Source of the DNA: Ignavibacteriales bacterium
Lineage (GTDB): Bacteria > Bacteroidota > Ignavibacteria > Ignavibacteriales > SURF-24
NCBI GenBank assembly: GCA_026390815.1
Contig: JAPLFH010000034.1
Span: 1 to 64,000 of the forward strand
Length of the DNA stretch: 64,000 nucleotides
Reading direction: 5' to 3'
This document shows positions 1 through 64,000 of the stretch, piece by piece. Every line of letters starts with the position of its first letter. Position 1 is the stretch's first letter. Under the pieces are notes generated by a model that did no database searches, was not told where the DNA came from, and saw only the letters and a program-made list of their open reading frames with translations. A program made the position numbers and the translations under genes.

Positions 1-14
1 AAGTAAAAAGTCAA

Positions 15-28
15 TGGTACTTGTACTA
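15..28. promoter_or_regulatory. Palindromic operator-like site A
   Basis: TGGTAC-TT-GTACTA. The arms pair except at one position. Its centre lies 31 bp (three helical turns) from that of the perfect copy at 44-61. It probably belongs to a gene off the left edge, since the first gene in the window points leftward and ends at 359. Confidence 0.5.
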
Positions 29-43
29 AATCTGCAGAGCGTT

Positions 44-61
44 TTTAGTACAAGTACTAAA
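44..61. promoter_or_regulatory. Palindromic operator-like site B (perfect)
   Basis: TTTAGTAC-AA-GTACTAAA: two perfect 8-bp arms around a 2-bp centre, the best of three related sites at the left edge. Such symmetry fits a dimeric regulator of GntR or similar type, but the family cannot be told from the site. Confidence 0.55.
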
Positions 62-176
62 TTTTTTGTTCCATTCTGGGGCACCATTATGAGACACTTT
101 TTTAAAATAGCTCTAAATAGTTTGTATTTGGTTTGTAATCAGTGTTTTTGAGAGCAAAAAATATATTTTAAAATCA

Positions 177-190
177 TGGTACAAGTACTA
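177..190. promoter_or_regulatory. Palindromic operator-like site C
   Basis: TGGTAC-AA-GTACTA, the same core as sites A and B, 131 bp (centre to centre) from site B. With a distant third site, repression by looping is possible, but this is inference. Confidence 0.5.
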
Positions 191-358
191 ACGTTTTAAA
201 AATAATTTTAGCTTATAGATGTTTTATAGGTGTATTGAATGACTAAGCGGCAAAATCTTTCTACCGGAGTAAAATCATTTTTTTTGTTGAAGAATAACCT
301 TCGGTTTTTAACTGATAAAAATATATCCCGCTTGGAAAGTGATTCAATTAAATAAAGT

Positions 359-883
359 CTATTCTACAATAGAATCTTGATACATAAATTTAGGAAGTAT
401 TAATGCAACAATAAAAATCAGTATTGCTATTCCGAAAAAAAAGTAGCCGACTTCAATATCATAATCCAATATACCAAGTGTACTAAGAAGATAAGTCCAA
501 TCGTGATAAACTTTACTGCCGCCAAGTAAGGGCAGTTGATGAGCGCGCGCATCTGCAGAATAAACGCTGATGTTAATAAAATTCTGCCCCAGCCAAAGCA
601 GCGCTACCTGCACTCCAGTCTTATACATACTCCTGAAAAAATAAAAAGCGATAATAGATGGAAGGATAATTTGCATCAAAGTACCACCCGCGGTGTAAAT
701 AAATTTCCCAAAGAAAATGAAAATCAAGTGTCCGCCCTCGTGGATAATCAGGTCGGCATTATCGATGAAACCATAATGTCCTCTGTTAGCAATCCAATAG
801 ATCATAATTGGAAACATTATGATTGAAGGAAGCCAATTTAGAAGTTCATCTTTCCAGGTAAATGTCCGATGTTCCAAATCCAT
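359..883 (-). CDS. Putative membrane zinc metallopeptidase-like protein
   Basis: 174 residues with about four hydrophobic segments (roughly 16-33, 44-60, 66-84, 147-165). An HEGGH sequence at residues 48-52, inside a hydrophobic stretch, fits the HExxH zinc motif of membrane-embedded proteases. D111, H115 and H127 are candidates for further ligands. No family was recognised with certainty and the protein is short for a classical site-2 protease. It starts with ATG and no clear ribosome binding site is visible. Substrate and role are unknown. It is a single gene, divergent from the unknown gene at 1181. Confidence 0.6.
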   Translation of the reverse strand: MDLEHRTFTWKDELLNWLPSIIMFPIMIYWIANRGHYGFIDNADLIIHEGGHLIFIFFGKFIYTAGGTLMQIILPSIIAFYFFRSMYKTGVQVALLWLGQNFINISVYSADARAHQLPLLGGSKVYHDWTYLLSTLGILDYDIEVGYFFFGIAILIFIVALILPKFMYQDSIVE

Positions 884-1180
884 AATTCTATAATTGTCTT
901 TTTAAAAATAATTTCGTTCGCAAAATAAGAAAAATTTAGTTCTCATTCGAAAAGTGAAGTTTATTTTGAATCGTTAAGCTCTTTTATTGCATCAAACAAA
1001 ATGAATCTCTAAATAAGAATTACAAATGAAATGTGACCTAAAACCGTTGTGGAAAGTGTGTTTTTAGCTTAAATATATCACCTATAAAATTTATTTTATA
1101 TGGTGGTAGTATCTTAATTATAATTTTTTATATTATAAGAAGAAGCAATTATACAAATATTTTTCTGGTGAGGAATTTTT

Positions 1181-2314
1181 ATGAAAAGCCCTATTCAAAA
1201 TACGATTGGTAAAAATTTCTCATCTACCCTAAATGAGGAAAATGATAATTCGCAAGGCGAAGCTGGAAAGATGTTACAGGAAATTAAAAATGAGTTAAGA
1301 ACTAATCCCATCTACCAGGATTTTTTTAAAAATTATAATCCACTTAGTGTAGAAGCATTTATTGAGAATTATGCCATAAAGAAAGCCCGGTACATTGGCT
1401 ATGGCGAAATGATAAATAAGTGTTATGAGAACGCTTTCCTCCGCAGACAAATTGAAGCCGAAGAACGTCTTTGGGAAATCCAGAGAAAAAAACTTTTCGA
1501 CCTGGAGTGCCAATGGCGGGCTGAGGTAATTAAAATTCCTGAAATAGAAGTAACAGTTGATTTTGAATACTGGGAAAAAAATATTGAAAACTGTCTTTTC
1601 ATTCCTCCTATAACAGAAGATGAATTTGAAATGTACCGGGACTATTTGCTGAGTGAAGATTTTTATGATTTTAAGATGGAGTGGAAGTGGATGGGATATA
1701 AGGAGATAAAAGAAAACCATAAAGAGTATGGTACACTACCTTCCTGGTATGAATATTATGATCTAAGAAAAGGAACGGGATCTTTTCTTGTGCTGCCCGA
1801 TATCCGCGGCGATAAAGAGGAATATTATATAAACATCTGGCGAAACAATAATTCTTCCAAACCAAAAACTAAAAGAGTGATCGATCCGGATCCACGTCCT
1901 TTCCTTAAAAGCTATGATTTATCAATTATAGAAGAATTTATAAAAAAATATGAGGACCATAAAACTTTAGAGTATTTTAAAATTTATGAAGGAGAACTTC
2001 ATAAATCAAATGATGAAGTGGAGCAGGCATTAAGAGTATTAAGGGAAGCAGATGAAGTTGTACCAATGGAAAACAATTATGATTGGAAATTGGCAATTAT
2101 CCAAACAGCAAAAAAGTTTGAACAGAAAAAACTTTCCGAAGCATTAGAAGCAGTATTTAAAAAATACAGTTACCGCCTTAAAATAGGAATAGCCCAGGAA
2201 ACTTTATCAAGCGAAAGCAATATCATGTGGATAAAAAATTGGTCCAATGAGATTAAGCAAAAAATAATTAAAGCAAGAGTTTTAAATAACGAACCTGCCG
2301 ATTTGAATTTTTAA
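1181..2314 (+). CDS. Hypothetical protein, 377 residues
   Basis: Not recognised. The ATG at 1181 is preceded by a good ribosome binding site (GGTGAGG). The product is soluble-looking, without signal peptide or membrane segment, rich in Glu, Lys, Trp and Tyr. An N-terminal, likely helical charged part covers about residues 1-125. A Trp/Tyr-rich centre (about 126-240) and a charged helical C-terminal part follow. It stands alone between a 297-bp upstream gap and a 353-bp downstream gap, so context gives no hint of function. Confidence 0.6.
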   Translation: MKSPIQNTIGKNFSSTLNEENDNSQGEAGKMLQEIKNELRTNPIYQDFFKNYNPLSVEAFIENYAIKKARYIGYGEMINKCYENAFLRRQIEAEERLWEIQRKKLFDLECQWRAEVIKIPEIEVTVDFEYWEKNIENCLFIPPITEDEFEMYRDYLLSEDFYDFKMEWKWMGYKEIKENHKEYGTLPSWYEYYDLRKGTGSFLVLPDIRGDKEEYYINIWRNNNSSKPKTKRVIDPDPRPFLKSYDLSIIEEFIKKYEDHKTLEYFKIYEGELHKSNDEVEQALRVLREADEVVPMENNYDWKLAIIQTAKKFEQKKLSEALEAVFKKYSYRLKIGIAQETLSSESNIMWIKNWSNEIKQKIIKARVLNNEPADLNF

Positions 2315-2667
2315 TTTATAGGACAAATTTTTTGAGGCTGGAAGAATTGGCAGTTTTATTAAATGCATTGTTAAATTGTTGAATTGATAAATTATTTAAG
2401 CAGCAAAACTGTTTCCCCTTTGGTTTTCCTGAAATCCAAATTATTTCTACAAGCTATGCAAGCCCTTTGCAAAAAAACTATTGTAGTGTTAAACGTGAGC
2501 TGATAAATGTTGAATGCTTGATCCAATTTCTCCTTCTAGTTCTGACGTTTAACGTTTGACATTTGTCGTTTGACGTAAACATTATTATTTCCTTTTCAGT
2601 TAATCATTTTATTTGTTTATATTTTAAGCGAAATGAAACCTATTCTTATTTTTTTGAAGGAGGAAAT
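2315..2667. other. Intergenic region with AT-rich word repeats
   Basis: No gene is seen in these 353 bp. It holds short repeated words: TGTTAAATTGTTGAATTG near 2369 and an ACGTTTAACGTTTGAC cluster near 2544-2576. These resemble other intergenic stretches in the window (16550, 55316). The aldolase promoter should lie here but I cannot place it with confidence. Confidence 0.4.
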
Positions 2668-3729
2668 ATGATAGAGAAAATTAAACAATTCCTTGGTGCA
2701 GATGCAGATGCTTTACTAAGTTACAAAGCAAAATTCTCCAATGATCAATTACATCTTCCAGGTCCCGATTTTGTTGACCGGATATTTTATCATTCAGATA
2801 GAAACATTAATGTGTTGAAAAATCTTCAGTGGATATTTTCTACCGGGCGGCTGGCTGGAACCGGGTATTTGTCAATTCTTCCGGTAGACCAGGGAATTGA
2901 ACATTCCGCTGGTGCATCATTTGCAAAAAATCCGATTTACTTTGATCCTGAAAACATTATTAAACTTGCAATTGAAGGAAGCTGCAATGCAGTGGCTTCT
3001 ACACTTGGAGTTCTGGGAATTTGTTCGCGGAAGTATGCTCATAAAATTCCATTCATTGTAAAAATAAACCATAATGAACTTTTAACATATCCCAACAAGT
3101 TTGATCAAATTCTTTTTGCAGGAGTTGAACAAGCTTATGAAATGGGAGCCGCGGCAGTTGGCGCTACAATTTATTTCGGTTCCGAAGAAAGCGCAAGACA
3201 AATAATTGAAGTAAGCGAAGCATTCAAGCATGCACATCAGCTTGGATTGGTTACAATCCTCTGGTGCTATTTAAGAAACCCGGAATTTAAAAAGGATAAG
3301 GATTATCATGTATCTGCAGATTTAACTGGTCAGGCTAATCATCTTGGTGTAACTATCGAAGCAGATATTATCAAACAAAAACTTCCGGAAAATAATGGCG
3401 GTTATACAGCGCTGAACATGGGAAATTCGTCTTATGGAAAAATTGATAAAAGAGTTTATACTGAATTAACCACTGACAATCCAATTGATCTTACGCGCTA
3501 CCAGGTAATTAATAATTATATGGGAAGAGCCGGCTTAATAAATAGCGGTGGTGCTTCCGGGGCAAACGATTTTGCCGACGCAGCAAAGACTGCTGTAATT
3601 AATAAACGCGCAGGTGGTATGGGTATGATTTGCGGAAGAAAAGCTTTTCAGCGACCAATGAGTGAAGGCGTAAAGTTGGTGAATATAATTCAGGATGTTT
3701 ATTTGTGTAAAGAAGTAACTGTAGCGTAA
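2668..3729 (+). CDS. fbaB: Class I fructose-bisphosphate aldolase (FbaB/DhnA type)
   Basis: Cleaves fructose 1,6-bisphosphate to dihydroxyacetone phosphate and glyceraldehyde 3-phosphate, or the reverse in gluconeogenesis, in the cytoplasm. The chosen start is the ATG at 2668 because GAAGGAGG lies just upstream; an in-frame opening from 2563 is longer but has no such signal. The resulting 353 residues match the usual FbaB length (about 350). Family segments seen: [11 protein letters not shown] (72-82), the barrel strand [18 protein letters not shown], and K236 in ADIIKQK, the expected Schiff-base lysine. The C-terminal GGASGANDF and [15 protein letters not shown] segments fit phosphate binding. 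Not part of an obvious operon. Confidence 0.93.
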
Positions 3730-3951
3730 TTTGTAAAGGAGCTTGATTGGAGATATCGGTTTTAAGGATGGGCTGTCATCCAAAACAGAGATACTGCATT
3801 ATTAGTAAATAAACTAAATTAACCGTAGTGAAGGCAAGTTAATTAATTGGAAGAGCTATATTGAACAAGTTTGTTGAACAACGTTGATAAATACCAAAAT
3901 CTAAAAACCTTAACGTGCACGAAGTGGGTGGTTTGATTGGCGGTTGATACT

Positions 3952-4479
3952 TTAATTATGATAAATAGTAATAATTATCACGCGCTTATCTCCAGTTTCA
4001 ATACCAATACCTGCAATATACCACTCCATTATATATTTGTTCACAAATCTAACGTTGTATCCAAAACTTTGAATTTGATTTCCAAAGACATCATATTTTT
4101 TAAATCTAATAAACTTATCTCCGGACAATTCCCAGCTAAATTCTTCATAATTATAAAAATAAAATTCCATAGCGGTATTATTTAAAGTAATCGTACTATC
4201 TTTATTAAACTTTATTTCACCTTGGATAATTTTGCCAGAATCTATTTTTGTTATTTGCTTATCCGGCACATTTTCATCTGGATTGTCAGTACCATACTTA
4301 GTTACAATACTTTTAATATTCCAATTGAACTTCGTCAATATTTCATAGTTTGAAAACTCTTCATCATTTGGTGCGGTAAGATTATCATTACACCCAAACA
4401 ATAATAAGGTACAAAATAATATTACATATTCCATATTCATAATAGTGTTTAAGCATATCTTATTTTTATCCCACATCAA
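3952..4479 (-). CDS. Hypothetical lipoprotein
   Basis: A small secreted protein with a hydrophobic leader ending in LLLFGC, a good lipobox, so it is probably anchored to the outer or inner membrane. The rest is a beta-rich, charged domain of about 140 residues that I do not recognise. The start is uncertain: TTG at 4479 has GGAAA a few bases upstream; ATG codons at 4476, 4440 and 4434 are also in frame, and the last two leave a more typical leader. It follows the cytochrome c gene on the same strand at short distance, so co-transcription is possible. Confidence 0.6.
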   Translation of the reverse strand: MMWDKNKICLNTIMNMEYVILFCTLLLFGCNDNLTAPNDEEFSNYEILTKFNWNIKSIVTKYGTDNPDENVPDKQITKIDSGKIIQGEIKFNKDSTITLNNTAMEFYFYNYEEFSWELSGDKFIRFKKYDVFGNQIQSFGYNVRFVNKYIMEWYIAGIGIETGDKRVIIITIYHN

Positions 4480-4497
4480 GTTTCCAGTTTTATGTTT

Positions 4498-4917
4498 TTA
4501 TAATCCTCGCAAGTAATCTGCAATTTTTCCAAGATCTTTTACATCAAGATTATTGAAAGGCGGCATAACCACAGAAGAATATTTTTCCTGGTAATTTTTA
4601 AATCTGTCTTTATCCATAAATGAAGAAGGATTTCTTAAATAATTAATTAAATCATCCCTGCTGGACCAAAATTGTTTTAATCCAATTAAACTTGGACCAA
4701 GAGTGCTTCCATTAAGATCGGAACCATGGCAGGATGTACAACCATTGCTTTTAATTAATGTCAGGGCGGTCTGTTCACTAGTTTGAGCGGGCTTTTCTCC
4801 ACCCATATAGCTGCCCACAATTTCTTTCTTTGGTTCTTTCTTTGTTATTTGGGAAAGACCAAAAAGAAGTAAAAATAGAACTAATAAAGATGCGACCCAT
4901 ATTTGAGATTTTGTCAT
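4498..4917 (-). CDS. Membrane-anchored monohaem cytochrome c
   Basis: Electron carrier on the outer face of the cytoplasmic membrane. From the ATG at 4917 it has 139 residues: an uncleaved hydrophobic anchor (about 6-22), a linker, then one class I cytochrome c domain. The haem site is CTSCH at residues 60-64 and the likely sixth ligand is Met118 in VVMPPF. The frame can be extended to 4947, but that places charged residues before the anchor. Its redox partner is not visible; the neighbouring 4Fe-4S protein gene at 5015 is on the same strand. Confidence 0.85.
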   Translation of the reverse strand: MTKSQIWVASLLVLFLLLFGLSQITKKEPKKEIVGSYMGGEKPAQTSEQTALTLIKSNGCTSCHGSDLNGSTLGPSLIGLKQFWSSRDDLINYLRNPSSFMDKDRFKNYQEKYSSVVMPPFNNLDVKDLGKIADYLRGL

Positions 4918-5014
4918 AATCCTATACCTGTTGTTAAGAAAAGCCACTTAAAATATAAGATGAACCTGCTTTTCTTACAACTTAATAAAATTGAAATTGA
5001 AGAAAAGTTAATTT

Positions 5015-5851
5015 TTATATTTCTTCTTCCATTAAAACTTCTCCACGAATGCTTAACATAATTACTTTAAGCGGAATTGTCTTTCCTGATAAATTGATTG
5101 CCTGCTGCGCCAACTGAAGCAATCCACGGCAGCATGGCACTTCCATTATCATAACCGTTAAAGATTTAATGTTGGCTTCTTCAACCATTGATGAAAGCTT
5201 TTTAAGATATATTTCCTTGCCGGAATCAAGTTTGGGGCAGGCAATTGCAAGTGATTTACCAGCAAGGAAATTACTATGGAAATCTCCCGCAGAAAATGCG
5301 CAACAATCTGCCGCTAACAAAACATCTGCGCCTTGATAATGAATTGCGAGAGGATTAATCAAATGAAGTTGTATTGGCCAATGCTTTAACATAGAAGTCC
5401 GGTTTTCTTTATTTCCAATGGATGCATTTCCGACTTCTATTTCGGTAGCTTTGTTTCCGGGGCAGCCGCTTTCAATTTTCTTTTCTGATTTATATAACTC
5501 CATTGGTACTTCAATTTTTAATGCTTCAAGATATTCTATCGCTTGCTGCAAATAAGCAAGTTCTTTATGAGCGTAAAGATGATTTAAATGGGCAGCTATA
5601 ACATTCCTGCCACCTTTAATTATATAATCCATAACTTTTCTTTCATCATACGGTTCAGATTCACGTTCTTCAATTGTAATCGCATCCTGTGGGCAGTATC
5701 CTAAACAGGCACCGAGTCCATCGCAAAACAAATCACTTATCAATCTTGCTTTTCCATCAATTATTTGTAATGCACCTTCTGCACAGTTTGGAATGCAAAG
5801 ACCGCAGCCATCGCATCTGGATTCATTTATGTTAACAATATTTCTTTTCAT
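5015..5851 (-). CDS. 4Fe-4S dicluster ferredoxin-domain protein
   Basis: 278 residues from the ATG at 5851; a longer frame to 5950 would add an unlikely N-terminal tail. The N-terminal domain has the cluster ligands C13, C16, C19, C23 (CDGCGLCIPNC) and a second set in CDGLGACLGYCP (43-54). A linker carrying ESGCPG and a Cys-containing C-terminal domain (AADCCAF, EVPCCRG) follow. This is a widespread anaerobe protein family of unclear function, probably a redox or iron-sulfur carrier. The start signal is not strong. Confidence 0.8.
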   Translation of the reverse strand: MKRNIVNINESRCDGCGLCIPNCAEGALQIIDGKARLISDLFCDGLGACLGYCPQDAITIEERESEPYDERKVMDYIIKGGRNVIAAHLNHLYAHKELAYLQQAIEYLEALKIEVPMELYKSEKKIESGCPGNKATEIEVGNASIGNKENRTSMLKHWPIQLHLINPLAIHYQGADVLLAADCCAFSAGDFHSNFLAGKSLAIACPKLDSGKEIYLKKLSSMVEEANIKSLTVMIMEVPCCRGLLQLAQQAINLSGKTIPLKVIMLSIRGEVLMEEEI

Positions 5852-6001
5852 TTGGCTCTTTTTATATTCGGAATTTTTGCTCCGAATATAATGACGGTGG
5901 AACCTGAAAACAAGCGAAAAATTTATCTGGACTAATAGAATTAGAATCAAAAATGAGTTAGATTAACTCAGCAAATTTTGAAATTAATTCTAGGAATTAT
6001 T

Positions 6002-6502
6002 ATGTACTACAAAGTTTCTGATTTTGAGAAGGATTGGAAGTTTGAAAGCGACTCAACACTAAAGATTTTTTCTACGTTGACAGATGAATCACTTGCTCAA
6101 TCGGTTTTACCAGAAGGAAGATCTATTGGACGGCTTGCCTGGCACATTACAACTTCCGTTGGAGAAATGATGACAAGAGTGGGTTTGAACACAGATTCTC
6201 CAAGCGAAGATACACCGGTTCCTGGTACTGCAGAAGAAATTCTTTCGGCTTATGACAAAGCAGCAAAATCTGTTTTGTCTGAAATTACAAAAAAGTGGAA
6301 TGACGGTTCTCTCTTAAATGAAGCGGACATGTATGGTGAGATGTGGCAAAATGGTCAAACACTTAAAGTGTTGGTAAACCATCAAATTCATCATCGTGCA
6401 CAAATTACTGTGCTAATGCGGCAGGCTGGATTAAAAGTACTGGGGATTTACGGTCCATCCAAAGAAGAATGGGAAGCAATGGGAATGCCTTCTATGAAAT
6501 AA
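6002..6502 (+). CDS. DinB/YfiT-like putative metal-dependent protein
   Basis: 166 residues from the ATG at 6002, which has TAGGAAT just upstream. It is a four-helix bundle of the DinB superfamily. The three expected metal-binding histidines are in the first helix region (RLAWHITTS) and in the HQIHHRAQ segment near residue 130. Family members act as thiol S-transferases or remain uncharacterised, so the reaction here cannot be named. A second DinB-like gene lies at 16693 and the two are only distantly alike. Confidence 0.8.
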   Translation: MYYKVSDFEKDWKFESDSTLKIFSTLTDESLAQSVLPEGRSIGRLAWHITTSVGEMMTRVGLNTDSPSEDTPVPGTAEEILSAYDKAAKSVLSEITKKWNDGSLLNEADMYGEMWQNGQTLKVLVNHQIHHRAQITVLMRQAGLKVLGIYGPSKEEWEAMGMPSMK

Positions 6503-6566
6503 TTTAATTCGGATTAATTTTATAATTATAGTATTTTCACGCATCATTTTTTTTATTATTGATTAA

Positions 6567-7256
6567 ATGCTGAAGTTTATGATGTCAAATAAAAAAGAAA
6601 TAGTTTTCTACAATGTTATCAAGAGGATTTTTGATCTGATATTTGCCTTGGTTCTTTTATTTTATTCTTTCCCATTCTTATTGCTGTTCGCTTGTATACT
6701 GTGGTTGGAAACTGCGCAATCACCGATTTATTCTCAAACACGCGGCTTAGTTTTAGAAAAGAATTTATTTAAGCTTTATAAACTAAGAACACTTAAAAAC
6801 TCAAATTCACAACAACTTAACTCAATAGATATTTTTCTAAAAGATGATCTGGAAAAATATGTTTCAAGTTTTGGAAAGTGGCTAAGAAAGACCGGATTAG
6901 ATGAACTTCCACAGCTTATAAACGTACTTAAAGGGGAAATGAGTATAGTTGGTCCCCGACCTTTTTCTGTTAGCGATTTAGAAAAAATGAAGATAGAGCA
7001 ACCTTCATATTATGCCCTGCGCAGTAAATTAATATCTAGACCTGGAATTACAGGTTTATGGCAAATAAGCGGTGATAGAACTAAGGGAATTGAAAATCTT
7101 ATAAACCTTGAAAAGTATTATGATGTAAACAAGAATTTTTTGCTTGATATTAAAATATTGTGGATTACAGTACCGATAGTTTTTTTTGCTTCTAACAGTG
7201 ATGCAATTTTGAACTCGAAAAGAATTTTAGGAAAGGATTTTCAAAAGATTTTGTGA
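6567..7256 (+). CDS. Bacterial sugar transferase (polyprenyl-phosphate glycosyl-1-phosphate transferase)
   Basis: Transfers a sugar 1-phosphate to a lipid carrier in the membrane, the first step of an exopolysaccharide or O-antigen unit. 229 residues; one re-entrant or membrane helix (about 14-46), then the catalytic domain with the family blocks YKLRT, RKTGLDELPQLINVLKGEMS, VGPRP and SRPGITGLWQISG. This is the short form lacking the extra N-terminal membrane helices of WcaJ. No other polysaccharide gene is nearby. It begins a same-strand run to 9042 (36 bp before the next gene). The start is ATG at 6567; ATGs at 6579 and 6582 are also possible. Confidence 0.88.
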   Translation: MLKFMMSNKKEIVFYNVIKRIFDLIFALVLLFYSFPFLLLFACILWLETAQSPIYSQTRGLVLEKNLFKLYKLRTLKNSNSQQLNSIDIFLKDDLEKYVSSFGKWLRKTGLDELPQLINVLKGEMSIVGPRPFSVSDLEKMKIEQPSYYALRSKLISRPGITGLWQISGDRTKGIENLINLEKYYDVNKNFLLDIKILWITVPIVFFASNSDAILNSKRILGKDFQKIL

Positions 7257-7292
7257 TTATTAATCCGATAGTTAAAACATTCAGAGGTTAAG

Positions 7293-7574
7293 ATGGAATT
7301 AAAATCGTATGTTCCAACTTACTTAGCCCAGGCAATATTAGTTACTATTTTTTGTTGTCTTCCGCTTGGAATTCCCGCAATAATATTTGCTGCTCGGGTA
7401 AATTCCAGGTTAATTCTCGGTGATGTTCCTGGTGCACAATATTTTTCGCAAAAAGCAAAAACCTGGTGCTGGATTGCTTTTGGAGTTGCGTTAACAATAA
7501 TAATAATTTGGTTAGTGTTCTACTTGTTGCTTGGAATAACAATTCTCTTTCCGGGATTTGATCAAGCGGTGTAA
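7293..7574 (+). CDS. CD225/dispanin family membrane protein
   Basis: 93 residues with two hydrophobic segments (about 11-33 and 56-86) joined by a polar loop with ARVNSRLILGDVPGAQYFSQKAKTW split over it, the pattern of the CD225/dispanin family that includes animal IFITM proteins. The bacterial function is unknown. The start is ATG at 7293 after AGAGG. The next gene begins 2 bp after its stop, so the two are almost surely translated from one message. Confidence 0.85.
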   Translation: MELKSYVPTYLAQAILVTIFCCLPLGIPAIIFAARVNSRLILGDVPGAQYFSQKAKTWCWIAFGVALTIIIIWLVFYLLLGITILFPGFDQAV

Positions 7575-7576
7575 AT

Positions 7577-7984
7577 ATGTTTACCAAATATTCAATTGCT
7601 AAACCTTTCATCGTGTTGATTTGTGTAGTTGGTTTTTGCGGAATTCTTTTTTTTGCCTCACCAAATGATCTAAAATATTTTGTACGTTGTCCTTTTCATT
7701 CTATTACTGGTTTATACTGCCCGGGCTGTGGAAGCCTGCGTGGATGTTATGCAATAATTCATGGTGATGTTCTAAAAGCTTTGGATTATAATTTCTTTAT
7801 GGTTTTATCTATTCCATTTTTGGCTTATAGTTTAGCTCTCTTCTTTATCAGGGAAATAACAAAGAAACCGTCCAAAGGAAAATATATAAAACCAGTTTAC
7901 CTTTGGTCTCTGTTAATTTCCATTTTGGTATTTTGGATTTTAAGAAATATACCGGTTTATCCATTTAATATTCTTGCTCCATAA
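7577..7984 (+). CDS. DUF2752 domain membrane protein
   Basis: 135 residues; three hydrophobic segments (about 11-27, 70-88 and 108-122). The family hallmark CPxHxxTGxxCPGCGxxR is seen as CPFHSITGLYCPGCGSLRGCY, followed by the HGDVLKALDYN helix. The Cys pairs may bind metal or form disulfides. Function is unknown. It is tightly linked to the dispanin gene upstream and to the TM2 gene downstream. Confidence 0.88.
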   Translation: MFTKYSIAKPFIVLICVVGFCGILFFASPNDLKYFVRCPFHSITGLYCPGCGSLRGCYAIIHGDVLKALDYNFFMVLSIPFLAYSLALFFIREITKKPSKGKYIKPVYLWSLLISILVFWILRNIPVYPFNILAP

Positions 7985-8058
7985 TTATTTTTTGTTTATG
8001 AACTTAGAAGTGTTAAATTCCGTCTAAAAGTTTGAATAATAAATTAAAAGAGGTGTTT

Positions 8059-8451
8059 ATGTTTTGCAGAAATTGCGGCAAAGAAGTTAATCCACAAGCA
8101 GTTATTTGTGTAAGTTGTGGTGTTCATCCATTAAAAGGAATAAAAAACTGCCAGTATTGTGGTGCAGAAACAAATCCACACGCAGAGATTTGTGTTAAAT
8201 GTGGTGTTCGATTAGCTAAAGTTTCCCCACCGAATGCAAAATCCAAAATAGTTGCTGGCATCCTCGGTATTTTCCTTGGCGGATTTGGTATCCACCGCTT
8301 TTATCTTGGTTATACCGGAATAGGAATTATCCAGATTGTAGTTACAATCATTACTTGTGGAATAGGTTACCTTTGGGGATTTGTTGAAGGCATATTAATT
8401 CTGGTTGGCAATATTAACAAAGATGCACAAGGGAATGATTTGGTGGATTGA
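8059..8451 (+). CDS. Zinc-ribbon TM2 domain protein
   Basis: 130 residues from the ATG at 8059 (AGAGGTG upstream); the in-frame TTG at 8032 lacks such a signal. Two short zinc ribbons lie at the N terminus (CRNCG...CVSCG and CQYCG...CVKCG). A TM2 domain follows: two membrane helices with the GIHRFYLGYTGIGIIQ turn motif, then GYLWGFVEGILIL. The soluble ribbons suggest a cytoplasmic binding partner. It is part of the dispanin-DUF2752 group; no biochemical function is known for bacterial members. Confidence 0.88.
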   Translation: MFCRNCGKEVNPQAVICVSCGVHPLKGIKNCQYCGAETNPHAEICVKCGVRLAKVSPPNAKSKIVAGILGIFLGGFGIHRFYLGYTGIGIIQIVVTIITCGIGYLWGFVEGILILVGNINKDAQGNDLVD

Positions 8452-8481
8452 TTAAACATCTTATTTTTTTTGAGAATCCAG

Positions 8482-9042
8482 GTGGATAAGAAATTTATAA
8501 TTGGATTTATTTTATTTGTACTTTTCTGTAAAGCAGAATTAGCACAAGATAATCATATTCTTAAAAATGATTCAACTGACTTTGCAATTCCGTTGAATAA
8601 CATACACTTGGATTTAATTCCGTTCTTTGTCGTAAACAATGCGAGTTTGTTTGCAGATTTTGAATTATTAAAATTTAGGAACAGCTTCCTCCAATATCGT
8701 GCAGGAGTTAGTGTTTCTCATTTTTTTCATTTTGCATTTGCAGACGGTGGTGGAGAAGTCGAGGGTTCTCCATTTTCCGATCTTGATGCATTAATAGTTT
8801 TTGGTAATGGACGCAAAGGGATCTTCATATTTGAATATTATGCTGGATACTCTTACAGAATTAATTTAACTAGTGGTACGGAAGATTATCCCTCCCATTT
8901 ATTAAAATATGGATTTGAAATAAGCTGGATGTTTTGGAAACCTTATATAGGTATGCAGCTTAAAGTATGTCTTACAAAAAGTAAAAATGGCGGCGAGCAT
9001 GATATTTTTGGACTTGGTTTTACAATTGGCTGGTCAAAATAA
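8482..9042 (+). CDS. Hypothetical envelope protein (beta-rich, signal peptide)
   Basis: About 186 residues. It has a signal peptide (hydrophobic stretch ending near AELAQ) and then alternating aromatic strands and a C-terminal strand ending in Trp-Ser-Lys, as in small outer-membrane barrels. The start is not ATG: GTG at 8482 or TTG at 8470 are the options, and I prefer GTG because it leaves DKKF before the hydrophobic core. It is last in the run that begins at 6567, 30 bp after the TM2 gene. Confidence 0.6.
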   Translation: MDKKFIIGFILFVLFCKAELAQDNHILKNDSTDFAIPLNNIHLDLIPFFVVNNASLFADFELLKFRNSFLQYRAGVSVSHFFHFAFADGGGEVEGSPFSDLDALIVFGNGRKGIFIFEYYAGYSYRINLTSGTEDYPSHLLKYGFEISWMFWKPYIGMQLKVCLTKSKNGGEHDIFGLGFTIGWSK

Positions 9043-9195
9043 TTTTCATTCGTAATTCATAAGACGGACGAACCGGAAACAAGCAATTGAGAATCGAGGA
9101 TCTCCGGTTCTCCGTTTCCCCCCTTCTCCGATTCCGTAATTTTACGCATAATATTTTTACTGACTACATAATTCATAACTCGTCATTCGTAATTC
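9043..9195. other. Intergenic region between convergent genes, with repeat words
   Basis: The word CATTCGTAATTC occurs at both ends (about 9049 and 9184), and a stretch of GGTTCTCCG/TTCTCCG words lies between. No gene or clear terminator is visible. Confidence 0.35.
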
Positions 9196-10761
9196 TTAGT
9201 TTACTGCTTTCATCTCATTGTCATATTCTTCTTTAAACTTTTTAACTGAATTGAAAATTGATTCAGCAATTTCTTCCTGTCCGCTTTTGCTGTTCAAGTA
9301 AGTCTCATCTTTCTTGTTGGAAAGGTACCCGCTTTCAATTAAAACACTTGGCATAGAAGCTCCTACCAGCACATAAAAACCCGCTTGCTTTATTCCGTTT
9401 GAAGGAAGGTTGACCTTTTCAGAAAAATCTTTGTTCAGAATATCAGAGAATTTTTCGGAGTATTTCATAAAAGAAGAATGAGCCATTGTTACAAGAATAA
9501 AATTTTCATCAGTTAATTCCTGGTAACGTTTTGGATTATCCTCGTACTTAATTACACTGTTTTCCATTTGTGCAATATCAATCGCTTCTCTTGTTCTTCC
9601 GGGTCTAAGAAGATAAACTTCAAATCCGCTTATGTGGGTTGGCTTTTGCGGTGTTGAGTTGCAGTGAATAGAAATAAAAAGTTTTCCATTCTTTTCGTTG
9701 GCAATTTTTCCGCGCTTATATAACTCAATAAACTTATCAGATGAGCGGGTGTAAATTACTTTTACTTCATTTAAATGATGTTCTATCAACTCACCAAGTT
9801 TAAGTGCAATGGCAAGATTTATTTTTTTTTCCTCAACTCCATTTAATCCAATTGCACCGGGATCTTTACCACCGTGCCCGGCATCTATAACCACAGCGTC
9901 AAACTTCCATCGCTCTTTGTTTTTTTCTGCTGTTGGATTCGAAAATAATTTATTGTGAATTGTAATTAACAAATCGTTACTCTTTTCAACACGGATTGCT
10001 TCTGAAACTGAATAACCTTCTCCAAGTTCAAATTCAATTTGGGAATTGTTCTGAGTGTTTTTAGCTGCAATTTTTTTTACTAATCCGGATGGTTCAGTTG
10101 AATTGATTTTTTCTTCATCTAAATTAATTCCAATGATATTAAGGAACAAAACTCCATCAATAATTGATTGACTAAATTTTCCAATTTTCTTGTTGGATTT
10201 TATCCTAACCAGTGTTCCGTTCGTTTTTACATTAAGAGAAATTCCGGAAACATTGTATGATGGTTTTTCTATTTCCGTGGATTCAGTTTTATCTTCCTTT
10301 TTTTCTTCTTCAACTTTTTCATTTTTATTTTCAGCAATTGCATCACCAACACTTTGTTTTGCAATTTTAATTTCTTTGCCACAGGCTATTGAAAGGAAAG
10401 TTGTAGAATACTGGATTGGAATAAGAATATCATCCGCTGAAAGCAAAGCAGCAACCGGCATTTGGTAGCTTTGTTGTTTGTTATCAGCTTCTGAGGTTAG
10501 AATAACAAATTGATTTCTTGCAGTAAATTTAATAATGTAATCCGGAAATCTGATTTCCATTTTCTTTACGGCTGGATTAAATAAGCTGGGAGCGGATAAA
10601 GCTTCCGAAAGATTTTTAACGGAAATGAAATCTATCCCTTTTTTATTTACAGATGGAAATAAATAGGCATCGCCGGAAATACTTAATTCTACAGACGACT
10701 TTTGTGCAAAGACTGAAATGAGCGAACAAAAAAAGATTAATAGAATTGCTTTGAAATTCAT
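9196..10761 (-). CDS. amiC: N-acetylmuramoyl-L-alanine amidase, AmiC-like, with AMIN domain
   Basis: Splits the bond between N-acetylmuramic acid and the stem peptide during daughter-cell separation or wall turnover; exported to the periplasm. 521 residues: signal peptide (1-19), an N-terminal domain resembling copper-amine-oxidase N-terminal modules (about 22-125), a Glu/Lys-rich linker (about 140-165), an AMIN-like beta domain (about 165-275) and an Amidase_3 domain (about 288-512). Zinc and catalytic residues are visible in IDAGHGGKDPGA, GVEEKKINLA, ISIHCNS and VLIESGYLSN. The ICMT-like gene ends 14 bp upstream on the same strand. Confidence 0.92.
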   Translation of the reverse strand: MNFKAILLIFFCSLISVFAQKSSVELSISGDAYLFPSVNKKGIDFISVKNLSEALSAPSLFNPAVKKMEIRFPDYIIKFTARNQFVILTSEADNKQQSYQMPVAALLSADDILIPIQYSTTFLSIACGKEIKIAKQSVGDAIAENKNEKVEEEKKEDKTESTEIEKPSYNVSGISLNVKTNGTLVRIKSNKKIGKFSQSIIDGVLFLNIIGINLDEEKINSTEPSGLVKKIAAKNTQNNSQIEFELGEGYSVSEAIRVEKSNDLLITIHNKLFSNPTAEKNKERWKFDAVVIDAGHGGKDPGAIGLNGVEEKKINLAIALKLGELIEHHLNEVKVIYTRSSDKFIELYKRGKIANEKNGKLFISIHCNSTPQKPTHISGFEVYLLRPGRTREAIDIAQMENSVIKYEDNPKRYQELTDENFILVTMAHSSFMKYSEKFSDILNKDFSEKVNLPSNGIKQAGFYVLVGASMPSVLIESGYLSNKKDETYLNSKSGQEEIAESIFNSVKKFKEEYDNEMKAVN

Positions 10762-10775
10762 ATCTGTTAAATATT

Positions 10776-11360
10776 TTATCCGATGAATGGAATTAGGAAG
10801 CCAGATTTTTTCTTGTACGCTGTAAATTCATCCTTAAAATGCTTTGCCATTAATCGTTCTTCAAAAATAGCACGCATTATAAGAAGGGGAATTTCTATAA
10901 TAACCAATGGAAAAACTGTATAACTTAACAACGCAACAGCACCACCCAAATCTGTTAATATTTGTCCTAGATAATAAGGATGACGAACAATTTTAAATGG
11001 ACCGGATTTAACCAGTTTATGAATTTTCATAATAATAATTTCGTTTGAATAATTTTCTCCCATCGACTTGTAAGCCCAAATTTGGAACCAGGAGAAGATG
11101 AGATAAACGATCAATCCAACCAATCTAAAATTAAAAAAAGATTGGTATTTGGAATAATCAAGTGTACCCAACTGAAAAATTGAAGCAATTACTAAAACTA
11201 AAATTACAACCGAAAGATTTGGCGGCAGTTTTTGAAGAAAAGTTTTAGGTCGTTCTTTAACATTTGTAAGAGAAGTTTTAATTCCTTTGGCGGCACCGGA
11301 AAAATTTGCTCCGAAAGTTGCCAACAGATTTATCCCCAAAATTATGTTGATTGGATCCAT
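10776..11360 (-). CDS. Isoprenylcysteine/phospholipid methyltransferase-family membrane protein
   Basis: 194 residues with about five membrane segments. The C-terminal half carries the family signature: GPFKIVRHPYYLGQ (substrate/SAM site) and EERLMAKHFKDEFTAYKKK near the end. Family members methylate prenylcysteines, phosphatidylethanolamine or other small lipids; the bacterial substrate cannot be told. The first helix region contains an unusual GAAKGI stretch. Probably co-transcribed with the amidase gene downstream (14 bp apart). Confidence 0.8.
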   Translation of the reverse strand: MDPINIILGINLLATFGANFSGAAKGIKTSLTNVKERPKTFLQKLPPNLSVVILVLVIASIFQLGTLDYSKYQSFFNFRLVGLIVYLIFSWFQIWAYKSMGENYSNEIIIMKIHKLVKSGPFKIVRHPYYLGQILTDLGGAVALLSYTVFPLVIIEIPLLIMRAIFEERLMAKHFKDEFTAYKKKSGFLIPFIG

Positions 11361-11525
11361 AGTTTGAAAGTTTTATTTCAAATATAAACAGCATCTGTTT
11401 CAAATACTAAATCTTAATTTCAATAAGAAGATCATTTGAGAAAAAATCGGAATACTCAATTGCTTTATACTTTAGCTTATAATATTGTTAAGAATTATGC
11501 AACGGGTAAAGAGATTAATTGCTGG

Positions 11526-12545
11526 TTAGATATTTAAAAATAAAAATATCTTATAAGCTATTATTCCAAAAGTTGCGGAAAGAGGAATTGTTAGAATCCA
11601 AGCCCAAATTATATTCCTGGCAAGTTTCCATCTTACCGCCCGCGTACTTCTGATTGCTCCTACTCCGGCAATCGCTCCGGAAATCGTTTGAGTTGTACTT
11701 ACCGGAACACCAATAGCCGAGGCAAAAAGGATTGTTAAACCAGCAGATGTTTCTGCGCTGAATCCGCTAAATGGAGTTAGCCTGGTCATACGCATACCAA
11801 GTGTTTTTATCACTTTCCATCCGCCTAATAAAGTTCCAGTTGCAATAATTGTGTAGCTGGTAAATTCTACCCAGTAAGGTGGATGGGAAGCTGGCTGAAT
11901 TACATTATTGGCAATTAAAACCATGGTAATTAAACCAATAGTTTTTTGTGCATCGTTAGAACCGTGACTAAGACTATATAAGGCGGCTGATAGTAATTGT
12001 AATTTTCTAAAATTTTTATCTACTTTTCTTGGAGCCATATTTCTTACAATCCAAATTGTAACAACAGAAAACACTCCTGCAAAAATATATCCAAGTAGTG
12101 GTGATATAAAAATAAATGCAATAACTTTTAGAAAACCGGAGGCAATCAACGCACCAAAGCCAGCTTTTATTACAGCAACCCCACCTAAACCACCAATTAA
12201 ACAATGTGAGATGCTTAAAGGAATTCCAAGATGAGTAGAACCGGCAGCAACGATAATAGCCCCAATTAATCCCGACAAAATAAGTGTATTGTCCAATACA
12301 GAAGTGTCGATTAAACCTTTGCCAATAGTAGCGGCAACACTTAATCCAAAAATAAACAAAGCGGCAAAGTTAAAAAAAGCTGCCCAGGCTACAGCTTGAA
12401 AGGGTGATAAAACTTTAGTAGCCACAACTGTAGCAATTGAGTTGGCTGCGTCGTGCATCCCGTTATAAAAATCAAAAAGAAAAGCTAAAGCTATTATAAT
12501 TACAGCAATGGTGGGAATGGTTATATCTATAAAGGGAATTGTCAT
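11526..12545 (-). CDS. pit: Low-affinity inorganic phosphate transporter, Pit family
   Basis: Membrane symporter for (metal-)phosphate. 339 residues, about ten helices, with the duplicated family signatures: NGMHDAANSIATVVAT in the first half and SHGSNDAQKTIGLI in the second, plus the PVSTTQTISGAIAG stretch. It lies 19 bp after the DUF47 gene and is almost surely in the same operon, which is the usual arrangement. The phoU gene lies divergent on the other side. Confidence 0.94.
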   Translation of the reverse strand: MTIPFIDITIPTIAVIIIALAFLFDFYNGMHDAANSIATVVATKVLSPFQAVAWAAFFNFAALFIFGLSVAATIGKGLIDTSVLDNTLILSGLIGAIIVAAGSTHLGIPLSISHCLIGGLGGVAVIKAGFGALIASGFLKVIAFIFISPLLGYIFAGVFSVVTIWIVRNMAPRKVDKNFRKLQLLSAALYSLSHGSNDAQKTIGLITMVLIANNVIQPASHPPYWVEFTSYTIIATGTLLGGWKVIKTLGMRMTRLTPFSGFSAETSAGLTILFASAIGVPVSTTQTISGAIAGVGAIRSTRAVRWKLARNIIWAWILTIPLSATFGIIAYKIFLFLNI

Positions 12546-12564
12546 AAAAATCTTTTGTGAGTGT

Positions 12565-13176
12565 TTAATTATTTTTTAAAGCAATTGTCATAACAGCGGC
12601 AGCAATATTCTGGCATCTGTCGGTAACCGTTTCCAAAGCATCAATAATAGCTTTCTTTCTCATTAAATCGATGGCGTCTTTTTCTTCCCGGAACAATAAT
12701 GAAATTGCTTCCCGATAAATATTATCAGCTTCTTCTTCATAATCTTTTACATTTTTAAGTCCATCTGTTTGCTTTAACTTATGTTCAACAATAGATAAAT
12801 GAATTTCTTTTAATTGAAGTCCTGCAATTTGCAATAGTTTATCAGCAACATCTAAATGCTGAGTAAAATTGTAAACTTTTACTCTGGTTACAGCAGCATA
12901 AATTGAGTCGCTAAGTTTTTCTAAGGTATGGATTAAATCATAAATATCTTCACGGTCAAAGGGAGTTAAAAAACTACGGTTCAATTTTTTTATAACCTTT
13001 TGGGAAATTTCATCACAGCGTTTTTCTAAAGCAGTAATTTTTAGAATTATTTCATCATCATAAACAGCCTTGTTAAAGAATTCCTTTGCCATGTCCGCCA
13101 TTTCAGTAACAGCAGCTACCATTATATTAAAATCTTCAAAATACTTTTCTTCTTTTGGCAGTAAAAATTTAAACAT
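12565..13176 (-). CDS. DUF47 / PhoU-like accessory protein of Pit
   Basis: 203 residues, all-helical, related to PhoU, with the family pattern EKRCDEI, LNRSFLTPFDREDIYDLIHTLEKLSDSI and EEEADNIYREA. It acts in the cytoplasm and usually controls the adjacent Pit transporter. First gene of the pair; the 268-bp gap before phoU should hold both promoters. Confidence 0.93.
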   Translation of the reverse strand: MFKFLLPKEEKYFEDFNIMVAAVTEMADMAKEFFNKAVYDDEIILKITALEKRCDEISQKVIKKLNRSFLTPFDREDIYDLIHTLEKLSDSIYAAVTRVKVYNFTQHLDVADKLLQIAGLQLKEIHLSIVEHKLKQTDGLKNVKDYEEEADNIYREAISLLFREEKDAIDLMRKKAIIDALETVTDRCQNIAAAVMTIALKNN

Positions 13177-13444
13177 TGTGTACCCACTAACTTATTTTAA
13201 CTTCGTAAACTTAGAAAATTTTTATTGAATAACACAAAACCTTTTTATTTAAATGAAACAAGGAAATTTCAGCTTTTATAAAAATACCAGATGAAGCAAC
13301 TTCGTTAGTTTTAAGCTATTATTTTTTCAATATGGAATTATTAATAATTATCTATTAACTTAACAGCAAATATTTTTGTTATAACAACTGATTAAATAAA
13401 ATTAGAATCTGCAACCGCTTAAATAAAAAGTATAGGAAAAAATC
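13177..13444. promoter_or_regulatory. Divergent promoter region of pit operon and phoU
   Basis: 268 bp, AT-rich, between two genes pointing apart. I looked for a PhoB-type box (CTGTCAT repeats) and found none; TTAACTTAACA near 13358 is only a weak match to the PhoP-type TTAACA repeat. No start point can be assigned. Confidence 0.4.
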
Positions 13445-14125
13445 ATGCAGGAACATTTCATCAAAGAAGTTGAGGGATTAAAAACTAATTTAATTAAAAT
13501 GGCATCTCTTGTGGATGAACAGGTTGAGAGAGCTATCAACGCCTTAGAAACAGGGGATATTGAACTTTGCCGCGGGATAAAAGCCAGAGACCTGGAAATA
13601 GATGCGTATGATAATTTAGTGCTTACGCAGTGCGAAAATATTCTTGCCTTATTCCAGCCGGTTGCTACCGACCTGAGATTTATTATGTCTGCACTATTGA
13701 TTAACAATCAATTAGAACGATGCGGAGATATTGCGGTAAATATTGCTCAGCGTGTAAAAAAAACAGGCGAGCATCATCAACTTATAATTGAATCGCAGAT
13801 TTTAGATATGGGGAAGCATGCCAAAGAAATGGTTAAGGATGCAATAGATTCTTTTGTAAATCTTAATATTGGACAAGCTGAAAAAGTTTTAAGTCGAGAG
13901 GAAATAGTTGATAAGCTGAACAAAAGTATTTTTAAGTTTCTCATTGCTAAAATGCAAGCTGAGCCAACACTAATTGAACCAGGTGCGCATCTTATTGTTT
14001 TAACCCGGCATATTGAACGTTTGGCAGACCACGCTACAAACATTGCTGAAGATTTGATTTTTCATGTGAATGCAGAAATAATTGCTCATAGAAAAAAACT
14101 TAAAAATCTTAGAGAAGGAAGTTAA
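13445..14125 (+). CDS. phoU: Phosphate-specific transport system regulator PhoU
   Basis: Cytoplasmic helical-bundle protein that couples phosphate transporters to the phosphate-sensing kinase. 226 residues, the normal length, with two three-helix repeats. Metal-cluster motifs are present: ERCGDIAVNIA in the first half and ERLADHATNIAEDLIFHV in the second. No pst genes or two-component system lie nearby; its partners here may be Pit and the DUF47 protein across the divergent promoter. Confidence 0.93.
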   Translation: MQEHFIKEVEGLKTNLIKMASLVDEQVERAINALETGDIELCRGIKARDLEIDAYDNLVLTQCENILALFQPVATDLRFIMSALLINNQLERCGDIAVNIAQRVKKTGEHHQLIIESQILDMGKHAKEMVKDAIDSFVNLNIGQAEKVLSREEIVDKLNKSIFKFLIAKMQAEPTLIEPGAHLIVLTRHIERLADHATNIAEDLIFHVNAEIIAHRKKLKNLREGS

Positions 14126-14218
14126 CAGTTAATACACCAAAGCTGGCTCTAAAGAAAATCCAAATTTCCCAGCTTGTTTTTCCAGAGTCCACATTATTCT
14201 GGCTAAATAGATTTGCTT

Positions 14219-14650
14219 ATGAAAAGAACACTTCGTTTTGCAATTTTAATGCTCATACTATTTGGGTGTAAAGAAAAATCTACAGAACCGGTTCCCATAA
14301 CACCTTTTGAACAGTGGCGTTCTTTTAACATTCACAATTACACAATTGAACAGACTCGTTCTTGTTTTTGTTTTTATGGTGGTGAAAGAATGAGAATTAC
14401 TGTTCAGTCCGATACAGTTTCTTCGGTGATGAAACTCTCTGATTCAACCATCATTTTATATCCCGCATCAAAAAATTTTTTATCAATAGATTCCCTGTTT
14501 GGAATAATCCAAAATTCCAGGACCGATTCGTTAGTAGTAATTTATAATTTAAAATACGATTATCCGGAAAAGCTTGATATTAATCCTCAGCTACACCCGG
14601 TTGATGGTGGTGAATTGTACGAGAGTTTTAATTTAGAAATCACAAAATAA
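14219..14650 (+). CDS. Small lipoprotein, DUF6174-like
   Basis: 143 residues from the ATG at 14219 (an in-frame TTG lies 6 bp upstream). The leader ends in LILFGC, a good lipobox. The domain begins with a Trp and has YTIEQTRSCFCFYGGERMRITVQSD, the pattern of DUF6174 proteins (C-x-C followed by a beta strand). Function unknown; probably an outer-membrane lipoprotein. Confidence 0.7.
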   Translation: MKRTLRFAILMLILFGCKEKSTEPVPITPFEQWRSFNIHNYTIEQTRSCFCFYGGERMRITVQSDTVSSVMKLSDSTIILYPASKNFLSIDSLFGIIQNSRTDSLVVIYNLKYDYPEKLDINPQLHPVDGGELYESFNLEITK

Positions 14651-14663
14651 GTAGCGCGGGAAT

Positions 14664-14702
14664 TTATCCAACCATAAATTTATTCTTAAGAATGTTGGAT
14701 AA
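14664..14702. terminator. Inverted repeat between convergent genes
   Basis: TTATCCAAC (14664-14672) and GTTGGATAA (14694-14702) form a perfect 9-bp stem with a 21-base loop, between the stop codons at 14650 and 14781. There is no T run, so a terminator role is only likely from position. Confidence 0.4.
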
Positions 14703-14780
14703 CCAAGGGACCAATTAAAAGTCAACGATTCAAAGTTAAGATCGCATTCTTATTAATTATTCATTCAAGATCCGGTTAAA

Positions 14781-15512
14781 TCATTTCTTTATCAGCACAC
14801 CTGCCGCAACACCAGCAGCACCTGCAGCTATGATTGATGTAACTGACGGCCATTCAATCTTTGGTGGATTTTTTAATGTACCAATATATTCTTTCATCAA
14901 ATCTTCGTAACGTTTAAGTCCATAATCCAATCCTTGTTTATAGGCTTCCGCTTTCTGTTCCTTTAAAGTTATGATTGAATCTTTGAGTGCAACATAATTT
15001 TTATATGTATAATTAACTTCACCTAAAGCAGCTATTTGTTTTTTAAAATTATCAACTTCTTTGTGATCAGAAATGAACGTGGCGACAAACTGAATTGGTA
15101 CTTGAAATGTTCTAATCATAAAACCAGTTACAGGATGAGGAACCCGGGCAACTCCAATCGGTGCGGTTTTCAATTCGGGAAATGAACTACGCATTTCATC
15201 AACCAGCTCATCAGGCTCAAATAGATTTGCAATCTTAGTTTGCTGTTTAACGTTTTCAACTTTTAAATTGGTAACAGCCGTTTCTAAACTGTCAATCTTC
15301 TGTTTGTATACGAGCCCTTTCTCTTTCAATCCGGAAATAACCGATTCAATGCTGTCCCCCTTTTGAATAACCATTGCATATTTAGTTTTATAATCAGCCA
15401 AATCATTTTCGGCTTTTTCAATTTTCTTTTTTGAATTGCCCCAAAAAATATAATTCGAGATCAAGCTTCCTGCAAACAGGATTCCTAATACGATAGCAAC
15501 CCATTTAAGCAT
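14781..15512 (-). CDS. Coiled-coil membrane protein, spanin-like lysis accessory (putative)
   Basis: About 243 residues. The start is one of two adjacent ATGs (15515, 15512) after GGAGG; 15512 gives the better spacing. An N-terminal membrane helix (about 2-20) is followed by a long coiled coil (about 25-100), a mixed domain, a second helical stretch and a C-terminal Ala/Gly-rich hydrophobic segment (about 222-240). Its start overlaps the end of the amidase gene by 8-11 bp. This geometry (endolysin, then a membrane-anchored coiled-coil gene) resembles phage endolysin-spanin pairs. No sequence family was recognised, so the lysis role is inference. Confidence 0.55.
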   Translation of the reverse strand: MLKWVAIVLGILFAGSLISNYIFWGNSKKKIEKAENDLADYKTKYAMVIQKGDSIESVISGLKEKGLVYKQKIDSLETAVTNLKVENVKQQTKIANLFEPDELVDEMRSSFPELKTAPIGVARVPHPVTGFMIRTFQVPIQFVATFISDHKEVDNFKKQIAALGEVNYTYKNYVALKDSIITLKEQKAEAYKQGLDYGLKRYEDLMKEYIGTLKNPPKIEWPSVTSIIAAGAAGVAAGVLIKK

Positions 15513-16479
15513 CATGAACCTCCAAACGATTATTTTCCCAACTCTTGAATCCAAGTGACTGCGCTGCCAAGGCAATCAATTTTGGATCTCCTTGAACCAA
15601 TTCATAAAAAATAATGTGTCCATCCTGAACAGCATCTTTCAAACGAATATATGTATTTCTTCCGCCATCCTGCAATTCCCATAACAATCCTTTTACCATA
15701 TTTCCTGCCGAGCGATTCATTTTACTGAACTGAGCCACATTATCCTGAAATAATTTTTGTACCTGATCTGAAGTTAATCCCGCCGGAGCTTCTGCTGATG
15801 GTAAGCCGGGTGAAGTAGCTGTAACATCAACCAGTTGCAAACCGCATTCGTTAATTACTCTTTGCCAAAAAGAATTATCCGGCAGAGGATCGCTTTTATC
15901 TTCGCGAATATTTACGTGACCGATTATTCCTTTAAAATCTTTTAGCTGTTGCCCATAAAAAGCTGTGTAGTTACGCGGGATTTTCTTTTCAATATTGAAT
16001 GTTTGAGTTAGCTGATTTACCAATTGGACAACTGAATCAATCTGCTTTGGTTCATATTTATCAAAATACCGGTAACCTCGATAAGCCTGACCATTATCAT
16101 ACACTTCAGTGCGTGCCTTTAATGTGCGTGGACTAATAGTATCGAAGCAATAGAGATTTCCACCAGATTCAAGCAATCCGCCTTCGCTTGCAAGTTCAAT
16201 TCCTATAAACCGCTTCTCGAAAATAATTCTATCAGGATCCTTCCACTTTAATCCAAACTGATAAGCCCATCCAGCCGGATCAAACATCTGGTAAACTGTT
16301 CCGTCTCTATCAATAATGAATGCGGTTCCAACCATTTGTTTATCGCGTTTCCACCAATCCACGCTCGAAGCTGCCGAGCCGCCTACAGTATGATGTAGAC
16401 AGATTCCCGTTTTATTATTTACGTTTGGAAAATATTGATCAGCCGGAAGTTTTAAATTACTGCTAATAGTTAAAGCCAT
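15505..16479 (-). CDS. N-acetylmuramoyl-L-alanine amidase, PGRP/amidase_2 type (endolysin-like)
   Basis: Cuts peptidoglycan at the muramic acid-alanine bond. 324 residues with no signal peptide, as in phage endolysins. The amidase_2 domain covers about residues 15-215: zinc-site histidines in GICLHHTVGG (about 27-30), AFIIDRDGTVYQMFDP, FIGIELASEGG and the second site GHVNIREDKSDPLPD. The C-terminal 100 residues are not recognised. Start ATG at 16479 has AGAGGTG upstream. It overlaps the spanin-like gene downstream. No phage structural genes are nearby. Confidence 0.82.
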   Translation of the reverse strand: MALTISSNLKLPADQYFPNVNNKTGICLHHTVGGSAASSVDWWKRDKQMVGTAFIIDRDGTVYQMFDPAGWAYQFGLKWKDPDRIIFEKRFIGIELASEGGLLESGGNLYCFDTISPRTLKARTEVYDNGQAYRGYRYFDKYEPKQIDSVVQLVNQLTQTFNIEKKIPRNYTAFYGQQLKDFKGIIGHVNIREDKSDPLPDNSFWQRVINECGLQLVDVTATSPGLPSAEAPAGLTSDQVQKLFQDNVAQFSKMNRSAGNMVKGLLWELQDGGRNTYIRLKDAVQDGHIIFYELVQGDPKLIALAAQSLGFKSWENNRLEVHDA

Positions 16480-16692
16480 TTTGCACCTCTATTAAGTTTA
16501 AAAATTTTTTTTGTTGTAAGAGGGTTGATATCGTTTGAACAGGATAAATTGACAAATTGTTTTATTGCTAAATTGTTTGAAAACATAGGAATAAAATAGA
16601 TCTGTCAATTGATCTGGAAATATTACAAACTTATACCAAAACCCTATTTATAATTTAAAACAAAAAAGGAGGAAATCAAGAAGGAAATTGAT

Positions 16693-17166
16693 TTAAGATG
16701 CGTGTAATGTTATTATTTTCTTTAGAAGAACAATCTGTCCAAGATGATAAGTATCGTGTTGAAGTATTCCCATAATTAATTCAAAGAATGAATATTCCAC
16801 CTTGTCATATTGTTTTGCAAATGTTGAATCATTTATTTCTGTAAAAAATCCCACCCATTCTAAATTGGATTTCTCAAATCTATCAAGTGTTTGTTGCCAA
16901 GCCTGGTTTGAGTTATCAGTTACTGTTTCAAAATAATTGTTGTCCGGAAATATTTTTTGTTCCCCTTTTAATCTTTTAAGTACAGTTTCCCTCCAACTTA
17001 CAACATGATTTACAATTTCCCAGATTGAATTAAGCCCGTTAACCGGTTTTGTAAAAGCTTTTTCAGAACTAATACTTTTCAGCGTCCCAAGAATGGTTAC
17101 TTCAATCCAGGAGGAACCGTTATACAAATTAGAAAATATTTTAGAGATTCTTTTAAACTCTTCCAT
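16693..17166 (-). CDS. DinB family protein
   Basis: 157 residues forming a DinB four-helix bundle. Candidate metal ligands are the His in WEIVNHVVSW (about residue 54) and the pair in GILQHDTYHLGQIVLLKK (about 136 and 140). The reaction is unknown. It is a single gene between the lysis pair and the aldo-keto reductase. Confidence 0.82.
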   Translation of the reverse strand: MEEFKRISKIFSNLYNGSSWIEVTILGTLKSISSEKAFTKPVNGLNSIWEIVNHVVSWRETVLKRLKGEQKIFPDNNYFETVTDNSNQAWQQTLDRFEKSNLEWVGFFTEINDSTFAKQYDKVEYSFFELIMGILQHDTYHLGQIVLLKKIITLHAS

Positions 17167-17269
17167 AACTAAATTTCTTTCATAAAATTATTAATTTTGT
17201 CAAATCGTAACCGGATCCGAATAGCCAACCACAAGAATTATTTCCGATTGTCAGATTAAATCATTTTTA

Positions 17270-17350
17270 CATTGAATATTCATTCTACATTCTACACTCT
17301 AAATTCTTCGTTCTATACTCTCCATTCTACACTCTTCACTCTAAACTATA
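17270..17350. repeat. Degenerate CATTCTACACTCT word repeats
   Basis: Several imperfect copies of ATTCTACACTCT / TTCTTCGTTCTA in about 70 bp between two leftward genes. TTCTTCGTTCTA recurs at about 54459. Simple pyrimidine-rich repeat of unknown role. Confidence 0.5.
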
Positions 17351-17352
17351 AA

Positions 17353-18327
17353 TTACGGCAGTTCTTCTCCTCTTCCTGCAATAAACAATTTATACCAATC
17401 TTCTCTGGATAGTTCAATGGAATCCGCCTGGCAGCATGCCTTAACTCTTTCTGCTTTTGTAGATCCAACTATTGGTTGAATCTTTGCGGGATGCTTGAGA
17501 ATCCAGGCAATCATTATTGCTTCCTTACTTACTTTATATTTTCCCGCTATCTCGTTTACAACTTCTGAAGCTTTTTTAACTTTCTCATCTGGAATAACAT
17601 CGGCAAAAAGTTTTCCCTTACCAAGCGGCGACCAAGCCTGGATTGTTATATCATTCATCCTGCAATACTCAATCGTTCCATTATTTCTGATTCCACGAGT
17701 CGGATTTTTCTGGTTGAATGTAATTCCTTCATCCATCAGGTCTGTGTGAATTAAACTAAACTCAACTTGATTGAAAAGGATTGGTTGAAGTACCTGTTTT
17801 TTTAGCAATTCAATTTGGGAACCAGTATGGTTACTTAAACCAAAGTAACGCACTTTACCGGAAGAATTAAGATCATAGAAAGCTTTGGCTACTTCTTCTG
17901 GTTCCATAAGCGGATCTGGACGGTGGAGCAGTAGAATATCAAGGTAATCTGTTTTAAGTCTTTTGAGTATTCCTTCAACTGATTTTGTAATGTGTTCATA
18001 ACTGAAATCAAATCTGTGCGGAGCGCCTTCGTAAGGATCATCAGGAAAGCGAATCCCGCATTTGGATTGAAGAATTATTTTCTCTCTAAGCGATGGTATT
18101 TCTTTCCAGATATTTGAAAATACTTCTTCTGATTTACCGCGTGTATAAATATCAGCATGGTCAAAGAAATTAATTCCCTCATCTAAAGCTGTTCTGATAA
18201 CCGCAACGGCATTTTTTATTGTATCATCGGTTAACGGTTCCTGGTTCCATGTTTTGCCAAGATTCATACAGCCGAGTCCGATTCTGGAAATTTCCAGGTT
18301 AGTGTTTTTTATATGAAGATTTTGCAT
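17353..18327 (-). CDS. Aldo/keto reductase (YdhF-like)
   Basis: NAD(P)H-dependent oxidoreductase, cytoplasmic. 324 residues with the catalytic tetrad region: FFDHADIYTRGKSEE (Asp and Tyr), KCGIRF (Lys) and LLLHRPDPLMEPEEVA (His). Cofactor-binding end motifs ILKHPAKIQPIVGSTKAERV are present. The pattern is closest to E. coli YdhF. Natural substrate unknown. It is last in a leftward run starting at 21479; 63 bp separate it from the VOC gene. Confidence 0.9.
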   Translation of the reverse strand: MQNLHIKNTNLEISRIGLGCMNLGKTWNQEPLTDDTIKNAVAVIRTALDEGINFFDHADIYTRGKSEEVFSNIWKEIPSLREKIILQSKCGIRFPDDPYEGAPHRFDFSYEHITKSVEGILKRLKTDYLDILLLHRPDPLMEPEEVAKAFYDLNSSGKVRYFGLSNHTGSQIELLKKQVLQPILFNQVEFSLIHTDLMDEGITFNQKNPTRGIRNNGTIEYCRMNDITIQAWSPLGKGKLFADVIPDEKVKKASEVVNEIAGKYKVSKEAIMIAWILKHPAKIQPIVGSTKAERVKACCQADSIELSREDWYKLFIAGRGEELP

Positions 18328-18390
18328 TAATTCCTCTTTATATAATTGAAAAATCAGAATCCAAAAATAAAAATCAACTAACTCTTTGGA

Positions 18391-18774
18391 TTAACTTGAA
18401 GCAGGCGGCTCCCAAAGTTCAATCTTGTTTCCATCAGGATCAAGAATCCAACCGAATTTTCCAAACTCCGATTCCTCTGTTTTCTCCATCACCTGCACTC
18501 CTTCCTTGCGAAGTTCTTCCAATAGCTCTGATAAATTATCTACACGGTAGTTTATCATAAATTGTTTTTCACTTGGCTGAAAATATTTTGTGTTGTCCGG
18601 AAATGGACTCCATATTGTGGAACCTTTAATTTCCGGTTTGTCTAATTCTCTCCATTCGAAACTGTATCCCCAACTTTCGGATTGAATGCCGAGGTGTTCA
18701 TTATACCAATCTCTTGTTTTTTGCGGATCTTTGCTTTTAAAAAATATACCGCCTATTCCAGTTACTCGAGTCAT
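18391..18774 (-). CDS. VOC/glyoxalase-superfamily protein
   Basis: 127 residues, one beta-alpha-beta module pair of the vicinal oxygen chelate fold: GIGGIFFKSKDPQKTRDWYNEHLG at the start (split across two strands) and FGWILDPDGNKIELWEPP at the end, where the last Glu is the usual metal ligand. Such single-module proteins dimerise. The substrate is not predictable. It lies 27 bp after the secreted protein gene. Confidence 0.88.
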   Translation of the reverse strand: MTRVTGIGGIFFKSKDPQKTRDWYNEHLGIQSESWGYSFEWRELDKPEIKGSTIWSPFPDNTKYFQPSEKQFMINYRVDNLSELLEELRKEGVQVMEKTEESEFGKFGWILDPDGNKIELWEPPASS

Positions 18775-18801
18775 AATAAATTTTCTCCAATTTCACTTTT
18801 A

Positions 18802-19365
18802 CTATTTTATTAATTTAATCTTATTTGCAGAAGCTTCAATGTATTTTGAAAAGGCTTCTGGTTTTCCTGGAGGAGCAATCTCAAATAAAATTTTTACGGT
18901 TTCATTTTTAACCTTAATGTACGATAAGCGAAAAGTTGGAGCAGATGGTTTTACTTCGCCAAGGAAAGTAATTGTATCTTTATCTCCCGAAAATGAAACC
19001 GTATAATTAATAACGTGCCCTTCATTATCAAAATAAATTGCTTTTGTTTCATCTGATTCCTGAAAAATGATCATCAAATCATCGTGTCTGAATGCAGGTC
19101 TATCTTCAGCAGCAGGATACTCAGCGAAATTTTTTCTGATCAACACTCTTCTTTGCAGATCATACGAAAATGAAAATTCTCCTCCTCCCTGTCCAGGACC
19201 TCCACCTCCTTCACCAACCCAATCACCCAATAGAAACATCCAGGAATCCCAGTTTGTATCTTTAGCTTGTTGTGCATACGTAAAATTTGCTGTTGATAAA
19301 AAATAAAATAGAATTAACCAGCATGGGGTTGTAACTTTCTTAAAAGCCGGGAATGAATTTATCAT
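18802..19365 (-). CDS. Secreted protein, DUF1579-like
   Basis: 187 residues from the ATG at 19365. The frame can be extended to 19428, but the added residues precede a normal leader. A signal peptide ends near TYAQ. The mature part starts with a WMFLLGDWVGEGGGG motif followed by a lipocalin-like run of beta strands, as in DUF1579 and related proteins of unknown function. It sits between the S9 peptidase and VOC genes on the same strand. Confidence 0.65.
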   Translation of the reverse strand: MINSFPAFKKVTTPCWLILFYFLSTANFTYAQQAKDTNWDSWMFLLGDWVGEGGGGPGQGGGEFSFSYDLQRRVLIRKNFAEYPAAEDRPAFRHDDLMIIFQESDETKAIYFDNEGHVINYTVSFSGDKDTITFLGEVKPSAPTFRLSYIKVKNETVKILFEIAPPGKPEAFSKYIEASANKIKLIK

Positions 19366-19448
19366 CTTGGTTGCCTTTACTAAAATATATTTGAAACAAC
19401 GGCAACCTAAATAAAATATTTCATTCAATCAAATTTTCACTCAAGCGT

Positions 19449-21479
19449 TCAATCATTTTTCTTTAAATATTTTCCCATCCATTCCAAATATCTATGCATT
19501 CTATCAACCTGGTAACTTGGTTTGGAAATATCGTGGAATTGCCCGGGGTAAATTATTAGCTCGGTATCTCTTCCCAAACTTTTTAGAGCCTGATACATTT
19601 GTTCAGAATTTAGCAATGGAACATTAAAATCCTTTTCACCACATAAAAAAAGAGTTGGAGTAACAATCTTATCAGCGTGAAAAAATGGATAAGAAACTCT
19701 CAACCAGGTATCGAAATTTTTCCATGGTGTTCCAAGTTCCATTTCATATTCGCGAATGTACATATCCGTACCATAACCGGAAAAAATATTAGAAATACTT
19801 GCCCCGCTGATAGCAGCTTTAAATCTTGTATCTTTAGCAATGGTGTAATTTGTAAGCATTCCACCATAGCTCCAGCCTGCAATTCCAAGTTTATCCGGAT
19901 CTGTAATTCCTTTTTCAATTGCATAATCAACCGCAGCTAAAATATCATCAACATCTTTGTTTCCCCAATCTGCAAAGATTGCTTTAGCAAAATCAGTTCC
20001 TCTTCCGGAACTTCCACGGGGATTAACACCGATTACAACATAACCGTTTGCAGCAAACAACTGCCACGAAATATTAAATTCATTGTCGAACTGCTGTGTT
20101 GGTCCGCCATGAATGTTGAGAATAGTCGGATACTTTTTCCCTACCTGATAATTCGGTGGTTTAACAATAAATCCATTTATGGTTGTTCCATCCTTGCTTT
20201 TAAAACTTATTTCTTGAGTTGAAGCTAATTGAAGCTGCGAAAGTAATTTTTGATTTTGAAAAGAAAGCTGTCGGTTGCTTTTTCCATCTAATGCAAAAAT
20301 TTCTGCTGGTTGTAATGTTGTACCACAGAGATACGCTATTTTTCCATCCTTCTGTAAATCGAAATTACTAATGGTGTGTCTGCCTGGAACAATAAGATCA
20401 AATTTATTATCGGTTAAAGATATTTTTGCAAGATCACAATTCCTGTCATCTTCCTGCAGGAAATAGATTGAGGAATTATCTGTCGACCAAATTGGATGGG
20501 AAAGATTCCGATCAAGATTAGGTAATAAAATTTTTGGGGAACCGCCCGCAGCCGGAATTATTGCAAGTGTTTGAACTGCATAATAGATCAATTCTTTTGG
20601 TCCACCTTGAATGTACGCTATGTATTTTCCATCGGGACTCCAGGCTAGACGGCTATCGAAATCAGGATCTGCATCCGCACCATCATAAGTTGTAAGCTGA
20701 CGGATTACCGCTCCGGCTTTTGCCTCAATTAAATAAATGTCAAAGTTATTGTTTCTATCAAAATCATCATTGCGTTTACTTACAAAAGCAATGGTTGATC
20801 CATCAGGAGACCAAGATGGTAGTTCTTCATTATATTTTCCGGGAGTTAGTAATGTTGCGTTACGATCAGCAAGATCAAAAAGATAAATATGTTTCCGTTT
20901 TTTCAGGAGATATCCTGTTTCATCTTCTTTGAAATAGTACCGGTTAATTTCAATTGGTTTCGGAGTTTTCTTTTCGTCTTTAATAATTCCATCGATAGAA
21001 TCCGGATCCTCTACAACAAATGCAATTCTTTTACTATCAGGCGCCCAGGTGTAATCAATAATGTTGCCTTTAAAATTGGTGATCATTTCTGCTTCACCAC
21101 CAACCCGATTCATTATCCAGAGTTGTTCAACTTCATCACTATCCGTTCTAAGTGAAAGAAAGGAAATATATTTATTGTCGGGGCTCCAATGCGGCAGATG
21201 TTCATTTTCTTTGCTGAAGGTTAACCTAATGGCTTCTCCTGTATCCCAATTTGACATCCAGATATCAGAGTTTGATTTGTCTTCCTTCATATTATCCGTT
21301 TTTACAGAATAAGCAACCCAATCTCCATCCGGAGAAACCTGCGGTTCAGAAACTCCACGGATTTCAGTCAGGTCTTCAACTGTCATTTTTCTTCTTTGAT
21401 CTGATTGTGCCGTTATTATTGTTATCAGAAATAGAAACAGAACAAACGAGTGCCGCTTAAGTCCTTTGAAATTATTCAT
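19449..21479 (-). CDS. S9 family prolyl oligopeptidase-like peptidase, exported
   Basis: Cleaves short peptides, probably in the periplasm. About 676 residues from the ATG at 21479 (a GTG at 21482 is directly before it; GGAAG upstream). Signal peptide 1-25; N-terminal beta-propeller of WD40-like/TolB repeats (SPDGDWVAYSV, SPDNKYISFLS, SPDGSTIAFVS and similar, to about 400); C-terminal alpha/beta hydrolase with Ser in GWSYGG (about residue 537), Asp in CGEKDFNVP (about 617) and His in GQFHDI (about 649). Resembles acylaminoacyl peptidases of S9C. Confidence 0.93.
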   Translation of the reverse strand: MNNFKGLKRHSFVLFLFLITIITAQSDQRRKMTVEDLTEIRGVSEPQVSPDGDWVAYSVKTDNMKEDKSNSDIWMSNWDTGEAIRLTFSKENEHLPHWSPDNKYISFLSLRTDSDEVEQLWIMNRVGGEAEMITNFKGNIIDYTWAPDSKRIAFVVEDPDSIDGIIKDEKKTPKPIEINRYYFKEDETGYLLKKRKHIYLFDLADRNATLLTPGKYNEELPSWSPDGSTIAFVSKRNDDFDRNNNFDIYLIEAKAGAVIRQLTTYDGADADPDFDSRLAWSPDGKYIAYIQGGPKELIYYAVQTLAIIPAAGGSPKILLPNLDRNLSHPIWSTDNSSIYFLQEDDRNCDLAKISLTDNKFDLIVPGRHTISNFDLQKDGKIAYLCGTTLQPAEIFALDGKSNRQLSFQNQKLLSQLQLASTQEISFKSKDGTTINGFIVKPPNYQVGKKYPTILNIHGGPTQQFDNEFNISWQLFAANGYVVIGVNPRGSSGRGTDFAKAIFADWGNKDVDDILAAVDYAIEKGITDPDKLGIAGWSYGGMLTNYTIAKDTRFKAAISGASISNIFSGYGTDMYIREYEMELGTPWKNFDTWLRVSYPFFHADKIVTPTLFLCGEKDFNVPLLNSEQMYQALKSLGRDTELIIYPGQFHDISKPSYQVDRMHRYLEWMGKYLKKND

Positions 21480-21601
21480 CACTTCCTTTCGAATTCGTTT
21501 ATTTTACAAAAAAACTTACAGAAAATTAATGATGCGGGCAATGATTTGGAGTAAATTATGATGATTAAAAACAGAAAGCGTAGTGATTGAAGTTAGATAA
21601 T

Positions 21602-23428
21602 TCAATTTGAAATTAAAATATATTTTTTTAAAATATTATCTTTGCCATAAACATCATCTCTAAAATTTACAATTCCTTCTTCGTTAACCCAGGCGGTAAA
21701 ATAATCAATAAAAAGTGGAATATTTTTATCGAGTTTTACTTGGGTAGTTTTTCCAAAACTGGCATATTTTCTAAGTTCATTTCGTTTTTGTTTGTACTCT
21801 ATAATTTTTGTTTTATCCGCAATAGTTGAACCAATCTCAATTTTGATATAATCAATATTCCAATCTGAATTATCTTTCAAAATATAATCAGCTAACAACA
21901 ACGGTTTTTCAACTCTTACACATCCATGGCTAACTGCTCTGTTTGTATATGAAAAAGGAGCTCTTGTTGGTGTATCATGCAGGTAAATATTAAATTTATT
22001 TGTGAATATAAATTTGATTTTACCTAAAGCATTTCCAGCACCTGGATCTTGTACAAAAACAAACGGAACGTTATTCGGAGAATATTTACTTAAGTCCAAC
22101 TCATTTAAACTTACCTGCTTACCTTTCAAAAAGACTTTAAAGTTTTGCTTCTGCAAATAATTTGAATCAGAAATTGATTTTCTATAAAGCTCATCTCTTA
22201 TTATGCTTGGCGGAACTGTCCAGGTTGGATTAAGTATTAAATGAGAGATTTGTCCATATAATAAAGGGGTTTCCCAATCGTTCGGTTTATTTCGCCAGTT
22301 TTTGGTTTTTTCATATAATTTAAGCCGGCTTTCATAATTAAGCGGTCTCTTTTTACCAGTGCATACTTTAATTCTAAATTTTTCCTGTTTGTTTTCAACA
22401 ACAGAAAGATTGAAATCAGGAATGTTTACTAAAACGTAACGAGTACTGTCAGAATAATTTGTCCACCTAAATCTTTCCAAATTTAATTTTATTTTCTCAA
22501 CATACTCCAATGGAGAAGTATTAAGTTTTTCTATGGTTAACTTGTTCAAAATTCCGTTATCAGGTAAACCATTTACGCTTTGAAATTTTGCAATAGCTTT
22601 AACAAAGATAGAATCGGCAACATTGAAATCTTTTAAAACGATTTTTGAAGTATCAAGTAATCCCAATAAATATAATCTTTCTGCAATTGATTTTAAGCGT
22701 GAAATTTTTTCATCGGGATTTAATTTATTGTCATTTACAGAAAGGATTCCCCAATCCAGGTTTTTCAATTTTTGAAATTTATTTAGGGCTAATTGTAATT
22801 TTTTATAACGCTCACTTTTAGGTTGAATTTCTGCTAAATATTTAAAAGTGTTTTTTTGATTAAGCGGGGCAAATAAATCTTTTTTAGATGAATCTGCTAT
22901 CGGCAAGAAATAACTTTCCGGGAATATTTTTGTGGGATCCACAATCCCATATCTCATATGATAAGCATACTTCAAAACAGCATCTGACAGTAGAAGTTCA
23001 AGATTTGCTAAATGTGCATACCTTTCTGAATTTGCAGAATAATTATTGTTTCTGATTTTTGAAAATTCATCTTTTATCAAATCATAATTGTACAAATTTG
23101 GATCTATTCCATGTTCTACTACTTTATTTAAAACTACCATTATAGAATCCAGAAATTGTTTGTCATCGAAACTTTTTATATAAAGCGGTTCAAAATTTCG
23201 GGTGGTATAAAAATATTTCAGAGTATCAAAGTATTCAAATTTTGAAGATGAAATTTGGAATGAAGAATCTTTAGAAATAAATCTATTCACTAAATATTGT
23301 TGATACTCAGAAGAAACAAATTTGAATTTGACATTAAGTCCAGTAGAACTACTTGTTAGTTTCTGCTTGCACCCCAAACCGAAGAATAATAAAACAAGTA
23401 TATAAATGAAATAATATTTTTTAATCAC
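21602..23428 (-). CDS. L,D-transpeptidase, YcbB/LdtD-like, lipoprotein
   Basis: Makes 3-3 crosslinks in peptidoglycan or related bonds. 608 residues from a GTG start; the leader FFGLGC suggests a lipid-anchored Cys. Order: N-terminal scaffold domain (about 50-260), a peptidoglycan-binding-like stretch (FQSVNGLPDNGILNKLTIEKLN, about 280-305), and the YkuD catalytic domain (about 330-510) with HDTPTRAPF and the active-site SHGCVR at 500-505 (Cys503). The ribosome binding site is weak. Immediately upstream is the truncated tRNA-Lys copy. Confidence 0.9.
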   Translation of the reverse strand: MIKKYYFIYILVLLFFGLGCKQKLTSSSTGLNVKFKFVSSEYQQYLVNRFISKDSSFQISSSKFEYFDTLKYFYTTRNFEPLYIKSFDDKQFLDSIMVVLNKVVEHGIDPNLYNYDLIKDEFSKIRNNNYSANSERYAHLANLELLLSDAVLKYAYHMRYGIVDPTKIFPESYFLPIADSSKKDLFAPLNQKNTFKYLAEIQPKSERYKKLQLALNKFQKLKNLDWGILSVNDNKLNPDEKISRLKSIAERLYLLGLLDTSKIVLKDFNVADSIFVKAIAKFQSVNGLPDNGILNKLTIEKLNTSPLEYVEKIKLNLERFRWTNYSDSTRYVLVNIPDFNLSVVENKQEKFRIKVCTGKKRPLNYESRLKLYEKTKNWRNKPNDWETPLLYGQISHLILNPTWTVPPSIIRDELYRKSISDSNYLQKQNFKVFLKGKQVSLNELDLSKYSPNNVPFVFVQDPGAGNALGKIKFIFTNKFNIYLHDTPTRAPFSYTNRAVSHGCVRVEKPLLLADYILKDNSDWNIDYIKIEIGSTIADKTKIIEYKQKRNELRKYASFGKTTQVKLDKNIPLFIDYFTAWVNEEGIVNFRDDVYGKDNILKKYILISN

Positions 23429-23550
23429 AAAGATTCATTTTTTAATTAAACAAAGTTGGAATTATTATACATATTCAAAGCCATTTCCAATTCAAATATA
23501 TAATTAACAAGTCTAAATTCTAAATGTTCATATCACAAATATTTAAAATA

Positions 23551-23579
23551 AAAAAGTGCGGAGGGTCTTCTTCTCGCAC
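23551..23579 (-). terminator. Terminator downstream of the truncated tRNA-Lys copy
   Basis: On the minus strand GTGCGAG and CTCCGCAC pair with one bulged base and are followed by TTTTTTATTTT. It sits where the terminator of the original tRNA-Lys would be, just outside the left repeat of the island. Confidence 0.65.
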
Positions 23580-23582
23580 TAA

Positions 23583-23629
23583 TGTGCACCCTGCGGGATT
23601 CGAACCCGCGACCTGCTGATCAAGAGTCA
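23583..23629 (-). repeat. Left attachment site: truncated tRNA-Lys 3' part
   Basis: 47 bp matching 38009-38055 at 46 positions, covering the tRNA from the anticodon arm to the 3' end. The single difference falls on tRNA position 37, where the fragment has G instead of the A normal for tRNA-Lys; that fits loss of selection on this copy. No 5' half is present. Confidence 0.85.
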
Positions 23630-23674
23630 TTGCGATTCTGCATTTTTTCCCAAAAACTAAGAGTTTGTTTGTAA

Positions 23675-23696
23675 CTCCATACATAGTCCATACAAA
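23675..23696. repeat. Two tandem 11-bp arm-type repeats (left)
   Basis: CTCCATACATA and GTCCATACAAA, head to tail, 45 bp inside the left direct repeat. They match the three copies at 37898-37930 (consensus STCSATACANA). Tandem one-turn repeats inside both ends are typical of integrase arm binding sites. Confidence 0.6.
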
Positions 23697-23719
23697 AAAG
23701 GAGTTCAAAAAAGTATTTA

Positions 23720-24604
23720 GTGAAAAATAACAAGTCATCATTTTTCCAAATCGTTTATGCTGTTAATGGTAAAAGAACAACTCATTCAACAAAAAAGAAT
23801 AACAAAAAAGAAGCCTGTAAATATCTTGAGGAATTCAAAATAACTTTAGAAAACCCCTTGAGTGCTGTTAATTCAACAACTCAAATAACTGATAATACAA
23901 ATAATCCAACCCTTTCAATATTTAAAGAGGAATATTTTGGATATGAAAAACCTATCAATTCAAAAAAATACATCTATTCAATTTCCTTGTCTTTTAATCT
24001 ATTTATTTTTTTTTGTGGAGATGTTCTGTTGGATAGTAATAATACCAGAACAGTTGATAAATTTATCAATTCAACTTTCACACGCACTTGGAGGGGTGCT
24101 CACCATTATTAACGTACACTTAAAGCAGCATTAAACAAAGCAGTTGAATGGGATTATATTTCAGTAGATCCATTTACTAAAGTAAAATTTCCAAAGCTTG
24201 TTAAAACATTTCCCGTTTTTATTACTGAAGATGAATTACTCATTATCCTGGCGAACACATCATACCAGCATCTGAAGAATATTTTTACTGTCGGCTTTTA
24301 TACCGGTTTACATCTTGGTGAATTAGTTAATATGCAGTGGAATTGGATAGACTTCTTTCAATCCGCTTGTGGCGGACAAATCACAGTAAAGTGCACAGAG
24401 GATTTTCTTACAAAAAGCAAAAAAGAAAGAATTGTTCCTATGAGTGAGAAAGTAAGATCAATCCTATTTAGGCGTTTCAATTCTGCTTCTCATTATCCTG
24501 ATGAAGTTGTTTTCTACAGTAGAAAAGGAAAGATGCTCTATCAAGAAGCAATTAGTAAGCAATTCAAAAAAATAGTTCGCAAATCAAATCTGAACGACTG
24601 TTGA
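23720..24604 (+). pseudogene. int: Tyrosine recombinase/integrase, inactivated
   Basis: One reading frame of about 294 codons, interrupted by TAA at 24110-24112; the frame before and after it is the same, so this is a nonsense change, not a frameshift. Before it is the N-terminal DNA-binding part (arm-binding KRTTHSTKKNNKKEA, then the SAM-like core-binding region). After it come RTLKAALNKAVEWDY, then the catalytic box I region GFYTGLHLGEL, where the usual Arg is His (CAT at 24311-24313). The protein ends at SNLNDC, just before the expected HxLRH box, so box II and the Tyr nucleophile are missing. A small palindrome at 24362-24376 adds extra residues. It starts beside the left attachment site, as an integrase should. 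Confidence 0.85.
24362..24376. repeat. Small palindrome inside the integrase pseudogene
   Basis: TCCGC-TTGTG-GCGGA. It encodes an SACGG-like insertion in a place where relatives have none, so it looks like a short mobile palindrome inserted in frame. Confidence 0.4.
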
Positions 24605-24637
24605 GGTTCTGACTAACTAAAAGATTTCGATAATGGA

Positions 24638-25450
24638 TTATGGGATTATAATTAATCTGGAGCGTACAGCATATGCACTGAAATATCCCAATGCTCCCCC
24701 GGTAAAATTAGAGAGCGGGTTTGCAGGAGATGGTGCCTGCGGACCTGGATCTCCACTTGCCTGTCGTATTGTTCTGAAATAATCGAAAACATTTTTATCA
24801 ATACACTGAAGTAACACATATACAGAATCTCCTGAATTCAAGGTGTCTTCTTCTGCAACAAGACTACTTGTAACAGGACCTCCATCATGTAACCGGTCAT
24901 CAAAAAGGAATATAAAATTTTGCGGCACACCATTTTTTACTTCTACAAAGCGGTAATAGTTCTTTACATTACCAGAATCCCTGAAGTGAACATCAACAAA
25001 TTTCATCTTATTGGGTCCGAATGATTGTGTTTCTATATTCAAAGAATCAACATCAACAGGTGGAGGCATTGTTGAAACAGCGGTGTATTTATAACCGCCG
25101 GTAGTTATTGAAATCGAATAGGTTCTGCCGGGGACTCCCTGAATTACTGATGTTTTATATAATCCGGGAGAAGTCTCTATAAGTGAATCTGAATTCCCGG
25201 AATCGTCGTTAATTACAATTTTAGCCTCGCTTACAGCAGGAAAAAAATTAGTCTGATCGAAATTGACAGTCCGGGATAATTTCACATAATACGGTCCGGG
25301 CTGATCAGAGATAGATGCTTCAATAACCAATTGGGGAGCGGTTGAATTTAAATCTACACTAATTATCTTCTCGCAAGAAATGCTGAAAAGACTAATCATC
25401 AAAAAAATGATTGTTTTTATTATGCCGTGGAATAATGATCTGTTTTTCAT
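24638..25450 (-). CDS. DUF4249 family lipoprotein
   Basis: 270 residues from the ATG at 25450, only a few bases after the receptor's stop codon; the frame can be extended to 25531 but would overlap the receptor. The leader ends in SISCEK, a usable lipobox. The mature part begins with PQLVIEASISDQPGPYYVKLSRTVNF, the DUF4249 hallmark of an Ig-like fold, and continues as a beta-rich domain. It normally partners a TonB-dependent receptor at the outer membrane. The ligand is unknown. It ends 33 bp from the dead integrase, which points toward it. Confidence 0.85.
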   Translation of the reverse strand: MKNRSLFHGIIKTIIFLMISLFSISCEKIISVDLNSTAPQLVIEASISDQPGPYYVKLSRTVNFDQTNFFPAVSEAKIVINDDSGNSDSLIETSPGLYKTSVIQGVPGRTYSISITTGGYKYTAVSTMPPPVDVDSLNIETQSFGPNKMKFVDVHFRDSGNVKNYYRFVEVKNGVPQNFIFLFDDRLHDGGPVTSSLVAEEDTLNSGDSVYVLLQCIDKNVFDYFRTIRQASGDPGPQAPSPANPLSNFTGGALGYFSAYAVRSRLIIIP

Positions 25451-25451
25451 A

Positions 25452-27776
25452 TTAAAACCTAAAATTGTATGTAACTGAAGGAACAAACCGGAACAATGAA
25501 GTCTGAAGCGCCTGGGTTTTTGTGGGATCATTAGGATCCTGCCGGAAGGTTATAACATATGCATTCTCCCTTCCGTATGCATTGTACAAGGAAAAATTGA
25601 GACTCGATTTTTCAAACTGCCATGTTGCACCAAGATCGAGCCTGTGGTATGCTGGCATTCGGTATGCATTCCTCTCAGTATAGTAGTTAAGTATTTGTCC
25701 GCCGATTTCATATTTACCGCTTGGGAAAGTAACAGCGTTCCCGGTACTGTAAACCCATGTTGCAGAGAATGTCCATTTATCAGATAACTGGTAGATGCCA
25801 ACAACTGAAATATTATGTGTAATATCCTGCCGTGCGGGATAATAATTTTTATTATTTACACCCGGAAATTTAAGTTCAACCCTTGAGATAGTATACCCAA
25901 CCCATCCGCTAAATTGTCCGTATTTCTTTTTCAAAAAGACTTCTAGACCGTAAGCGCGGCCTTTTCCAAACAACAATTGCGACTCGACATTTTCATTGAA
26001 ATTTAACTGGGCGCCGTTTTTATAGTCTATCTGGTGCTGCAGGTTTTTATAATAAGTTTCGGCTGAGAACTCATAGTTGTTATCTTCAAAGTTCCGGAAG
26101 TAACCAAGAGAAACCTGATCTGAGATTTCCGGCTGAACATTATTACTGCTGGGGATCCACATATCGGTAGGATTACTGCTTGTGGAATTAGAGAGAAGAT
26201 GCAGATTCTGAGTGCTTCGTCCATAAGATAGCTTAACGGAACTTTCATCGTTCAGAATATAATTTAATGATATTCTTGGTTCAATATTAAAATATGTCTT
26301 TACGAATTTACCGGATGGATACCAAAGAGAGTCTATGCGGTCGCCAAGATCGTTGTAGGTATAAAAGTTTCCAGGACCAAGTACACTGAATACAGAAAAG
26401 CGGGCTCCGTATTCTAAATTTATTATAGGAGATGGTTTATATTCGTGAGAAAGGTAAAAGGAATTCTCAAGTGAATACTTGTTGTTAAGTACTAAAGAAT
26501 TTGTCTGAGAATTATTTGTAGCAGTAACAGTACCGGGGATAATTGAATGATAAACAGTATTCAAGCCAAATTTAATTCCATTCTCATCGTCAATAAAGTA
26601 GTGTAAATCTTCCTTGAAATTGTAATCCTGAATTTTGGAATATATTGTTATTGTATTTCCGACAAAGTTCAGATCAATATTGTAATCATAAGTACTGTAA
26701 ATAAGGGAAGTATTAGAGAACATTTTTTCACTGAATAGATGGTTCCATCTGAGAGTACCGGTAGAGTTTCCCCAATCTATTCCAACTAATTTTCCAATGC
26801 CAAGGACATCGCTTCCGAAATAACCGGAAAGGTAAAGTCTGTCATTCTCCCCGACCTGGTAATTCACTTTTGCGTTAAGATCATAGAAGTATAAGCGGGA
26901 TTGTTTGGCAAGTGTATCGGATGATAATTTCAGAAACAGATCGGCATAAGTTCTTCTGCCGGAAATTGAGAAAGAAGATTTTTCGTTTATTATAGGACCC
27001 TCAACAGACAAGCGCGAAGCAATCAAACCGATTCCGCCATTAACTCCGAATTGTTTATCATTCCCTTCTTTCATTTTAATATCGATAACAGAAGAGAGGC
27101 GGCCACCGTATTCGGCTGGCATTGTTCCTTTATATACGGTAACATCATTAATGGCATCAGAATTAAAAACAGAAAAAAAGCCCAATAGGTGAGAGGCGCT
27201 ATAAACAGTTGCTTCATCAAGCAGAATCAAATTCTGATCTGCTGCTCCACCACGTACGTAAATACCGCCGTTACCTTCCCCGGCAGATTTAATACCCGGA
27301 AGAAGCTGCATCGTTTTCATTATATCCTTTTCACCCAGCAGGACCGGGATATTTTGAATTTCTTTAACATTCAGCTTCTCGATACCCATTTGAGTTTTTG
27401 TAACATTGTCATTACTCTTTTCACCTGTAACAACAATTTCTTTTTGTTCAACGCTTTTTTCCGCCAGGTTAAAATTCTGCTTTATATTTTGAACAAGGTG
27501 GATTTGAAATGAGATTGCCTGGTAACCAGTAAAATGACAGGTTATGGAATATGTGCCTTTGGGGATTGTTAGGGAGTAATATCCATAACCATTTGTAACA
27601 GCACCGGTTTGTGGTAATTCACTAACGGTAATTGCCGCACCAATTAAAGTTTCCCCTGATTGAGAGTCCTTAACATATCCGCTTATAGTAAATTTGTCCG
27701 GATTATTATCAGGTGGTAATAAACCAGCGAAGGTATTTGTAACCAGGAACAGTAATAATAAGAAGTATTTGATCAT
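25452..27776 (-). CDS. TonB-dependent receptor with carboxypeptidase-like N-terminal domain
   Basis: Outer-membrane active transporter. 774 residues: signal peptide (1-17), carboxypeptidase-D-like beta sandwich (about 28-110, YVKDSQSGETLIGAAITV...), plug (about 130-240, with GGIYVRGGAADQNLILLDEATVY split by strands) and a 22-strand barrel ending in SVTYNFRF with terminal Phe. No canonical TonB box was identified. Its partner is the DUF4249 lipoprotein downstream. Substrate unknown; no polysaccharide or siderophore genes are near. Confidence 0.92.
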   Translation of the reverse strand: MIKYFLLLLFLVTNTFAGLLPPDNNPDKFTISGYVKDSQSGETLIGAAITVSELPQTGAVTNGYGYYSLTIPKGTYSITCHFTGYQAISFQIHLVQNIKQNFNLAEKSVEQKEIVVTGEKSNDNVTKTQMGIEKLNVKEIQNIPVLLGEKDIMKTMQLLPGIKSAGEGNGGIYVRGGAADQNLILLDEATVYSASHLLGFFSVFNSDAINDVTVYKGTMPAEYGGRLSSVIDIKMKEGNDKQFGVNGGIGLIASRLSVEGPIINEKSSFSISGRRTYADLFLKLSSDTLAKQSRLYFYDLNAKVNYQVGENDRLYLSGYFGSDVLGIGKLVGIDWGNSTGTLRWNHLFSEKMFSNTSLIYSTYDYNIDLNFVGNTITIYSKIQDYNFKEDLHYFIDDENGIKFGLNTVYHSIIPGTVTATNNSQTNSLVLNNKYSLENSFYLSHEYKPSPIINLEYGARFSVFSVLGPGNFYTYNDLGDRIDSLWYPSGKFVKTYFNIEPRISLNYILNDESSVKLSYGRSTQNLHLLSNSTSSNPTDMWIPSSNNVQPEISDQVSLGYFRNFEDNNYEFSAETYYKNLQHQIDYKNGAQLNFNENVESQLLFGKGRAYGLEVFLKKKYGQFSGWVGYTISRVELKFPGVNNKNYYPARQDITHNISVVGIYQLSDKWTFSATWVYSTGNAVTFPSGKYEIGGQILNYYTERNAYRMPAYHRLDLGATWQFEKSSLNFSLYNAYGRENAYVITFRQDPNDPTKTQALQTSLFRFVPSVTYNFRF

Positions 27777-27878
27777 ATCAGTAAATTTCTTTTTCGTTTT
27801 AGGTTTTTGAGAATCTTTTTGCTGTCTTTCTTATATAAGTTTTTATCAGAGATTTTTTTACATTATTAAATCCAGGTG

Positions 27879-28580
27879 TTATTCAGTTCCTTTTATAAAT
27901 GATTCGGCTTTGGCAATATCTGCAATATATTCAATATCAATAATCTTATTGAATGAAAATCCTTTAAGTATATAACCACGGGAAACAAGATGCCGAAGAA
28001 AATCTCTTAACCCGGATACTTTGTTCTTTAGTGCAAAATCTATCTCCTCAAATATTCCCGTAGAAAAATAATATATCCTGCCGGATACCCAGCCATATCC
28101 ATCTTTCGAATCACTGAATTTTAATATTGTATCTTCTTCATCCATTGCTACATATATGGGCGTTTTATCATCAATGAATCTAGTAACCGCAATTACCCCG
28201 TTGGCATCTTGGTGCGTTTTTGAATAATCTATGAAGCTGGAGAATTCCACCTTAGAGAAAACAGCGTTAGCAGTGATTAAACAGAGCGGTTCTTTTGAAA
28301 GAAAATGAGCTAATGAAAATAAACTTTGCATAGAGCTTTGAGTATCTTGAATTAAAAGACTAATTGATGCACCGAATTTATTTGATAATAGAAAATTTTT
28401 TAATTCTGTTTCATTCGAATTCATTATACAGCATACTTTATTTACACCACATTCGTATGCTATTTTAATTATTCGTTCAATTAAATACTCACCATTAATT
28501 ATTGCCAAAGGTTTGGGTATTGCCAAACCTTCCGCTTTTATATAAGTGTTTTGATCACTCCCTAAAATTACCAAATCCAT
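27879..28580 (-). CDS. Nucleotidyltransferase-like protein with degenerate NTP loop
   Basis: 233 residues of the NTP_transferase (sugar nucleotidyltransferase / MobA-like) fold: an N-terminal strand VILGSD, then IPKPLAIINGEYLIERIIKIA as in the PKPLxxxxGxPxl motif. The signature loop GxGxRL is missing: DQNTYIKAEG takes its place. This suggests altered or lost nucleotide transfer. The C-terminal part has RIYYFSTGIFEEIDFAL as in active enzymes. It is separate from the receptor gene (102 bp) and from the pump operon. Confidence 0.65.
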   Translation of the reverse strand: MDLVILGSDQNTYIKAEGLAIPKPLAIINGEYLIERIIKIAYECGVNKVCCIMNSNETELKNFLLSNKFGASISLLIQDTQSSMQSLFSLAHFLSKEPLCLITANAVFSKVEFSSFIDYSKTHQDANGVIAVTRFIDDKTPIYVAMDEEDTILKFSDSKDGYGWVSGRIYYFSTGIFEEIDFALKNKVSGLRDFLRHLVSRGYILKGFSFNKIIDIEYIADIAKAESFIKGTE

Positions 28581-28710
28581 TTTTTATGTTTATTGCTTTT
28601 GTTATTACTTATTTATTTTTTTTGCTTTCTTTATTGTGTGGTTTTCTTTATGCTTTCATAATCATATATCTTAAAAAATCCGGTCGCTATTTTATTATGC
28701 ATTCTTGCCA

Positions 28711-29604
28711 TTAAAAAAAACTGTTAAAACGTATTATGTTAGAAATCTGCATATCGATAGAAGTTAGATTAAGTTTATTATTATTCGAATATTGTAATGA
28801 ATTACTATGGAGTAGAAAGGAAATATATATTCCCCAAAAAGAATGGTGATATCCAATGGCTCCCCGCGCAAATATCGCAGGATAGATCTTCAGTTTCCCA
28901 TCTTTTAACTTTACAGTTTCGTTTCCTAAAGTTATTCCGGCAGTAGCTATACCGGCTATAAGCCAATTATCATTAAGTACCCAAGAATAATAATAACCAG
29001 CGTTTAATTCTAATAATAGATTGTTAAAACTCAGTTGTTCCGGGCTTTCGAGTCCTATTTTATAATAATATATCCCTCCACCCATAACATAACCACCTAC
29101 AGATTGGAGTTGTTTTTCAATAGGCAAAAAAGCTGCCTTAGCAGAATATTTGTACCCATTAAAAAGATAGTTCCCTCCAAAGCCAATTTTTTGGACTGAC
29201 GTATTAGGGAGGATTTTTATTTCTTTTTCGTCTGTATAAAATCCTTTATATCGTTGATAAAACACATCAAATAAAAGATGCCTTCCATAATAGTGAATCT
29301 GTATATCTGTAATATCAGTTTTTCCATATTTATTTTCATTCATTTTTATAACCGGGAGCTTATAGCTGACCTTAAACGATGTGTTTTTAAAGACAAGTCC
29401 TATCCCAAAATTTATAGGACTGTTTGGCTTAGTTTCTTTAGCTACTTCAATATAATCTCGGGAAAAGAATCCTATTATTGTTATCTTATCCTTATAGCTT
29501 CCTACGTATGTAGAATCAACAGTTTGGGTAGTATCCACTGTTTGGGCAAACGAACTGAATGTTAAAATGATCCACAATACTAACGAATGAAATTTAGTTT
29601 TCAA
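28711..29604 (-). CDS. Envelope protein, DUF4421-like, beta-barrel
   Basis: About 297 residues. The preferred start is TTG at 29604, which has GGAAGGA six bases upstream and opens directly into a signal peptide (KTKFHSLVLWIILTFSSFAQ); the longer GTG/ATG starts at 29664/29661 add a charged tail. The mature part is a string of aromatic beta strands with an aromatic C terminus, as in outer-membrane barrels. FSRDYIEVAKETKPNSPINFGIGLVFKN-type segments resemble DUF4421. It lies 101 bp after the RND gene, so it may be the last gene of the pump operon. Confidence 0.6.
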   Translation of the reverse strand: MKTKFHSLVLWIILTFSSFAQTVDTTQTVDSTYVGSYKDKITIIGFFSRDYIEVAKETKPNSPINFGIGLVFKNTSFKVSYKLPVIKMNENKYGKTDITDIQIHYYGRHLLFDVFYQRYKGFYTDEKEIKILPNTSVQKIGFGGNYLFNGYKYSAKAAFLPIEKQLQSVGGYVMGGGIYYYKIGLESPEQLSFNNLLLELNAGYYYSWVLNDNWLIAGIATAGITLGNETVKLKDGKLKIYPAIFARGAIGYHHSFWGIYISFLLHSNSLQYSNNNKLNLTSIDMQISNIIRFNSFF

Positions 29605-29705
29605 TATATATCCTTCCAACTTAGATTGAGTATTCTTATTATTTCTTTTACGTTGACTCATCACTCACCATTATTCTGCTAAATATTTTTTGTAATTGTT
29701 AAACA

Positions 29706-32700
29706 TTATAAAACAACTTCAATTACTTTAGAATTAAGTACAATTTTTTTAGCTTGGATTTTTCTTTTAATGGTTTCTGCAGTAAAATAAACACACGGAA
29801 CAAGCACTAAAGTGAGCACTAAGGAACTTAACAAACCACCTATTATCACCCACGCCATACCATTTTTTAGTTCGGCGCCAGCACCGTTGGCTATTGCCAA
29901 AGGAAGCATTCCAAATACCATCGCCAAGGTAGTCATTAATATCGGGCGTAATCTTTCCCTACCCGCCTCTACCAGGGCTTCTTTGAGTTCGCTTCCGCTT
30001 TTTACGAGTTCGTTTGTAAAGTCCACTAATAAGATCGCATTCTTAGCTACAAGTCCCAGCAGTGTTATTAACCCAACAATGGAAAAGATAGACAATTCTT
30101 CCATAGTTAATGCAAGTGCAAGCAAAGCTCCAATCATTGCAACAGGAATAGAAAACAATACCACGAATGGATGAAGTAATGAGTTGTATAAGGCAACCAT
30201 GATTAAGTATATAAGAATAATAGCAGAAATTAACGCGAAACCGAGACTTGAGAAAGCATCACTTTGCCGTTGTAGCGCTCCTTCTTTTTGCACTGTTACA
30301 CCGCTTGGTATTTGTCCAACTAAAGCATCTTCTATCTCGGCACCGACTGTTCCGGATGCTCTTCCTAAAACATTGGAATTAATTGTTATGGAACTCATTC
30401 TGTCAAACCTCTCGAGCATACTCGGTCCCATAGTTTGATTAACATCGGCAAATTGTTTCAGCTCAACGAGCTGCCCTCGTTTATTGACAATAGTGATTCC
30501 GGCTACATCAAATATATTCTGCCTGTCGAATTTGTCGAATACAACATTGATATCATATTCATGAGCACCATCTTTGTATTTTGAATCTGTATTACCAGCT
30601 AAAGCGGTTCTTAGAGTAGCACCCACATCGGCAACAGAAAGTCCAAGCTCTTCCATTTTGCTTCTGTTTATTTGAATACTAACTTCAGGTTTAGGATCAT
30701 CAATGGAAAATTTAACATCAGTTGTCCCTGGTATCTTTTTCATTATGTCTAAAACCATGGCTGCAGTCGAATCAACTTTGTTTAAATCTGATCCTTTTAC
30801 CACAAATTGAATTGGGGATGAGCTTGCCGATCCTGTAAGACTTGTTGGAGATGTTCGTACCTTTACACCCGGAATATTTCTTAAAATTTCTTCTTTAATT
30901 CTTTCCGCATATTCAGAAACGCCAAATTTACGTTCATTTTTGTCAATTATTTTAACAGTTAACTGCGTAATATTATTTCTGGATGACGATGCATTTACAG
31001 AGCTCGTAAATCCCACCTTAGCCATCACTTTTAAGATTTCGGGTTTCGATAAAAGTATTGCTTCTATTTGTTTTGTAATAAGATTGTTCTCGTATACAGA
31101 TATTTGCGGGCTCATTTCCAGGTCAACTACAAACTCACCTTGATCAGTATCAGGTATAAAGGTTGAACCGATAAATCCCATACCAACTAAGGAAATGGAT
31201 GCAAATAATAAAACTAAAATTCCCACATAAACCTTTTTCCTGTTGTTTAATCCCCATCGTAAAATTGATTCATATCCTTCTTTAAGTGCGTTAAACAATC
31301 TTTCAAATTTTTGAGTGAACTTTCCGGCAAAACTTGTTTCATTAAAACTTTCTACTTTGCCAAATTTTGACAGCAGCAAAGGGGTTAATGAAAATGATAC
31401 TAATAAGCTCGCCATCGTTGATACTATAAGCGGCATGGAAAACTCTCTTAATATACCTCCAATAATTCCACCCGTAAGCGATAAAGGAATGAATACAGAA
31501 ACGATAACAAGTGTAATTGAAGTAGCTGTAAAGAATATCTGTTTACTACCTTCAAGAGCAGCTTGTACTTTTGTTTTACCCATTTCAAGGTGACGGAAAA
31601 TGTTTTCCACAACTACGATTGAATCATCGACTAGAATGCCCACTGCAAGCGACAGCGCCATAAGAGACATTATATTAAGTGAATAACCGAATGCATATAA
31701 GAATATGAAAGACGGAATCATAGATAACGGCACCGCTACCATTACAATTAACGCTGTTCGCAGGCTATGAAGAAATATTAAACAAACGAACGAAACAATA
31801 ATCACTGCAAGAACTAAATCTGCAACAACAGACTTTACCGCCTCTATCGTATAAATTGAGGTGTCGGTTGCAATCTCAAATTTCACATTACTCGAAGCAT
31901 ATTCTTTTTCAATTACCTTTAGTTCTTCATTTATTAATTTACAAACTGCAACAGCATTTGCATCCGATTGTTTTTGAACCTGAATACCAATTACATCTTT
32001 ACCATTAATGCGGCTTATTTTTGTTTGTTCCGCAACACCATCAATTACTTCAGCTACATCTTTTACAAGTACTTTACTGCTGTTATTGTTTAAGAACACA
32101 GTTGTATTTTTTAATTGTTCAAGTGAAGCATATTTTGCCGCAAGTCTTACTGTATATCTTACATTGGTCTGCTCTACCTTGCCGGTTGGAAAATCCATAT
32201 TTGCTTTTTGAATTGCCTGAAGTACCTGGAGTATAGATAGATTATAAGTTCTTAGTTTGTTGCGGTCAATATTAACCTGAATTTCTCTTTTGCTTCCGCC
32301 CATTAAATTAATTTGCCCCACACCTTGTAATTTGGCAAACTGCGGTTGAATTCTATCTTCCACTAATTTATAAAATTTAGTAGGCTCCATATCTGAAGAA
32401 ACAGTAAACTGCATAACAGGTATATCATCAGTAGAAAACTTGCTTATTGTCGGTATTTTAGCATCTACCGGTAAATCTGTTATTATAGCATTAACTTTCC
32501 TTTGAGCATCCTGCATTGCCATATTTACGTCTGCACCGCTTTTCAGTTCAATAGTTGTAAACTCAAAACCTTCCTGCGAAACTGACTTGATAGTTTCTAT
32601 ATTTTCCAGAGATGAAACTGCATCTTCTATTTTTTTTGTCACCGAAGTTTCAACTTCCGATGCTGAAGCGCCGGGATAAATTGTAACTATTGTTAGTACA

Positions 32701-32822
32701 TTAGTTGTAATCTTTGGTGTTAAATTTATATTAAGAAGTGTAAATGTAACCGCCCCCATTAAGGCTATAATAGCAAATATTACGAATACAATTAACGGTC
32801 TTTTAAGTGATAACTCTATCAT
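29706..32822 (-). CDS. RND efflux pump inner-membrane transporter (HAE1/AcrB-like)
   Basis: Proton-driven efflux pump. 1038 residues, the standard size, with 12 membrane helices in two repeats and two large periplasmic loops. The proton-relay Asp pair is visible in GILVDDSIVVVENIFRH (helix 4), and the PGASASEVE motif near residue 50 is as in the family. The substrate class is hydrophobic or amphiphilic compounds by similarity; metal-type CusA residues were not seen. It is in one operon with the fusion protein (3 bp upstream) and the TolC-like gene. Confidence 0.95.
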   Translation of the reverse strand: MIELSLKRPLIVFVIFAIIALMGAVTFTLLNINLTPKITTNVLTIVTIYPGASASEVETSVTKKIEDAVSSLENIETIKSVSQEGFEFTTIELKSGADVNMAMQDAQRKVNAIITDLPVDAKIPTISKFSTDDIPVMQFTVSSDMEPTKFYKLVEDRIQPQFAKLQGVGQINLMGGSKREIQVNIDRNKLRTYNLSILQVLQAIQKANMDFPTGKVEQTNVRYTVRLAAKYASLEQLKNTTVFLNNNSSKVLVKDVAEVIDGVAEQTKISRINGKDVIGIQVQKQSDANAVAVCKLINEELKVIEKEYASSNVKFEIATDTSIYTIEAVKSVVADLVLAVIIVSFVCLIFLHSLRTALIVMVAVPLSMIPSFIFLYAFGYSLNIMSLMALSLAVGILVDDSIVVVENIFRHLEMGKTKVQAALEGSKQIFFTATSITLVIVSVFIPLSLTGGIIGGILREFSMPLIVSTMASLLVSFSLTPLLLSKFGKVESFNETSFAGKFTQKFERLFNALKEGYESILRWGLNNRKKVYVGILVLLFASISLVGMGFIGSTFIPDTDQGEFVVDLEMSPQISVYENNLITKQIEAILLSKPEILKVMAKVGFTSSVNASSSRNNITQLTVKIIDKNERKFGVSEYAERIKEEILRNIPGVKVRTSPTSLTGSASSSPIQFVVKGSDLNKVDSTAAMVLDIMKKIPGTTDVKFSIDDPKPEVSIQINRSKMEELGLSVADVGATLRTALAGNTDSKYKDGAHEYDINVVFDKFDRQNIFDVAGITIVNKRGQLVELKQFADVNQTMGPSMLERFDRMSSITINSNVLGRASGTVGAEIEDALVGQIPSGVTVQKEGALQRQSDAFSSLGFALISAIILIYLIMVALYNSLLHPFVVLFSIPVAMIGALLALALTMEELSIFSIVGLITLLGLVAKNAILLVDFTNELVKSGSELKEALVEAGRERLRPILMTTLAMVFGMLPLAIANGAGAELKNGMAWVIIGGLLSSLVLTLVLVPCVYFTAETIKRKIQAKKIVLNSKVIEVVL

Positions 32823-32825
32823 TAT

Positions 32826-33887
32826 TTACTCTTTATTTTTGATTATAGAAACGGCTGCTCCATCCGATAAATTAATTTGTCCGGTAGTAACTACCTTATC
32901 CCCTTCTTTTAATCCTTCAGTCACTTCAAGGTTGTCACTTAAATCTCGTCCAATAGTTATGTTTTTCTGAAAAGCTTTATTATTTTCTACTACGTATACT
33001 TTTGCATCTTTAATGCTTCCTATTAAAGATGTACGTGGAATAAGAAGTGATAATTGTCCGGAAGGGAAATTGAAATCTACATTTACAAATGTACCAGCCT
33101 TAAGTTGATTGGAAGTTTTATTTTCCATTATTATTTCAACAGCATAGTTATGGGAAGCATCGCCTTGCTGGCTGACGAAACTTATTTTTCCATCATATTC
33201 AACACCTTGAAAAACCGAAGATGTAATTCTGGCTCTCTGCCCTGCCTTTAATTTATAAATATCTGTTTCAGAAACATTTATCATTGTTTTAAGACGCGAT
33301 ATATCAACTATAGAAATAATCGGCGAACCGGTCCCTACAAATGTTCCGTTATCTACAGACTTTGATACTACAAATCCGTTTTGTGATGCAGTTATTTTTG
33401 TAAAACTTAATTGTTTTTCTGCCTGCCCAACCAGAATCTTTGCTTTCTCATAATCAAATCTTGCATCGCGTACTTTTGTTTCCGATGTAGCATTACCGGT
33501 GTAGAGATTTTTAGTTTTATTATATTCGTCTTCAAGCTTTGACAAATTAAGATTAGCGGCATCCAAATTAAGTTGGGCTAATTTATCATCTATTTCTACA
33601 AGCACTTTTCCTTTGGAAACATAATCACCAAGGTTAAAATTTATAGCAACAATTTGTCCGCCTGCTTCTGCTTTCAAAGTAACCTCTTGAACAGCCGCTG
33701 TAATGCCGGTAAGAACGAGGGAACTGTTTTGTTCCTTCTTTATCACTTCCTTAATATTCACTAAGGTTGCTAATCCTGCTTTAACATGCTTCTTCTCATC
33801 TATAGCAGATTTATTAATAATCAATTTCCCTGCTATAAGTACCAGAGCCACAATTACTGCGACGACTACTATTATTTTTTTCTTCAT
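32826..33887 (-). CDS. RND efflux periplasmic adaptor (membrane fusion protein)
   Basis: Links pump and outer-membrane channel. 353 residues: one N-terminal membrane anchor (about 6-24, no lipobox), lipoyl half-motifs (VTLKAEAGGQIVAINFNLGDYV and TKITASQNGFVVSKSVDNG, split over strands), an alpha hairpin (about 105-155), a beta barrel and a C-terminal membrane-proximal domain. Second gene of the operon, 17 bp after tolC. Confidence 0.93.
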   Translation of the reverse strand: MKKKIIVVVAVIVALVLIAGKLIINKSAIDEKKHVKAGLATLVNIKEVIKKEQNSSLVLTGITAAVQEVTLKAEAGGQIVAINFNLGDYVSKGKVLVEIDDKLAQLNLDAANLNLSKLEDEYNKTKNLYTGNATSETKVRDARFDYEKAKILVGQAEKQLSFTKITASQNGFVVSKSVDNGTFVGTGSPIISIVDISRLKTMINVSETDIYKLKAGQRARITSSVFQGVEYDGKISFVSQQGDASHNYAVEIIMENKTSNQLKAGTFVNVDFNFPSGQLSLLIPRTSLIGSIKDAKVYVVENNKAFQKNITIGRDLSDNLEVTEGLKEGDKVVTTGQINLSDGAAVSIIKNKE

Positions 33888-33904
33888 ATTCTTTTACTCT
33901 ATCT

Positions 33905-35299
33905 TTATTTATTCTCAATATTATTTAAATAGTCTATAAGCGTTCCTTTAGCTTTTTCCATATCAAACTTTGCTATATATAACTCCAGCAAGGAATTAAT
34001 AAAGTTGGTTTGCGCTTCTCTCAATTTGGTTTCTGAATCTACTAATGAAGCAGCATTGGTAACCCCCTCTCTATATTCAAGTGTAGTTATATTATAGACT
34101 TTTTTTGCGAGCTCTATATTTAATTGATTAGACTTGATATTATCGTATGCATTATTATACTTTGTTACAGCGTTTGCCACTTGAAGGTCAATTGCATTTT
34201 CAGTTTTACTTACTTCTTCACTTAAACCTTCTATATCAAGAGAAGATTGTTGTATTTTTGCAAGTCTTTGCCCGCCTGTAAATATTGGCAAACGGATTCG
34301 TAAGCCTACCGAGGAATAGTGGTCCCAGTCTTTGTGTGAGTCAAACAGATCAAATTTTGTTCTTAACGCATTGTAGGAATAACTTCCGAATGCGCTTATG
34401 GAAGGCAAGAATTCTGCAATCAGATTTTTCCTATTAAGCTCTTGCAATTCAAGACTCGTTTGAAGTACCTTATAATCTACTCTATTCCCATAGGCATATG
34501 AGCTGTCATTAATATATGTTAAATCGTTTATTCGTTTTTCACGAAGTGAATCTTGTGAAAAGTTTGCACTGTCCGATAGAGAAATAGCAGAAGCCACCGG
34601 CATTCCCATTTGAAATTTCAAATACATATAAGATTGTTTTATGGCTTCTTTTGCTTTTTTAAGTTGATACTCAATATTGTTATAACTAACGTTTAATCGA
34701 TCAACATCAACTTCTTTAGCTTTTCCGTTTTCAAAGAGTAATTTGGTATCGGCTAAAGATTTAGATATTAGTTTTTGATTTTGTTCAAGAAGCTGAATTT
34801 TAGTTTGTACAACCAGTGTCTGGTAATATGCTGTTGCTACATCATATTCAATATTTTCTGATACTAATTCTTTTTTTTGCTGATAGTATTGATTTGAATA
34901 TTTGGCGGCACTCAATCCGACCCAGAATGATCCGCTGAAAATCATTTGAGTTACTTCCCCCGTAAAAGTATGGTTATATTTTGTACCTAACTTAATCGGA
35001 ATTAAAGTACCCGGTTCTCCGAAGAAATCTCCGGGAATTATTTGGGTAGGCAGTTCAATATTATTTACAAGGTTCCCGGTTAAAGTAATCTGTGGTAACC
35101 CGCTTCCGATTACTTCATTTATCTTCTTCTTAGATTTTTCTTCTTCTATACCGGCTTTTTTTATATCACGGCTATTTTTTTTCGCGTAATTTATACAATC
35201 AACTAAGGAAAAAATGCGTTCTTTATTTTGTGCTATATTATTAGCCTGAAATAAAAAGGTCACGAATAAAGGAATACTTAAAATTTTATATGGTCTCAA
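33905..35299 (-). CDS. TolC family outer-membrane efflux protein
   Basis: 464 residues with a signal peptide (about 1-23) and two repeats of the TolC type, each with long helices (for example NIEYQLKKAKEAIKQSYMYLK and VTNAASLVDSETKLREAQTNF). The start is TTG at 35299: AGGAAAA lies seven bases upstream and no ATG fits. First gene of the pump operon, divergent from the sigma-54 activator. Confidence 0.9.
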   Translation of the reverse strand: MRPYKILSIPLFVTFLFQANNIAQNKERIFSLVDCINYAKKNSRDIKKAGIEEEKSKKKINEVIGSGLPQITLTGNLVNNIELPTQIIPGDFFGEPGTLIPIKLGTKYNHTFTGEVTQMIFSGSFWVGLSAAKYSNQYYQQKKELVSENIEYDVATAYYQTLVVQTKIQLLEQNQKLISKSLADTKLLFENGKAKEVDVDRLNVSYNNIEYQLKKAKEAIKQSYMYLKFQMGMPVASAISLSDSANFSQDSLREKRINDLTYINDSSYAYGNRVDYKVLQTSLELQELNRKNLIAEFLPSISAFGSYSYNALRTKFDLFDSHKDWDHYSSVGLRIRLPIFTGGQRLAKIQQSSLDIEGLSEEVSKTENAIDLQVANAVTKYNNAYDNIKSNQLNIELAKKVYNITTLEYREGVTNAASLVDSETKLREAQTNFINSLLELYIAKFDMEKAKGTLIDYLNNIENK

Positions 35300-35340
35300 A
35301 CTATTTTCCTAATTAAATTCATCAATATTTCTCATATGAT

Positions 35341-35360
35341 TTACTATTTATATGCCAATA
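35341..35360 (-). promoter_or_regulatory. Weak sigma-54-like promoter for the pump operon
   Basis: Minus strand TTGGCATATAAATAGTAA: GG-N10-GT instead of the required GG-N10-GC. It is at the right distance (about 45 bp) from the tolC start. Suggested mainly because the divergent gene is a sigma-54 activator. Confidence 0.25.
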
Positions 35361-35377
35361 AAGAATCGTTCGGATTT

Positions 35378-35468
35378 GCTCAATTATTGAGCTTTTATCT
35401 TCTCGACTATAATTTATTGCTTTTATACAAGCAATCGCTTGTGTTCCATCCTTTAATACAAGCAATCG
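35378..35468. promoter_or_regulatory. Candidate enhancer (UAS) sites for the sigma-54 activator
   Basis: Three symmetric elements in the divergent region: GCTCAAT-T-ATTGAGC (35378-35392); ACAAGC-AATC-GCTTGT (35428-35443) within ATACAAGCAATCG (35425-35437); and a second ATACAAGCAATCG at 35456-35468. The two direct copies are 31 bp apart, three helical turns. They sit 20-125 bp upstream of the candidate promoter, where activators of this class bind. Confidence 0.5.
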
Positions 35469-35548
35469 TATTTATTTAGTATATTAATCAATACAAACCG
35501 TATATTTTTTCTTTAATAAAAGCAGTTGACTAGAGAGGAAACGAAAAT

Positions 35549-37687
35549 ATGTTTAAGAATGATTTTGATTTGCTGTTGTCTTTAAATGATGATATCGCGG
35601 CAATAAGCGAGTATTTTGTTCTCTTCGCAAAAATTTTCGATAAAATAAATGCTGTATTTGATACTGATCTTTGCGGTTTATCTCTGTTTAATGAAAACAG
35701 AGATAAATTGGGATGTCTCTTGGTCACTATTCCTTTTCGGCGTGACACTACAAAGTGGCATAGGCAATTCGCAATAGATTCTTTGCCCTCAGAATTGTTC
35801 GGTGAAAACTCTGTCATTACGAAAGTTGAATCTGAAATTTTTTATAACATGGGTAAATTTGAAGAGGGGCAAATTGATATTTCAGAAATATTAGAAAAGA
35901 AAAAGATTAGCAATTTATTTTTTGTCCCGATGCATACAGGGGGAAAGTCAATTGGTTACATAATATTACCGATAAGTGATTATATAACAAACAAAGAAAA
36001 TGACAATTACTTGTTCCGCTTATCAAATTTGATCGCTTCTGCAATTAAAAACACAGAGTATGTAACCAGACTTAAACACAAAGAGGAAGAAAAAGATATG
36101 CTGCTCAAGCTTTTCAGCTTACTGCTTGATATTAAGGACGAGAATAATTTTTATATGCATTTAGCTGAAGCTATTAGTAATCTAATCCCGTTTGAATATA
36201 TTGGAATAATTGGCAGAGGATATAATAAGAATGAAAGTGAAGGCATATATATTACAAAAGATGAAACCGGTAAATTAAAAGTAAACAAAGCTACAAGAAA
36301 CGATATTCGCATTGTGGAATCGTTTAAGTTCATGCTGTTGGCTAAAGACGGGATTGTTCATACGGAGATTACAGGTGAAGAATTACTAAAAATGTGCAGT
36401 CAATTTTCACATATAAGGCAGATAAAAGAGAAGAATTCAATAGTTTCATTGCTCGTATTCAGGTATATGAAAAACAATCTTGGCGAACTCTTTCTTACCA
36501 TCGGGAGAAAAGAACATGTATCACAGGCAAATGAAATCAGTATTAAATTAATGCACAATAGTAATTCTTATTTTACTGGAACTGAAATAGAGTTTTGTGA
36601 AAATCTTCTTCCCCAACTAATATCCATCTTTGCTAATTTTTATTCGTTTAAAGAGATCGAGATATTAACAAAGAAATTGGAACAAGAAAAACACTATCTG
36701 CTTGATGAGATAAACTCAGCAACAAGTTTTCAGGAAATTGTTGGAAACAGCGTCCTGCTTAATAATATATTGAATAAAATTAAACTGGTAGCACCCCTTG
36801 ATGCTACAGTTTTGGTAACTGGAGAAACTGGAACAGGTAAGGAGTTGATTGCCCGTGCAATTCACAAATTATCAAAACGAAATGAGCAAGCATATATTAC
36901 CATCAATTGCGCGGCACTTCCGGTTCAACTAATTGAATCGGAATTATTCGGTCATGAAAAAGGCAGCTTTACCGGGGCATTTGAAAAGAAATTTGGCAAA
37001 TTTGAAATTGCAAATAAAGGAACCATTTTTTTGGATGAGATAGGTGAACTGCCTCTTGAAGTTCAATCAAAACTCTTACGCGTTTTACAAGAAAAAGAAT
37101 TTGAACGTGTTGGAGGTAAAAGCACAGTTTATTCCGATGTTAGAATTATCGCCGCTACAAATCGTAATCTCGAAAAGGAAATTGAACAGGGTAAATTCAG
37201 ATCAGATTTGTTTTTCCGGCTTAATGTATTTCCAATAGAAATACCTCCTTTAAGAGAAAGAGCTGACGATATTCCCTTGCTCGTAAAACATTTTATCCAA
37301 AACTATTCAAAAAAAATAGGTAAGGATATAAAGTCAATCAAGAAAAACGATTTGGAAATGTTGACACAATATAATTGGCCAGGCAACATTCGCGAACTGG
37401 AACATGTGATTGAAAGAGCAATTATAATATCGCAAGGATCTAAGCTTAGTTTTGAAAATTTCAAATTTGGCGGTGATAGTGAATCTGAAGCTAAAAAAGA
37501 ATCTTTTAAATCGCTCATTGAAATAGAAAAAGACCACATTATTAATGCTCTTAAATTAGCAAATGGGAAAGTTACAGGCGCAAACAGTGCTGCACTGCTT
37601 CTTAAAATTAACGGGAAAACTCTAGGAACAAGAATGAGAAAGCTGGGGATTAAAAGAAAGGACATAATTTCAGATTCAAAATTATAG
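35549..37687 (+). CDS. GAF-domain sigma-54-dependent transcriptional activator (NtrC/FhlA class)
   Basis: 712 residues; probably drives the divergent efflux operon. Two GAF-like sensor regions (about 1-190 and 200-370); a short coiled linker (about 370-400); AAA+ domain from about 402 with Walker A GETGTGKE (425-432), the sigma-54 contact loop GSFTGA (472-477; usually GAFTGA) and Walker B IFLDEIGEL. A Fis-type DNA-binding helix-turn-helix closes the protein (about 660-705). There is no receiver domain, so the signal is likely a ligand bound by GAF. ATG at 35549 has GAGAGGAAA upstream. Confidence 0.93.
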   Translation: MFKNDFDLLLSLNDDIAAISEYFVLFAKIFDKINAVFDTDLCGLSLFNENRDKLGCLLVTIPFRRDTTKWHRQFAIDSLPSELFGENSVITKVESEIFYNMGKFEEGQIDISEILEKKKISNLFFVPMHTGGKSIGYIILPISDYITNKENDNYLFRLSNLIASAIKNTEYVTRLKHKEEEKDMLLKLFSLLLDIKDENNFYMHLAEAISNLIPFEYIGIIGRGYNKNESEGIYITKDETGKLKVNKATRNDIRIVESFKFMLLAKDGIVHTEITGEELLKMCSQFSHIRQIKEKNSIVSLLVFRYMKNNLGELFLTIGRKEHVSQANEISIKLMHNSNSYFTGTEIEFCENLLPQLISIFANFYSFKEIEILTKKLEQEKHYLLDEINSATSFQEIVGNSVLLNNILNKIKLVAPLDATVLVTGETGTGKELIARAIHKLSKRNEQAYITINCAALPVQLIESELFGHEKGSFTGAFEKKFGKFEIANKGTIFLDEIGELPLEVQSKLLRVLQEKEFERVGGKSTVYSDVRIIAATNRNLEKEIEQGKFRSDLFFRLNVFPIEIPPLRERADDIPLLVKHFIQNYSKKIGKDIKSIKKNDLEMLTQYNWPGNIRELEHVIERAIIISQGSKLSFENFKFGGDSESEAKKESFKSLIEIEKDHIINALKLANGKVTGANSAALLLKINGKTLGTRMRKLGIKRKDIISDSKL

Positions 37688-37897
37688 GTATAATTTTAGC
37701 CATCAATCGACTCCTAATAAAATGAATTTAGAAAAATAATTTTTTATAAATTTTTCAGGCGATTTTTTTTGCCAAAAACCAGATCCATTCCTTTCAACCC
37801 AAAGGGCTTCGCTACGGGATATGGTTCTAAAACTATTTACACTCCCTTTTTTTATCAGTAGATTCTCTAAAATTGTATTGGCTGTGTCCAAACAAAA

Positions 37898-37930
37898 GTC
37901 GATACAAAGTCGATACAAACTCCATACACA
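37898..37930. repeat. Three tandem 11-bp arm-type repeats (right)
   Basis: GTCGATACAAA, GTCGATACAAA and CTCCATACACA, head to tail without gaps, 78 bp inside the right direct repeat. They match the pair at 23675-23696 in sequence and orientation. Confidence 0.65.
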
Positions 37931-37974
37931 TTTTTGAAAAGTCATCGTGATTCTTAAGGTCACATAAAATAAAA

Positions 37975-38003
37975 AAGCCCGAATATGGACAATATTCGAG
38001 CTT
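37975..38003 (-). terminator. Terminator of tRNA-Lys
   Basis: Minus strand AAGCTCGAATAT and ATATTCGGGCTT form a 12-bp stem (one G-U pair) followed by a T run. It lies just after the tRNA 3' end and inside the island boundary, so the element may have brought its own terminator. Confidence 0.75.
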
Positions 38004-38010
38004 TTATTTG

Positions 38011-38083
38011 TGCACCCTGCGGGATTCGAACCCGCGACCTGCTGATTAAGAGTCAGATGCTCTACCAACTGAGCTAAGGATGC
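38011..38083 (-). tRNA. tRNA-Lys (anticodon CTT)
   Basis: 73 nt, minus strand, 5' end at 38083. The acceptor stem GCATCCT/AGGGTGC has one G-T pair; the D arm GCTCAGTTGGTAGAGC, anticodon loop CTCTTAA, and T arm GCGGG-TTCGAAT-CCCGC are all regular. No CCA is encoded. Its 3' half (38009-38055) is the right-hand repeat of the island. Confidence 0.95.
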
Positions 38084-38225
38084 GGTATAAAAATAAGTAA
38101 AACCGAAAGAAATTCAAAGTTCATTTGCTTTTAGTAATTTTGGGTAAATGATAACCTGCTCTCTTACAATTGCTCTATTAACCTTTGTATTTCTTGTTCG
38201 ATAATAAAAGAAAATCTTGTTTAAA

Positions 38226-38597
38226 ATGAATACCATAAGTAAAATAAATTTTAGTAAAAGTTTTCTCCAGAGTAAACCGGAAAACTCTAAATATTTAAAG
38301 AGTAACTCTGAACAAAAAGATTCACTTGAAATTTCGAATACATCCAAAGCTTTTACCAGGATTGATAAATTTTTAAACTTGGGAAGACCTGACAGACTTG
38401 ATGTTGATGACTTAAATGCAGAAGAAAAAAAAGAGTTTTTGAAAATGCTATCTTATTTATTAAAAAAAGGAATAGTAGGTTATGAAGTTCTTGAAATTAA
38501 TGGGAAACCAGAAAAGCATTATATCGTAAATCAAATCGGTAACCTTCGTCTTGAGGGAGCAAAAATTTACAACAAGAATGGATACTACGATGATTAG
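38226..38597 (+). CDS. Hypothetical protein, 123 residues
   Basis: Not recognised. The start is ATG at 38226; an in-frame TTG at 38217 is less likely. The N-terminal third is polar and probably disordered; a helical and then beta-rich region (DKFLNLGRPDRLDVDDLNAEEKKEF and GIVGYEVLEINGKPEKHYIV in strands) follows. No signal peptide or membrane segment. Its stop codon overlaps that of the opposing gene at 38594. Confidence 0.5.
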   Translation: MNTISKINFSKSFLQSKPENSKYLKSNSEQKDSLEISNTSKAFTRIDKFLNLGRPDRLDVDDLNAEEKKEFLKMLSYLLKKGIVGYEVLEINGKPEKHYIVNQIGNLRLEGAKIYNKNGYYDD

Positions 38598-39103
38598 AAA
38601 ACCAAATTTACAAGAGTGCCGGGGCTTTTTACAAATCCAACCTGATATGTTTTATTTAACTTTTCTTTAAAAATATCAAATTGACTTTTTAAGTTTTTAG
38701 GTCGTTCCGCGTAATCCTGATTGAAAATACTTATAAATGAACCACCACCGATTGTTGAATTCTGTATCTCACCATTATCTGTAATATAGGAGAATTCACA
38801 AAACTCATCTTCCTCTGCATCTGATTTAATTCTCTCTGTTTCATTATAAGTTTTAACACTATTTTCTGCTTTGGCAACTGGAACATTAATATGATATCGC
38901 AGATATATATCTGAATTACTTAAACGATGATCTAACTTTTCACTTACAATAGAATTTTTTTGATCTTGATTTATAGATTTAGCAGGAGTTTGAGGATCGT
39001 TTAAGATATTGAGATTTCCATTCTTCCTAACATTACCTTGTTCGGAGATGGTTTTTATAGATTCAATTATTACGGGATTACTCCCAATTGCATTAACTGA
39101 CAT
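38594..39103 (-). CDS. Hypothetical protein, 169 residues
   Basis: Not recognised. It starts MSVNAIGSNPVIIESI and is polar and probably disordered up to about residue 85. An ordered part follows, ending in VGFVKSPGTLVNLVF. No signal peptide is present. The N-terminal style resembles small flagellar-operon proteins, but nothing else supports that. The stop codon overlaps that of the convergent 123-residue gene by a few bases. Confidence 0.5.
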   Translation of the reverse strand: MSVNAIGSNPVIIESIKTISEQGNVRKNGNLNILNDPQTPAKSINQDQKNSIVSEKLDHRLSNSDIYLRYHINVPVAKAENSVKTYNETERIKSDAEEDEFCEFSYITDNGEIQNSTIGGGSFISIFNQDYAERPKNLKSQFDIFKEKLNKTYQVGFVKSPGTLVNLVF

Positions 39104-39273
39104 ATTTTATACTTTCCTAACATTAGAATAATAATAACTTTGGTATTTGTCAAATACAATTTTAACCTTCAAAAGGAACTACTTTAAAACGAAAAAAATA
39201 ATTCTTGAGCAAGTTAAGAAACTGGAGAGCATAATAATTGAAGTGATTAAATTTTGTAATTCATAAAGGTCAA

Positions 39274-39307
39274 AAACCAGCTATCATTATTTTCAGATAG
39301 CTGGTTT
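39274..39307 (-). terminator. Rho-independent terminator of the HEAT-repeat gene
   Basis: AAACCAGCTATC and GATAGCTGGTTT make a perfect 12-bp stem with a 10-base loop; the minus strand continues with TT. It lies 22 bp past the stop at 39329. Confidence 0.8.
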
Positions 39308-39328
39308 AAGAATTCACAATATTATTTT

Positions 39329-39724
39329 CTACGATTTCTGATAAGCATTGTAAAACTTGCTGCACATGTTTCTTACTCTTTCACTTTGGTCAAATTTTGC
39401 GGCTTGTTTTACCATAAAAACACCTTTGGGATTACCAATTTTAATTAATGATAATGCCGCTTGAATCCGGCAACTTTCATTTTTTTCCGAATGTAACATT
39501 TTCATTAAAGGTAAAACAGCTTTTTCGGTTTTATATTCACCCAAATAATAAGCGGCGCTAACCTTAAGTCCAAGATTTTCAGAATTAATGCCCTGGAGTA
39601 AATTCTCTTCAATTAAAGTAACATTGGTTTTTAAAGATGTGTTTTCTGGTGTACCAGCAAATGATGATGTGCCAATTAACAAAGCACAAACAATTGTCAA
39701 ACAGATCATTTTATATGTTTTCAT
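39329..39724 (-). CDS. Exported HEAT-repeat protein
   Basis: 131 residues; signal peptide cleaved near SSFAG, then two to three HEAT repeats (LGLKVSAAYYLGEYKTEKAV, SCRIQAALSLIKIGNPKG) that form a helical solenoid for protein contacts. Periplasmic. Partner unknown. A strong terminator follows. Confidence 0.75.
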   Translation of the reverse strand: MKTYKMICLTIVCALLIGTSSFAGTPENTSLKTNVTLIEENLLQGINSENLGLKVSAAYYLGEYKTEKAVLPLMKMLHSEKNESCRIQAALSLIKIGNPKGVFMVKQAAKFDQSERVRNMCSKFYNAYQKS

Positions 39725-39875
39725 TTTATTTCCCTTTCCTTTAATAATTTTCTTTTCTAAAATGTTTGACGTAATGAAATCGTAGAAAGTTTTAAATCGT
39801 TTTATTCATATAATTTCCGCCAAATTTATACTTTAGCTATTCAGATTAAAGGAATCAGGTGGAATTAGAATAGAA

Positions 39876-41162
39876 TTATTTCATCTCTGCATTCAGCACT
39901 TCCATGATTAATTCATCTAAATTAATTGGTTGATTTTTATCATCATTTTCAACAACAACCAGGTAACCGGTTTTTTTACCTGTAGATAAAAACGCATTCA
40001 TCACACTTGCCTGATCACTGATCAGACATTTGCCATCAACCGAAGACCATATTTCTTTAGCACAGAGACATCCTAATGAAGGAGTTTGAGGATAATATGA
40101 TTGCCCACTATAAAATTCCGGATCAATTGTAGTTCCATGAACAATAATCTCGCTCCGCCCAGCTTTGCCCGCGTAATATGCTTCATAAATTGGAGGATAA
40201 TTCTTCCAGGATTCGGGAAGCAAATTTTTATATTGTTCAATCCAATTTGTATCGCTTACGTTATTGTGGAAATATTGTTTAACGGTTCCTTCAAATGGAA
40301 GGATCGTTTGGATGTTTGGTGTTTTACCAAGAAAGACACTTTTAGATGTATCTATTCCCTGAATTGATAGAATTCCTTGAGGTGTATTTCCGTTTGTAAT
40401 ATAACCGGGCAAATTGGAAATGGCTCTTGCAAGCTGCGGAACAGAAAAAATATTTCCATCATTTGTTCTAACGTATTTCCCATCCGGTTTCCTGATAATT
40501 ACTAATCCGGGGTAATCACGATTCTTTCGTTGAAAACTAAAAATAATAGTTTCATCTTTTAAAAATTGAGATGACAGAATATCAATTAAAGCAGGACGTG
40601 GTTGGCTTTGCTTAATCGAAAGCCTCTTTGTGTTTAGCATAAAAAGAATTGGATTCATTTTCCATTCTGGAAATTTCTTCTCCATCAAATTAAAGTAATG
40701 CTTTTTATTGGATGAACTTGGTTTGCTTCTTACCAGATAATTAACCGCCATCGCAAAAAGTTTTGGATTTTTTGTTGATTGAGCAACCGATGAAATTTCA
40801 CTCACAAATTCATTCGGATATAAACAATATGTGGCTTCAAGAACTGCCCGTTGAAAAGGATAACTTCTGTTTTTAAAAGTTATCAGTCCTTGTTTAAGTG
40901 AACTTTGAACTAAGTTAGTTTTATATAAAACAAGTTCAATATCCCAAAAGATTTCCTCCCACTTCGATTCATTTTCCGAATTTAAATTGAATGATAAATT
41001 TTTCTCAATCCCTTTTATTAAATCTGCTTTGAATTTTTCCCTTTCAACTTTAGTGGCAATTGGGGTGTTGAGTTTAGTAATATCAACAAACTGCTGTGCT
41101 ACATTGGAGGATACTGTTGATAAAAAAAGTAATAATATCCAAAAATATTTTTCTGCTTTCAT
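39876..41162 (-). CDS. Exported protein with divergent YkuD-like C-terminal domain
   Basis: 428 residues; signal peptide (about 1-22), a helical N-terminal half of unknown type (about 30-170), then a beta-rich C-terminal half. In that half the order IIVHG (His342) ... PSLGCLC (362-367) matches the His and Cys spacing of L,D-transpeptidase (YkuD) active sites, but SHGC(I/V)R has become SLGCLC, lacking the motif's His and Arg. It may be a modified transpeptidase, an L,D-carboxypeptidase-like enzyme or an inactive relative. Single gene. Confidence 0.6.
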   Translation of the reverse strand: MKAEKYFWILLLFLSTVSSNVAQQFVDITKLNTPIATKVEREKFKADLIKGIEKNLSFNLNSENESKWEEIFWDIELVLYKTNLVQSSLKQGLITFKNRSYPFQRAVLEATYCLYPNEFVSEISSVAQSTKNPKLFAMAVNYLVRSKPSSSNKKHYFNLMEKKFPEWKMNPILFMLNTKRLSIKQSQPRPALIDILSSQFLKDETIIFSFQRKNRDYPGLVIIRKPDGKYVRTNDGNIFSVPQLARAISNLPGYITNGNTPQGILSIQGIDTSKSVFLGKTPNIQTILPFEGTVKQYFHNNVSDTNWIEQYKNLLPESWKNYPPIYEAYYAGKAGRSEIIVHGTTIDPEFYSGQSYYPQTPSLGCLCAKEIWSSVDGKCLISDQASVMNAFLSTGKKTGYLVVVENDDKNQPINLDELIMEVLNAEMK

Positions 41163-41394
41163 AAAAACCTCAATTCAATTTTAACAATTATCAAATTACT
41201 TGATTCGATATTCAAGTTCCACTGTTATATGAATCAATGATTATATGTCATTACAAATAGTGCGAGTTTATTTATTGCAAACATATTTTTATGGAGACGA
41301 CCTTAGGTTTTTAAAATTAATCCCACGCTTAACAGGAATTTAAAATTTGGCTTCAAAAATTTTACAGTAGAAGTACGAATCATTATATTGCCGT

Positions 41395-42369
41395 ATGAAA
41401 AATTTTCCGATTCCACGTTTAGATAAAAATCCTGAATTCAGAAAACATCTTTTGAAATATTGCCGATTAAAAAAAGGTGAGATCTGGAAAGACCCAGCAG
41501 GAAAACACAAAGTTGGCTGTCTTGATGCTGCAAGTAAAGCTGATATAAAAAAGTTAATGGAGGGTGAAAAAGCAACTTTAGCAATTCACGATCCACCATA
41601 TAATCTAATAGGATTTGAACTAAGAGAAGTTGAGAGGTTTGTTGATTGGTCCAAACAATGGATTGAAACCACTAATCTTGCACTGGATAATAATAGCTCG
41701 TTGTACGTTTGGCTGGGAGCTGATCAAAAAGATGGATTCCAACCTTTACCGGACTTTATGATTATGATGCGCGGAACCCAATTTAAAACGCGCAGCTTTA
41801 TTACTATGCGTAACCAGCGTGGCTACGGTACACAAAAAAACTGGATGGCTGTAAGGCAAGAATTACTTTTTTACACCAAAGGTAATCCAATCTTTAATAT
41901 TAAAGCTGAATACACAGACATTCCCAAAATCCTGCGTGGCTATTACAAAGAAATAAATGGTAAGATTACGGAAAACCTGGAGAGAAGTAAATCCGCCAAT
42001 ATCCGGGCAGGCAATGTATGGGTAGATATTCAGCAGGTCTTCCATTTGATGGATGAAAATGTTAACGGATGCTATGCTCAAAAACCACTAAAGTCAGCAG
42101 AAAGAATTATTCTTGCAAGCTCAAATCCAGGTGATGTTGTTATTGATTTCTTTTGTCATTCAGCATCAACATTACTTTCGGCAGAGATGAATGGACGAAG
42201 ATGCTTTACAATAGATTTGGATCCTCTTTATTGTGAAATTGCCATCAGACGAATAGAGCGTTACCGCCAGACTGGAAAATCCGGCTGGCAAAACAGCAAT
42301 CCTTTTGAAAAGGAAATTTTAAAAGACAAAAAACTAAAATCTTATGTAATACTAAATAGAAACTTCTGA
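41395..42369 (+). CDS. Orphan site-specific DNA methyltransferase (N6-adenine/N4-cytosine type)
   Basis: 324 residues. Catalytic motif IV DPPYN(L) at 66-70 comes before the SAM motif I region (VVIDFFCHSASTLL, about 248-262), the beta-class order. Motif I is unusual: FFCHSAS where DxFxGSG is expected; FTIDLDPLYCEIAIRRIE after it matches the acidic SAM ribose contact. The N-terminal 55 residues may be part of target recognition. No restriction enzyme or phage gene is near, so it may be a solitary or regulatory methyltransferase. Its last codons form one arm of an inverted repeat (42359-42496). Confidence 0.82.
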   Translation: MKNFPIPRLDKNPEFRKHLLKYCRLKKGEIWKDPAGKHKVGCLDAASKADIKKLMEGEKATLAIHDPPYNLIGFELREVERFVDWSKQWIETTNLALDNNSSLYVWLGADQKDGFQPLPDFMIMMRGTQFKTRSFITMRNQRGYGTQKNWMAVRQELLFYTKGNPIFNIKAEYTDIPKILRGYYKEINGKITENLERSKSANIRAGNVWVDIQQVFHLMDENVNGCYAQKPLKSAERIILASSNPGDVVIDFFCHSASTLLSAEMNGRRCFTIDLDPLYCEIAIRRIERYRQTGKSGWQNSNPFEKEILKDKKLKSYVILNRNF

Positions 42370-42496
42370 AATATTCAATATGTCATTCCTGCGAAGGCAG
42401 GAATCCATTGAATTTATTTTAGATTCCCACTCCCGCCTACAGCTGGCAGGTTCGTGGGAATGACATTTAACCAATTAATAATTTTTCAGAAGTTTC
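42359..42496. repeat. Nested inverted repeats after the methyltransferase
   Basis: Outer arms GAAACTTCTGAAA (42359-42371) and TTTCAGAAGTTTC (42484-42496) are a perfect 13-bp pair. Between them lies a second palindromic element with ends ATGTCATTCC (42380-42389) and GGAATGACAT (42457-42466), containing CCTGCGAAGGCAGG. The arrangement suggests a small dispersed repeat inserted in the loop of the gene's terminator. Confidence 0.7.
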
Positions 42497-42545
42497 AAAT
42501 AAATAATCGTTGTCTTCATCTTATAATTAATAACCGGGAGCAATA

Positions 42546-43514
42546 ATGCTTTATAAAAATTTTGCAAAAACTAATATTCAGGTTTCCCAATTAGGATATG
42601 GCTGCTGGGGAATTGGAAAATCAATGTGGATTGGTGCTGAGGATTCCGAATCGAAAAAAGCGCTGCACAAAGCAATTGAAGAAGGAATAAATTTATTTGA
42701 TACGGCATTAGTTTACGGAGATGGACATAGCGAAAAACTTGTTGGTGAAGTGGAAAAAGAATCTGGCAAGGATTTATTCATCGCAAGTAAAATTCCGTCA
42801 AAAAAATTTGAATGGCCCGCAAAAGATTCTTCATTATTAAAGGATTCCTTTCCAATAGATCATATCATTTCTTCAACCGAACATAGTTTGAAGAATCTTA
42901 AACGCGATTATGTGAATCTGATGCAATTCCATGTTTGGAATGATAAATGGACAACTCAAGATGAATGGAAAGAAGCAATTTACAAATTGAAAAAAGATGG
43001 CAAGGTTCAATACTTCGGAATATCCATTAACGATCATCAACCGTGGAATGGAATTGAAGCTGGGAAAACCGGGTTGATAGATTGCTTCCAGGTTATCTTC
43101 AATCTGTTCGATCAATCACCAACGGATGAATTGTTCACATTTTGTGAGGAGAATAAAATCAGCATCCTTGCCCGCGTTCCTTTTGATGAAGGAAGTCTTA
43201 CCGGAACAATAAATGAAAACACAATATTTCCTAAAGGCGATTGGCGCAATGGATATTTTAAAGGTGATAGAAAAAAGGAAGTTGCAGAACGCGTTGCAAA
43301 AATTTGGGAATTTGTTAATGGAGAAACAGAATCCATTGCTGAAGCAGCTTTAAGATACATTGTTAGCTTCAGCGCAGTAACTTCTGTAATTCCAGGAATG
43401 AGAAGTGAGAAGAATCTTCTGGCAAACAAAGCCAGCGTTGAAAAAGGGGCACTTTCCAATGAACTGCTTGAGAAATTAAAATCCGCCAGATGGATAAGAA
43501 ATTTTTATGAGTGA
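42546..43514 (+). CDS. Aldo/keto reductase
   Basis: NAD(P)H-linked oxidoreductase. 322 residues with FDTALVYGDGHSEKLVGE (Asp, Tyr), ASKIPSKK (Lys) and MQFHVWNDKW (His) as the catalytic set, and a C-terminal VTSVIPGMRSEKNLLAN cofactor segment. It has longer loops (about 80-95, 205-230) than the reductase at 17353 and belongs to another branch. ATG at 42546 follows GGGAGC. A nitroreductase gene lies 66 bp downstream on the same strand. Confidence 0.9.
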   Translation: MLYKNFAKTNIQVSQLGYGCWGIGKSMWIGAEDSESKKALHKAIEEGINLFDTALVYGDGHSEKLVGEVEKESGKDLFIASKIPSKKFEWPAKDSSLLKDSFPIDHIISSTEHSLKNLKRDYVNLMQFHVWNDKWTTQDEWKEAIYKLKKDGKVQYFGISINDHQPWNGIEAGKTGLIDCFQVIFNLFDQSPTDELFTFCEENKISILARVPFDEGSLTGTINENTIFPKGDWRNGYFKGDRKKEVAERVAKIWEFVNGETESIAEAALRYIVSFSAVTSVIPGMRSEKNLLANKASVEKGALSNELLEKLKSARWIRNFYE

Positions 43515-43580
43515 TAGTTCAATGAACTGTAAATATTTTATAGGTAGTTTTTAATTAAAATAATTCTTATGGATTGAAAA

Positions 43581-44102
43581 ATGGAATTTATCGATTTAGC
43601 CAAGAAAAGATTTTCATCACGCAGCTTCCTTCCAAAGCAAGTTGATGAAGGAAAATTATTGAAAGTTTTAGAAGCTGGAAGAATTGCTCCTTCGGCTGTT
43701 AATATTCAACCATGGCATTTTATTGTAATTAAGGATGAAGAAAATAAACAGAAAATATATTCTGTTTACAAAAGAGACTGGCTTAAACAGGCGCCAATTA
43801 TTATAGTGGTTTGTGGTGATCATTCCACTTCCTGGAAAAGAGTTGATGGTAAAGATCATTGCGATATTGATATTGCAATTGCGGTTGACCACCTGATTTT
43901 GCAAGCAACTGAACTTGATTTAGGAACATGCTGGGTTTGCAACTTCGATATGAAAAAATGTGCTGAAGTTTTAAACCTGCCGGAGAACATAGAACCGATA
44001 GTTATATTACCGCTTGGTTATCCAGCAGAATTTGCCGATTCTGACAGACACACGGCAAAACGTAAACCGCTTGATATGATTGTGCATCGAGAAAAATTTT
44101 AA
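43581..44102 (+). CDS. Nitroreductase-family flavoprotein
   Basis: FMN-dependent NAD(P)H oxidoreductase. 173 residues: RFSSRSF (FMN phosphate contact), GRIAPSAVNIQPWHFIVI, and LDLGTCWVCNFD with LPLGYPAEF near the end, the usual order for the short-chain family. The physiological substrate is unknown. It probably shares transcription with the aldo/keto reductase upstream. Confidence 0.9.
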   Translation: MEFIDLAKKRFSSRSFLPKQVDEGKLLKVLEAGRIAPSAVNIQPWHFIVIKDEENKQKIYSVYKRDWLKQAPIIIVVCGDHSTSWKRVDGKDHCDIDIAIAVDHLILQATELDLGTCWVCNFDMKKCAEVLNLPENIEPIVILPLGYPAEFADSDRHTAKRKPLDMIVHREKF

Positions 44103-44177
44103 TTTCCCAAACACTATTTTGCGTTGCGTTATTGTGTTTTGGAAATTATTTGAAATTTGGAGCTTGATATTTGGTAC

Positions 44178-45632
44178 TTATATCTTAGGTAACTTTTCCA
44201 TCCCACATTTTTTAAAAACACCTTCTACTAAATTTATTAATTCGTTTTCCTGATCAACTAGAATTTCCGGCTTCTGATATTTTTCAACCAACTCTACAAC
44301 GCGAAGTTTTGCCCTTCCAAAAGTATCCAGTTTCCCTTTCTGTTCCCATTCGTGTAAAGAACTACGATCAATTATACTTGAAGGAATGTGTTGCTCTTTG
44401 TTAAATAATTGACGAGTAAATTTCTGTTTTAGAAAATCAGACTTGAAACTAAAATCTTCAAACATTTCCAGTGCAAGAGTCTCTGTCCTCAGTTGAATTC
44501 CATCAAGCATTCTTTTAGCCATTGAAATTGCTTCAGCATCAATCACTAATTTCTCTGCACTTTGGCAGGCAAGAAAATCCAGCATACCTGCACCTGAAAT
44601 CATATTTATTCCAGCCAGTGCTCCAATCATTGCAGAAATACCGCTCTCCATTCCTGCTTGTGCATCAACAATTTTTGCATCACTTGCAGCAAGATAAGTG
44701 TGTGTTGGCAAGTTTAAGAATTTTCCAACCTGGGCGATGGCAGCACCAATCATTGCAGTTTCAATTGCACCCATCGGGGTAGTTCCGAACCGCATATCGA
44801 AAATTGCCGGAGCACCTCCCCAAACAATTGGTGAACCCGGTTTTGCTAATTGATGAATCGTAATTCCACTTAAACACTCTGCCGCATGTTGAACGACGGA
44901 TGCAATTAAAGTAACCGGCGAAGCACTGCCTGCCAGCGGCATCGAAACCATTTCAGCAGGAATTCCTTTTCGCGCAAGATCAATCAGATTACTGCAGCTT
45001 ATTTTATTCCACATAAGCGGCGGAGTTGGACACACATCAAAAACAGCTTGCGGTTTATTTTCAATTTCATTTCCGCTTTTTGAAAAGATGCTAAGCATGT
45101 CGAACATAATTTTTATAGTATCGGCAGTAAAAGCACCGGTTACAACCGGCTTCTTTGAATATAATAAAACAAGATATAGCCGGTAAAAATCACCGACTTC
45201 TTTCGGTACATCATTACAAATTACAGCCGTGGACTGTGCGCTATACTGAGGAAGTTGTTCTGCCACCTTTATTAATTTTATCAGATCAGAAGTAACGGCT
45301 GGTTTGTGTTCAAGTGTTACAGGGTCAAGTATATTAATTCCCGAAGAACCCGGATCGAAATTTACATCATCTCCACCATAGTTTACTGCAGGATTTCCAA
45401 ATCTATCATACAAATAAAACTGATGCGGAACAGTTTTAAGAACTTCCTCTACCAATGATCTGGTTATACTTACGATTTCTTCACGCTCATTAATTTGTGC
45501 GCCAGCTTCTTTTAATAGTTTCCTGGCTTCTGCAGATTTTATTTTTATCCCCGGCTTTACAAGAAGTTGAAATGCTTCATCCAATATTCTAAAAATAATT
45601 TCTTTTGAAAGGATCTCGAATTTTGGTTTCAT
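44178..45632 (-). CDS. MttB/trimethylamine methyltransferase-family protein (non-pyrrolysine)
   Basis: Moves a methyl group from a quaternary or tertiary amine to a corrinoid protein. 484 residues, a TIM-barrel of the MttB family. True trimethylamine methyltransferases have an in-frame amber codon (pyrrolysine) about two thirds in; none is present here, so this belongs to the non-pyrrolysine branch that includes glycine betaine and other quaternary-amine demethylases. The exact substrate is open. The corrinoid protein gene lies 80 bp upstream on the same strand, supporting the role. Confidence 0.88.
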   Translation of the reverse strand: MKPKFEILSKEIIFRILDEAFQLLVKPGIKIKSAEARKLLKEAGAQINEREEIVSITRSLVEEVLKTVPHQFYLYDRFGNPAVNYGGDDVNFDPGSSGINILDPVTLEHKPAVTSDLIKLIKVAEQLPQYSAQSTAVICNDVPKEVGDFYRLYLVLLYSKKPVVTGAFTADTIKIMFDMLSIFSKSGNEIENKPQAVFDVCPTPPLMWNKISCSNLIDLARKGIPAEMVSMPLAGSASPVTLIASVVQHAAECLSGITIHQLAKPGSPIVWGGAPAIFDMRFGTTPMGAIETAMIGAAIAQVGKFLNLPTHTYLAASDAKIVDAQAGMESGISAMIGALAGINMISGAGMLDFLACQSAEKLVIDAEAISMAKRMLDGIQLRTETLALEMFEDFSFKSDFLKQKFTRQLFNKEQHIPSSIIDRSSLHEWEQKGKLDTFGRAKLRVVELVEKYQKPEILVDQENELINLVEGVFKKCGMEKLPKI

Positions 45633-45655
45633 AATTACTCTGTTTTATCTATGTA

Positions 45656-45733
45656 AATCCGCATCATCTACGTTATCAGTGTTCTAAAAAAATTGAACAC
45701 GGATAGCACTGATTAAACTGATATACGCGGATT
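45656..45733. repeat. Imperfect palindrome overlapping the corrinoid gene end
   Basis: Ends AATCCGC (45656-45662) and GCGGATT (45727-45733), inner match TTATCAGTG / CACTGATTA. The right end reaches into the corrinoid gene, whose last residues NPRISV are encoded by the repeat. It looks like a dispersed intergenic element. Confidence 0.5.
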
Positions 45734-46375
45734 GAGAATCAAAGACTTTGCAACATTAACAGCGCTCATTGCATCCTGCCCATAACCATCTGCTCCAATT
45801 TCAACAGCCCAGCGTTTTGTAACCGGCGCACCACCAACTAATATTTTTACTTTCCCACGAAGACCTGCTTCCTCCAAAGCTTCAATCGTTGTCTTTTGCA
45901 TTGTCATTGTTGTTGTAAGCAAAGAACTCATTCCAACTATATTTGCATTATGCTTAATGACTGTATCAATAAATTTTTGCGGGGAAACATTAACACCCAG
46001 ATCAATAACATCAAAACCATTTGCTGAAAGCATAATTGAAACAAGGCTCTTCCCAATTTCGTGAATATCGCCTTGAACAGTTCCCAAAACCACGGTTCCC
46101 AGAACTTCTCTTTTATTACCCAGCTTCAAAGCTTCCGGTTCAAGAATAGCCATTGCCGCTTTCATCGCTTCGCCAGCCATAACTAGATGCGGAAGAAACA
46201 TTGTACCAGCAGTAAACTGTTCGCCAACGTAATTCATTCCTGCAACATAACCTTTGTTTATAATTTCCAAAGGAGGAATTCCTTTATCGACCGCCATCCG
46301 TGCTAAAGTTTTTGCTTCACCGATTTCACCATCTATTACACTCTGTGCTATCAATTGGAATAACTTATCATTCAT
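45713..46375 (-). CDS. Corrinoid (B12-binding) methyltransferase protein
   Basis: Carries the methylcobamide between methyltransferases. 220 residues: helical cap (about 1-85), then the Rossmann-like B12 domain with the cobalt ligand motif DIHEIG (D103, H105, G108) and GMSSLL...GGAPVT later. It is partnered by the MttB-like gene downstream. No second methyltransferase (corrinoid to folate or CoM) and no reactivating ATPase is in the window. The C terminus runs into a repeat. Confidence 0.92.
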   Translation of the reverse strand: MNDKLFQLIAQSVIDGEIGEAKTLARMAVDKGIPPLEIINKGYVAGMNYVGEQFTAGTMFLPHLVMAGEAMKAAMAILEPEALKLGNKREVLGTVVLGTVQGDIHEIGKSLVSIMLSANGFDVIDLGVNVSPQKFIDTVIKHNANIVGMSSLLTTTMTMQKTTIEALEEAGLRGKVKILVGGAPVTKRWAVEIGADGYGQDAMSAVNVAKSLILNPRISV

Positions 46376-46597
46376 TTTTATCTTGATTTGTTTGAATGCA
46401 AAAATAGAATTATGAATTCAAAGTTCAAAACTAAAAAGTGATTTTGAAAATTATCCTTGGTATTTTATTTCTAAGAATTTTACAACGATTTATTTTACAA
46501 ACAAAAATTTCTATATTAAGCAACGACTGAATAAGTTTTTTATGATCTTTCCCCTGAAAGATTAAAATAATTTTTCCGAAAAAATTGGAGAGAAGCA

Positions 46598-49500
46598 ATG
46601 CTATCAAAAATTTACAAATCGCTATTTATTATTATAGCTTTAACAATTACCACTACGATTATTGCACAGGTTACTCCTGGTGATCCAACCGCGATTCCGG
46701 TAGAGTTCAGATTCACGTGGGATTTAAATCCTACAGATTCCGGTATTGGAATTAACGGCAGCATGAATGGATGGATAAACGGTATTTATAAAATGAAAGA
46801 GGTTGAACCTAAATTATGGAAAGTTAAACTTGAACTTCAGCCAGGATCCTACACTTATAAAATTGTAAAATATATTGATACGGTCGGGCAAAGTGGGGTT
46901 ACCGGCTACTTTACTGATCCGCTTAATTCAAATTTCGGAGGACCTTTTAATGATTCTTTTATGGATGTTACCGACCCAATGATTTATTACTTGCTTCCAA
47001 AGAATGGTTCGGTTACTTCAAACACAAAACCTGTTTTTATGGCAAACTTTGCAGTAGCAAATCAAAGCCTGCTTGATATAGATAAAATTGAATTTACACT
47101 TGATGGAGCCATAATTCCTAATGCCAAGGATTATTATGACGTGGTGAGTAAGATTTTCACATATAATCCTTCGGAAGATTTAGCAACCGGATCGCATACT
47201 GCCATCATAAAAATTTTTAATACAGTTGGTAGCGTGGCAGAAGAGACAACTACTTTTTCAATTGCAAGCGGTATAAGCACTGCTCCTTATACTTTCATCT
47301 TCGATTCCCAAAGCCCAAATTTCAACTTCCAGAGCACGGTAAAAACAGTTGGCGTTAAAGGAACCTTTAATTTTGAAGGTCTGGACGAAATGAAAGACAG
47401 TAATGGAGTTTATTCTGTTACCAGAGAATTAAATGTTGGACAGGAAGAACAATATACTTATATCGTAAATGGTGGCTCATACATTAATGATCCTGATAAT
47501 CCCAATCTTTCTTCCCGCCACAGAACGATGGTGGTAAAAAAATTAAATGCACGTTCTGAATACAAATATTTTACTCCACCTTCAGGAATTAGCTACACCT
47601 CTCCTTTGCCAGGTCTTGATTTGAAAGCTTTTCTTACTCCGAGTGATTCTAATTATGCAATCAATCCAGCCGGCATTTTTCTTAAATACGATGGATCTTT
47701 AGCCAGACCAACAAAAACAAAAATCGGGAATGACTACGAAGTAAAAATAAAAATAAATAATCCTGCTGAAGGAAGGCATGTAGTTGAATGGAATGGTAAG
47801 GATGATCATGGGAACAACTCATGGACTTCAACTTACACATTCGGTGTTTATCCCGCCAATTCCGGTTTTCATTATGTTGATGGAGAAAACGATGATAAAG
47901 GAACCGGAGCATACGTCTACCCTTATGGGGTTGCAGCAAACTCCGCTGATATTCGTGAACTGAATATTAAAGCAAACACTAGTCTTGATTCTCTAATCTT
48001 CACAATTAAGATGGAGCAGATTAATAAGAATACAAGAATAGGATTTGGAATAGTAAACAATCTAAATGGAAAATTTGTAGAAGCACCGGCAGATGTTGAA
48101 TTGAAAATTCCTGAATGGAATGGCAGAGGAATCTTTGCAATTTTAGCGGCTCCTGGTACAGATTATTTTGATCCTGAAAATGAAAATATTATTTATACTT
48201 CCCGCGAACCGATGGTAAAAGGATTAACAATTGCACCTGATGTAATTGGTGTTGCAAATAATGAATTCCGTTTTACAGTGCCGCTTAATTTATTGGAAAC
48301 GGTACTTGGTACTTTCAAGGATAAATGGTACTTCGGCGCATATTCTTATTTGAAAGATCAGAATGGAACAATTGAAATTACAGAAGCCAATGGTGGTTCT
48401 GCTGCTGAAGAAGATCCGGATGTTTATGATGTTACTTTTTTTGCAGACACAAAATTCCAGGAAAGATTGTTAAGCAACTTCAGTTCTGCCAATCAGATTG
48501 GCGGACCACGGATTGCTGTTATTGGAAGCGACCAGCGCGGTTATGGTGCTGTAACTCCAGCCGATATTGATCCCAATTTGGGTGCTGCACCGGAAGTAAA
48601 AATCTATGCAAACGGCGGTGATTTGCTCTATCAACCAGTTAGAGTAAAGGGATTTGCCGATGTTCTTTTCGGTACAACTGTTACTTTGGATGTAAATGGA
48701 ATGGCATTCAACGCTGTAACGAATGATAAGAAAGAATTTGATATTGATGTTCCTTTGGTGGAAGGCGAAAATAAAATTATTGCATCCGTTCCGTTTGGTA
48801 ATAATAAAACTAGCAGCAGTGTTCCGGTAATTTATAACTATTTAATCAATCATAAACCGGTTGCAAAAATTTACAAAAACATTTCCGCCAGTTCAGTGGA
48901 ATTAAATGCCGATAGTTCCTACGATCCTGATGGTTCAAATTTGGTTTATTCCTGGTATCAGGATAAAGACAATCCTGCACAAGTAAATTTGTCAAACACA
49001 ACAAGTTCAACAACATCTTTTTCGTTTCCGCAGAAGCAAGGCGAGTATTATTTTACACTAAAAGCAAAGGATATTGCAAATGATACCGGCTGGGCAAGAG
49101 CAGTTGTTGTAGTTAAACAAGGATCAGCCATACAACCAGACTTAACAAAATGGCATCCAGCGTGGGCAGACAGCGCAATTTTTTATTGTGTCTTTGTAAG
49201 AACTTTTGATGCTTCCGGAACATTCAATGGAATTACAGCCCGGATGCAGGAACTTAAAAATCTTGGTGTAACCGGAATATGGCTCCTGCCAATTCATCCC
49301 TCAACCGGAAACATGGGACCCGATAATCCAGGTTATGCAATTACAGATTATATGAACATTCTTTCAGATTATGGTACCAAGCAGGATTTTAAAAATTTTG
49401 TAAATACTGCACATCAATATGGAATAAGGGTGATATTGGATCACGTAATTCAGCATACTTCCGATCTTCATCCGTTTATGAAAGATGCAAATAAATACAA

Positions 49501-50791
49501 AGACGCATCTCCTTACTATCCTTTTTATTATTGGGATGCAAATAAAAATTTCCAATATCTTTTCACTTGGGTAGATTTGCCTTCTATTAATTACAGCCAG
49601 GAAACTACAAGAGATTACCTTGTAAGAATGGCTAAGTACTGGGTGCAGGATTTTAATATAGATGGTTATCGTTGTGATGTTGCCTGGGCAATCGATTCAC
49701 TTAGAACTGAAGGACCAGCCTACTGGCAAAGATGGAGAAGTGAAATTAAAAATCTGAAACCGGATGTTTTCCTTTTGGCAGAAGGCGATGCCTGGCAGAC
49801 AAAATTATTTAACAAGAAATTTGATGCGGCGTATGACTGGAAATGGTTTGGTGCAATGAAAGGTGTAATTTCAACAACACAAAGCATAGATAACCTGGAC
49901 AAATGGATTACTTCGTATGAAGGTCCGGGGTTCCCTAAACAAGCGCTTACATTTAAATTTATGGAAAACCAGGACGAGCAGCGGTTTATTGAAGCCTACG
50001 GAATTGCAAATACCAAAGTTGCCGCGGCTCATTTATTAACAGCGCCAGGTGTTCCAATGCTTTATGCGGGACAGGAAGTTGGCGAAGTAACAAACAGAGG
50101 CAACATTAATTGGAATGATCCCAATAACCTGCTGCCCTATTACAAAAAATTAATTGAAATAAGAAAAAATAATCCTGCGCTTGCGTATGGCGATTTCCAG
50201 AGGATTTCCAATACATCAACAGATAAAGTTTATTCATATCTCCGTAGATTTGGATCAAACAACGTTATTGTAAACTGCAACTTCAGTTCATCAACGGTTA
50301 ACATGGCTTTTACCGTTCCGTTAGATAAAATCAGCTTCGATTCAACTTCAACTTTTTATCTTGTTGATCCTTTGAATGGAGTATCGCCAAAAGTAAAAGG
50401 AACAGACCTGAAAAGTTACTGGGTAACAATTCCACCCTCAGGAGTGCAGATTTACATTTTATCCAACGAGCCTTTGACGGAAGTTGATGACCAGAGTAAA
50501 GCTAAACCGCTTTCATTTGACTTAGCACAGAATTATCCTAATCCGTTCAACCCTTCTACTACGATAAAATATTCTTTGCCGTTTGCAAGCAAAATAAAAA
50601 TCTCCGTTTATAATGTTGTTGGACAAAAAGTAGATGAGTTGATTAATAGAGAACAAAATGCCGGTTACTATGATGTTGTCTGGAATGCCGCAAACTATGC
50701 ATCTGGAATATATATTTACAATATTGAAGCAACTGCGTTAAATGGAAAAGGAAATTATCGCGTGGCGAAAAAGATGGTATTGGTAAAGTGA
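46598..50791 (+). CDS. Secreted multidomain GH13 alpha-amylase-family glycosidase with type IX sorting domain
   Basis: Hydrolyses or transfers alpha-glucans outside the cell. 1397 residues: signal peptide (about 1-23), two E-set/CBM-like beta domains (about 35-105 and 235-320), further beta modules, a glucodextranase-like domain (about 690-750), an Ig/PKD-like domain (about 755-840), the GH13 barrel (about 855-1290) and a C-terminal sorting domain (about 1310-1397, NYPNPFNPSTTIKYSLP). Likely nucleophile D1027 (GYRCDVA), acid/base E1062 (LLAEGD) and third acid D1126. Variants: region I reads DHVIQH and region IV ENQDEQ where NHD is usual. Good start signal (GGAGAGAAG). A terminator follows. 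Confidence 0.92.
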   Translation: MLSKIYKSLFIIIALTITTTIIAQVTPGDPTAIPVEFRFTWDLNPTDSGIGINGSMNGWINGIYKMKEVEPKLWKVKLELQPGSYTYKIVKYIDTVGQSGVTGYFTDPLNSNFGGPFNDSFMDVTDPMIYYLLPKNGSVTSNTKPVFMANFAVANQSLLDIDKIEFTLDGAIIPNAKDYYDVVSKIFTYNPSEDLATGSHTAIIKIFNTVGSVAEETTTFSIASGISTAPYTFIFDSQSPNFNFQSTVKTVGVKGTFNFEGLDEMKDSNGVYSVTRELNVGQEEQYTYIVNGGSYINDPDNPNLSSRHRTMVVKKLNARSEYKYFTPPSGISYTSPLPGLDLKAFLTPSDSNYAINPAGIFLKYDGSLARPTKTKIGNDYEVKIKINNPAEGRHVVEWNGKDDHGNNSWTSTYTFGVYPANSGFHYVDGENDDKGTGAYVYPYGVAANSADIRELNIKANTSLDSLIFTIKMEQINKNTRIGFGIVNNLNGKFVEAPADVELKIPEWNGRGIFAILAAPGTDYFDPENENIIYTSREPMVKGLTIAPDVIGVANNEFRFTVPLNLLETVLGTFKDKWYFGAYSYLKDQNGTIEITEANGGSAAEEDPDVYDVTFFADTKFQERLLSNFSSANQIGGPRIAVIGSDQRGYGAVTPADIDPNLGAAPEVKIYANGGDLLYQPVRVKGFADVLFGTTVTLDVNGMAFNAVTNDKKEFDIDVPLVEGENKIIASVPFGNNKTSSSVPVIYNYLINHKPVAKIYKNISASSVELNADSSYDPDGSNLVYSWYQDKDNPAQVNLSNTTSSTTSFSFPQKQGEYYFTLKAKDIANDTGWARAVVVVKQGSAIQPDLTKWHPAWADSAIFYCVFVRTFDASGTFNGITARMQELKNLGVTGIWLLPIHPSTGNMGPDNPGYAITDYMNILSDYGTKQDFKNFVNTAHQYGIRVILDHVIQHTSDLHPFMKDANKYKDASPYYPFYYWDANKNFQYLFTWVDLPSINYSQETTRDYLVRMAKYWVQDFNIDGYRCDVAWAIDSLRTEGPAYWQRWRSEIKNLKPDVFLLAEGDAWQTKLFNKKFDAAYDWKWFGAMKGVISTTQSIDNLDKWITSYEGPGFPKQALTFKFMENQDEQRFIEAYGIANTKVAAAHLLTAPGVPMLYAGQEVGEVTNRGNINWNDPNNLLPYYKKLIEIRKNNPALAYGDFQRISNTSTDKVYSYLRRFGSNNVIVNCNFSSSTVNMAFTVPLDKISFDSTSTFYLVDPLNGVSPKVKGTDLKSYWVTIPPSGVQIYILSNEPLTEVDDQSKAKPLSFDLAQNYPNPFNPSTTIKYSLPFASKIKISVYNVVGQKVDELINREQNAGYYDVVWNAANYASGIYIYNIEATALNGKGNYRVAKKMVLVK

Positions 50792-50806
50792 TTTTATTTT
50801 CTTATT

Positions 50807-50839
50807 AGAAGTGACATATCTCGGTGATATGTCATTTCT
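50807..50839 (+). terminator. Terminator of the glycosidase gene
   Basis: AGAAGTGACATATC and GATATGTCATTTCT form a 14-bp stem with one G-T pair and a 5-base loop, followed by GTTTTATTT, 16 bp after the stop codon. Confidence 0.85.
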
Positions 50840-50981
50840 GTTTTATTTCAACTTGACATTCCGATTTTAAAAATTCATATTGGGACAAAAATTCGAACCA
50901 TTTCGGATTTTTAATAGAAGGCATTAAGAATGAATCATTCTTAATTATTTTTTAATCATATCCTAAAAAAATGGAGCATTT

Positions 50982-52247
50982 ATGAATACAGCTAAATTAA
51001 TCCTTGAAGGAAAGGAGTATGAGCTTCCGGTTATAGTTGGTACCGAGGGAGAAGTTGCCATAGACATTTCTACCCTGCGAGCTAAATCAGTAGCAATAAC
51101 AATGGATTCAGGTTATGGTAATACCGGTTCCTGTGAAAGTGCTATAACTTTTATTGATGGCGAAAAAGGAATTTTGCATTACCGCGGTTATCCAATAGAA
51201 GTTTTGGCGCGGCAAAGCAACTTTGTAGAAGTTAGTTATTTACTTATATACGGTCACCTTCCAACTAAGCAGGAAATGGATGATTTTAAATATGAATTAA
51301 CTCATCACAGCCTTTTGCCGGAAGATATGAAAAAGTTTTACGAAGGTGTTCCTCATAACGCGCATCCGATGGGAGTGCTTTCTTCAATGGTTACTTCGCT
51401 AACCGGTTATTATTCAGCAAAAGATGATGATGATTTAAATGTAATCCGCCTTCTTGCAAAACTTAAAACTTTGGCTGCATTTACTTATAAAAATTTAATC
51501 GGGCAACCATATATTTATCCAAGAAATGAATTAGGTTACGCCGCTGATTTTCTTCATATGATGTTTGCGGTTCCATCAGAACCATATGAAATACCACAAG
51601 AACTTGAAAAGGCTTTGGACCTTCTTTTAATCCTGCATGCTGATCATGAACAAAACTGCAGTACTTCAACAGTTAGAATGGTTGGAAGCAGTGAAGCAAA
51701 TCTGTTCGCTTCAATTTCGGCAGGCATAAGCGCTTTGTGGGGGAAACTACACGGTGGTGCAAACCAGGCTGTTCTTGAAATGCTGGAGATGATTAAGGCT
51801 GATGGTGGTAATTACAAAAAATTTGTTGATATGGCAAAGGATAAAAATTCCAACTTTAAGTTAATGGGCTTTGGGCACCGTGTTTATAAAAACTTCGATC
51901 CTCGCGCTACAATTCTTAAAGAAGCCGCCGATAAAGTTCTAAATCAACTTGGTAAAAATGATCCTTTGTTAGACATTGCAAAAAATCTGGAGAGAGTTGC
52001 GCTTGAAGATAATTATTTTGTTGAAAGAAAACTTTATCCAAATGTTGATTTCTACAGCGGAATAATTTATCGTGCGATGGGAATTCCTACCGATATGTTC
52101 ACAGTAATGTTTGCCCTTGGAAGATTACCCGGATGGATTGCTCAATGGAAAGAAATGAGAAGTGATTCACATGCTCGGATTTATAGACCGCGCCAGATTT
52201 ATGTTGGAGCCGTAAATCAAACATATGTTCCATTGGATAAAAGATAA
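50982..52247 (+). CDS. gltA: Citrate synthase
   Basis: Condenses acetyl-CoA and oxaloacetate to citrate. 421 residues, hexameric (type II) form by length and the N-terminal beta domain. Active-site residues visible: LHADHEQNCSTSTVRM, LHGGANQAVLEML, GFGHRVYKNFDPRA and YPNVDFYSG (catalytic His, His, Asp). The start ATG follows TGGAGC. Monocistronic, ending in a hairpin. Confidence 0.96.
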   Translation: MNTAKLILEGKEYELPVIVGTEGEVAIDISTLRAKSVAITMDSGYGNTGSCESAITFIDGEKGILHYRGYPIEVLARQSNFVEVSYLLIYGHLPTKQEMDDFKYELTHHSLLPEDMKKFYEGVPHNAHPMGVLSSMVTSLTGYYSAKDDDDLNVIRLLAKLKTLAAFTYKNLIGQPYIYPRNELGYAADFLHMMFAVPSEPYEIPQELEKALDLLLILHADHEQNCSTSTVRMVGSSEANLFASISAGISALWGKLHGGANQAVLEMLEMIKADGGNYKKFVDMAKDKNSNFKLMGFGHRVYKNFDPRATILKEAADKVLNQLGKNDPLLDIAKNLERVALEDNYFVERKLYPNVDFYSGIIYRAMGIPTDMFTVMFALGRLPGWIAQWKEMRSDSHARIYRPRQIYVGAVNQTYVPLDKR

Positions 52248-52258
52248 TTTTTATTATG

Positions 52259-52280
52259 ACCCCACGATAACTCGTGGGGT
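52259..52280 (+). terminator. Hairpin after citrate synthase
   Basis: ACCCCACGA and TCGTGGGGT, perfect 9-bp stem with a TAAC loop, 12 bp after the stop. No long T run, so termination strength is uncertain. Confidence 0.6.
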
Positions 52281-52383
52281 TAACTTAAAAGCGAATCTTC
52301 TGAAAAAATAAATTAGTTGGCGATTGGAAAAATCGTGGTTTCAAAAATGGATTAAAGATTTCTAATTTCCGATTTTGAAAATG

Positions 52384-52701
52384 TTATTCAAACTCAACAA
52401 GCAATTCACCTTTGGCTACCATACTGCCAGGTTTTACATGAATTGTTTTAATAATAAAATCTTGTGGAGAGATAATTGTGTTCTTCATCTTCATTGCTTC
52501 AAATACAAGAAGTTTATCTCCACGCTTAACACTTTGCCCTTTCTTAACACACAATTCCAAAATATTACCGGGTAATATTGCATTAAGCTTCTTTGGATCA
52601 GCAGGAATGTATGGTTTTCTGCGAATAAACTTTGGAGTTAATTTAGCTTCGTAAGAAGTATCATCAATTATAACTTTGTAAAAATCGTTTATATTATCCA
52701 T
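52384..52701 (-). CDS. Biotin/lipoyl carrier protein of an acyl-CoA carboxylase or decarboxylase
   Basis: 105 residues; a short N-terminal extension and a biotinyl domain with the biotin-attachment site EAMKM (Lys in the middle, about residue 71) and the partner turn at KPGSMVAKG. It lies 2 bp after the stop of the carboxyltransferase gene, so the two form one enzyme. A terminator was not seen at its end. Confidence 0.9.
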   Translation of the reverse strand: MDNINDFYKVIIDDTSYEAKLTPKFIRRKPYIPADPKKLNAILPGNILELCVKKGQSVKRGDKLLVFEAMKMKNTIISPQDFIIKTIHVKPGSMVAKGELLVEFE

Positions 52702-52703
52702 AA

Positions 52704-54248
52704 TTAAAAAGGTGGAATTCCGTGCTTCTTGTTGGGTCGTAACTCAACTTTATTTGCCGATAATCTAAATGCATGTAAAAGTGTTGATCTTGTTTCTTCC
52801 GGATTAATCACTGCATCTATATGCCCCGCGGCGGCGGCAACATAAGGATTTGCAAATTTCTCGCTATACTCCTGCACTTTCTTTTTTCTCATTGCATCAG
52901 GATCTTCTGCTGTAGCAATTTCATTTTTGAAAATTATATTAGCGGCGCCTTCTGGTCCCATTACAGCAATTTCTGCTGTGGGCCAGGCATAAACAAAATC
53001 AGCACCCAGATGGCGCGAGCACATTGCTATGTATCCGCCACCGTAAGCCTTACGTAAAATAATTGTTATTTTGGGAACAGACGCTTCACTATAAGCATAC
53101 AAAACTTTAGCGCCATGACGAATAACTCCGGCATGCTCCTGATCGATACCAGGAAGGTATCCGGGTAAATCTACAAGAGTTAATAAAGGAATATTAAACG
53201 CATCGCAGAACCGGATAAATCTTGCGGCTTTATCGGATGAATCAACATCAAGAACTCCCGCCAAAACCATTGGCTGATTGCCAACAATACCTACGGTATG
53301 ACCATCCATCCTTGCAAAACCAATAACAATATTTGCTGCCCACATTTCCTGGATTTCAAGGAAATCGGAATCATCACAAATGGCTTTAATAACATCGCGA
53401 ATGTCGTAAGGTTTGCTCGCTTCAGTTGGAATTATTTTATCAATTCTAAATTGAGGTTTGGGAAGTTTGGATGGAAATACTTCCGCTTTCTTTCTGTTGT
53501 TCCAGGGAATGAATGTGATTAGCTTCTTTATCTGTTCAAAACATTCATACTCGCTTAAAGCAAAGAAATGTGCGTTGCCGGAAATTTCCGTTTGCACTCT
53601 TGCCCCGCCAAGATCTTCCATCGATATTTCTTCACCAAGAACAGTTTTAATTACTTCCGGACCAGTGATAAACATTTTGGAAATTTTATCTACTACAAAA
53701 ACAAAATCAGTTAATGCTGGCGAATAAACTGCTCCGCCGGCACATGGACCAAGTATTACAGAGATTTGCGGAATTACTCCCGAAGCTAATGTATTGCGGT
53801 AAAAAATGTCTCCATATCCTGCCAAAGAATTTACACCTTCCTGAATTCGGGCACCACCAGAATCATTTATTCCGATTAGAGGAACACCCATCTTAATTGC
53901 GTGATCCATAATCTTTGTAATTTTTTTTGCATGCATCAATCCAAGTGATCCGCCTGCGACTGTAAAATCCTGTGCAAAAATACAAATTGGATGACCGAAT
54001 ATGGTTCCCGAACCAGTAATTACTCCATCTGCGGGAAGAATCTTTTTATCCATATCAAAATCTTTTGCCTGATGTTCTACAAAAAGATCGGTTTCCTGGA
54101 ACGAGCCTGGATCGAGAAGAATTTTAATTCTTTCCCTTGCCGGAAGTTTTCCCATTGCCATCTGTTTTTGGATAGCCTTGGCGCCACCACCCGCAGAAAT
54201 TGTATCCTTCCGTTTAAATAAATCTATGATTTTACTTGCTAAAGACAC
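52704..54248 (-). CDS. Biotin-dependent acyl-CoA carboxyltransferase (methylmalonyl/propionyl-CoA type)
   Basis: Transfers carboxyl between biotin and an acyl-CoA. 514 residues, the usual MmdA/PccB size. The start is GTG at 54248, with GAGGC upstream; the next ATG would drop a conserved part. Segments seen: GLMHAKKITKIMDHA, INDSGGARIQEGVNSLAGYG, the oxyanion stretch GPCAGGAVYSPAL and later VDLPGYLPGIDQEHAGVIRHGAK. Whether it acts as propionyl-CoA carboxylase or methylmalonyl-CoA decarboxylase is not decided: neither a biotin carboxylase nor a membrane beta subunit is adjacent. Confidence 0.93.
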   Translation of the reverse strand: MSLASKIIDLFKRKDTISAGGGAKAIQKQMAMGKLPARERIKILLDPGSFQETDLFVEHQAKDFDMDKKILPADGVITGSGTIFGHPICIFAQDFTVAGGSLGLMHAKKITKIMDHAIKMGVPLIGINDSGGARIQEGVNSLAGYGDIFYRNTLASGVIPQISVILGPCAGGAVYSPALTDFVFVVDKISKMFITGPEVIKTVLGEEISMEDLGGARVQTEISGNAHFFALSEYECFEQIKKLITFIPWNNRKKAEVFPSKLPKPQFRIDKIIPTEASKPYDIRDVIKAICDDSDFLEIQEMWAANIVIGFARMDGHTVGIVGNQPMVLAGVLDVDSSDKAARFIRFCDAFNIPLLTLVDLPGYLPGIDQEHAGVIRHGAKVLYAYSEASVPKITIILRKAYGGGYIAMCSRHLGADFVYAWPTAEIAVMGPEGAANIIFKNEIATAEDPDAMRKKKVQEYSEKFANPYVAAAAGHIDAVINPEETRSTLLHAFRLSANKVELRPNKKHGIPPF

Positions 54249-54360
54249 TTTAGTTGCCTCAAAAATATTATTTCTAAATTCTATCTGATTGTAATCCCTT
54301 TTACATCAAACATGGGGAAGAAAGATAACAAAATTCTATGATATAAGGTAATAGAGCGAA

Positions 54361-54402
54361 GAGTGAAGAACGGAGAGTGAAGAACGGAGAGTGAAGAAAA
54401 CG
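54361..54402. repeat. Three tandem 14-bp units
   Basis: GAGTGAAGAACGGA twice in full (54361-54374, 54375-54388) and a third, altered copy. It lies between two genes and is of the same purine-rich kind as the array near 56641. Confidence 0.8.
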
Positions 54403-54475
54403 ATGAACAACTATGAAAATTGGAAATTTTATTCGTCTTTAATTCATCACTCTACGTTCTTCGTTCTAAACTAAT

Positions 54476-55276
54476 TTACTTTCCCGCAACAACTGTAATG
54501 CTTAAAATTCCAGAGCCGGAATTTTTATATTCATCAAGCTCGGTTTGTGAAAGATAGTTTAGCAATAATTTGTCCGGTAATGTAATCCGCTTTTCGGTTT
54601 TTATTTCGGTATTTTTAAAACCGGCTTTGCTAATTGCATTAAGATAATCTTCCATCTTTAATGCGCCCGCAACACAGCCGGCGTACATTGCAGCAGACTC
54701 AAGAATTTTTCCGGGCAGTTCACCTTTAATTACCAAATCGGATACACAGAAATGTGCACCGGTTTTAAGCACACGGTAAATCTCGGCAAATGCTTTTTCC
54801 TTATTTGGAACAAGATTTAAAACGCAGTTACTAATTACTACATCCGCAAAATTATTTTCTAATGGAAGGCTTTCAATCTCACCTAATTTGAATTCGACAT
54901 TATTGAATCCAAGTTTAGCTTTGTTTTTTTCAGCCTTGATCACCATTTCCGGAGTCATATCTATTCCAATTACTTTTCCGGTTTTACCAACAAATGAGTG
55001 GGCAACAAAAACATCATTACCGGCACCGGAGCCAAGATCAACAACAGTATCGCCTTCTTTTATTCCAGCGTGTTCAGTTGGAAGCCCACAGCCCAAACCT
55101 AAATCAGCATCTGCAACATAACCCTGAAGGTTTGAATATTCATCTTCAAGTATTGTGTAATCGTCTTTAGAACTGCTGCTGCAACCACATCCGCAACCGG
55201 ATTTAATCTCACTACGGATTGCAATTTCCGCATATTTGTCTTTTACGATTTCTTTTATTTCTTTTTCTGAGTTCAT
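54476..55276 (-). CDS. arsM: Arsenite S-adenosylmethyltransferase
   Basis: Methylates As(III) using SAM, giving volatile or less retained arsenicals. 266 residues with a Cys-rich N-terminal start (CGCGC, 28-32), SAM motif VVDLGSGAGND (78-88), and the three conserved arsenic-binding cysteines at C63 (GLGCG), C151 (SNCVLNLVP) and C201 (YAGCVAGA). It is last in the leftward arsenic/redox cluster. An inverted repeat lies between it and ccdA. Confidence 0.93.
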   Translation of the reverse strand: MNSEKEIKEIVKDKYAEIAIRSEIKSGCGCGCSSSSKDDYTILEDEYSNLQGYVADADLGLGCGLPTEHAGIKEGDTVVDLGSGAGNDVFVAHSFVGKTGKVIGIDMTPEMVIKAEKNKAKLGFNNVEFKLGEIESLPLENNFADVVISNCVLNLVPNKEKAFAEIYRVLKTGAHFCVSDLVIKGELPGKILESAAMYAGCVAGALKMEDYLNAISKAGFKNTEIKTEKRITLPDKLLLNYLSQTELDEYKNSGSGILSITVVAGK

Positions 55277-55315
55277 TTTTTGTCTCCTGTAAATTATTTA
55301 TTAGATCGATTTGTT

Positions 55316-55373
55316 AATTGCTAAATTGTTGCATTGTTAAATTGTTCTTCCACTAAAAAACAATTTAGCAATT
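55316..55373. repeat. 15-bp inverted repeat between ccdA and arsM
   Basis: AATTGCTAAATTGTT (55316-55330) and AACAATTTAGCAATT (55359-55373), perfect, with a 28-base loop. Could attenuate transcription into arsM. TTGCTAAATTGTT also occurs near 16563. Confidence 0.65.
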
Positions 55374-55392
55374 GAACAATTTTACATTTCAT

Positions 55393-56088
55393 TTATGTGT
55401 TATAGATTAAATAAATTCCTCCAAGAATAACAAGCACGCCGCAAATTCTTTTAATCCACAAAATTGTTTTTGAATCTTCGGACCAGTTTAAGTATTTCTG
55501 CACCTTGCCGGTTAATGTACCAGCGCCAACAATAACAGAACAATGTCCAATTCCAAATGCCAAAAGAAAAGTTACAGCCAGAAGATAATTTGTTTGAGCT
55601 GTCTGAAACACAACGCCAAGCACTGGCGCCATATATGCGAATGTACAAGGACCTAAGGCTAAACCGAAAAGTAATCCAAGAATCAATGCAGCAAATAATC
55701 CTTTTGCTTTTGTCTGCCTTAAACCGGTATTCCAGTTAAATTTAATTATATCTAAAAGATAAAGACCGACTAAAAAGAAAATTCCCGCTACAAGATAATT
55801 ACCAACGTTCCCAATGTCGCCCATTAACCTTCCAAACGAAGCAGTGATTAATCCGATCAATGCAATTGTAATTAAAATACCAACTGAAAACACAAGCGAA
55901 ATGTTAAATGTTCTTCCGATAGATATTTTTCCTTGTGAACTTATAAAACCAACAACAAGCGGGATGCTGGATAAATGACAAGGAGAAAGAAGAATAGATA
56001 AAATTCCCCAGGCAAAAGATGCCAGTAAGGCAATCCACACAGCGCCGGACATTGCTTCATAAAGTGATAAAAAAATAGTGTCAATCAT
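55393..56088 (-). CDS. ccdA: CcdA/DsbD-type thiol-disulfide transmembrane protein
   Basis: Passes electrons from cytoplasmic thioredoxin across the membrane to periplasmic thiol proteins. 231 residues, six helices, with the two redox Cys motifs SPCHLSS (helix 1) and GPCTFAY (helix 4). The periplasmic acceptor is likely the exported thioredoxin at 56738. Member of the arsenic/redox cluster, with the S23 gene between. Confidence 0.9.
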   Translation of the reverse strand: MIDTIFLSLYEAMSGAVWIALLASFAWGILSILLSPCHLSSIPLVVGFISSQGKISIGRTFNISLVFSVGILITIALIGLITASFGRLMGDIGNVGNYLVAGIFFLVGLYLLDIIKFNWNTGLRQTKAKGLFAALILGLLFGLALGPCTFAYMAPVLGVVFQTAQTNYLLAVTFLLAFGIGHCSVIVGAGTLTGKVQKYLNWSEDSKTILWIKRICGVLVILGGIYLIYNT

Positions 56089-56105
56089 TGTTGCTTTCCA
56101 GTAAT

Positions 56106-56156
56106 TGTGAAAGTGAGCACGAAAGGGGCAAGGGACGAGTGAATGGGAAATGGGAA
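56106..56156. repeat. Purine-rich repeat remnant left of the S23 gene
   Basis: GTGAAAGTGAGC...AAGGGACGAGTGAA is a degenerate inverted match to the 19-bp units at 56641-56742, so the S23 gene is flanked by related sequence in opposite orientation. Confidence 0.4.
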
Positions 56157-56226
56157 CAGGATAATAGAATTAAGAACCAGGCAAAGGATGTAAAAAGTGA
56201 AAAATCAATATGACGCTTGTATGGTT

Positions 56227-56589
56227 TCATGTTCGTTTTTTCTCCAACGTTTCTATTGATTTTGTTGTCATTGCAATTAATGCATCAAGAGTATTGCATC
56301 TTTCAATTATAATATCCGGTGTTAATAAAAATTTAGATCTTTTATACCAGCCCTTTGATTCCCGAGCGGAGCCTCGTGCAATTCTAAGAAAATGCGGATA
56401 CTCTTTTCCAAATCCTCTACCGTATCCTTCTTCAATATTTGCCGAGATTGAGCCGCAGGATCGTATAAGTTGTTTCGCAATCTCCTTACCACGGAAATCT
56501 TTTTGTAATATTTCGGTATCATTCCAACACAACTCCCATAGTTCAAGAGAAGTTTTGTAGAACCGAAGATCCTCCAAACCATCATTCAT
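56227..56589 (-). CDS. Four-helix bundle protein, S23 / 23S rRNA intervening-sequence type
   Basis: 120 residues from the ATG at 56589 (AAGGAGG upstream). Family features: LWELCWNDTEILQKDFRGKEIAKQL, RSCGSISANIEEGYGRG and the closing helices. Relatives are encoded in rRNA intervening sequences or stand alone, and a related fold serves as accessory protein in diversity-generating retroelements. Its role is unknown; it has no obvious link to arsenic. It interrupts the cluster and is bounded by purine/pyrimidine repeats. Confidence 0.88.
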   Translation of the reverse strand: MNDGLEDLRFYKTSLELWELCWNDTEILQKDFRGKEIAKQLIRSCGSISANIEEGYGRGFGKEYPHFLRIARGSARESKGWYKRSKFLLTPDIIIERCNTLDALIAMTTKSIETLEKKRT

Positions 56590-56640
56590 ATAAAAATCCT
56601 CCTTAAAAAGTGATAATATGTTGTTTCCTATTAGCATCCA

Positions 56641-56742
56641 TTTCACCTTCCCTTGTCCCTTTCACTTTCCCTCGTCCGTTTCACTTTCCCTTGTCCCTTT
56701 CACTTTCCCTCGCCCCCTTCACTTTCCCTCGTCCCTTTCACT
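56641..56742. repeat. 19-bp tandem repeat array (about 5.3 units)
   Basis: Five units of the type TTTCACTTTCCCTCGTCCC at 56641, 56660, 56679, 56698 and 56717, then a partial one that runs into the stop codon of the thioredoxin gene (56738). Strongly strand-asymmetric (pyrimidines on plus). It separates the S23 gene from the thioredoxin gene. Confidence 0.9.
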
Positions 56743-57130
56743 TTTTCACCATCACTCCTTTTCCAAGCAAAAGTTTATCAATTTCTTTTTCCGGATAAAA
56801 TCCTTCGTGCCGGTGGAATTCTTTGCCGTTTTCATCCAGGAAAACTTGGGTGGGAATTAGCTTGATGCCATACTTTTCTGCGTATGGTCCTTGTTCCTTT
56901 GTCCACACATCATAAAAAATCACTTTAACTTGATTACCGTATTTCTTTTCAACTGATTTCATAATCGGCTGCATCATCTTACACGGTATACAATTCACCG
57001 AACCAAGCTCAATAAATGTAACTATTGGTTTTACATTTTTATTGACTGATTTTTTTCCCTTTAAACTTTGCGCTTCGCACGCAATTGCAAAAGTGAGCAA
57101 CAACCAAATTGATAATAATATTTTATTCAT
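56738..57130 (-). CDS. Exported thioredoxin-fold protein
   Basis: 130 residues; signal peptide (about 1-20), thioredoxin fold with active-site CIPC in SVNCIPCKMM (near residue 47) and cis-Pro LIPTQVF. Periplasmic reductant or oxidant, likely partner of the CcdA protein of the same cluster. It starts 1 bp from the stop of the small CAKC gene. Confidence 0.9.
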   Translation of the reverse strand: MNKILLSIWLLLTFAIACEAQSLKGKKSVNKNVKPIVTFIELGSVNCIPCKMMQPIMKSVEKKYGNQVKVIFYDVWTKEQGPYAEKYGIKLIPTQVFLDENGKEFHRHEGFYPEKEIDKLLLGKGVMVKK

Positions 57131-57131
57131 T

Positions 57132-57368
57132 TTAGTTTTCCTTTAGCCATTTAATTATCTGATCGTCCTTTGGAATGATGCCTGTACTTTTAACAACCTC
57201 ATTTATTACCAAAGCGGGAGTCATCATAATTTTGTAGTTAATCATTTCCTTAAAGTCAGTTACCTTCTGAAATGTTGCTTCAATATTATTTTCCAAAGCA
57301 AGCTGTTTAACTTTTTCTTCGAGCTTGTTGCATTTGGCGCATCCGCTGCCAAGAATTTTAATAATCAT
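57132..57368 (-). CDS. Small redox-active disulfide protein (thioredoxin-like)
   Basis: 78 residues; glutaredoxin/thioredoxin-like fold with CAKC at residues 10-13 and a cis-Pro in MTPALV. Cytoplasmic, no signal peptide. Such genes usually travel with YraQ/ArsP-type permeases, as here (57494). The exact function is not known. Confidence 0.9.
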   Translation of the reverse strand: MIIKILGSGCAKCNKLEEKVKQLALENNIEATFQKVTDFKEMINYKIMMTPALVINEVVKSTGIIPKDDQIIKWLKEN

Positions 57369-57493
57369 TTCCTTTCCTTTTTGTTTTAAAGATGAAATCG
57401 AAAATCTATTTTATTTGATAAGTAATTAACTGAATTCTGATTTTTAGAAATGCCCTCCAAATAATATATGAACAGCTACTTCTTACTTTCATT

Positions 57494-58537
57494 TCAAAAA
57501 ACCATATTGAATAAATAACCAACTATAATTATTCCCACAGCTACAACTCCAACAAAAACAAATATCAATTGCAGCTTAAGAACTTTTTTTAGAATTATAG
57601 TTTCTGGAAGCGATAAACCAATTACACTCATCATAAATGCAAGCACAGTTCCAAGCGATGCACCTTTTTCCAGCAATGCCTGAACAATAGGAATTATTCC
57701 AGCAGCATTGGAATACATTGGGACACCAATAATAACAGCCACCGGGACAGACCACCATGCTGATTTACCCATCAGCGAAGCCATAAAGTTTTCCGGCACG
57801 TAACCATGAATTCCTGCGCCGACAGCAATTCCGATTACGATATAAATCCAAACTTTACTAACAATTTCTTTTACAGCATCAACACCAGAAGATATTCTTT
57901 GTGAAAAAGAAATTTTTTCTTCCTCCAATTCAAGATGCCCGGCTTTAACTTCATATACCCAAGGTTCAACATATTTTTCTAATTTTAATCTGCCGATTAT
58001 ATAACCGGAGAACATCGCTATTAGTAATCCGGTTGACATATACAAGAGAGCTGTTTTCCATCCGAATAATCCAAAAAGAAGAACGAGCGCAACTTCGTTT
58101 ATCATCGGTGCAGCAATCAGAAAAGAAAAAGTAACACCAAGCGGTACACCGGATTCCACAAAGCCAAGAAACAATGGGATAGCCGAACAAGAGCAGAAAG
58201 GAGTTACAACTCCAAGCAAACTTGCCAGAATGTTTCCCACAAAAAGTTTTTTACCGCCAAGAATTTTTCTAGTTCGTTCCGGTGAAAAGTAGCTTCTGAT
58301 TATTCCAACTACAAAAACAATCAGGATAAGAAGCAACAGAACTTTAGGCACTTCGAAAATGAAAAAGCGGATTGCTTCTGTAAGGCGAGTATTTTTTGTA
58401 AGATTGATAATATCATAAACTAAAAATTTTGTTATGATCTCAAGATTAAGGTAAAGAAGAAGCCATAGTGGTAATAATAAAAGAGGAATCAGGAATTTGG
58501 ATTTTTCTTCGTTCAATTTGTTTGATATAAAATTCAT
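57494..58537 (-). CDS. Permease of the YraQ/ArsP (DUF318) family
   Basis: 347 residues from the ATG at 58537 (GGTGA upstream; TTG at 58549 is also in frame). About eight helices and a CSCSAIPLFLGF motif in the second half of the first repeat, with the repeated sequence GVPMYSNAAGIIPI later. ArsP members export trivalent organoarsenicals such as methylarsenite; together with arsM that would be a logical partner. The general role as a transporter is secure, the substrate is not. Confidence 0.85.
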   Translation of the reverse strand: MNFISNKLNEEKSKFLIPLLLLPLWLLLYLNLEIITKFLVYDIINLTKNTRLTEAIRFFIFEVPKVLLLLILIVFVVGIIRSYFSPERTRKILGGKKLFVGNILASLLGVVTPFCSCSAIPLFLGFVESGVPLGVTFSFLIAAPMINEVALVLLFGLFGWKTALLYMSTGLLIAMFSGYIIGRLKLEKYVEPWVYEVKAGHLELEEEKISFSQRISSGVDAVKEIVSKVWIYIVIGIAVGAGIHGYVPENFMASLMGKSAWWSVPVAVIIGVPMYSNAAGIIPIVQALLEKGASLGTVLAFMMSVIGLSLPETIILKKVLKLQLIFVFVGVVAVGIIIVGYLFNMVF

Positions 58538-58549
58538 TTTATTCACCAA

Positions 58550-59632
58550 TTATGGACAGAGATCGGGAGCTTTAACCGCTCCATCTTCTACATTTTTGAA
58601 ATATTTTTTCTGGAACCACAAAGAAACATTTACAAGGCTGATTAACACCGGCACTTCTACAAGCGGACCTATAACTGCTGCAAACGCTTCACCACTATTG
58701 ATTCCAAATACCGCAATTGCAACTGCGATGGCTAATTCAAAATTGTTGCTCGCCGCTGTAAAAGATAGAGTTGCTGTTTTAGAATAACCTGCACCGATCT
58801 TTCTTCCCATATAGAACGAGACAAAGAACATTATTACAAAATAGATAACGAGCGGGATTGCAATCCGCACAACATCAAGCGGAATTTTTACTATGTACTC
58901 ACCTTTTAGCGAAAACATAACTAAGATTGTGAATAGAAGTGCAACAAGAGTTATTGGAGAAATTTTGGGAATGAATTTTTGTTCATACCATTGTCTGCTT
59001 TTTAGTTTAAGAAATGTAAAGCGAGTTATAATTCCAGCAAGAAAGGGAATACCGAGATAAATAAAAACGCTTTCTGCTATTTGTCCGATGGTTATATCAA
59101 CTTTAAAAGATTGTAAACCCAGCCAATTTGGAAGTACAGTTAAGAATACGTAAGCATAAATTGAAAAGAAAAGTACTTGAAAAATTGAGTTGAACGCAAC
59201 CAAACCAGCAGCATATTCTGTATCTCCTTTTGCAAGTTCGTTCCAGACAATTACCATTGCAATGCAGCGTGCAAGACCAATCAGAATTAAACCAGCCATA
59301 TACTCGGGATAATTTTGCAGAAAGATTATGGCAAGAACAAACATAAGTATTGGTCCGATGATCCAGTTCTGAACCAACGAAAGAGTAAGAATTTTCACAT
59401 TGCGGAAAACGTCACCGAGTTCTTCATACTTAACCTTTGCAAGCGGGGGATACATCATAAGAATTAATCCGATTGCAATTGGAATGTTTGTGGTTCCGCT
59501 CTGGAATGAATTCCAAAAGTTTACAATCCCCGGAAAGAGAAAACCGGAAAAAACTCCAACGAACATTGCCAGAAAAATCCACAAGGTTAAGTAGCGGTCC
59601 AAGAACGAAAGTTTTTTAGAAAGTTGTTGCAT
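58550..59632 (-). CDS. acr3: ACR3-family arsenite efflux transporter
   Basis: Exports As(OH)3 across the cytoplasmic membrane. 360 residues, ten helices, with the functional Cys in [19 protein letters not shown] (C123, helix 4) and [17 protein letters not shown] (helix 9). It starts 1 bp after the stop of arsC, so the two are co-translated. Confidence 0.95.
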
Positions 59633-59633
59633 A

Positions 59634-60074
59634 TTATTTTTTGTCGAGTTTATGTTTTAATTCATCCATATTAAACTGATAAAATCTTTCTTTTATTTCA
59701 TCTCTAATTTTTCTAAATACTGCAATTATTTCCTCTTCAGTTCCAACTGCATCCGCAGGATCTTCAAATCCAATGTGTAATTGTTTACCAACCTTGCCGA
59801 TAAATACCGGACAAGATTCTTTGGCGTTATCACAAACTGTAATTACATAATCAAATGGTTCATTTATAAACTGATCAACCTTCTTGGGAAAATTTTTCCC
59901 TAGATCAATCCCCAATTCCTTCATCACTTGAATTGCTTTAGCACTAACTTGTTTTGCAGGATTAGTTCCTGCAGAATAAACTTCCAATTGTGGATCAAAA
60001 GATTTTAAGAATCCTTCTGCCATTTGGCTGCGACAGGAATTGCCGGTGCACAAAATTAGAATTCTTTCTTTCAT
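59634..60074 (-). CDS. arsC: Arsenate reductase, thioredoxin-linked
   Basis: Reduces arsenate to arsenite. 146 residues of the low-molecular-weight phosphatase fold: P-loop CTGNSCR with C9, and the C81/C88 pair (VCDNAKESC), which mark the thioredoxin-coupled class. A candidate ArsR operator lies 12 bp before the start codon. Confidence 0.95.
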
Positions 60075-60085
60075 TGTTTCTCTTT

Positions 60086-60108
60086 CATTTCGTTATATTA
60101 CGAATCAT
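60086..60108. promoter_or_regulatory. Candidate ArsR operator before arsC
   Basis: Begins CATTTCGTTA and continues with TATTACGAATCAT: TTCGT-N6-ACGAA symmetry. The same pattern occurs at 60476-60498 before arsR. Confidence 0.55.
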
Positions 60109-60122
60109 TCAGTAAAAATCTT

Positions 60123-60470
60123 TTATTTACAGCATAATTTATTTCTATCAACAGTGGAGCAAGTATTTAAATCATTTTTAAGTACTTCATCTCCCTCTAA
60201 CCAAAACGGAAGCATTGATAAAATATTTGCAACGGCTGAATCACCTGGTCTGGGATTTACTTTATAGTTTACCCATTTTCCGTCCTTTTCTTCCAATATG
60301 AATCCGGAATCCTTAAGAACACTAAGATGATTTGAAACAGTAGAAGTTGCCAGTTTTAAAACTGCAGTAATTTCGCAGACACATAAAGTTTTTCCCTGAA
60401 GCATCTTAAGGATACGCAACCGGTTTGGATCTGATAGGGCTTTAAATATTTTTGTTTTTTCTTGTAGCAT
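60123..60470 (-). CDS. arsR: ArsR/SmtB family metalloregulator
   Basis: Arsenite-sensing repressor. 115 residues, winged helix with recognition part STVSNHLSVLK. The As site is CVC at residues 30-32 in helix alpha 3 (the ELCVCDL-type site), and extra cysteines sit at the C terminus (C104, C113, C114). First gene of the cluster. Confidence 0.93.
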   Translation of the reverse strand: MLQEKTKIFKALSDPNRLRILKMLQGKTLCVCEITAVLKLATSTVSNHLSVLKDSGFILEEKDGKWVNYKVNPRPGDSAVANILSMLPFWLEGDEVLKNDLNTCSTVDRNKLCCK

Positions 60471-60475
60471 AATCT

Positions 60476-60498
60476 CATTTCGTTAACCATCGAAATAT
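60476..60498. promoter_or_regulatory. Candidate ArsR operator before arsR
   Basis: Begins CATTTCGTTA and continues with ACCATCGAAATAT: TTTCG-N8-CGAAA symmetry, 6 bp upstream of the start codon, in position to block transcription or translation. Same first ten bases as the site at 60086. Confidence 0.6.
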
Positions 60499-60729
60499 AA
60501 AGAAGGTTTTATTAATCACCAAATTAATATTTTAAAAACTTTTCTTTAAGAACCGAAGGAAGAGAGACAAAAACTTTAGGTTTAGAATTGATTTGATTTT
60601 ATAAGCTATCATAAATATTATTTTTTTGTTAGATTATAAATAAATGCTTTGTTATTGCACGGATAATTTTGTTGACAGTAATTTAGTTGAATAACTTTAG
60701 TGGAAATTATAATAAACTAACACAACTAT

Positions 60730-61290
60730 ATGCAAACTTATATTTCAATTTTAAGAGGAATAAATGTAAGCGGACAAAAAATGATAAAAATGGATGCGTT
60801 GCGTAAAATATATGAGAACATAAATTTTAAAAACATCCAGACATATATCCAAAGTGGGAATGTAATTTTCCAATACAAGAAAGCTGTGAACTTTGAATTA
60901 GAGACGAAAATAACAGATAAAATATTTGAAGAGTTTGGTTTTGAAGTTCCTGTGATGGTAAAAGAATTATATGAGCTGTTATTTATATTAATGAACAATC
61001 CTTTTGTGAATAAGAGGAATGAAGATATAACTAAACTTCATGTAACTTTTTTATCCCAAGAACCTGAGCAAGTAAATATTGACAAACTGAAAGACGGAAA
61101 TTATGGAAGTGACGAATATATTATAATTGGGAAAACGGTCTATTTATTCTGCCCGAATGGTTATGGAAAAACCAAATTGACAAATACTTTTTTTGAAAAC
61201 AAATTAAAGACAGTTGCTACAACCAGAAACTGGAAAACAATAAATGAATTAGTAAACATTGCACAGAAAGTTACAAATCAAAGGGACTAA
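60730..61290 (+). CDS. DUF1697 family protein
   Basis: 186 residues with the family start TYISILRGINVSGQKMIKMDALR, then YIQSGNVIF and a closing TTRNWKTINELVNIA. Known structures show two alpha/beta halves; function unknown. No ribosome binding site is visible before the ATG at 60730. The SRPBCC gene begins 4 bp after its stop. Confidence 0.9.
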   Translation: MQTYISILRGINVSGQKMIKMDALRKIYENINFKNIQTYIQSGNVIFQYKKAVNFELETKITDKIFEEFGFEVPVMVKELYELLFILMNNPFVNKRNEDITKLHVTFLSQEPEQVNIDKLKDGNYGSDEYIIIGKTVYLFCPNGYGKTKLTNTFFENKLKTVATTRNWKTINELVNIAQKVTNQRD

Positions 61291-61294
61291 TTAT

Positions 61295-61720
61295 ATGAGA
61301 CACGATTTAATAGTATCAAAATCAATTGACATAAATGCCGAACCCTCAAGAGTTTGGAATGCACTAACAAATCCAGAAATAATTAAAGAATATTTGTTTG
61401 GAACTGAAACAATTACTGACTGGAAAATCGGGAATGAAATAATATTTCAGGGAGAATATGAAGGGAAAAAATATCGCGACAAAGGCATTATCCTTGAAAA
61501 CGTTTTGAATCAACAAGTAAGCTACAGCTACTGGAGTGGTTTTTCTGGTTTGGAAGACAAACCCGAAAATTATTCAATCATAGTTTACAGTATTACCAAT
61601 AAGGGTAATAACCACACAATATTTACCTGGACGCAAAAAGGCTTTGCAACTGAACAAGGGCGCCAACATTCCGAAACTGGAATGGATGCATTACTTGAAA
61701 AAATAAAAGAAATAGTGTAA
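61295..61720 (+). CDS. SRPBCC/AHSA1-family protein
   Basis: 141 residues from the ATG at 61295 (AAGGGA upstream). Helix-grip fold with an N-terminal strand SKSIDINAEPSRVWNALTNPEIIKEYLFG (split), a long groove and C-terminal helix. Relatives bind hydrophobic ligands or stimulate Hsp90; the ligand is unknown. Co-transcribed with the DUF1697 gene. Confidence 0.88.
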   Translation: MRHDLIVSKSIDINAEPSRVWNALTNPEIIKEYLFGTETITDWKIGNEIIFQGEYEGKKYRDKGIILENVLNQQVSYSYWSGFSGLEDKPENYSIIVYSITNKGNNHTIFTWTQKGFATEQGRQHSETGMDALLEKIKEIV

Positions 61721-61768
61721 AGATGAACGACATCCGTTAGATGGTAATTCCAAAATATTTTTGAGAAT

Positions 61769-63862
61769 TTATTTTAAGACACGAAGTGAATTAAGGATTG
61801 CAATTATAGCTACACCCATATCAGCAAAGACGGCTTCCCACATTGTGGCAATACCAAAAGAGCCCAGGAGAATAAAAAATGCTTTTACTCCAAGCGCAAA
61901 GTAAATATTCTGCCAAACTATTTTTCTTGTTTTCTTTGCAATATAAATTACCTTGGCAACTTTAGATGGTTTGTCAGTCATTAGCACAACATCCGCTGTT
62001 TCAATCGCAAGATCGGAACCCAATGCTCCCATTGCAATGCCAACATCAGCACGGGCAATTACCGGTGCATCGTTAATTCCATCACCTACAAATGCAGTTT
62101 TACTTTTTGAAGATGCCTTTTTCATTAATCCTTCCAGCACTGAGACTTTTTCCTCTGGAAGAAGTTCGGCATAGTAACCATCCAACTTCAATTCACTGGA
62201 AATACTTTGAGCAACAAAATGATTATCTCCAGTGAGCATATAAATTTTTTCAACTCCAGCATTCCGTAAATAACCCATAGCATAAATTGAGTCTTCTTTC
62301 AATTCATCAGATATTATTATATAGCCGGCATAACCGCCATCAATTGCAACATGTATTACTGATTTGTTAAGATTGCAGTCCGCGTGCTCAATATTTTCCC
62401 GGTGAAGCATTAAATCGTTACCGGCAATAATATTTTTATTTCCTATAATTGCTTTAATTCCAATACCGGCAATCTCTTCATAATTTTTTAATTGCAAGTT
62501 CGAAAGATCCTTGCCATATGCTTCTCTAATCGATTGAGCCAACGGATGATTTGACTGTGATTCAATTTGTGCAGCAACCTGCAATAATTCTTCTTTGGCA
62601 AATCCGTTTTTAGGAATAATTTCAGTTACTTTAAATACTCCTTTAGTAAGCGTTCCTGTTTTATCAAACACAACTGTTTTAACTTCTGCAAGCGCATCTA
62701 AAAAGTTGGATCCTTTAATCAAGATTCCATTTCTGGAGGCTGCACCAATTCCACCAAAATATCCAAGTGGAATGCTTATCACCAAAGCACAAGGGCAGGA
62801 AATAACCAATAGAACAAGCGCACGGTAAATCCAAATTGAAAATGATTGTGCAAAAAGAATTGGTGGTAAAAGAGCAACAAGCAGCGCTATGGTTACAACA
62901 ACGGGTGTATAATACCGTGAGAATTTAGTTATAAATTTTTCTGTCTCTGCCTTTTTATTTGTGGCGGTTTCTACAAGCTCTAAAATCTTTTTTACTGATG
63001 AATCCTCGAAAAGTTTTGTAACACGAAGATTGATTAATCCAGTTTTATTAATCATTCCAGCAAGAATACTATCACCGGTTTTTACAAACCTTGGCATTGG
63101 TTCGCCTGTAAGCGGTGAAGTATCAATTTGTGATTCTCCGTCAATCACTTTGCCATCCAACGGAACTTTTTCGCCCGGTTTAATAAGAATTATTTCCCCA
63201 ATCTTAACTTCTTCCGGTGCTACTCTCTTAACTTCTCCATTTAGTTTTAAGTTTGCATAATTTGGTTTGATTTCTATTAAGGATTTTATTGATCGTCTGG
63301 ATTTATCAAGCGAAAGTTTTTGAAGAAATTCACCAATTTGGTAAAAGATCATTACACCAGCGGCTTCTTCAAGTTGCCCAATCGTTACAGCACCAAGAGT
63401 AGCCAAAGACATTAGAAAGTGTTCGTCAAAAAATTTACCATGGATGATTTTCTTATAAGCGCTTAATAAAACTTTCCATCCGGACAGCAGGTATGCAATA
63501 ATAAAAATGAAATGTCCCCAAATTTGCAGTTGATTCTCCGGTAAATAGTTCCTGAATGCCAACCCGAAAACATATATGATCAAAACGATTGAAAGATTAA
63601 CGATGCCTTTTGGGAGTTTGTGGTTGTTGTTGTTAGTGTTTTCGTTTTGAAGAGGTTGATCTGGAATAAGATGAAGTTCTAAAGTAGGTTCAATTTCTTT
63701 AATTGCTTTTTCAACTTTAACAAAGTTGTCTGCATCTATGAATAAGGTGGACTGAGCATAATATATTTTTACATACCTTACCTCTTTTAATCCGGCAAGT
63801 TTTTCTTCAACATCAATTGCGCATTTTGCACAACTAAGATTTTCCAATTTATATTTTTGCAT
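61769..63862 (-). CDS. Heavy-metal P-type ATPase (Zn/Cd type)
   Basis: Exports a soft divalent metal using ATP. 697 residues: N-terminal metal-binding domain with CAKC (C11, C14), eight helices, ion site CPC (356-358), phosphorylation site DKTGT (D400), hinge GDGIND, and in the last helix DMGVAIIAILNSLRVLK, whose Asp marks the Zn/Cd/Pb (ZntA/CadA) group rather than the copper group. Regulator not in the window. Confidence 0.93.
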   Translation of the reverse strand: MQKYKLENLSCAKCAIDVEEKLAGLKEVRYVKIYYAQSTLFIDADNFVKVEKAIKEIEPTLELHLIPDQPLQNENTNNNNHKLPKGIVNLSIVLIIYVFGLAFRNYLPENQLQIWGHFIFIIAYLLSGWKVLLSAYKKIIHGKFFDEHFLMSLATLGAVTIGQLEEAAGVMIFYQIGEFLQKLSLDKSRRSIKSLIEIKPNYANLKLNGEVKRVAPEEVKIGEIILIKPGEKVPLDGKVIDGESQIDTSPLTGEPMPRFVKTGDSILAGMINKTGLINLRVTKLFEDSSVKKILELVETATNKKAETEKFITKFSRYYTPVVVTIALLVALLPPILFAQSFSIWIYRALVLLVISCPCALVISIPLGYFGGIGAASRNGILIKGSNFLDALAEVKTVVFDKTGTLTKGVFKVTEIIPKNGFAKEELLQVAAQIESQSNHPLAQSIREAYGKDLSNLQLKNYEEIAGIGIKAIIGNKNIIAGNDLMLHRENIEHADCNLNKSVIHVAIDGGYAGYIIISDELKEDSIYAMGYLRNAGVEKIYMLTGDNHFVAQSISSELKLDGYYAELLPEEKVSVLEGLMKKASSKSKTAFVGDGINDAPVIARADVGIAMGALGSDLAIETADVVLMTDKPSKVAKVIYIAKKTRKIVWQNIYFALGVKAFFILLGSFGIATMWEAVFADMGVAIIAILNSLRVLK

Positions 63863-63867
63863 CTAAC

Positions 63868-63887
63868 TACAAAACTTTTTAGTTGTA
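63868..63887. promoter_or_regulatory. Possible operator before the P-type ATPase gene
   Basis: TACAA (63868-63872) and TTGTA (63883-63887) frame a 10-bp spacer just upstream of the start codon. Weak; proposed by position only. Confidence 0.25.
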
Positions 63888-64000
63888 ATTTAGGAATAGT
63901 TCTTAAAGATGCAAACATAGAATGTAGAGGAGGAATTTATAGAAAAAACTTAAATCCTGTTGCAAACCTAATTACCAGAATACAGTCTTTAATTATTCAA

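Follow-up and report, generated by a model that had tools for sequence, protein, structure and literature searches.

What are two genes laid out like the lysis cassette of a phage doing among the housekeeping genes of a bacterium? The question is raised by an amidase gene and an overlapping gene for a membrane protein, found in the window, by which we mean the whole stretch of 64,000 nucleotides of Ignavibacteriales DNA that was analysed. An earlier reading, made from the sequence alone, had described the two genes as an endolysin-spanin layout without a phage, and had left it between a phage remnant, a tailocin release module and a domesticated lysis tool. Here we compare the pair with its relatives in bacterial genomes, prophages and viral contigs. 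The data would best be accounted for by a lysis pair that the host encodes and has co-opted from a cassette of the phage type, and we put the probability of this explanation at about 0.5.

An amidase gene overlaps the gene for a membrane protein

Both open reading frames proved to be real genes on the minus strand. The first, at 15505..16479, encodes a protein of 324 residues that matches Pfam Amidase_2 at 53.7 bits (cut-off 26) and has a lysis/amidase match in PHROGs at 43 bits. Its N-terminus is not hydrophobic, in agreement with the sequence-only reading, which had the amidase without a signal peptide. The second gene, at 14781..15512 on the same strand, encodes a protein of 244 residues if translation starts at 15515, or of 243 residues if it starts at 15512. 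The two had been said to overlap by 8-11 bp; the overlap is real, and conservation picks 8 bp out of that range (15505..15512, minus strand), as shown by the junction sequences, in which the overlap is 8 bp in seven of eight pairs and 1 bp in the remaining one (G352). For this reason we prefer the start at 15512. The predicted Shine-Dalgarno sequence of the second gene (GGAGGT, 15518..15523, minus strand) lies within the conserved C-terminal LEV codons of the amidase, and reads GGAGGT in seven of the eight pairs and GAGGT in G049. The 8-bp overlap probably couples the translation of the amidase to that of its partner.

The pair is rare and conserved as a unit

The pair was found in eight genomes (G000, G001, G047, G049, G008, G352, G600 and G623) belonging to five families, labelled f1, f2, f3, f5 and f43, and the partner gene lies directly downstream of the amidase gene in every one of them. 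Full-length relatives of the window amidase are thus present in seven other genomes, at 50-74% identity. When 96 relatives were searched, the partner was recovered in five and the amidase in 11, five of the latter being full-length and encoded in the same genomes as the partner. A partner profile run against 391 genomes of the class gave eight matches, five of them strong, with G352 newly found, and an amidase profile run against 296 genomes of the phylum gave 35 matches, three of them full-length, G600 among them. In the family of G600 (92 genomes) the partner profile produced six matches, two of which were strong (G600 and G623), while in the class of G600 (244 genomes) the amidase profile produced three matches at E 1e-30, two of which were pairs. 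The weak partner matches (three in the class and four in G600's family, partial and at about 20-22 bits) were discarded as coiled-coil chance matches. One further genome, G739, encodes an amidase with an apparent peptidoglycan-binding domain and no partner. The pair is therefore rare and patchy across the phylum, yet conserved as a unit.

The comparison of G600 with G623 was the one in which dN/dS was unsaturated, all others being saturated. It yielded a dN of 0.108 and a dS of 0.726 for the amidase (dN/dS about 0.15), and a dN of 0.068 and a dS of 0.797 for the partner (dN/dS about 0.08), so that the pair is under purifying selection where this can be measured. Pairless genomes of the same family yielded no empty site for comparison, as the neighbouring DinB gene is absent from them or too divergent, with no match in G002 or G004 and a weak one in G003.

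The amidase domain resembles the endolysins of prophages

In an alignment of the eight pair amidases, residues H29, H30, H188, K195 and D197 are invariant, and we take them to be a metal site with the pattern of AmpD and T7 lysozyme. Amidases from prophages of the same class align to columns 4-215 of the pair amidases (hhalign E 1e-49), and in the loci that encode them terminase, portal and head genes were read by eye. The amidase domain, at approximately residues 1-215 (15835..16479, minus strand), is thus homologous to the endolysins of this lineage's prophages. In a tree, which has no safe root, the eight pair amidases group together (support 72/89) next to the prophage ones. The C-terminal stretch of about 95 residues (228-324; 15508..15798, minus strand) looks like an extra domain: it is kept in all eight pair amidases, the alignments with phage relatives do not reach it, and shorter amidase matches end near residue 200-222.

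Searches beyond these genomes returned little. The amidase matched no NCBIfam family up to E 1, no PDB sequence at E 0.001 and no plasmid record; no relative of the full-length protein was found in IMG/VR, and the phage records gave five amidase-only matches at about 29% identity. AlphaFold models of the amidase and of its partner, built from a two-sequence alignment, had mean pLDDT values of 30.7 and 40.0 and were unusable.

Two other Amidase_2 proteins met in the course of these searches are worth recording. The only other one in the window's own genome (L031:9146-9766) has a lipoprotein-like N-terminus. A distant relative in G543 (L073:6685-10536) is a protein of 1283 residues that combines Amidase_2 with a caspase and a GDSL lipase, in surroundings that by eye resemble a CHAT/NTPase conflict system.

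The partner is hydrophobic at both ends and carries a coiled coil

The 243-residue partner begins with a predicted membrane segment (residues 5-23; 15444..15500, minus strand; hydropathy 2.1) that has no lipobox cysteine; indeed, seven of the eight partners, the window's included, contain no cysteine, and so lack a lipobox. The charge bias toward an N-in orientation is weak. A coiled-coil region follows at residues 29-98 (15219..15428, minus strand), where the heptad score was reached by none of 2000 shuffles; across all eight partners it was reached by 0 to 21 of 2000. A second helical stretch gave no heptad signal. At its other end the protein has a Gly/Ala-rich hydrophobic tail (residues 223-241; 14790..14846, minus strand; hydropathy 1.96). 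Such a tail is present in all eight partners, with a best 18-residue mean hydropathy of 1.2-2.1, weak in some. The background hydropathy cut-off passes only four of the eight partners; five of 194 open reading frames, seven of which are partners, pass it, namely these four and one other gene. Both the coiled coil and the hydrophobic C-terminal tail had been pointed out in the sequence-only reading, and both have held up, the one against the shuffles and the other across the family.

All strong matches to the partner came from the eight genomes, where they lie next to the amidase. No profile library gave a convincing family match, coiled-coil noise aside; a search of PDB sequences gave a single match at chance level; and neither IMG/VR nor the phage records contained a relative. 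Profile comparison detected no homology with the two-ended prophage proteins (hhalign probability 2.8%), and with viral proteins of the unimolecular-spanin type it gave a probability of 4.6%, with just 23 columns of the tail aligned. A scan for an o-spanin reading frame within or after the partner gene was negative at all eight loci, with a sensitivity that was not shown, as the same scan was also negative at ten of ten prophage controls. By definition, the missing lipobox rules out a unimolecular spanin. The partner is thus best described as spanin-like and not as a proven spanin: it occupies the right position and is hydrophobic at both ends, without detectable homology to spanins.

Phages with related amidases often share the layout

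We next consider how such amidases are arranged in phages. Among 13 prophage loci, a membrane gene of the two-ended build lies no more than two genes from the amidase in five (L032, L033, L034, L109 and L115) and three genes away in L113. Four others (L035, L108, L110 and L114) encode by eye a protein with an N-terminal segment and a C-terminus like an outer-membrane strand, and in the last three (L107, L111 and L074) neither bridging build occurs near the amidase. L108 and L110, from two members of a single genus (G016 and G029), represent almost the same prophage region.

A larger set was assembled from IMG/VR, consisting of the best 80 of 489 relatives of the prophage-amidase profile together with L211 and L128; these 82 loci include many near-identical phages and are not independent. 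In this set (best 80 of 489, plus two), a gene with a lipobox and a C-terminal membrane segment lies directly downstream of the amidase at 50 of the 82 loci, a two-ended gene without a lipobox at one, and the contig ends within 350 bp at 10. At the same loci (again the best 80 of 489, plus two), two-ended hydrophobic genes number 30 among the 235 close to the amidase and 1 among the 172 elsewhere. An amidase followed by a membrane-bridging gene is therefore a common layout in phages with this type of amidase. The window pair reproduces this layout without a phage; the earlier description of the locus in these very terms is supported by the downstream gene at 50 of the 82 viral loci (best 80 of 489, plus two) and by the homology to prophage endolysins. 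Across L131-L211 and L128, the succession of an amidase and a lipobox gene with a C-terminal membrane segment recurs in many contigs, the two genes frequently overlapping by 4 bp. In viral contig L128, the amidase is followed by a small membrane gene and then by a two-ended gene, with short overlaps.

Head, tail and terminase genes were not seen next to the pairs

The named neighbours of the window pair are housekeeping genes: PhoU, DUF6174, DinB, an aldo/keto reductase and a glyoxalase. Inspection, mostly by eye, revealed genes for phage heads, tails or terminase next to none of the eight pairs, and in a search of the window's own genome for two families, Terminase_6N and Phage_sheath_1, neither had a match. 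A scan confined to small reading frames showed no holin candidate preceded by a ribosome-binding site within 1.2 kb upstream at any of the eight loci; upstream of the G008 pair there is one hydrophobic reading frame of 62 residues without a ribosome-binding site. Downstream, small reading frames with a ribosome-binding site occur in G049 (56 residues) and G352 (32 residues) only. The absence of holin, capsid and tail genes reported from the sequence alone is in keeping with these results.

The surroundings of the other pairs vary. G001 shares the window's upstream DinB gene (53% identity) and, by eye, its aldo/keto reductase, and has a protein with GH19 and a peptidoglycan-binding domain nearby. 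The G008 pair is accompanied by a DUF1353 gene with a match to a PHROGs tail assembly chaperone, a calcineurin-like phosphoesterase, a GH19 protein and a membrane protein, the G047 pair by a membrane protein of the same family, and the G049 pair by a transposase (by eye). The neighbours in G352 are TIR-STING, TIR and GDPD proteins, with a match to the PADLOC model 'Effector, TIR'; those in G600 and G623 are a patatin and an AbiEii toxin gene, respectively. Defence-type genes thus stand beside a minority of the eight pairs, no two of them alike, which is suggestive only. At the G352 locus (L043:4692-9237), the TIR-STING and TIR proteins flank the amidase pair, one on each side, and inspection of the contig by eye revealed no cyclic-nucleotide synthase.

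The membrane protein shared by G047 and G008, with a fragment in G352 by eye, was considered as a core partner and rejected, having no match in the window's own genome. Its family, of 300-370 residues, occurs in 11 of 245 genomes of the class (L028:7851-8855, L029:14883-15938, L101 and L103-L106), next to hydrolases as varied as Amidase_2, M74 endopeptidase, Exo_endo_phos, subtilase and SIR2-like proteins, and the two members scanned had no Pfam family above the cut-off.

Discussion

How might such a pair work? If it is a lysis pair co-opted by the host, the amidase, made without a signal peptide, would remain in the cytoplasm until the inner membrane was breached from elsewhere, by a phage holin or by a host membrane-damaging effector, and would then reach and cut the peptidoglycan. 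The co-translated partner, with its N-terminus anchored in the inner membrane and its coiled coil running across the periplasm, would engage the outer membrane through its hydrophobic tail and complete the burst in the manner of a spanin. We infer the breach from outside because the scan upstream of the eight pairs turned up no small holin candidate that has a ribosome-binding site; the periplasmic orientation of the partner, its contact with the outer membrane and a use in defence or altruistic lysis would likewise be expected rather than observed features of the system. The sequence-only reading had made its proposal depend on the coiled coil and on where homologues of the 243-residue protein occur. 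The coiled-coil prediction holds, while all eight homologues lie outside phages, and the partner's role in lysis therefore rests on position and topology and not on homology.

The main rival to a lysis pair is an orphan effector-immunity pair of a type VI secretion system (T6SS), in which the amidase would be a T6SS-delivered antibacterial effector and the membrane-anchored partner a periplasmic immunity protein, an option absent from the sequence-only reading. It owes this rank to the presence of a T6SS in this genome, where the VipB sheath protein scores 313.8 bits and the run of reading frames around it (L129; contig C48, 1-19900) looks by eye like a T6SS cluster, evidence that covers one of the eight pair genomes. 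An effector gene followed by an immunity gene in one coupled operon of sporadic distribution is typical of T6SS pairs, and T6SS amidase pairs consist of an amidase without a signal peptide and a membrane-associated neighbour; the missing signal peptide would thereby be explained. In addition, one distant relative of the amidase (L116) lies near a DUF2235 lipase-like gene, by eye. Against this, neither a delivery domain nor VgrG, PAAR, Hcp or an adaptor was seen by eye in or beside the eight pairs, and the nearest kin of the amidase are prophage endolysins. Moreover, the usual T6SS immunity protein is soluble or lipid-anchored, and a membrane build at two ends is a better match to the lysis partners of phages. 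On balance we regard a T6SS origin as unlikely, if less so than the explanations that follow.

A similar objection applies to the idea that the amidase is a membrane-tethered peptidoglycan enzyme of the host, a cytoplasmic recycling or remodelling amidase like AmpD with no role in lysis. The presumed metal site and the cytoplasmic location predicted from sequence would suit such an enzyme, as would the lipoprotein-like N-terminus of the genome's only other Amidase_2 match; yet the kinship to prophage endolysins, the lack of any NCBIfam match up to E 1, the presence of full-length copies in just 5 of 96 relatives and a constant overlapping partner, which it leaves unexplained, together make it improbable. 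We give still less credence to a recent phage or tailocin remnant, that is, to what survives of a decayed element or to a module that releases particles whose genes lie elsewhere. The phage-type amidase domain, the phage-type GH19 genes near the pairs of G008 and G001 and the DUF1353 gene of G008 speak for it; against it, the same pair recurs in eight genomes of five families, under purifying selection where measurable, and neither the full-length amidase nor the partner has IMG/VR relatives. The lack of Terminase_6N and Phage_sheath_1 in the window's genome tells against both the phage remnant and the tailocin release module of the sequence-only reading; a contractile tailocin is rejected in particular, as the VipB found lies in the T6SS-like cluster. 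Its third option, a domesticated lysis tool, fits best, given the eight genomes from five families, the maintained order and overlap and the low dN/dS. A more specific proposal, that the co-opted pair is a holin-less lytic executioner in immunity, fired once the inner membrane is opened by the holin of an infecting phage or by a membrane-damaging effector of defence, and turning a lysis kit of the phage's own type into an altruistic or premature burst, is doubtful, standing between the T6SS pair and the tethered host enzyme in our estimate. Such an executioner would stand ready in the cytoplasm and consist of an endolysin-type amidase, extended by its C-terminal domain, and a coiled-coil spanin of a novel, two-ended kind.

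How does a co-opted lysis pair compare with known systems? It is similar to a phage endolysin with a unimolecular spanin of the T1 gp11 type in combining a wall enzyme with a bridging protein that has hydrophobic ends, as far as the available part of PMC6139136 describes these. There, the N-terminus of unimolecular spanins is that of a lipoprotein and their periplasmic domain consists mainly of beta-strands, whereas the window partner has an N-terminal membrane segment without a lipobox, a coiled coil, and no holin beside it. With the lambda Rz/Rz1 i-spanin/o-spanin system, as presented in the same portion of PMC6139136, it shares the N-terminal membrane segment and the coiled-coil domain; it differs in its hydrophobic C-terminal tail and in the lack of an o-spanin reading frame, in the scan that had no working positive control. 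The word 'Bacteroidetes' does not occur in the part of this spanin survey that was available. Flavobacterial phage lysis regions contain GH19 or amidase enzymes and membrane proteins, two with a proposed unimolecular spanin, according to the accessible text of PMC8776804. A host parallel is LypABC of Caulobacter, an immunity-like system of peptidase and ATPase components that controls GTA release by lysis, and for which the sections available of PMC13236601 report no holin-endolysin homologues. Like LypABC, the window pair would consist of host genes that serve regulated lysis apart from the life cycle of a phage, with a link between immunity and lysis, but it is endolysin-like. Finally, lysozyme- and papain-like peptidoglycan domains have been proposed as effectors of conflict systems, in the partial text of PMC7159879, in which Amidase_2 is not among the peptidoglycan effectors; unlike those systems, the window pair has no recognised EAD or NTPase component beside it. 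No description of the pair itself was found in the literature, judged by titles and the beginnings of abstracts in a search that covered a minority of subscription journals and no bioRxiv preprints.

For phages with related amidases, the data indicate a simple lysis layout, in which the amidase is directly followed by a gene with a lipobox and a C-terminal membrane segment. For the bacteria, if the co-option explanation is true, the pair would be a lysis module that belongs to the host and is conserved without a phage, made up of an amidase with a domain that is absent from its phage kin and a spanin-like protein of unusual build, with no lipobox, a coiled coil and hydrophobic stretches at both ends. 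It would then offer a testable case of bacteria keeping the lysis parts of phages, and a way into the question of how cells that have no holin themselves keep such a deadly enzyme in check.
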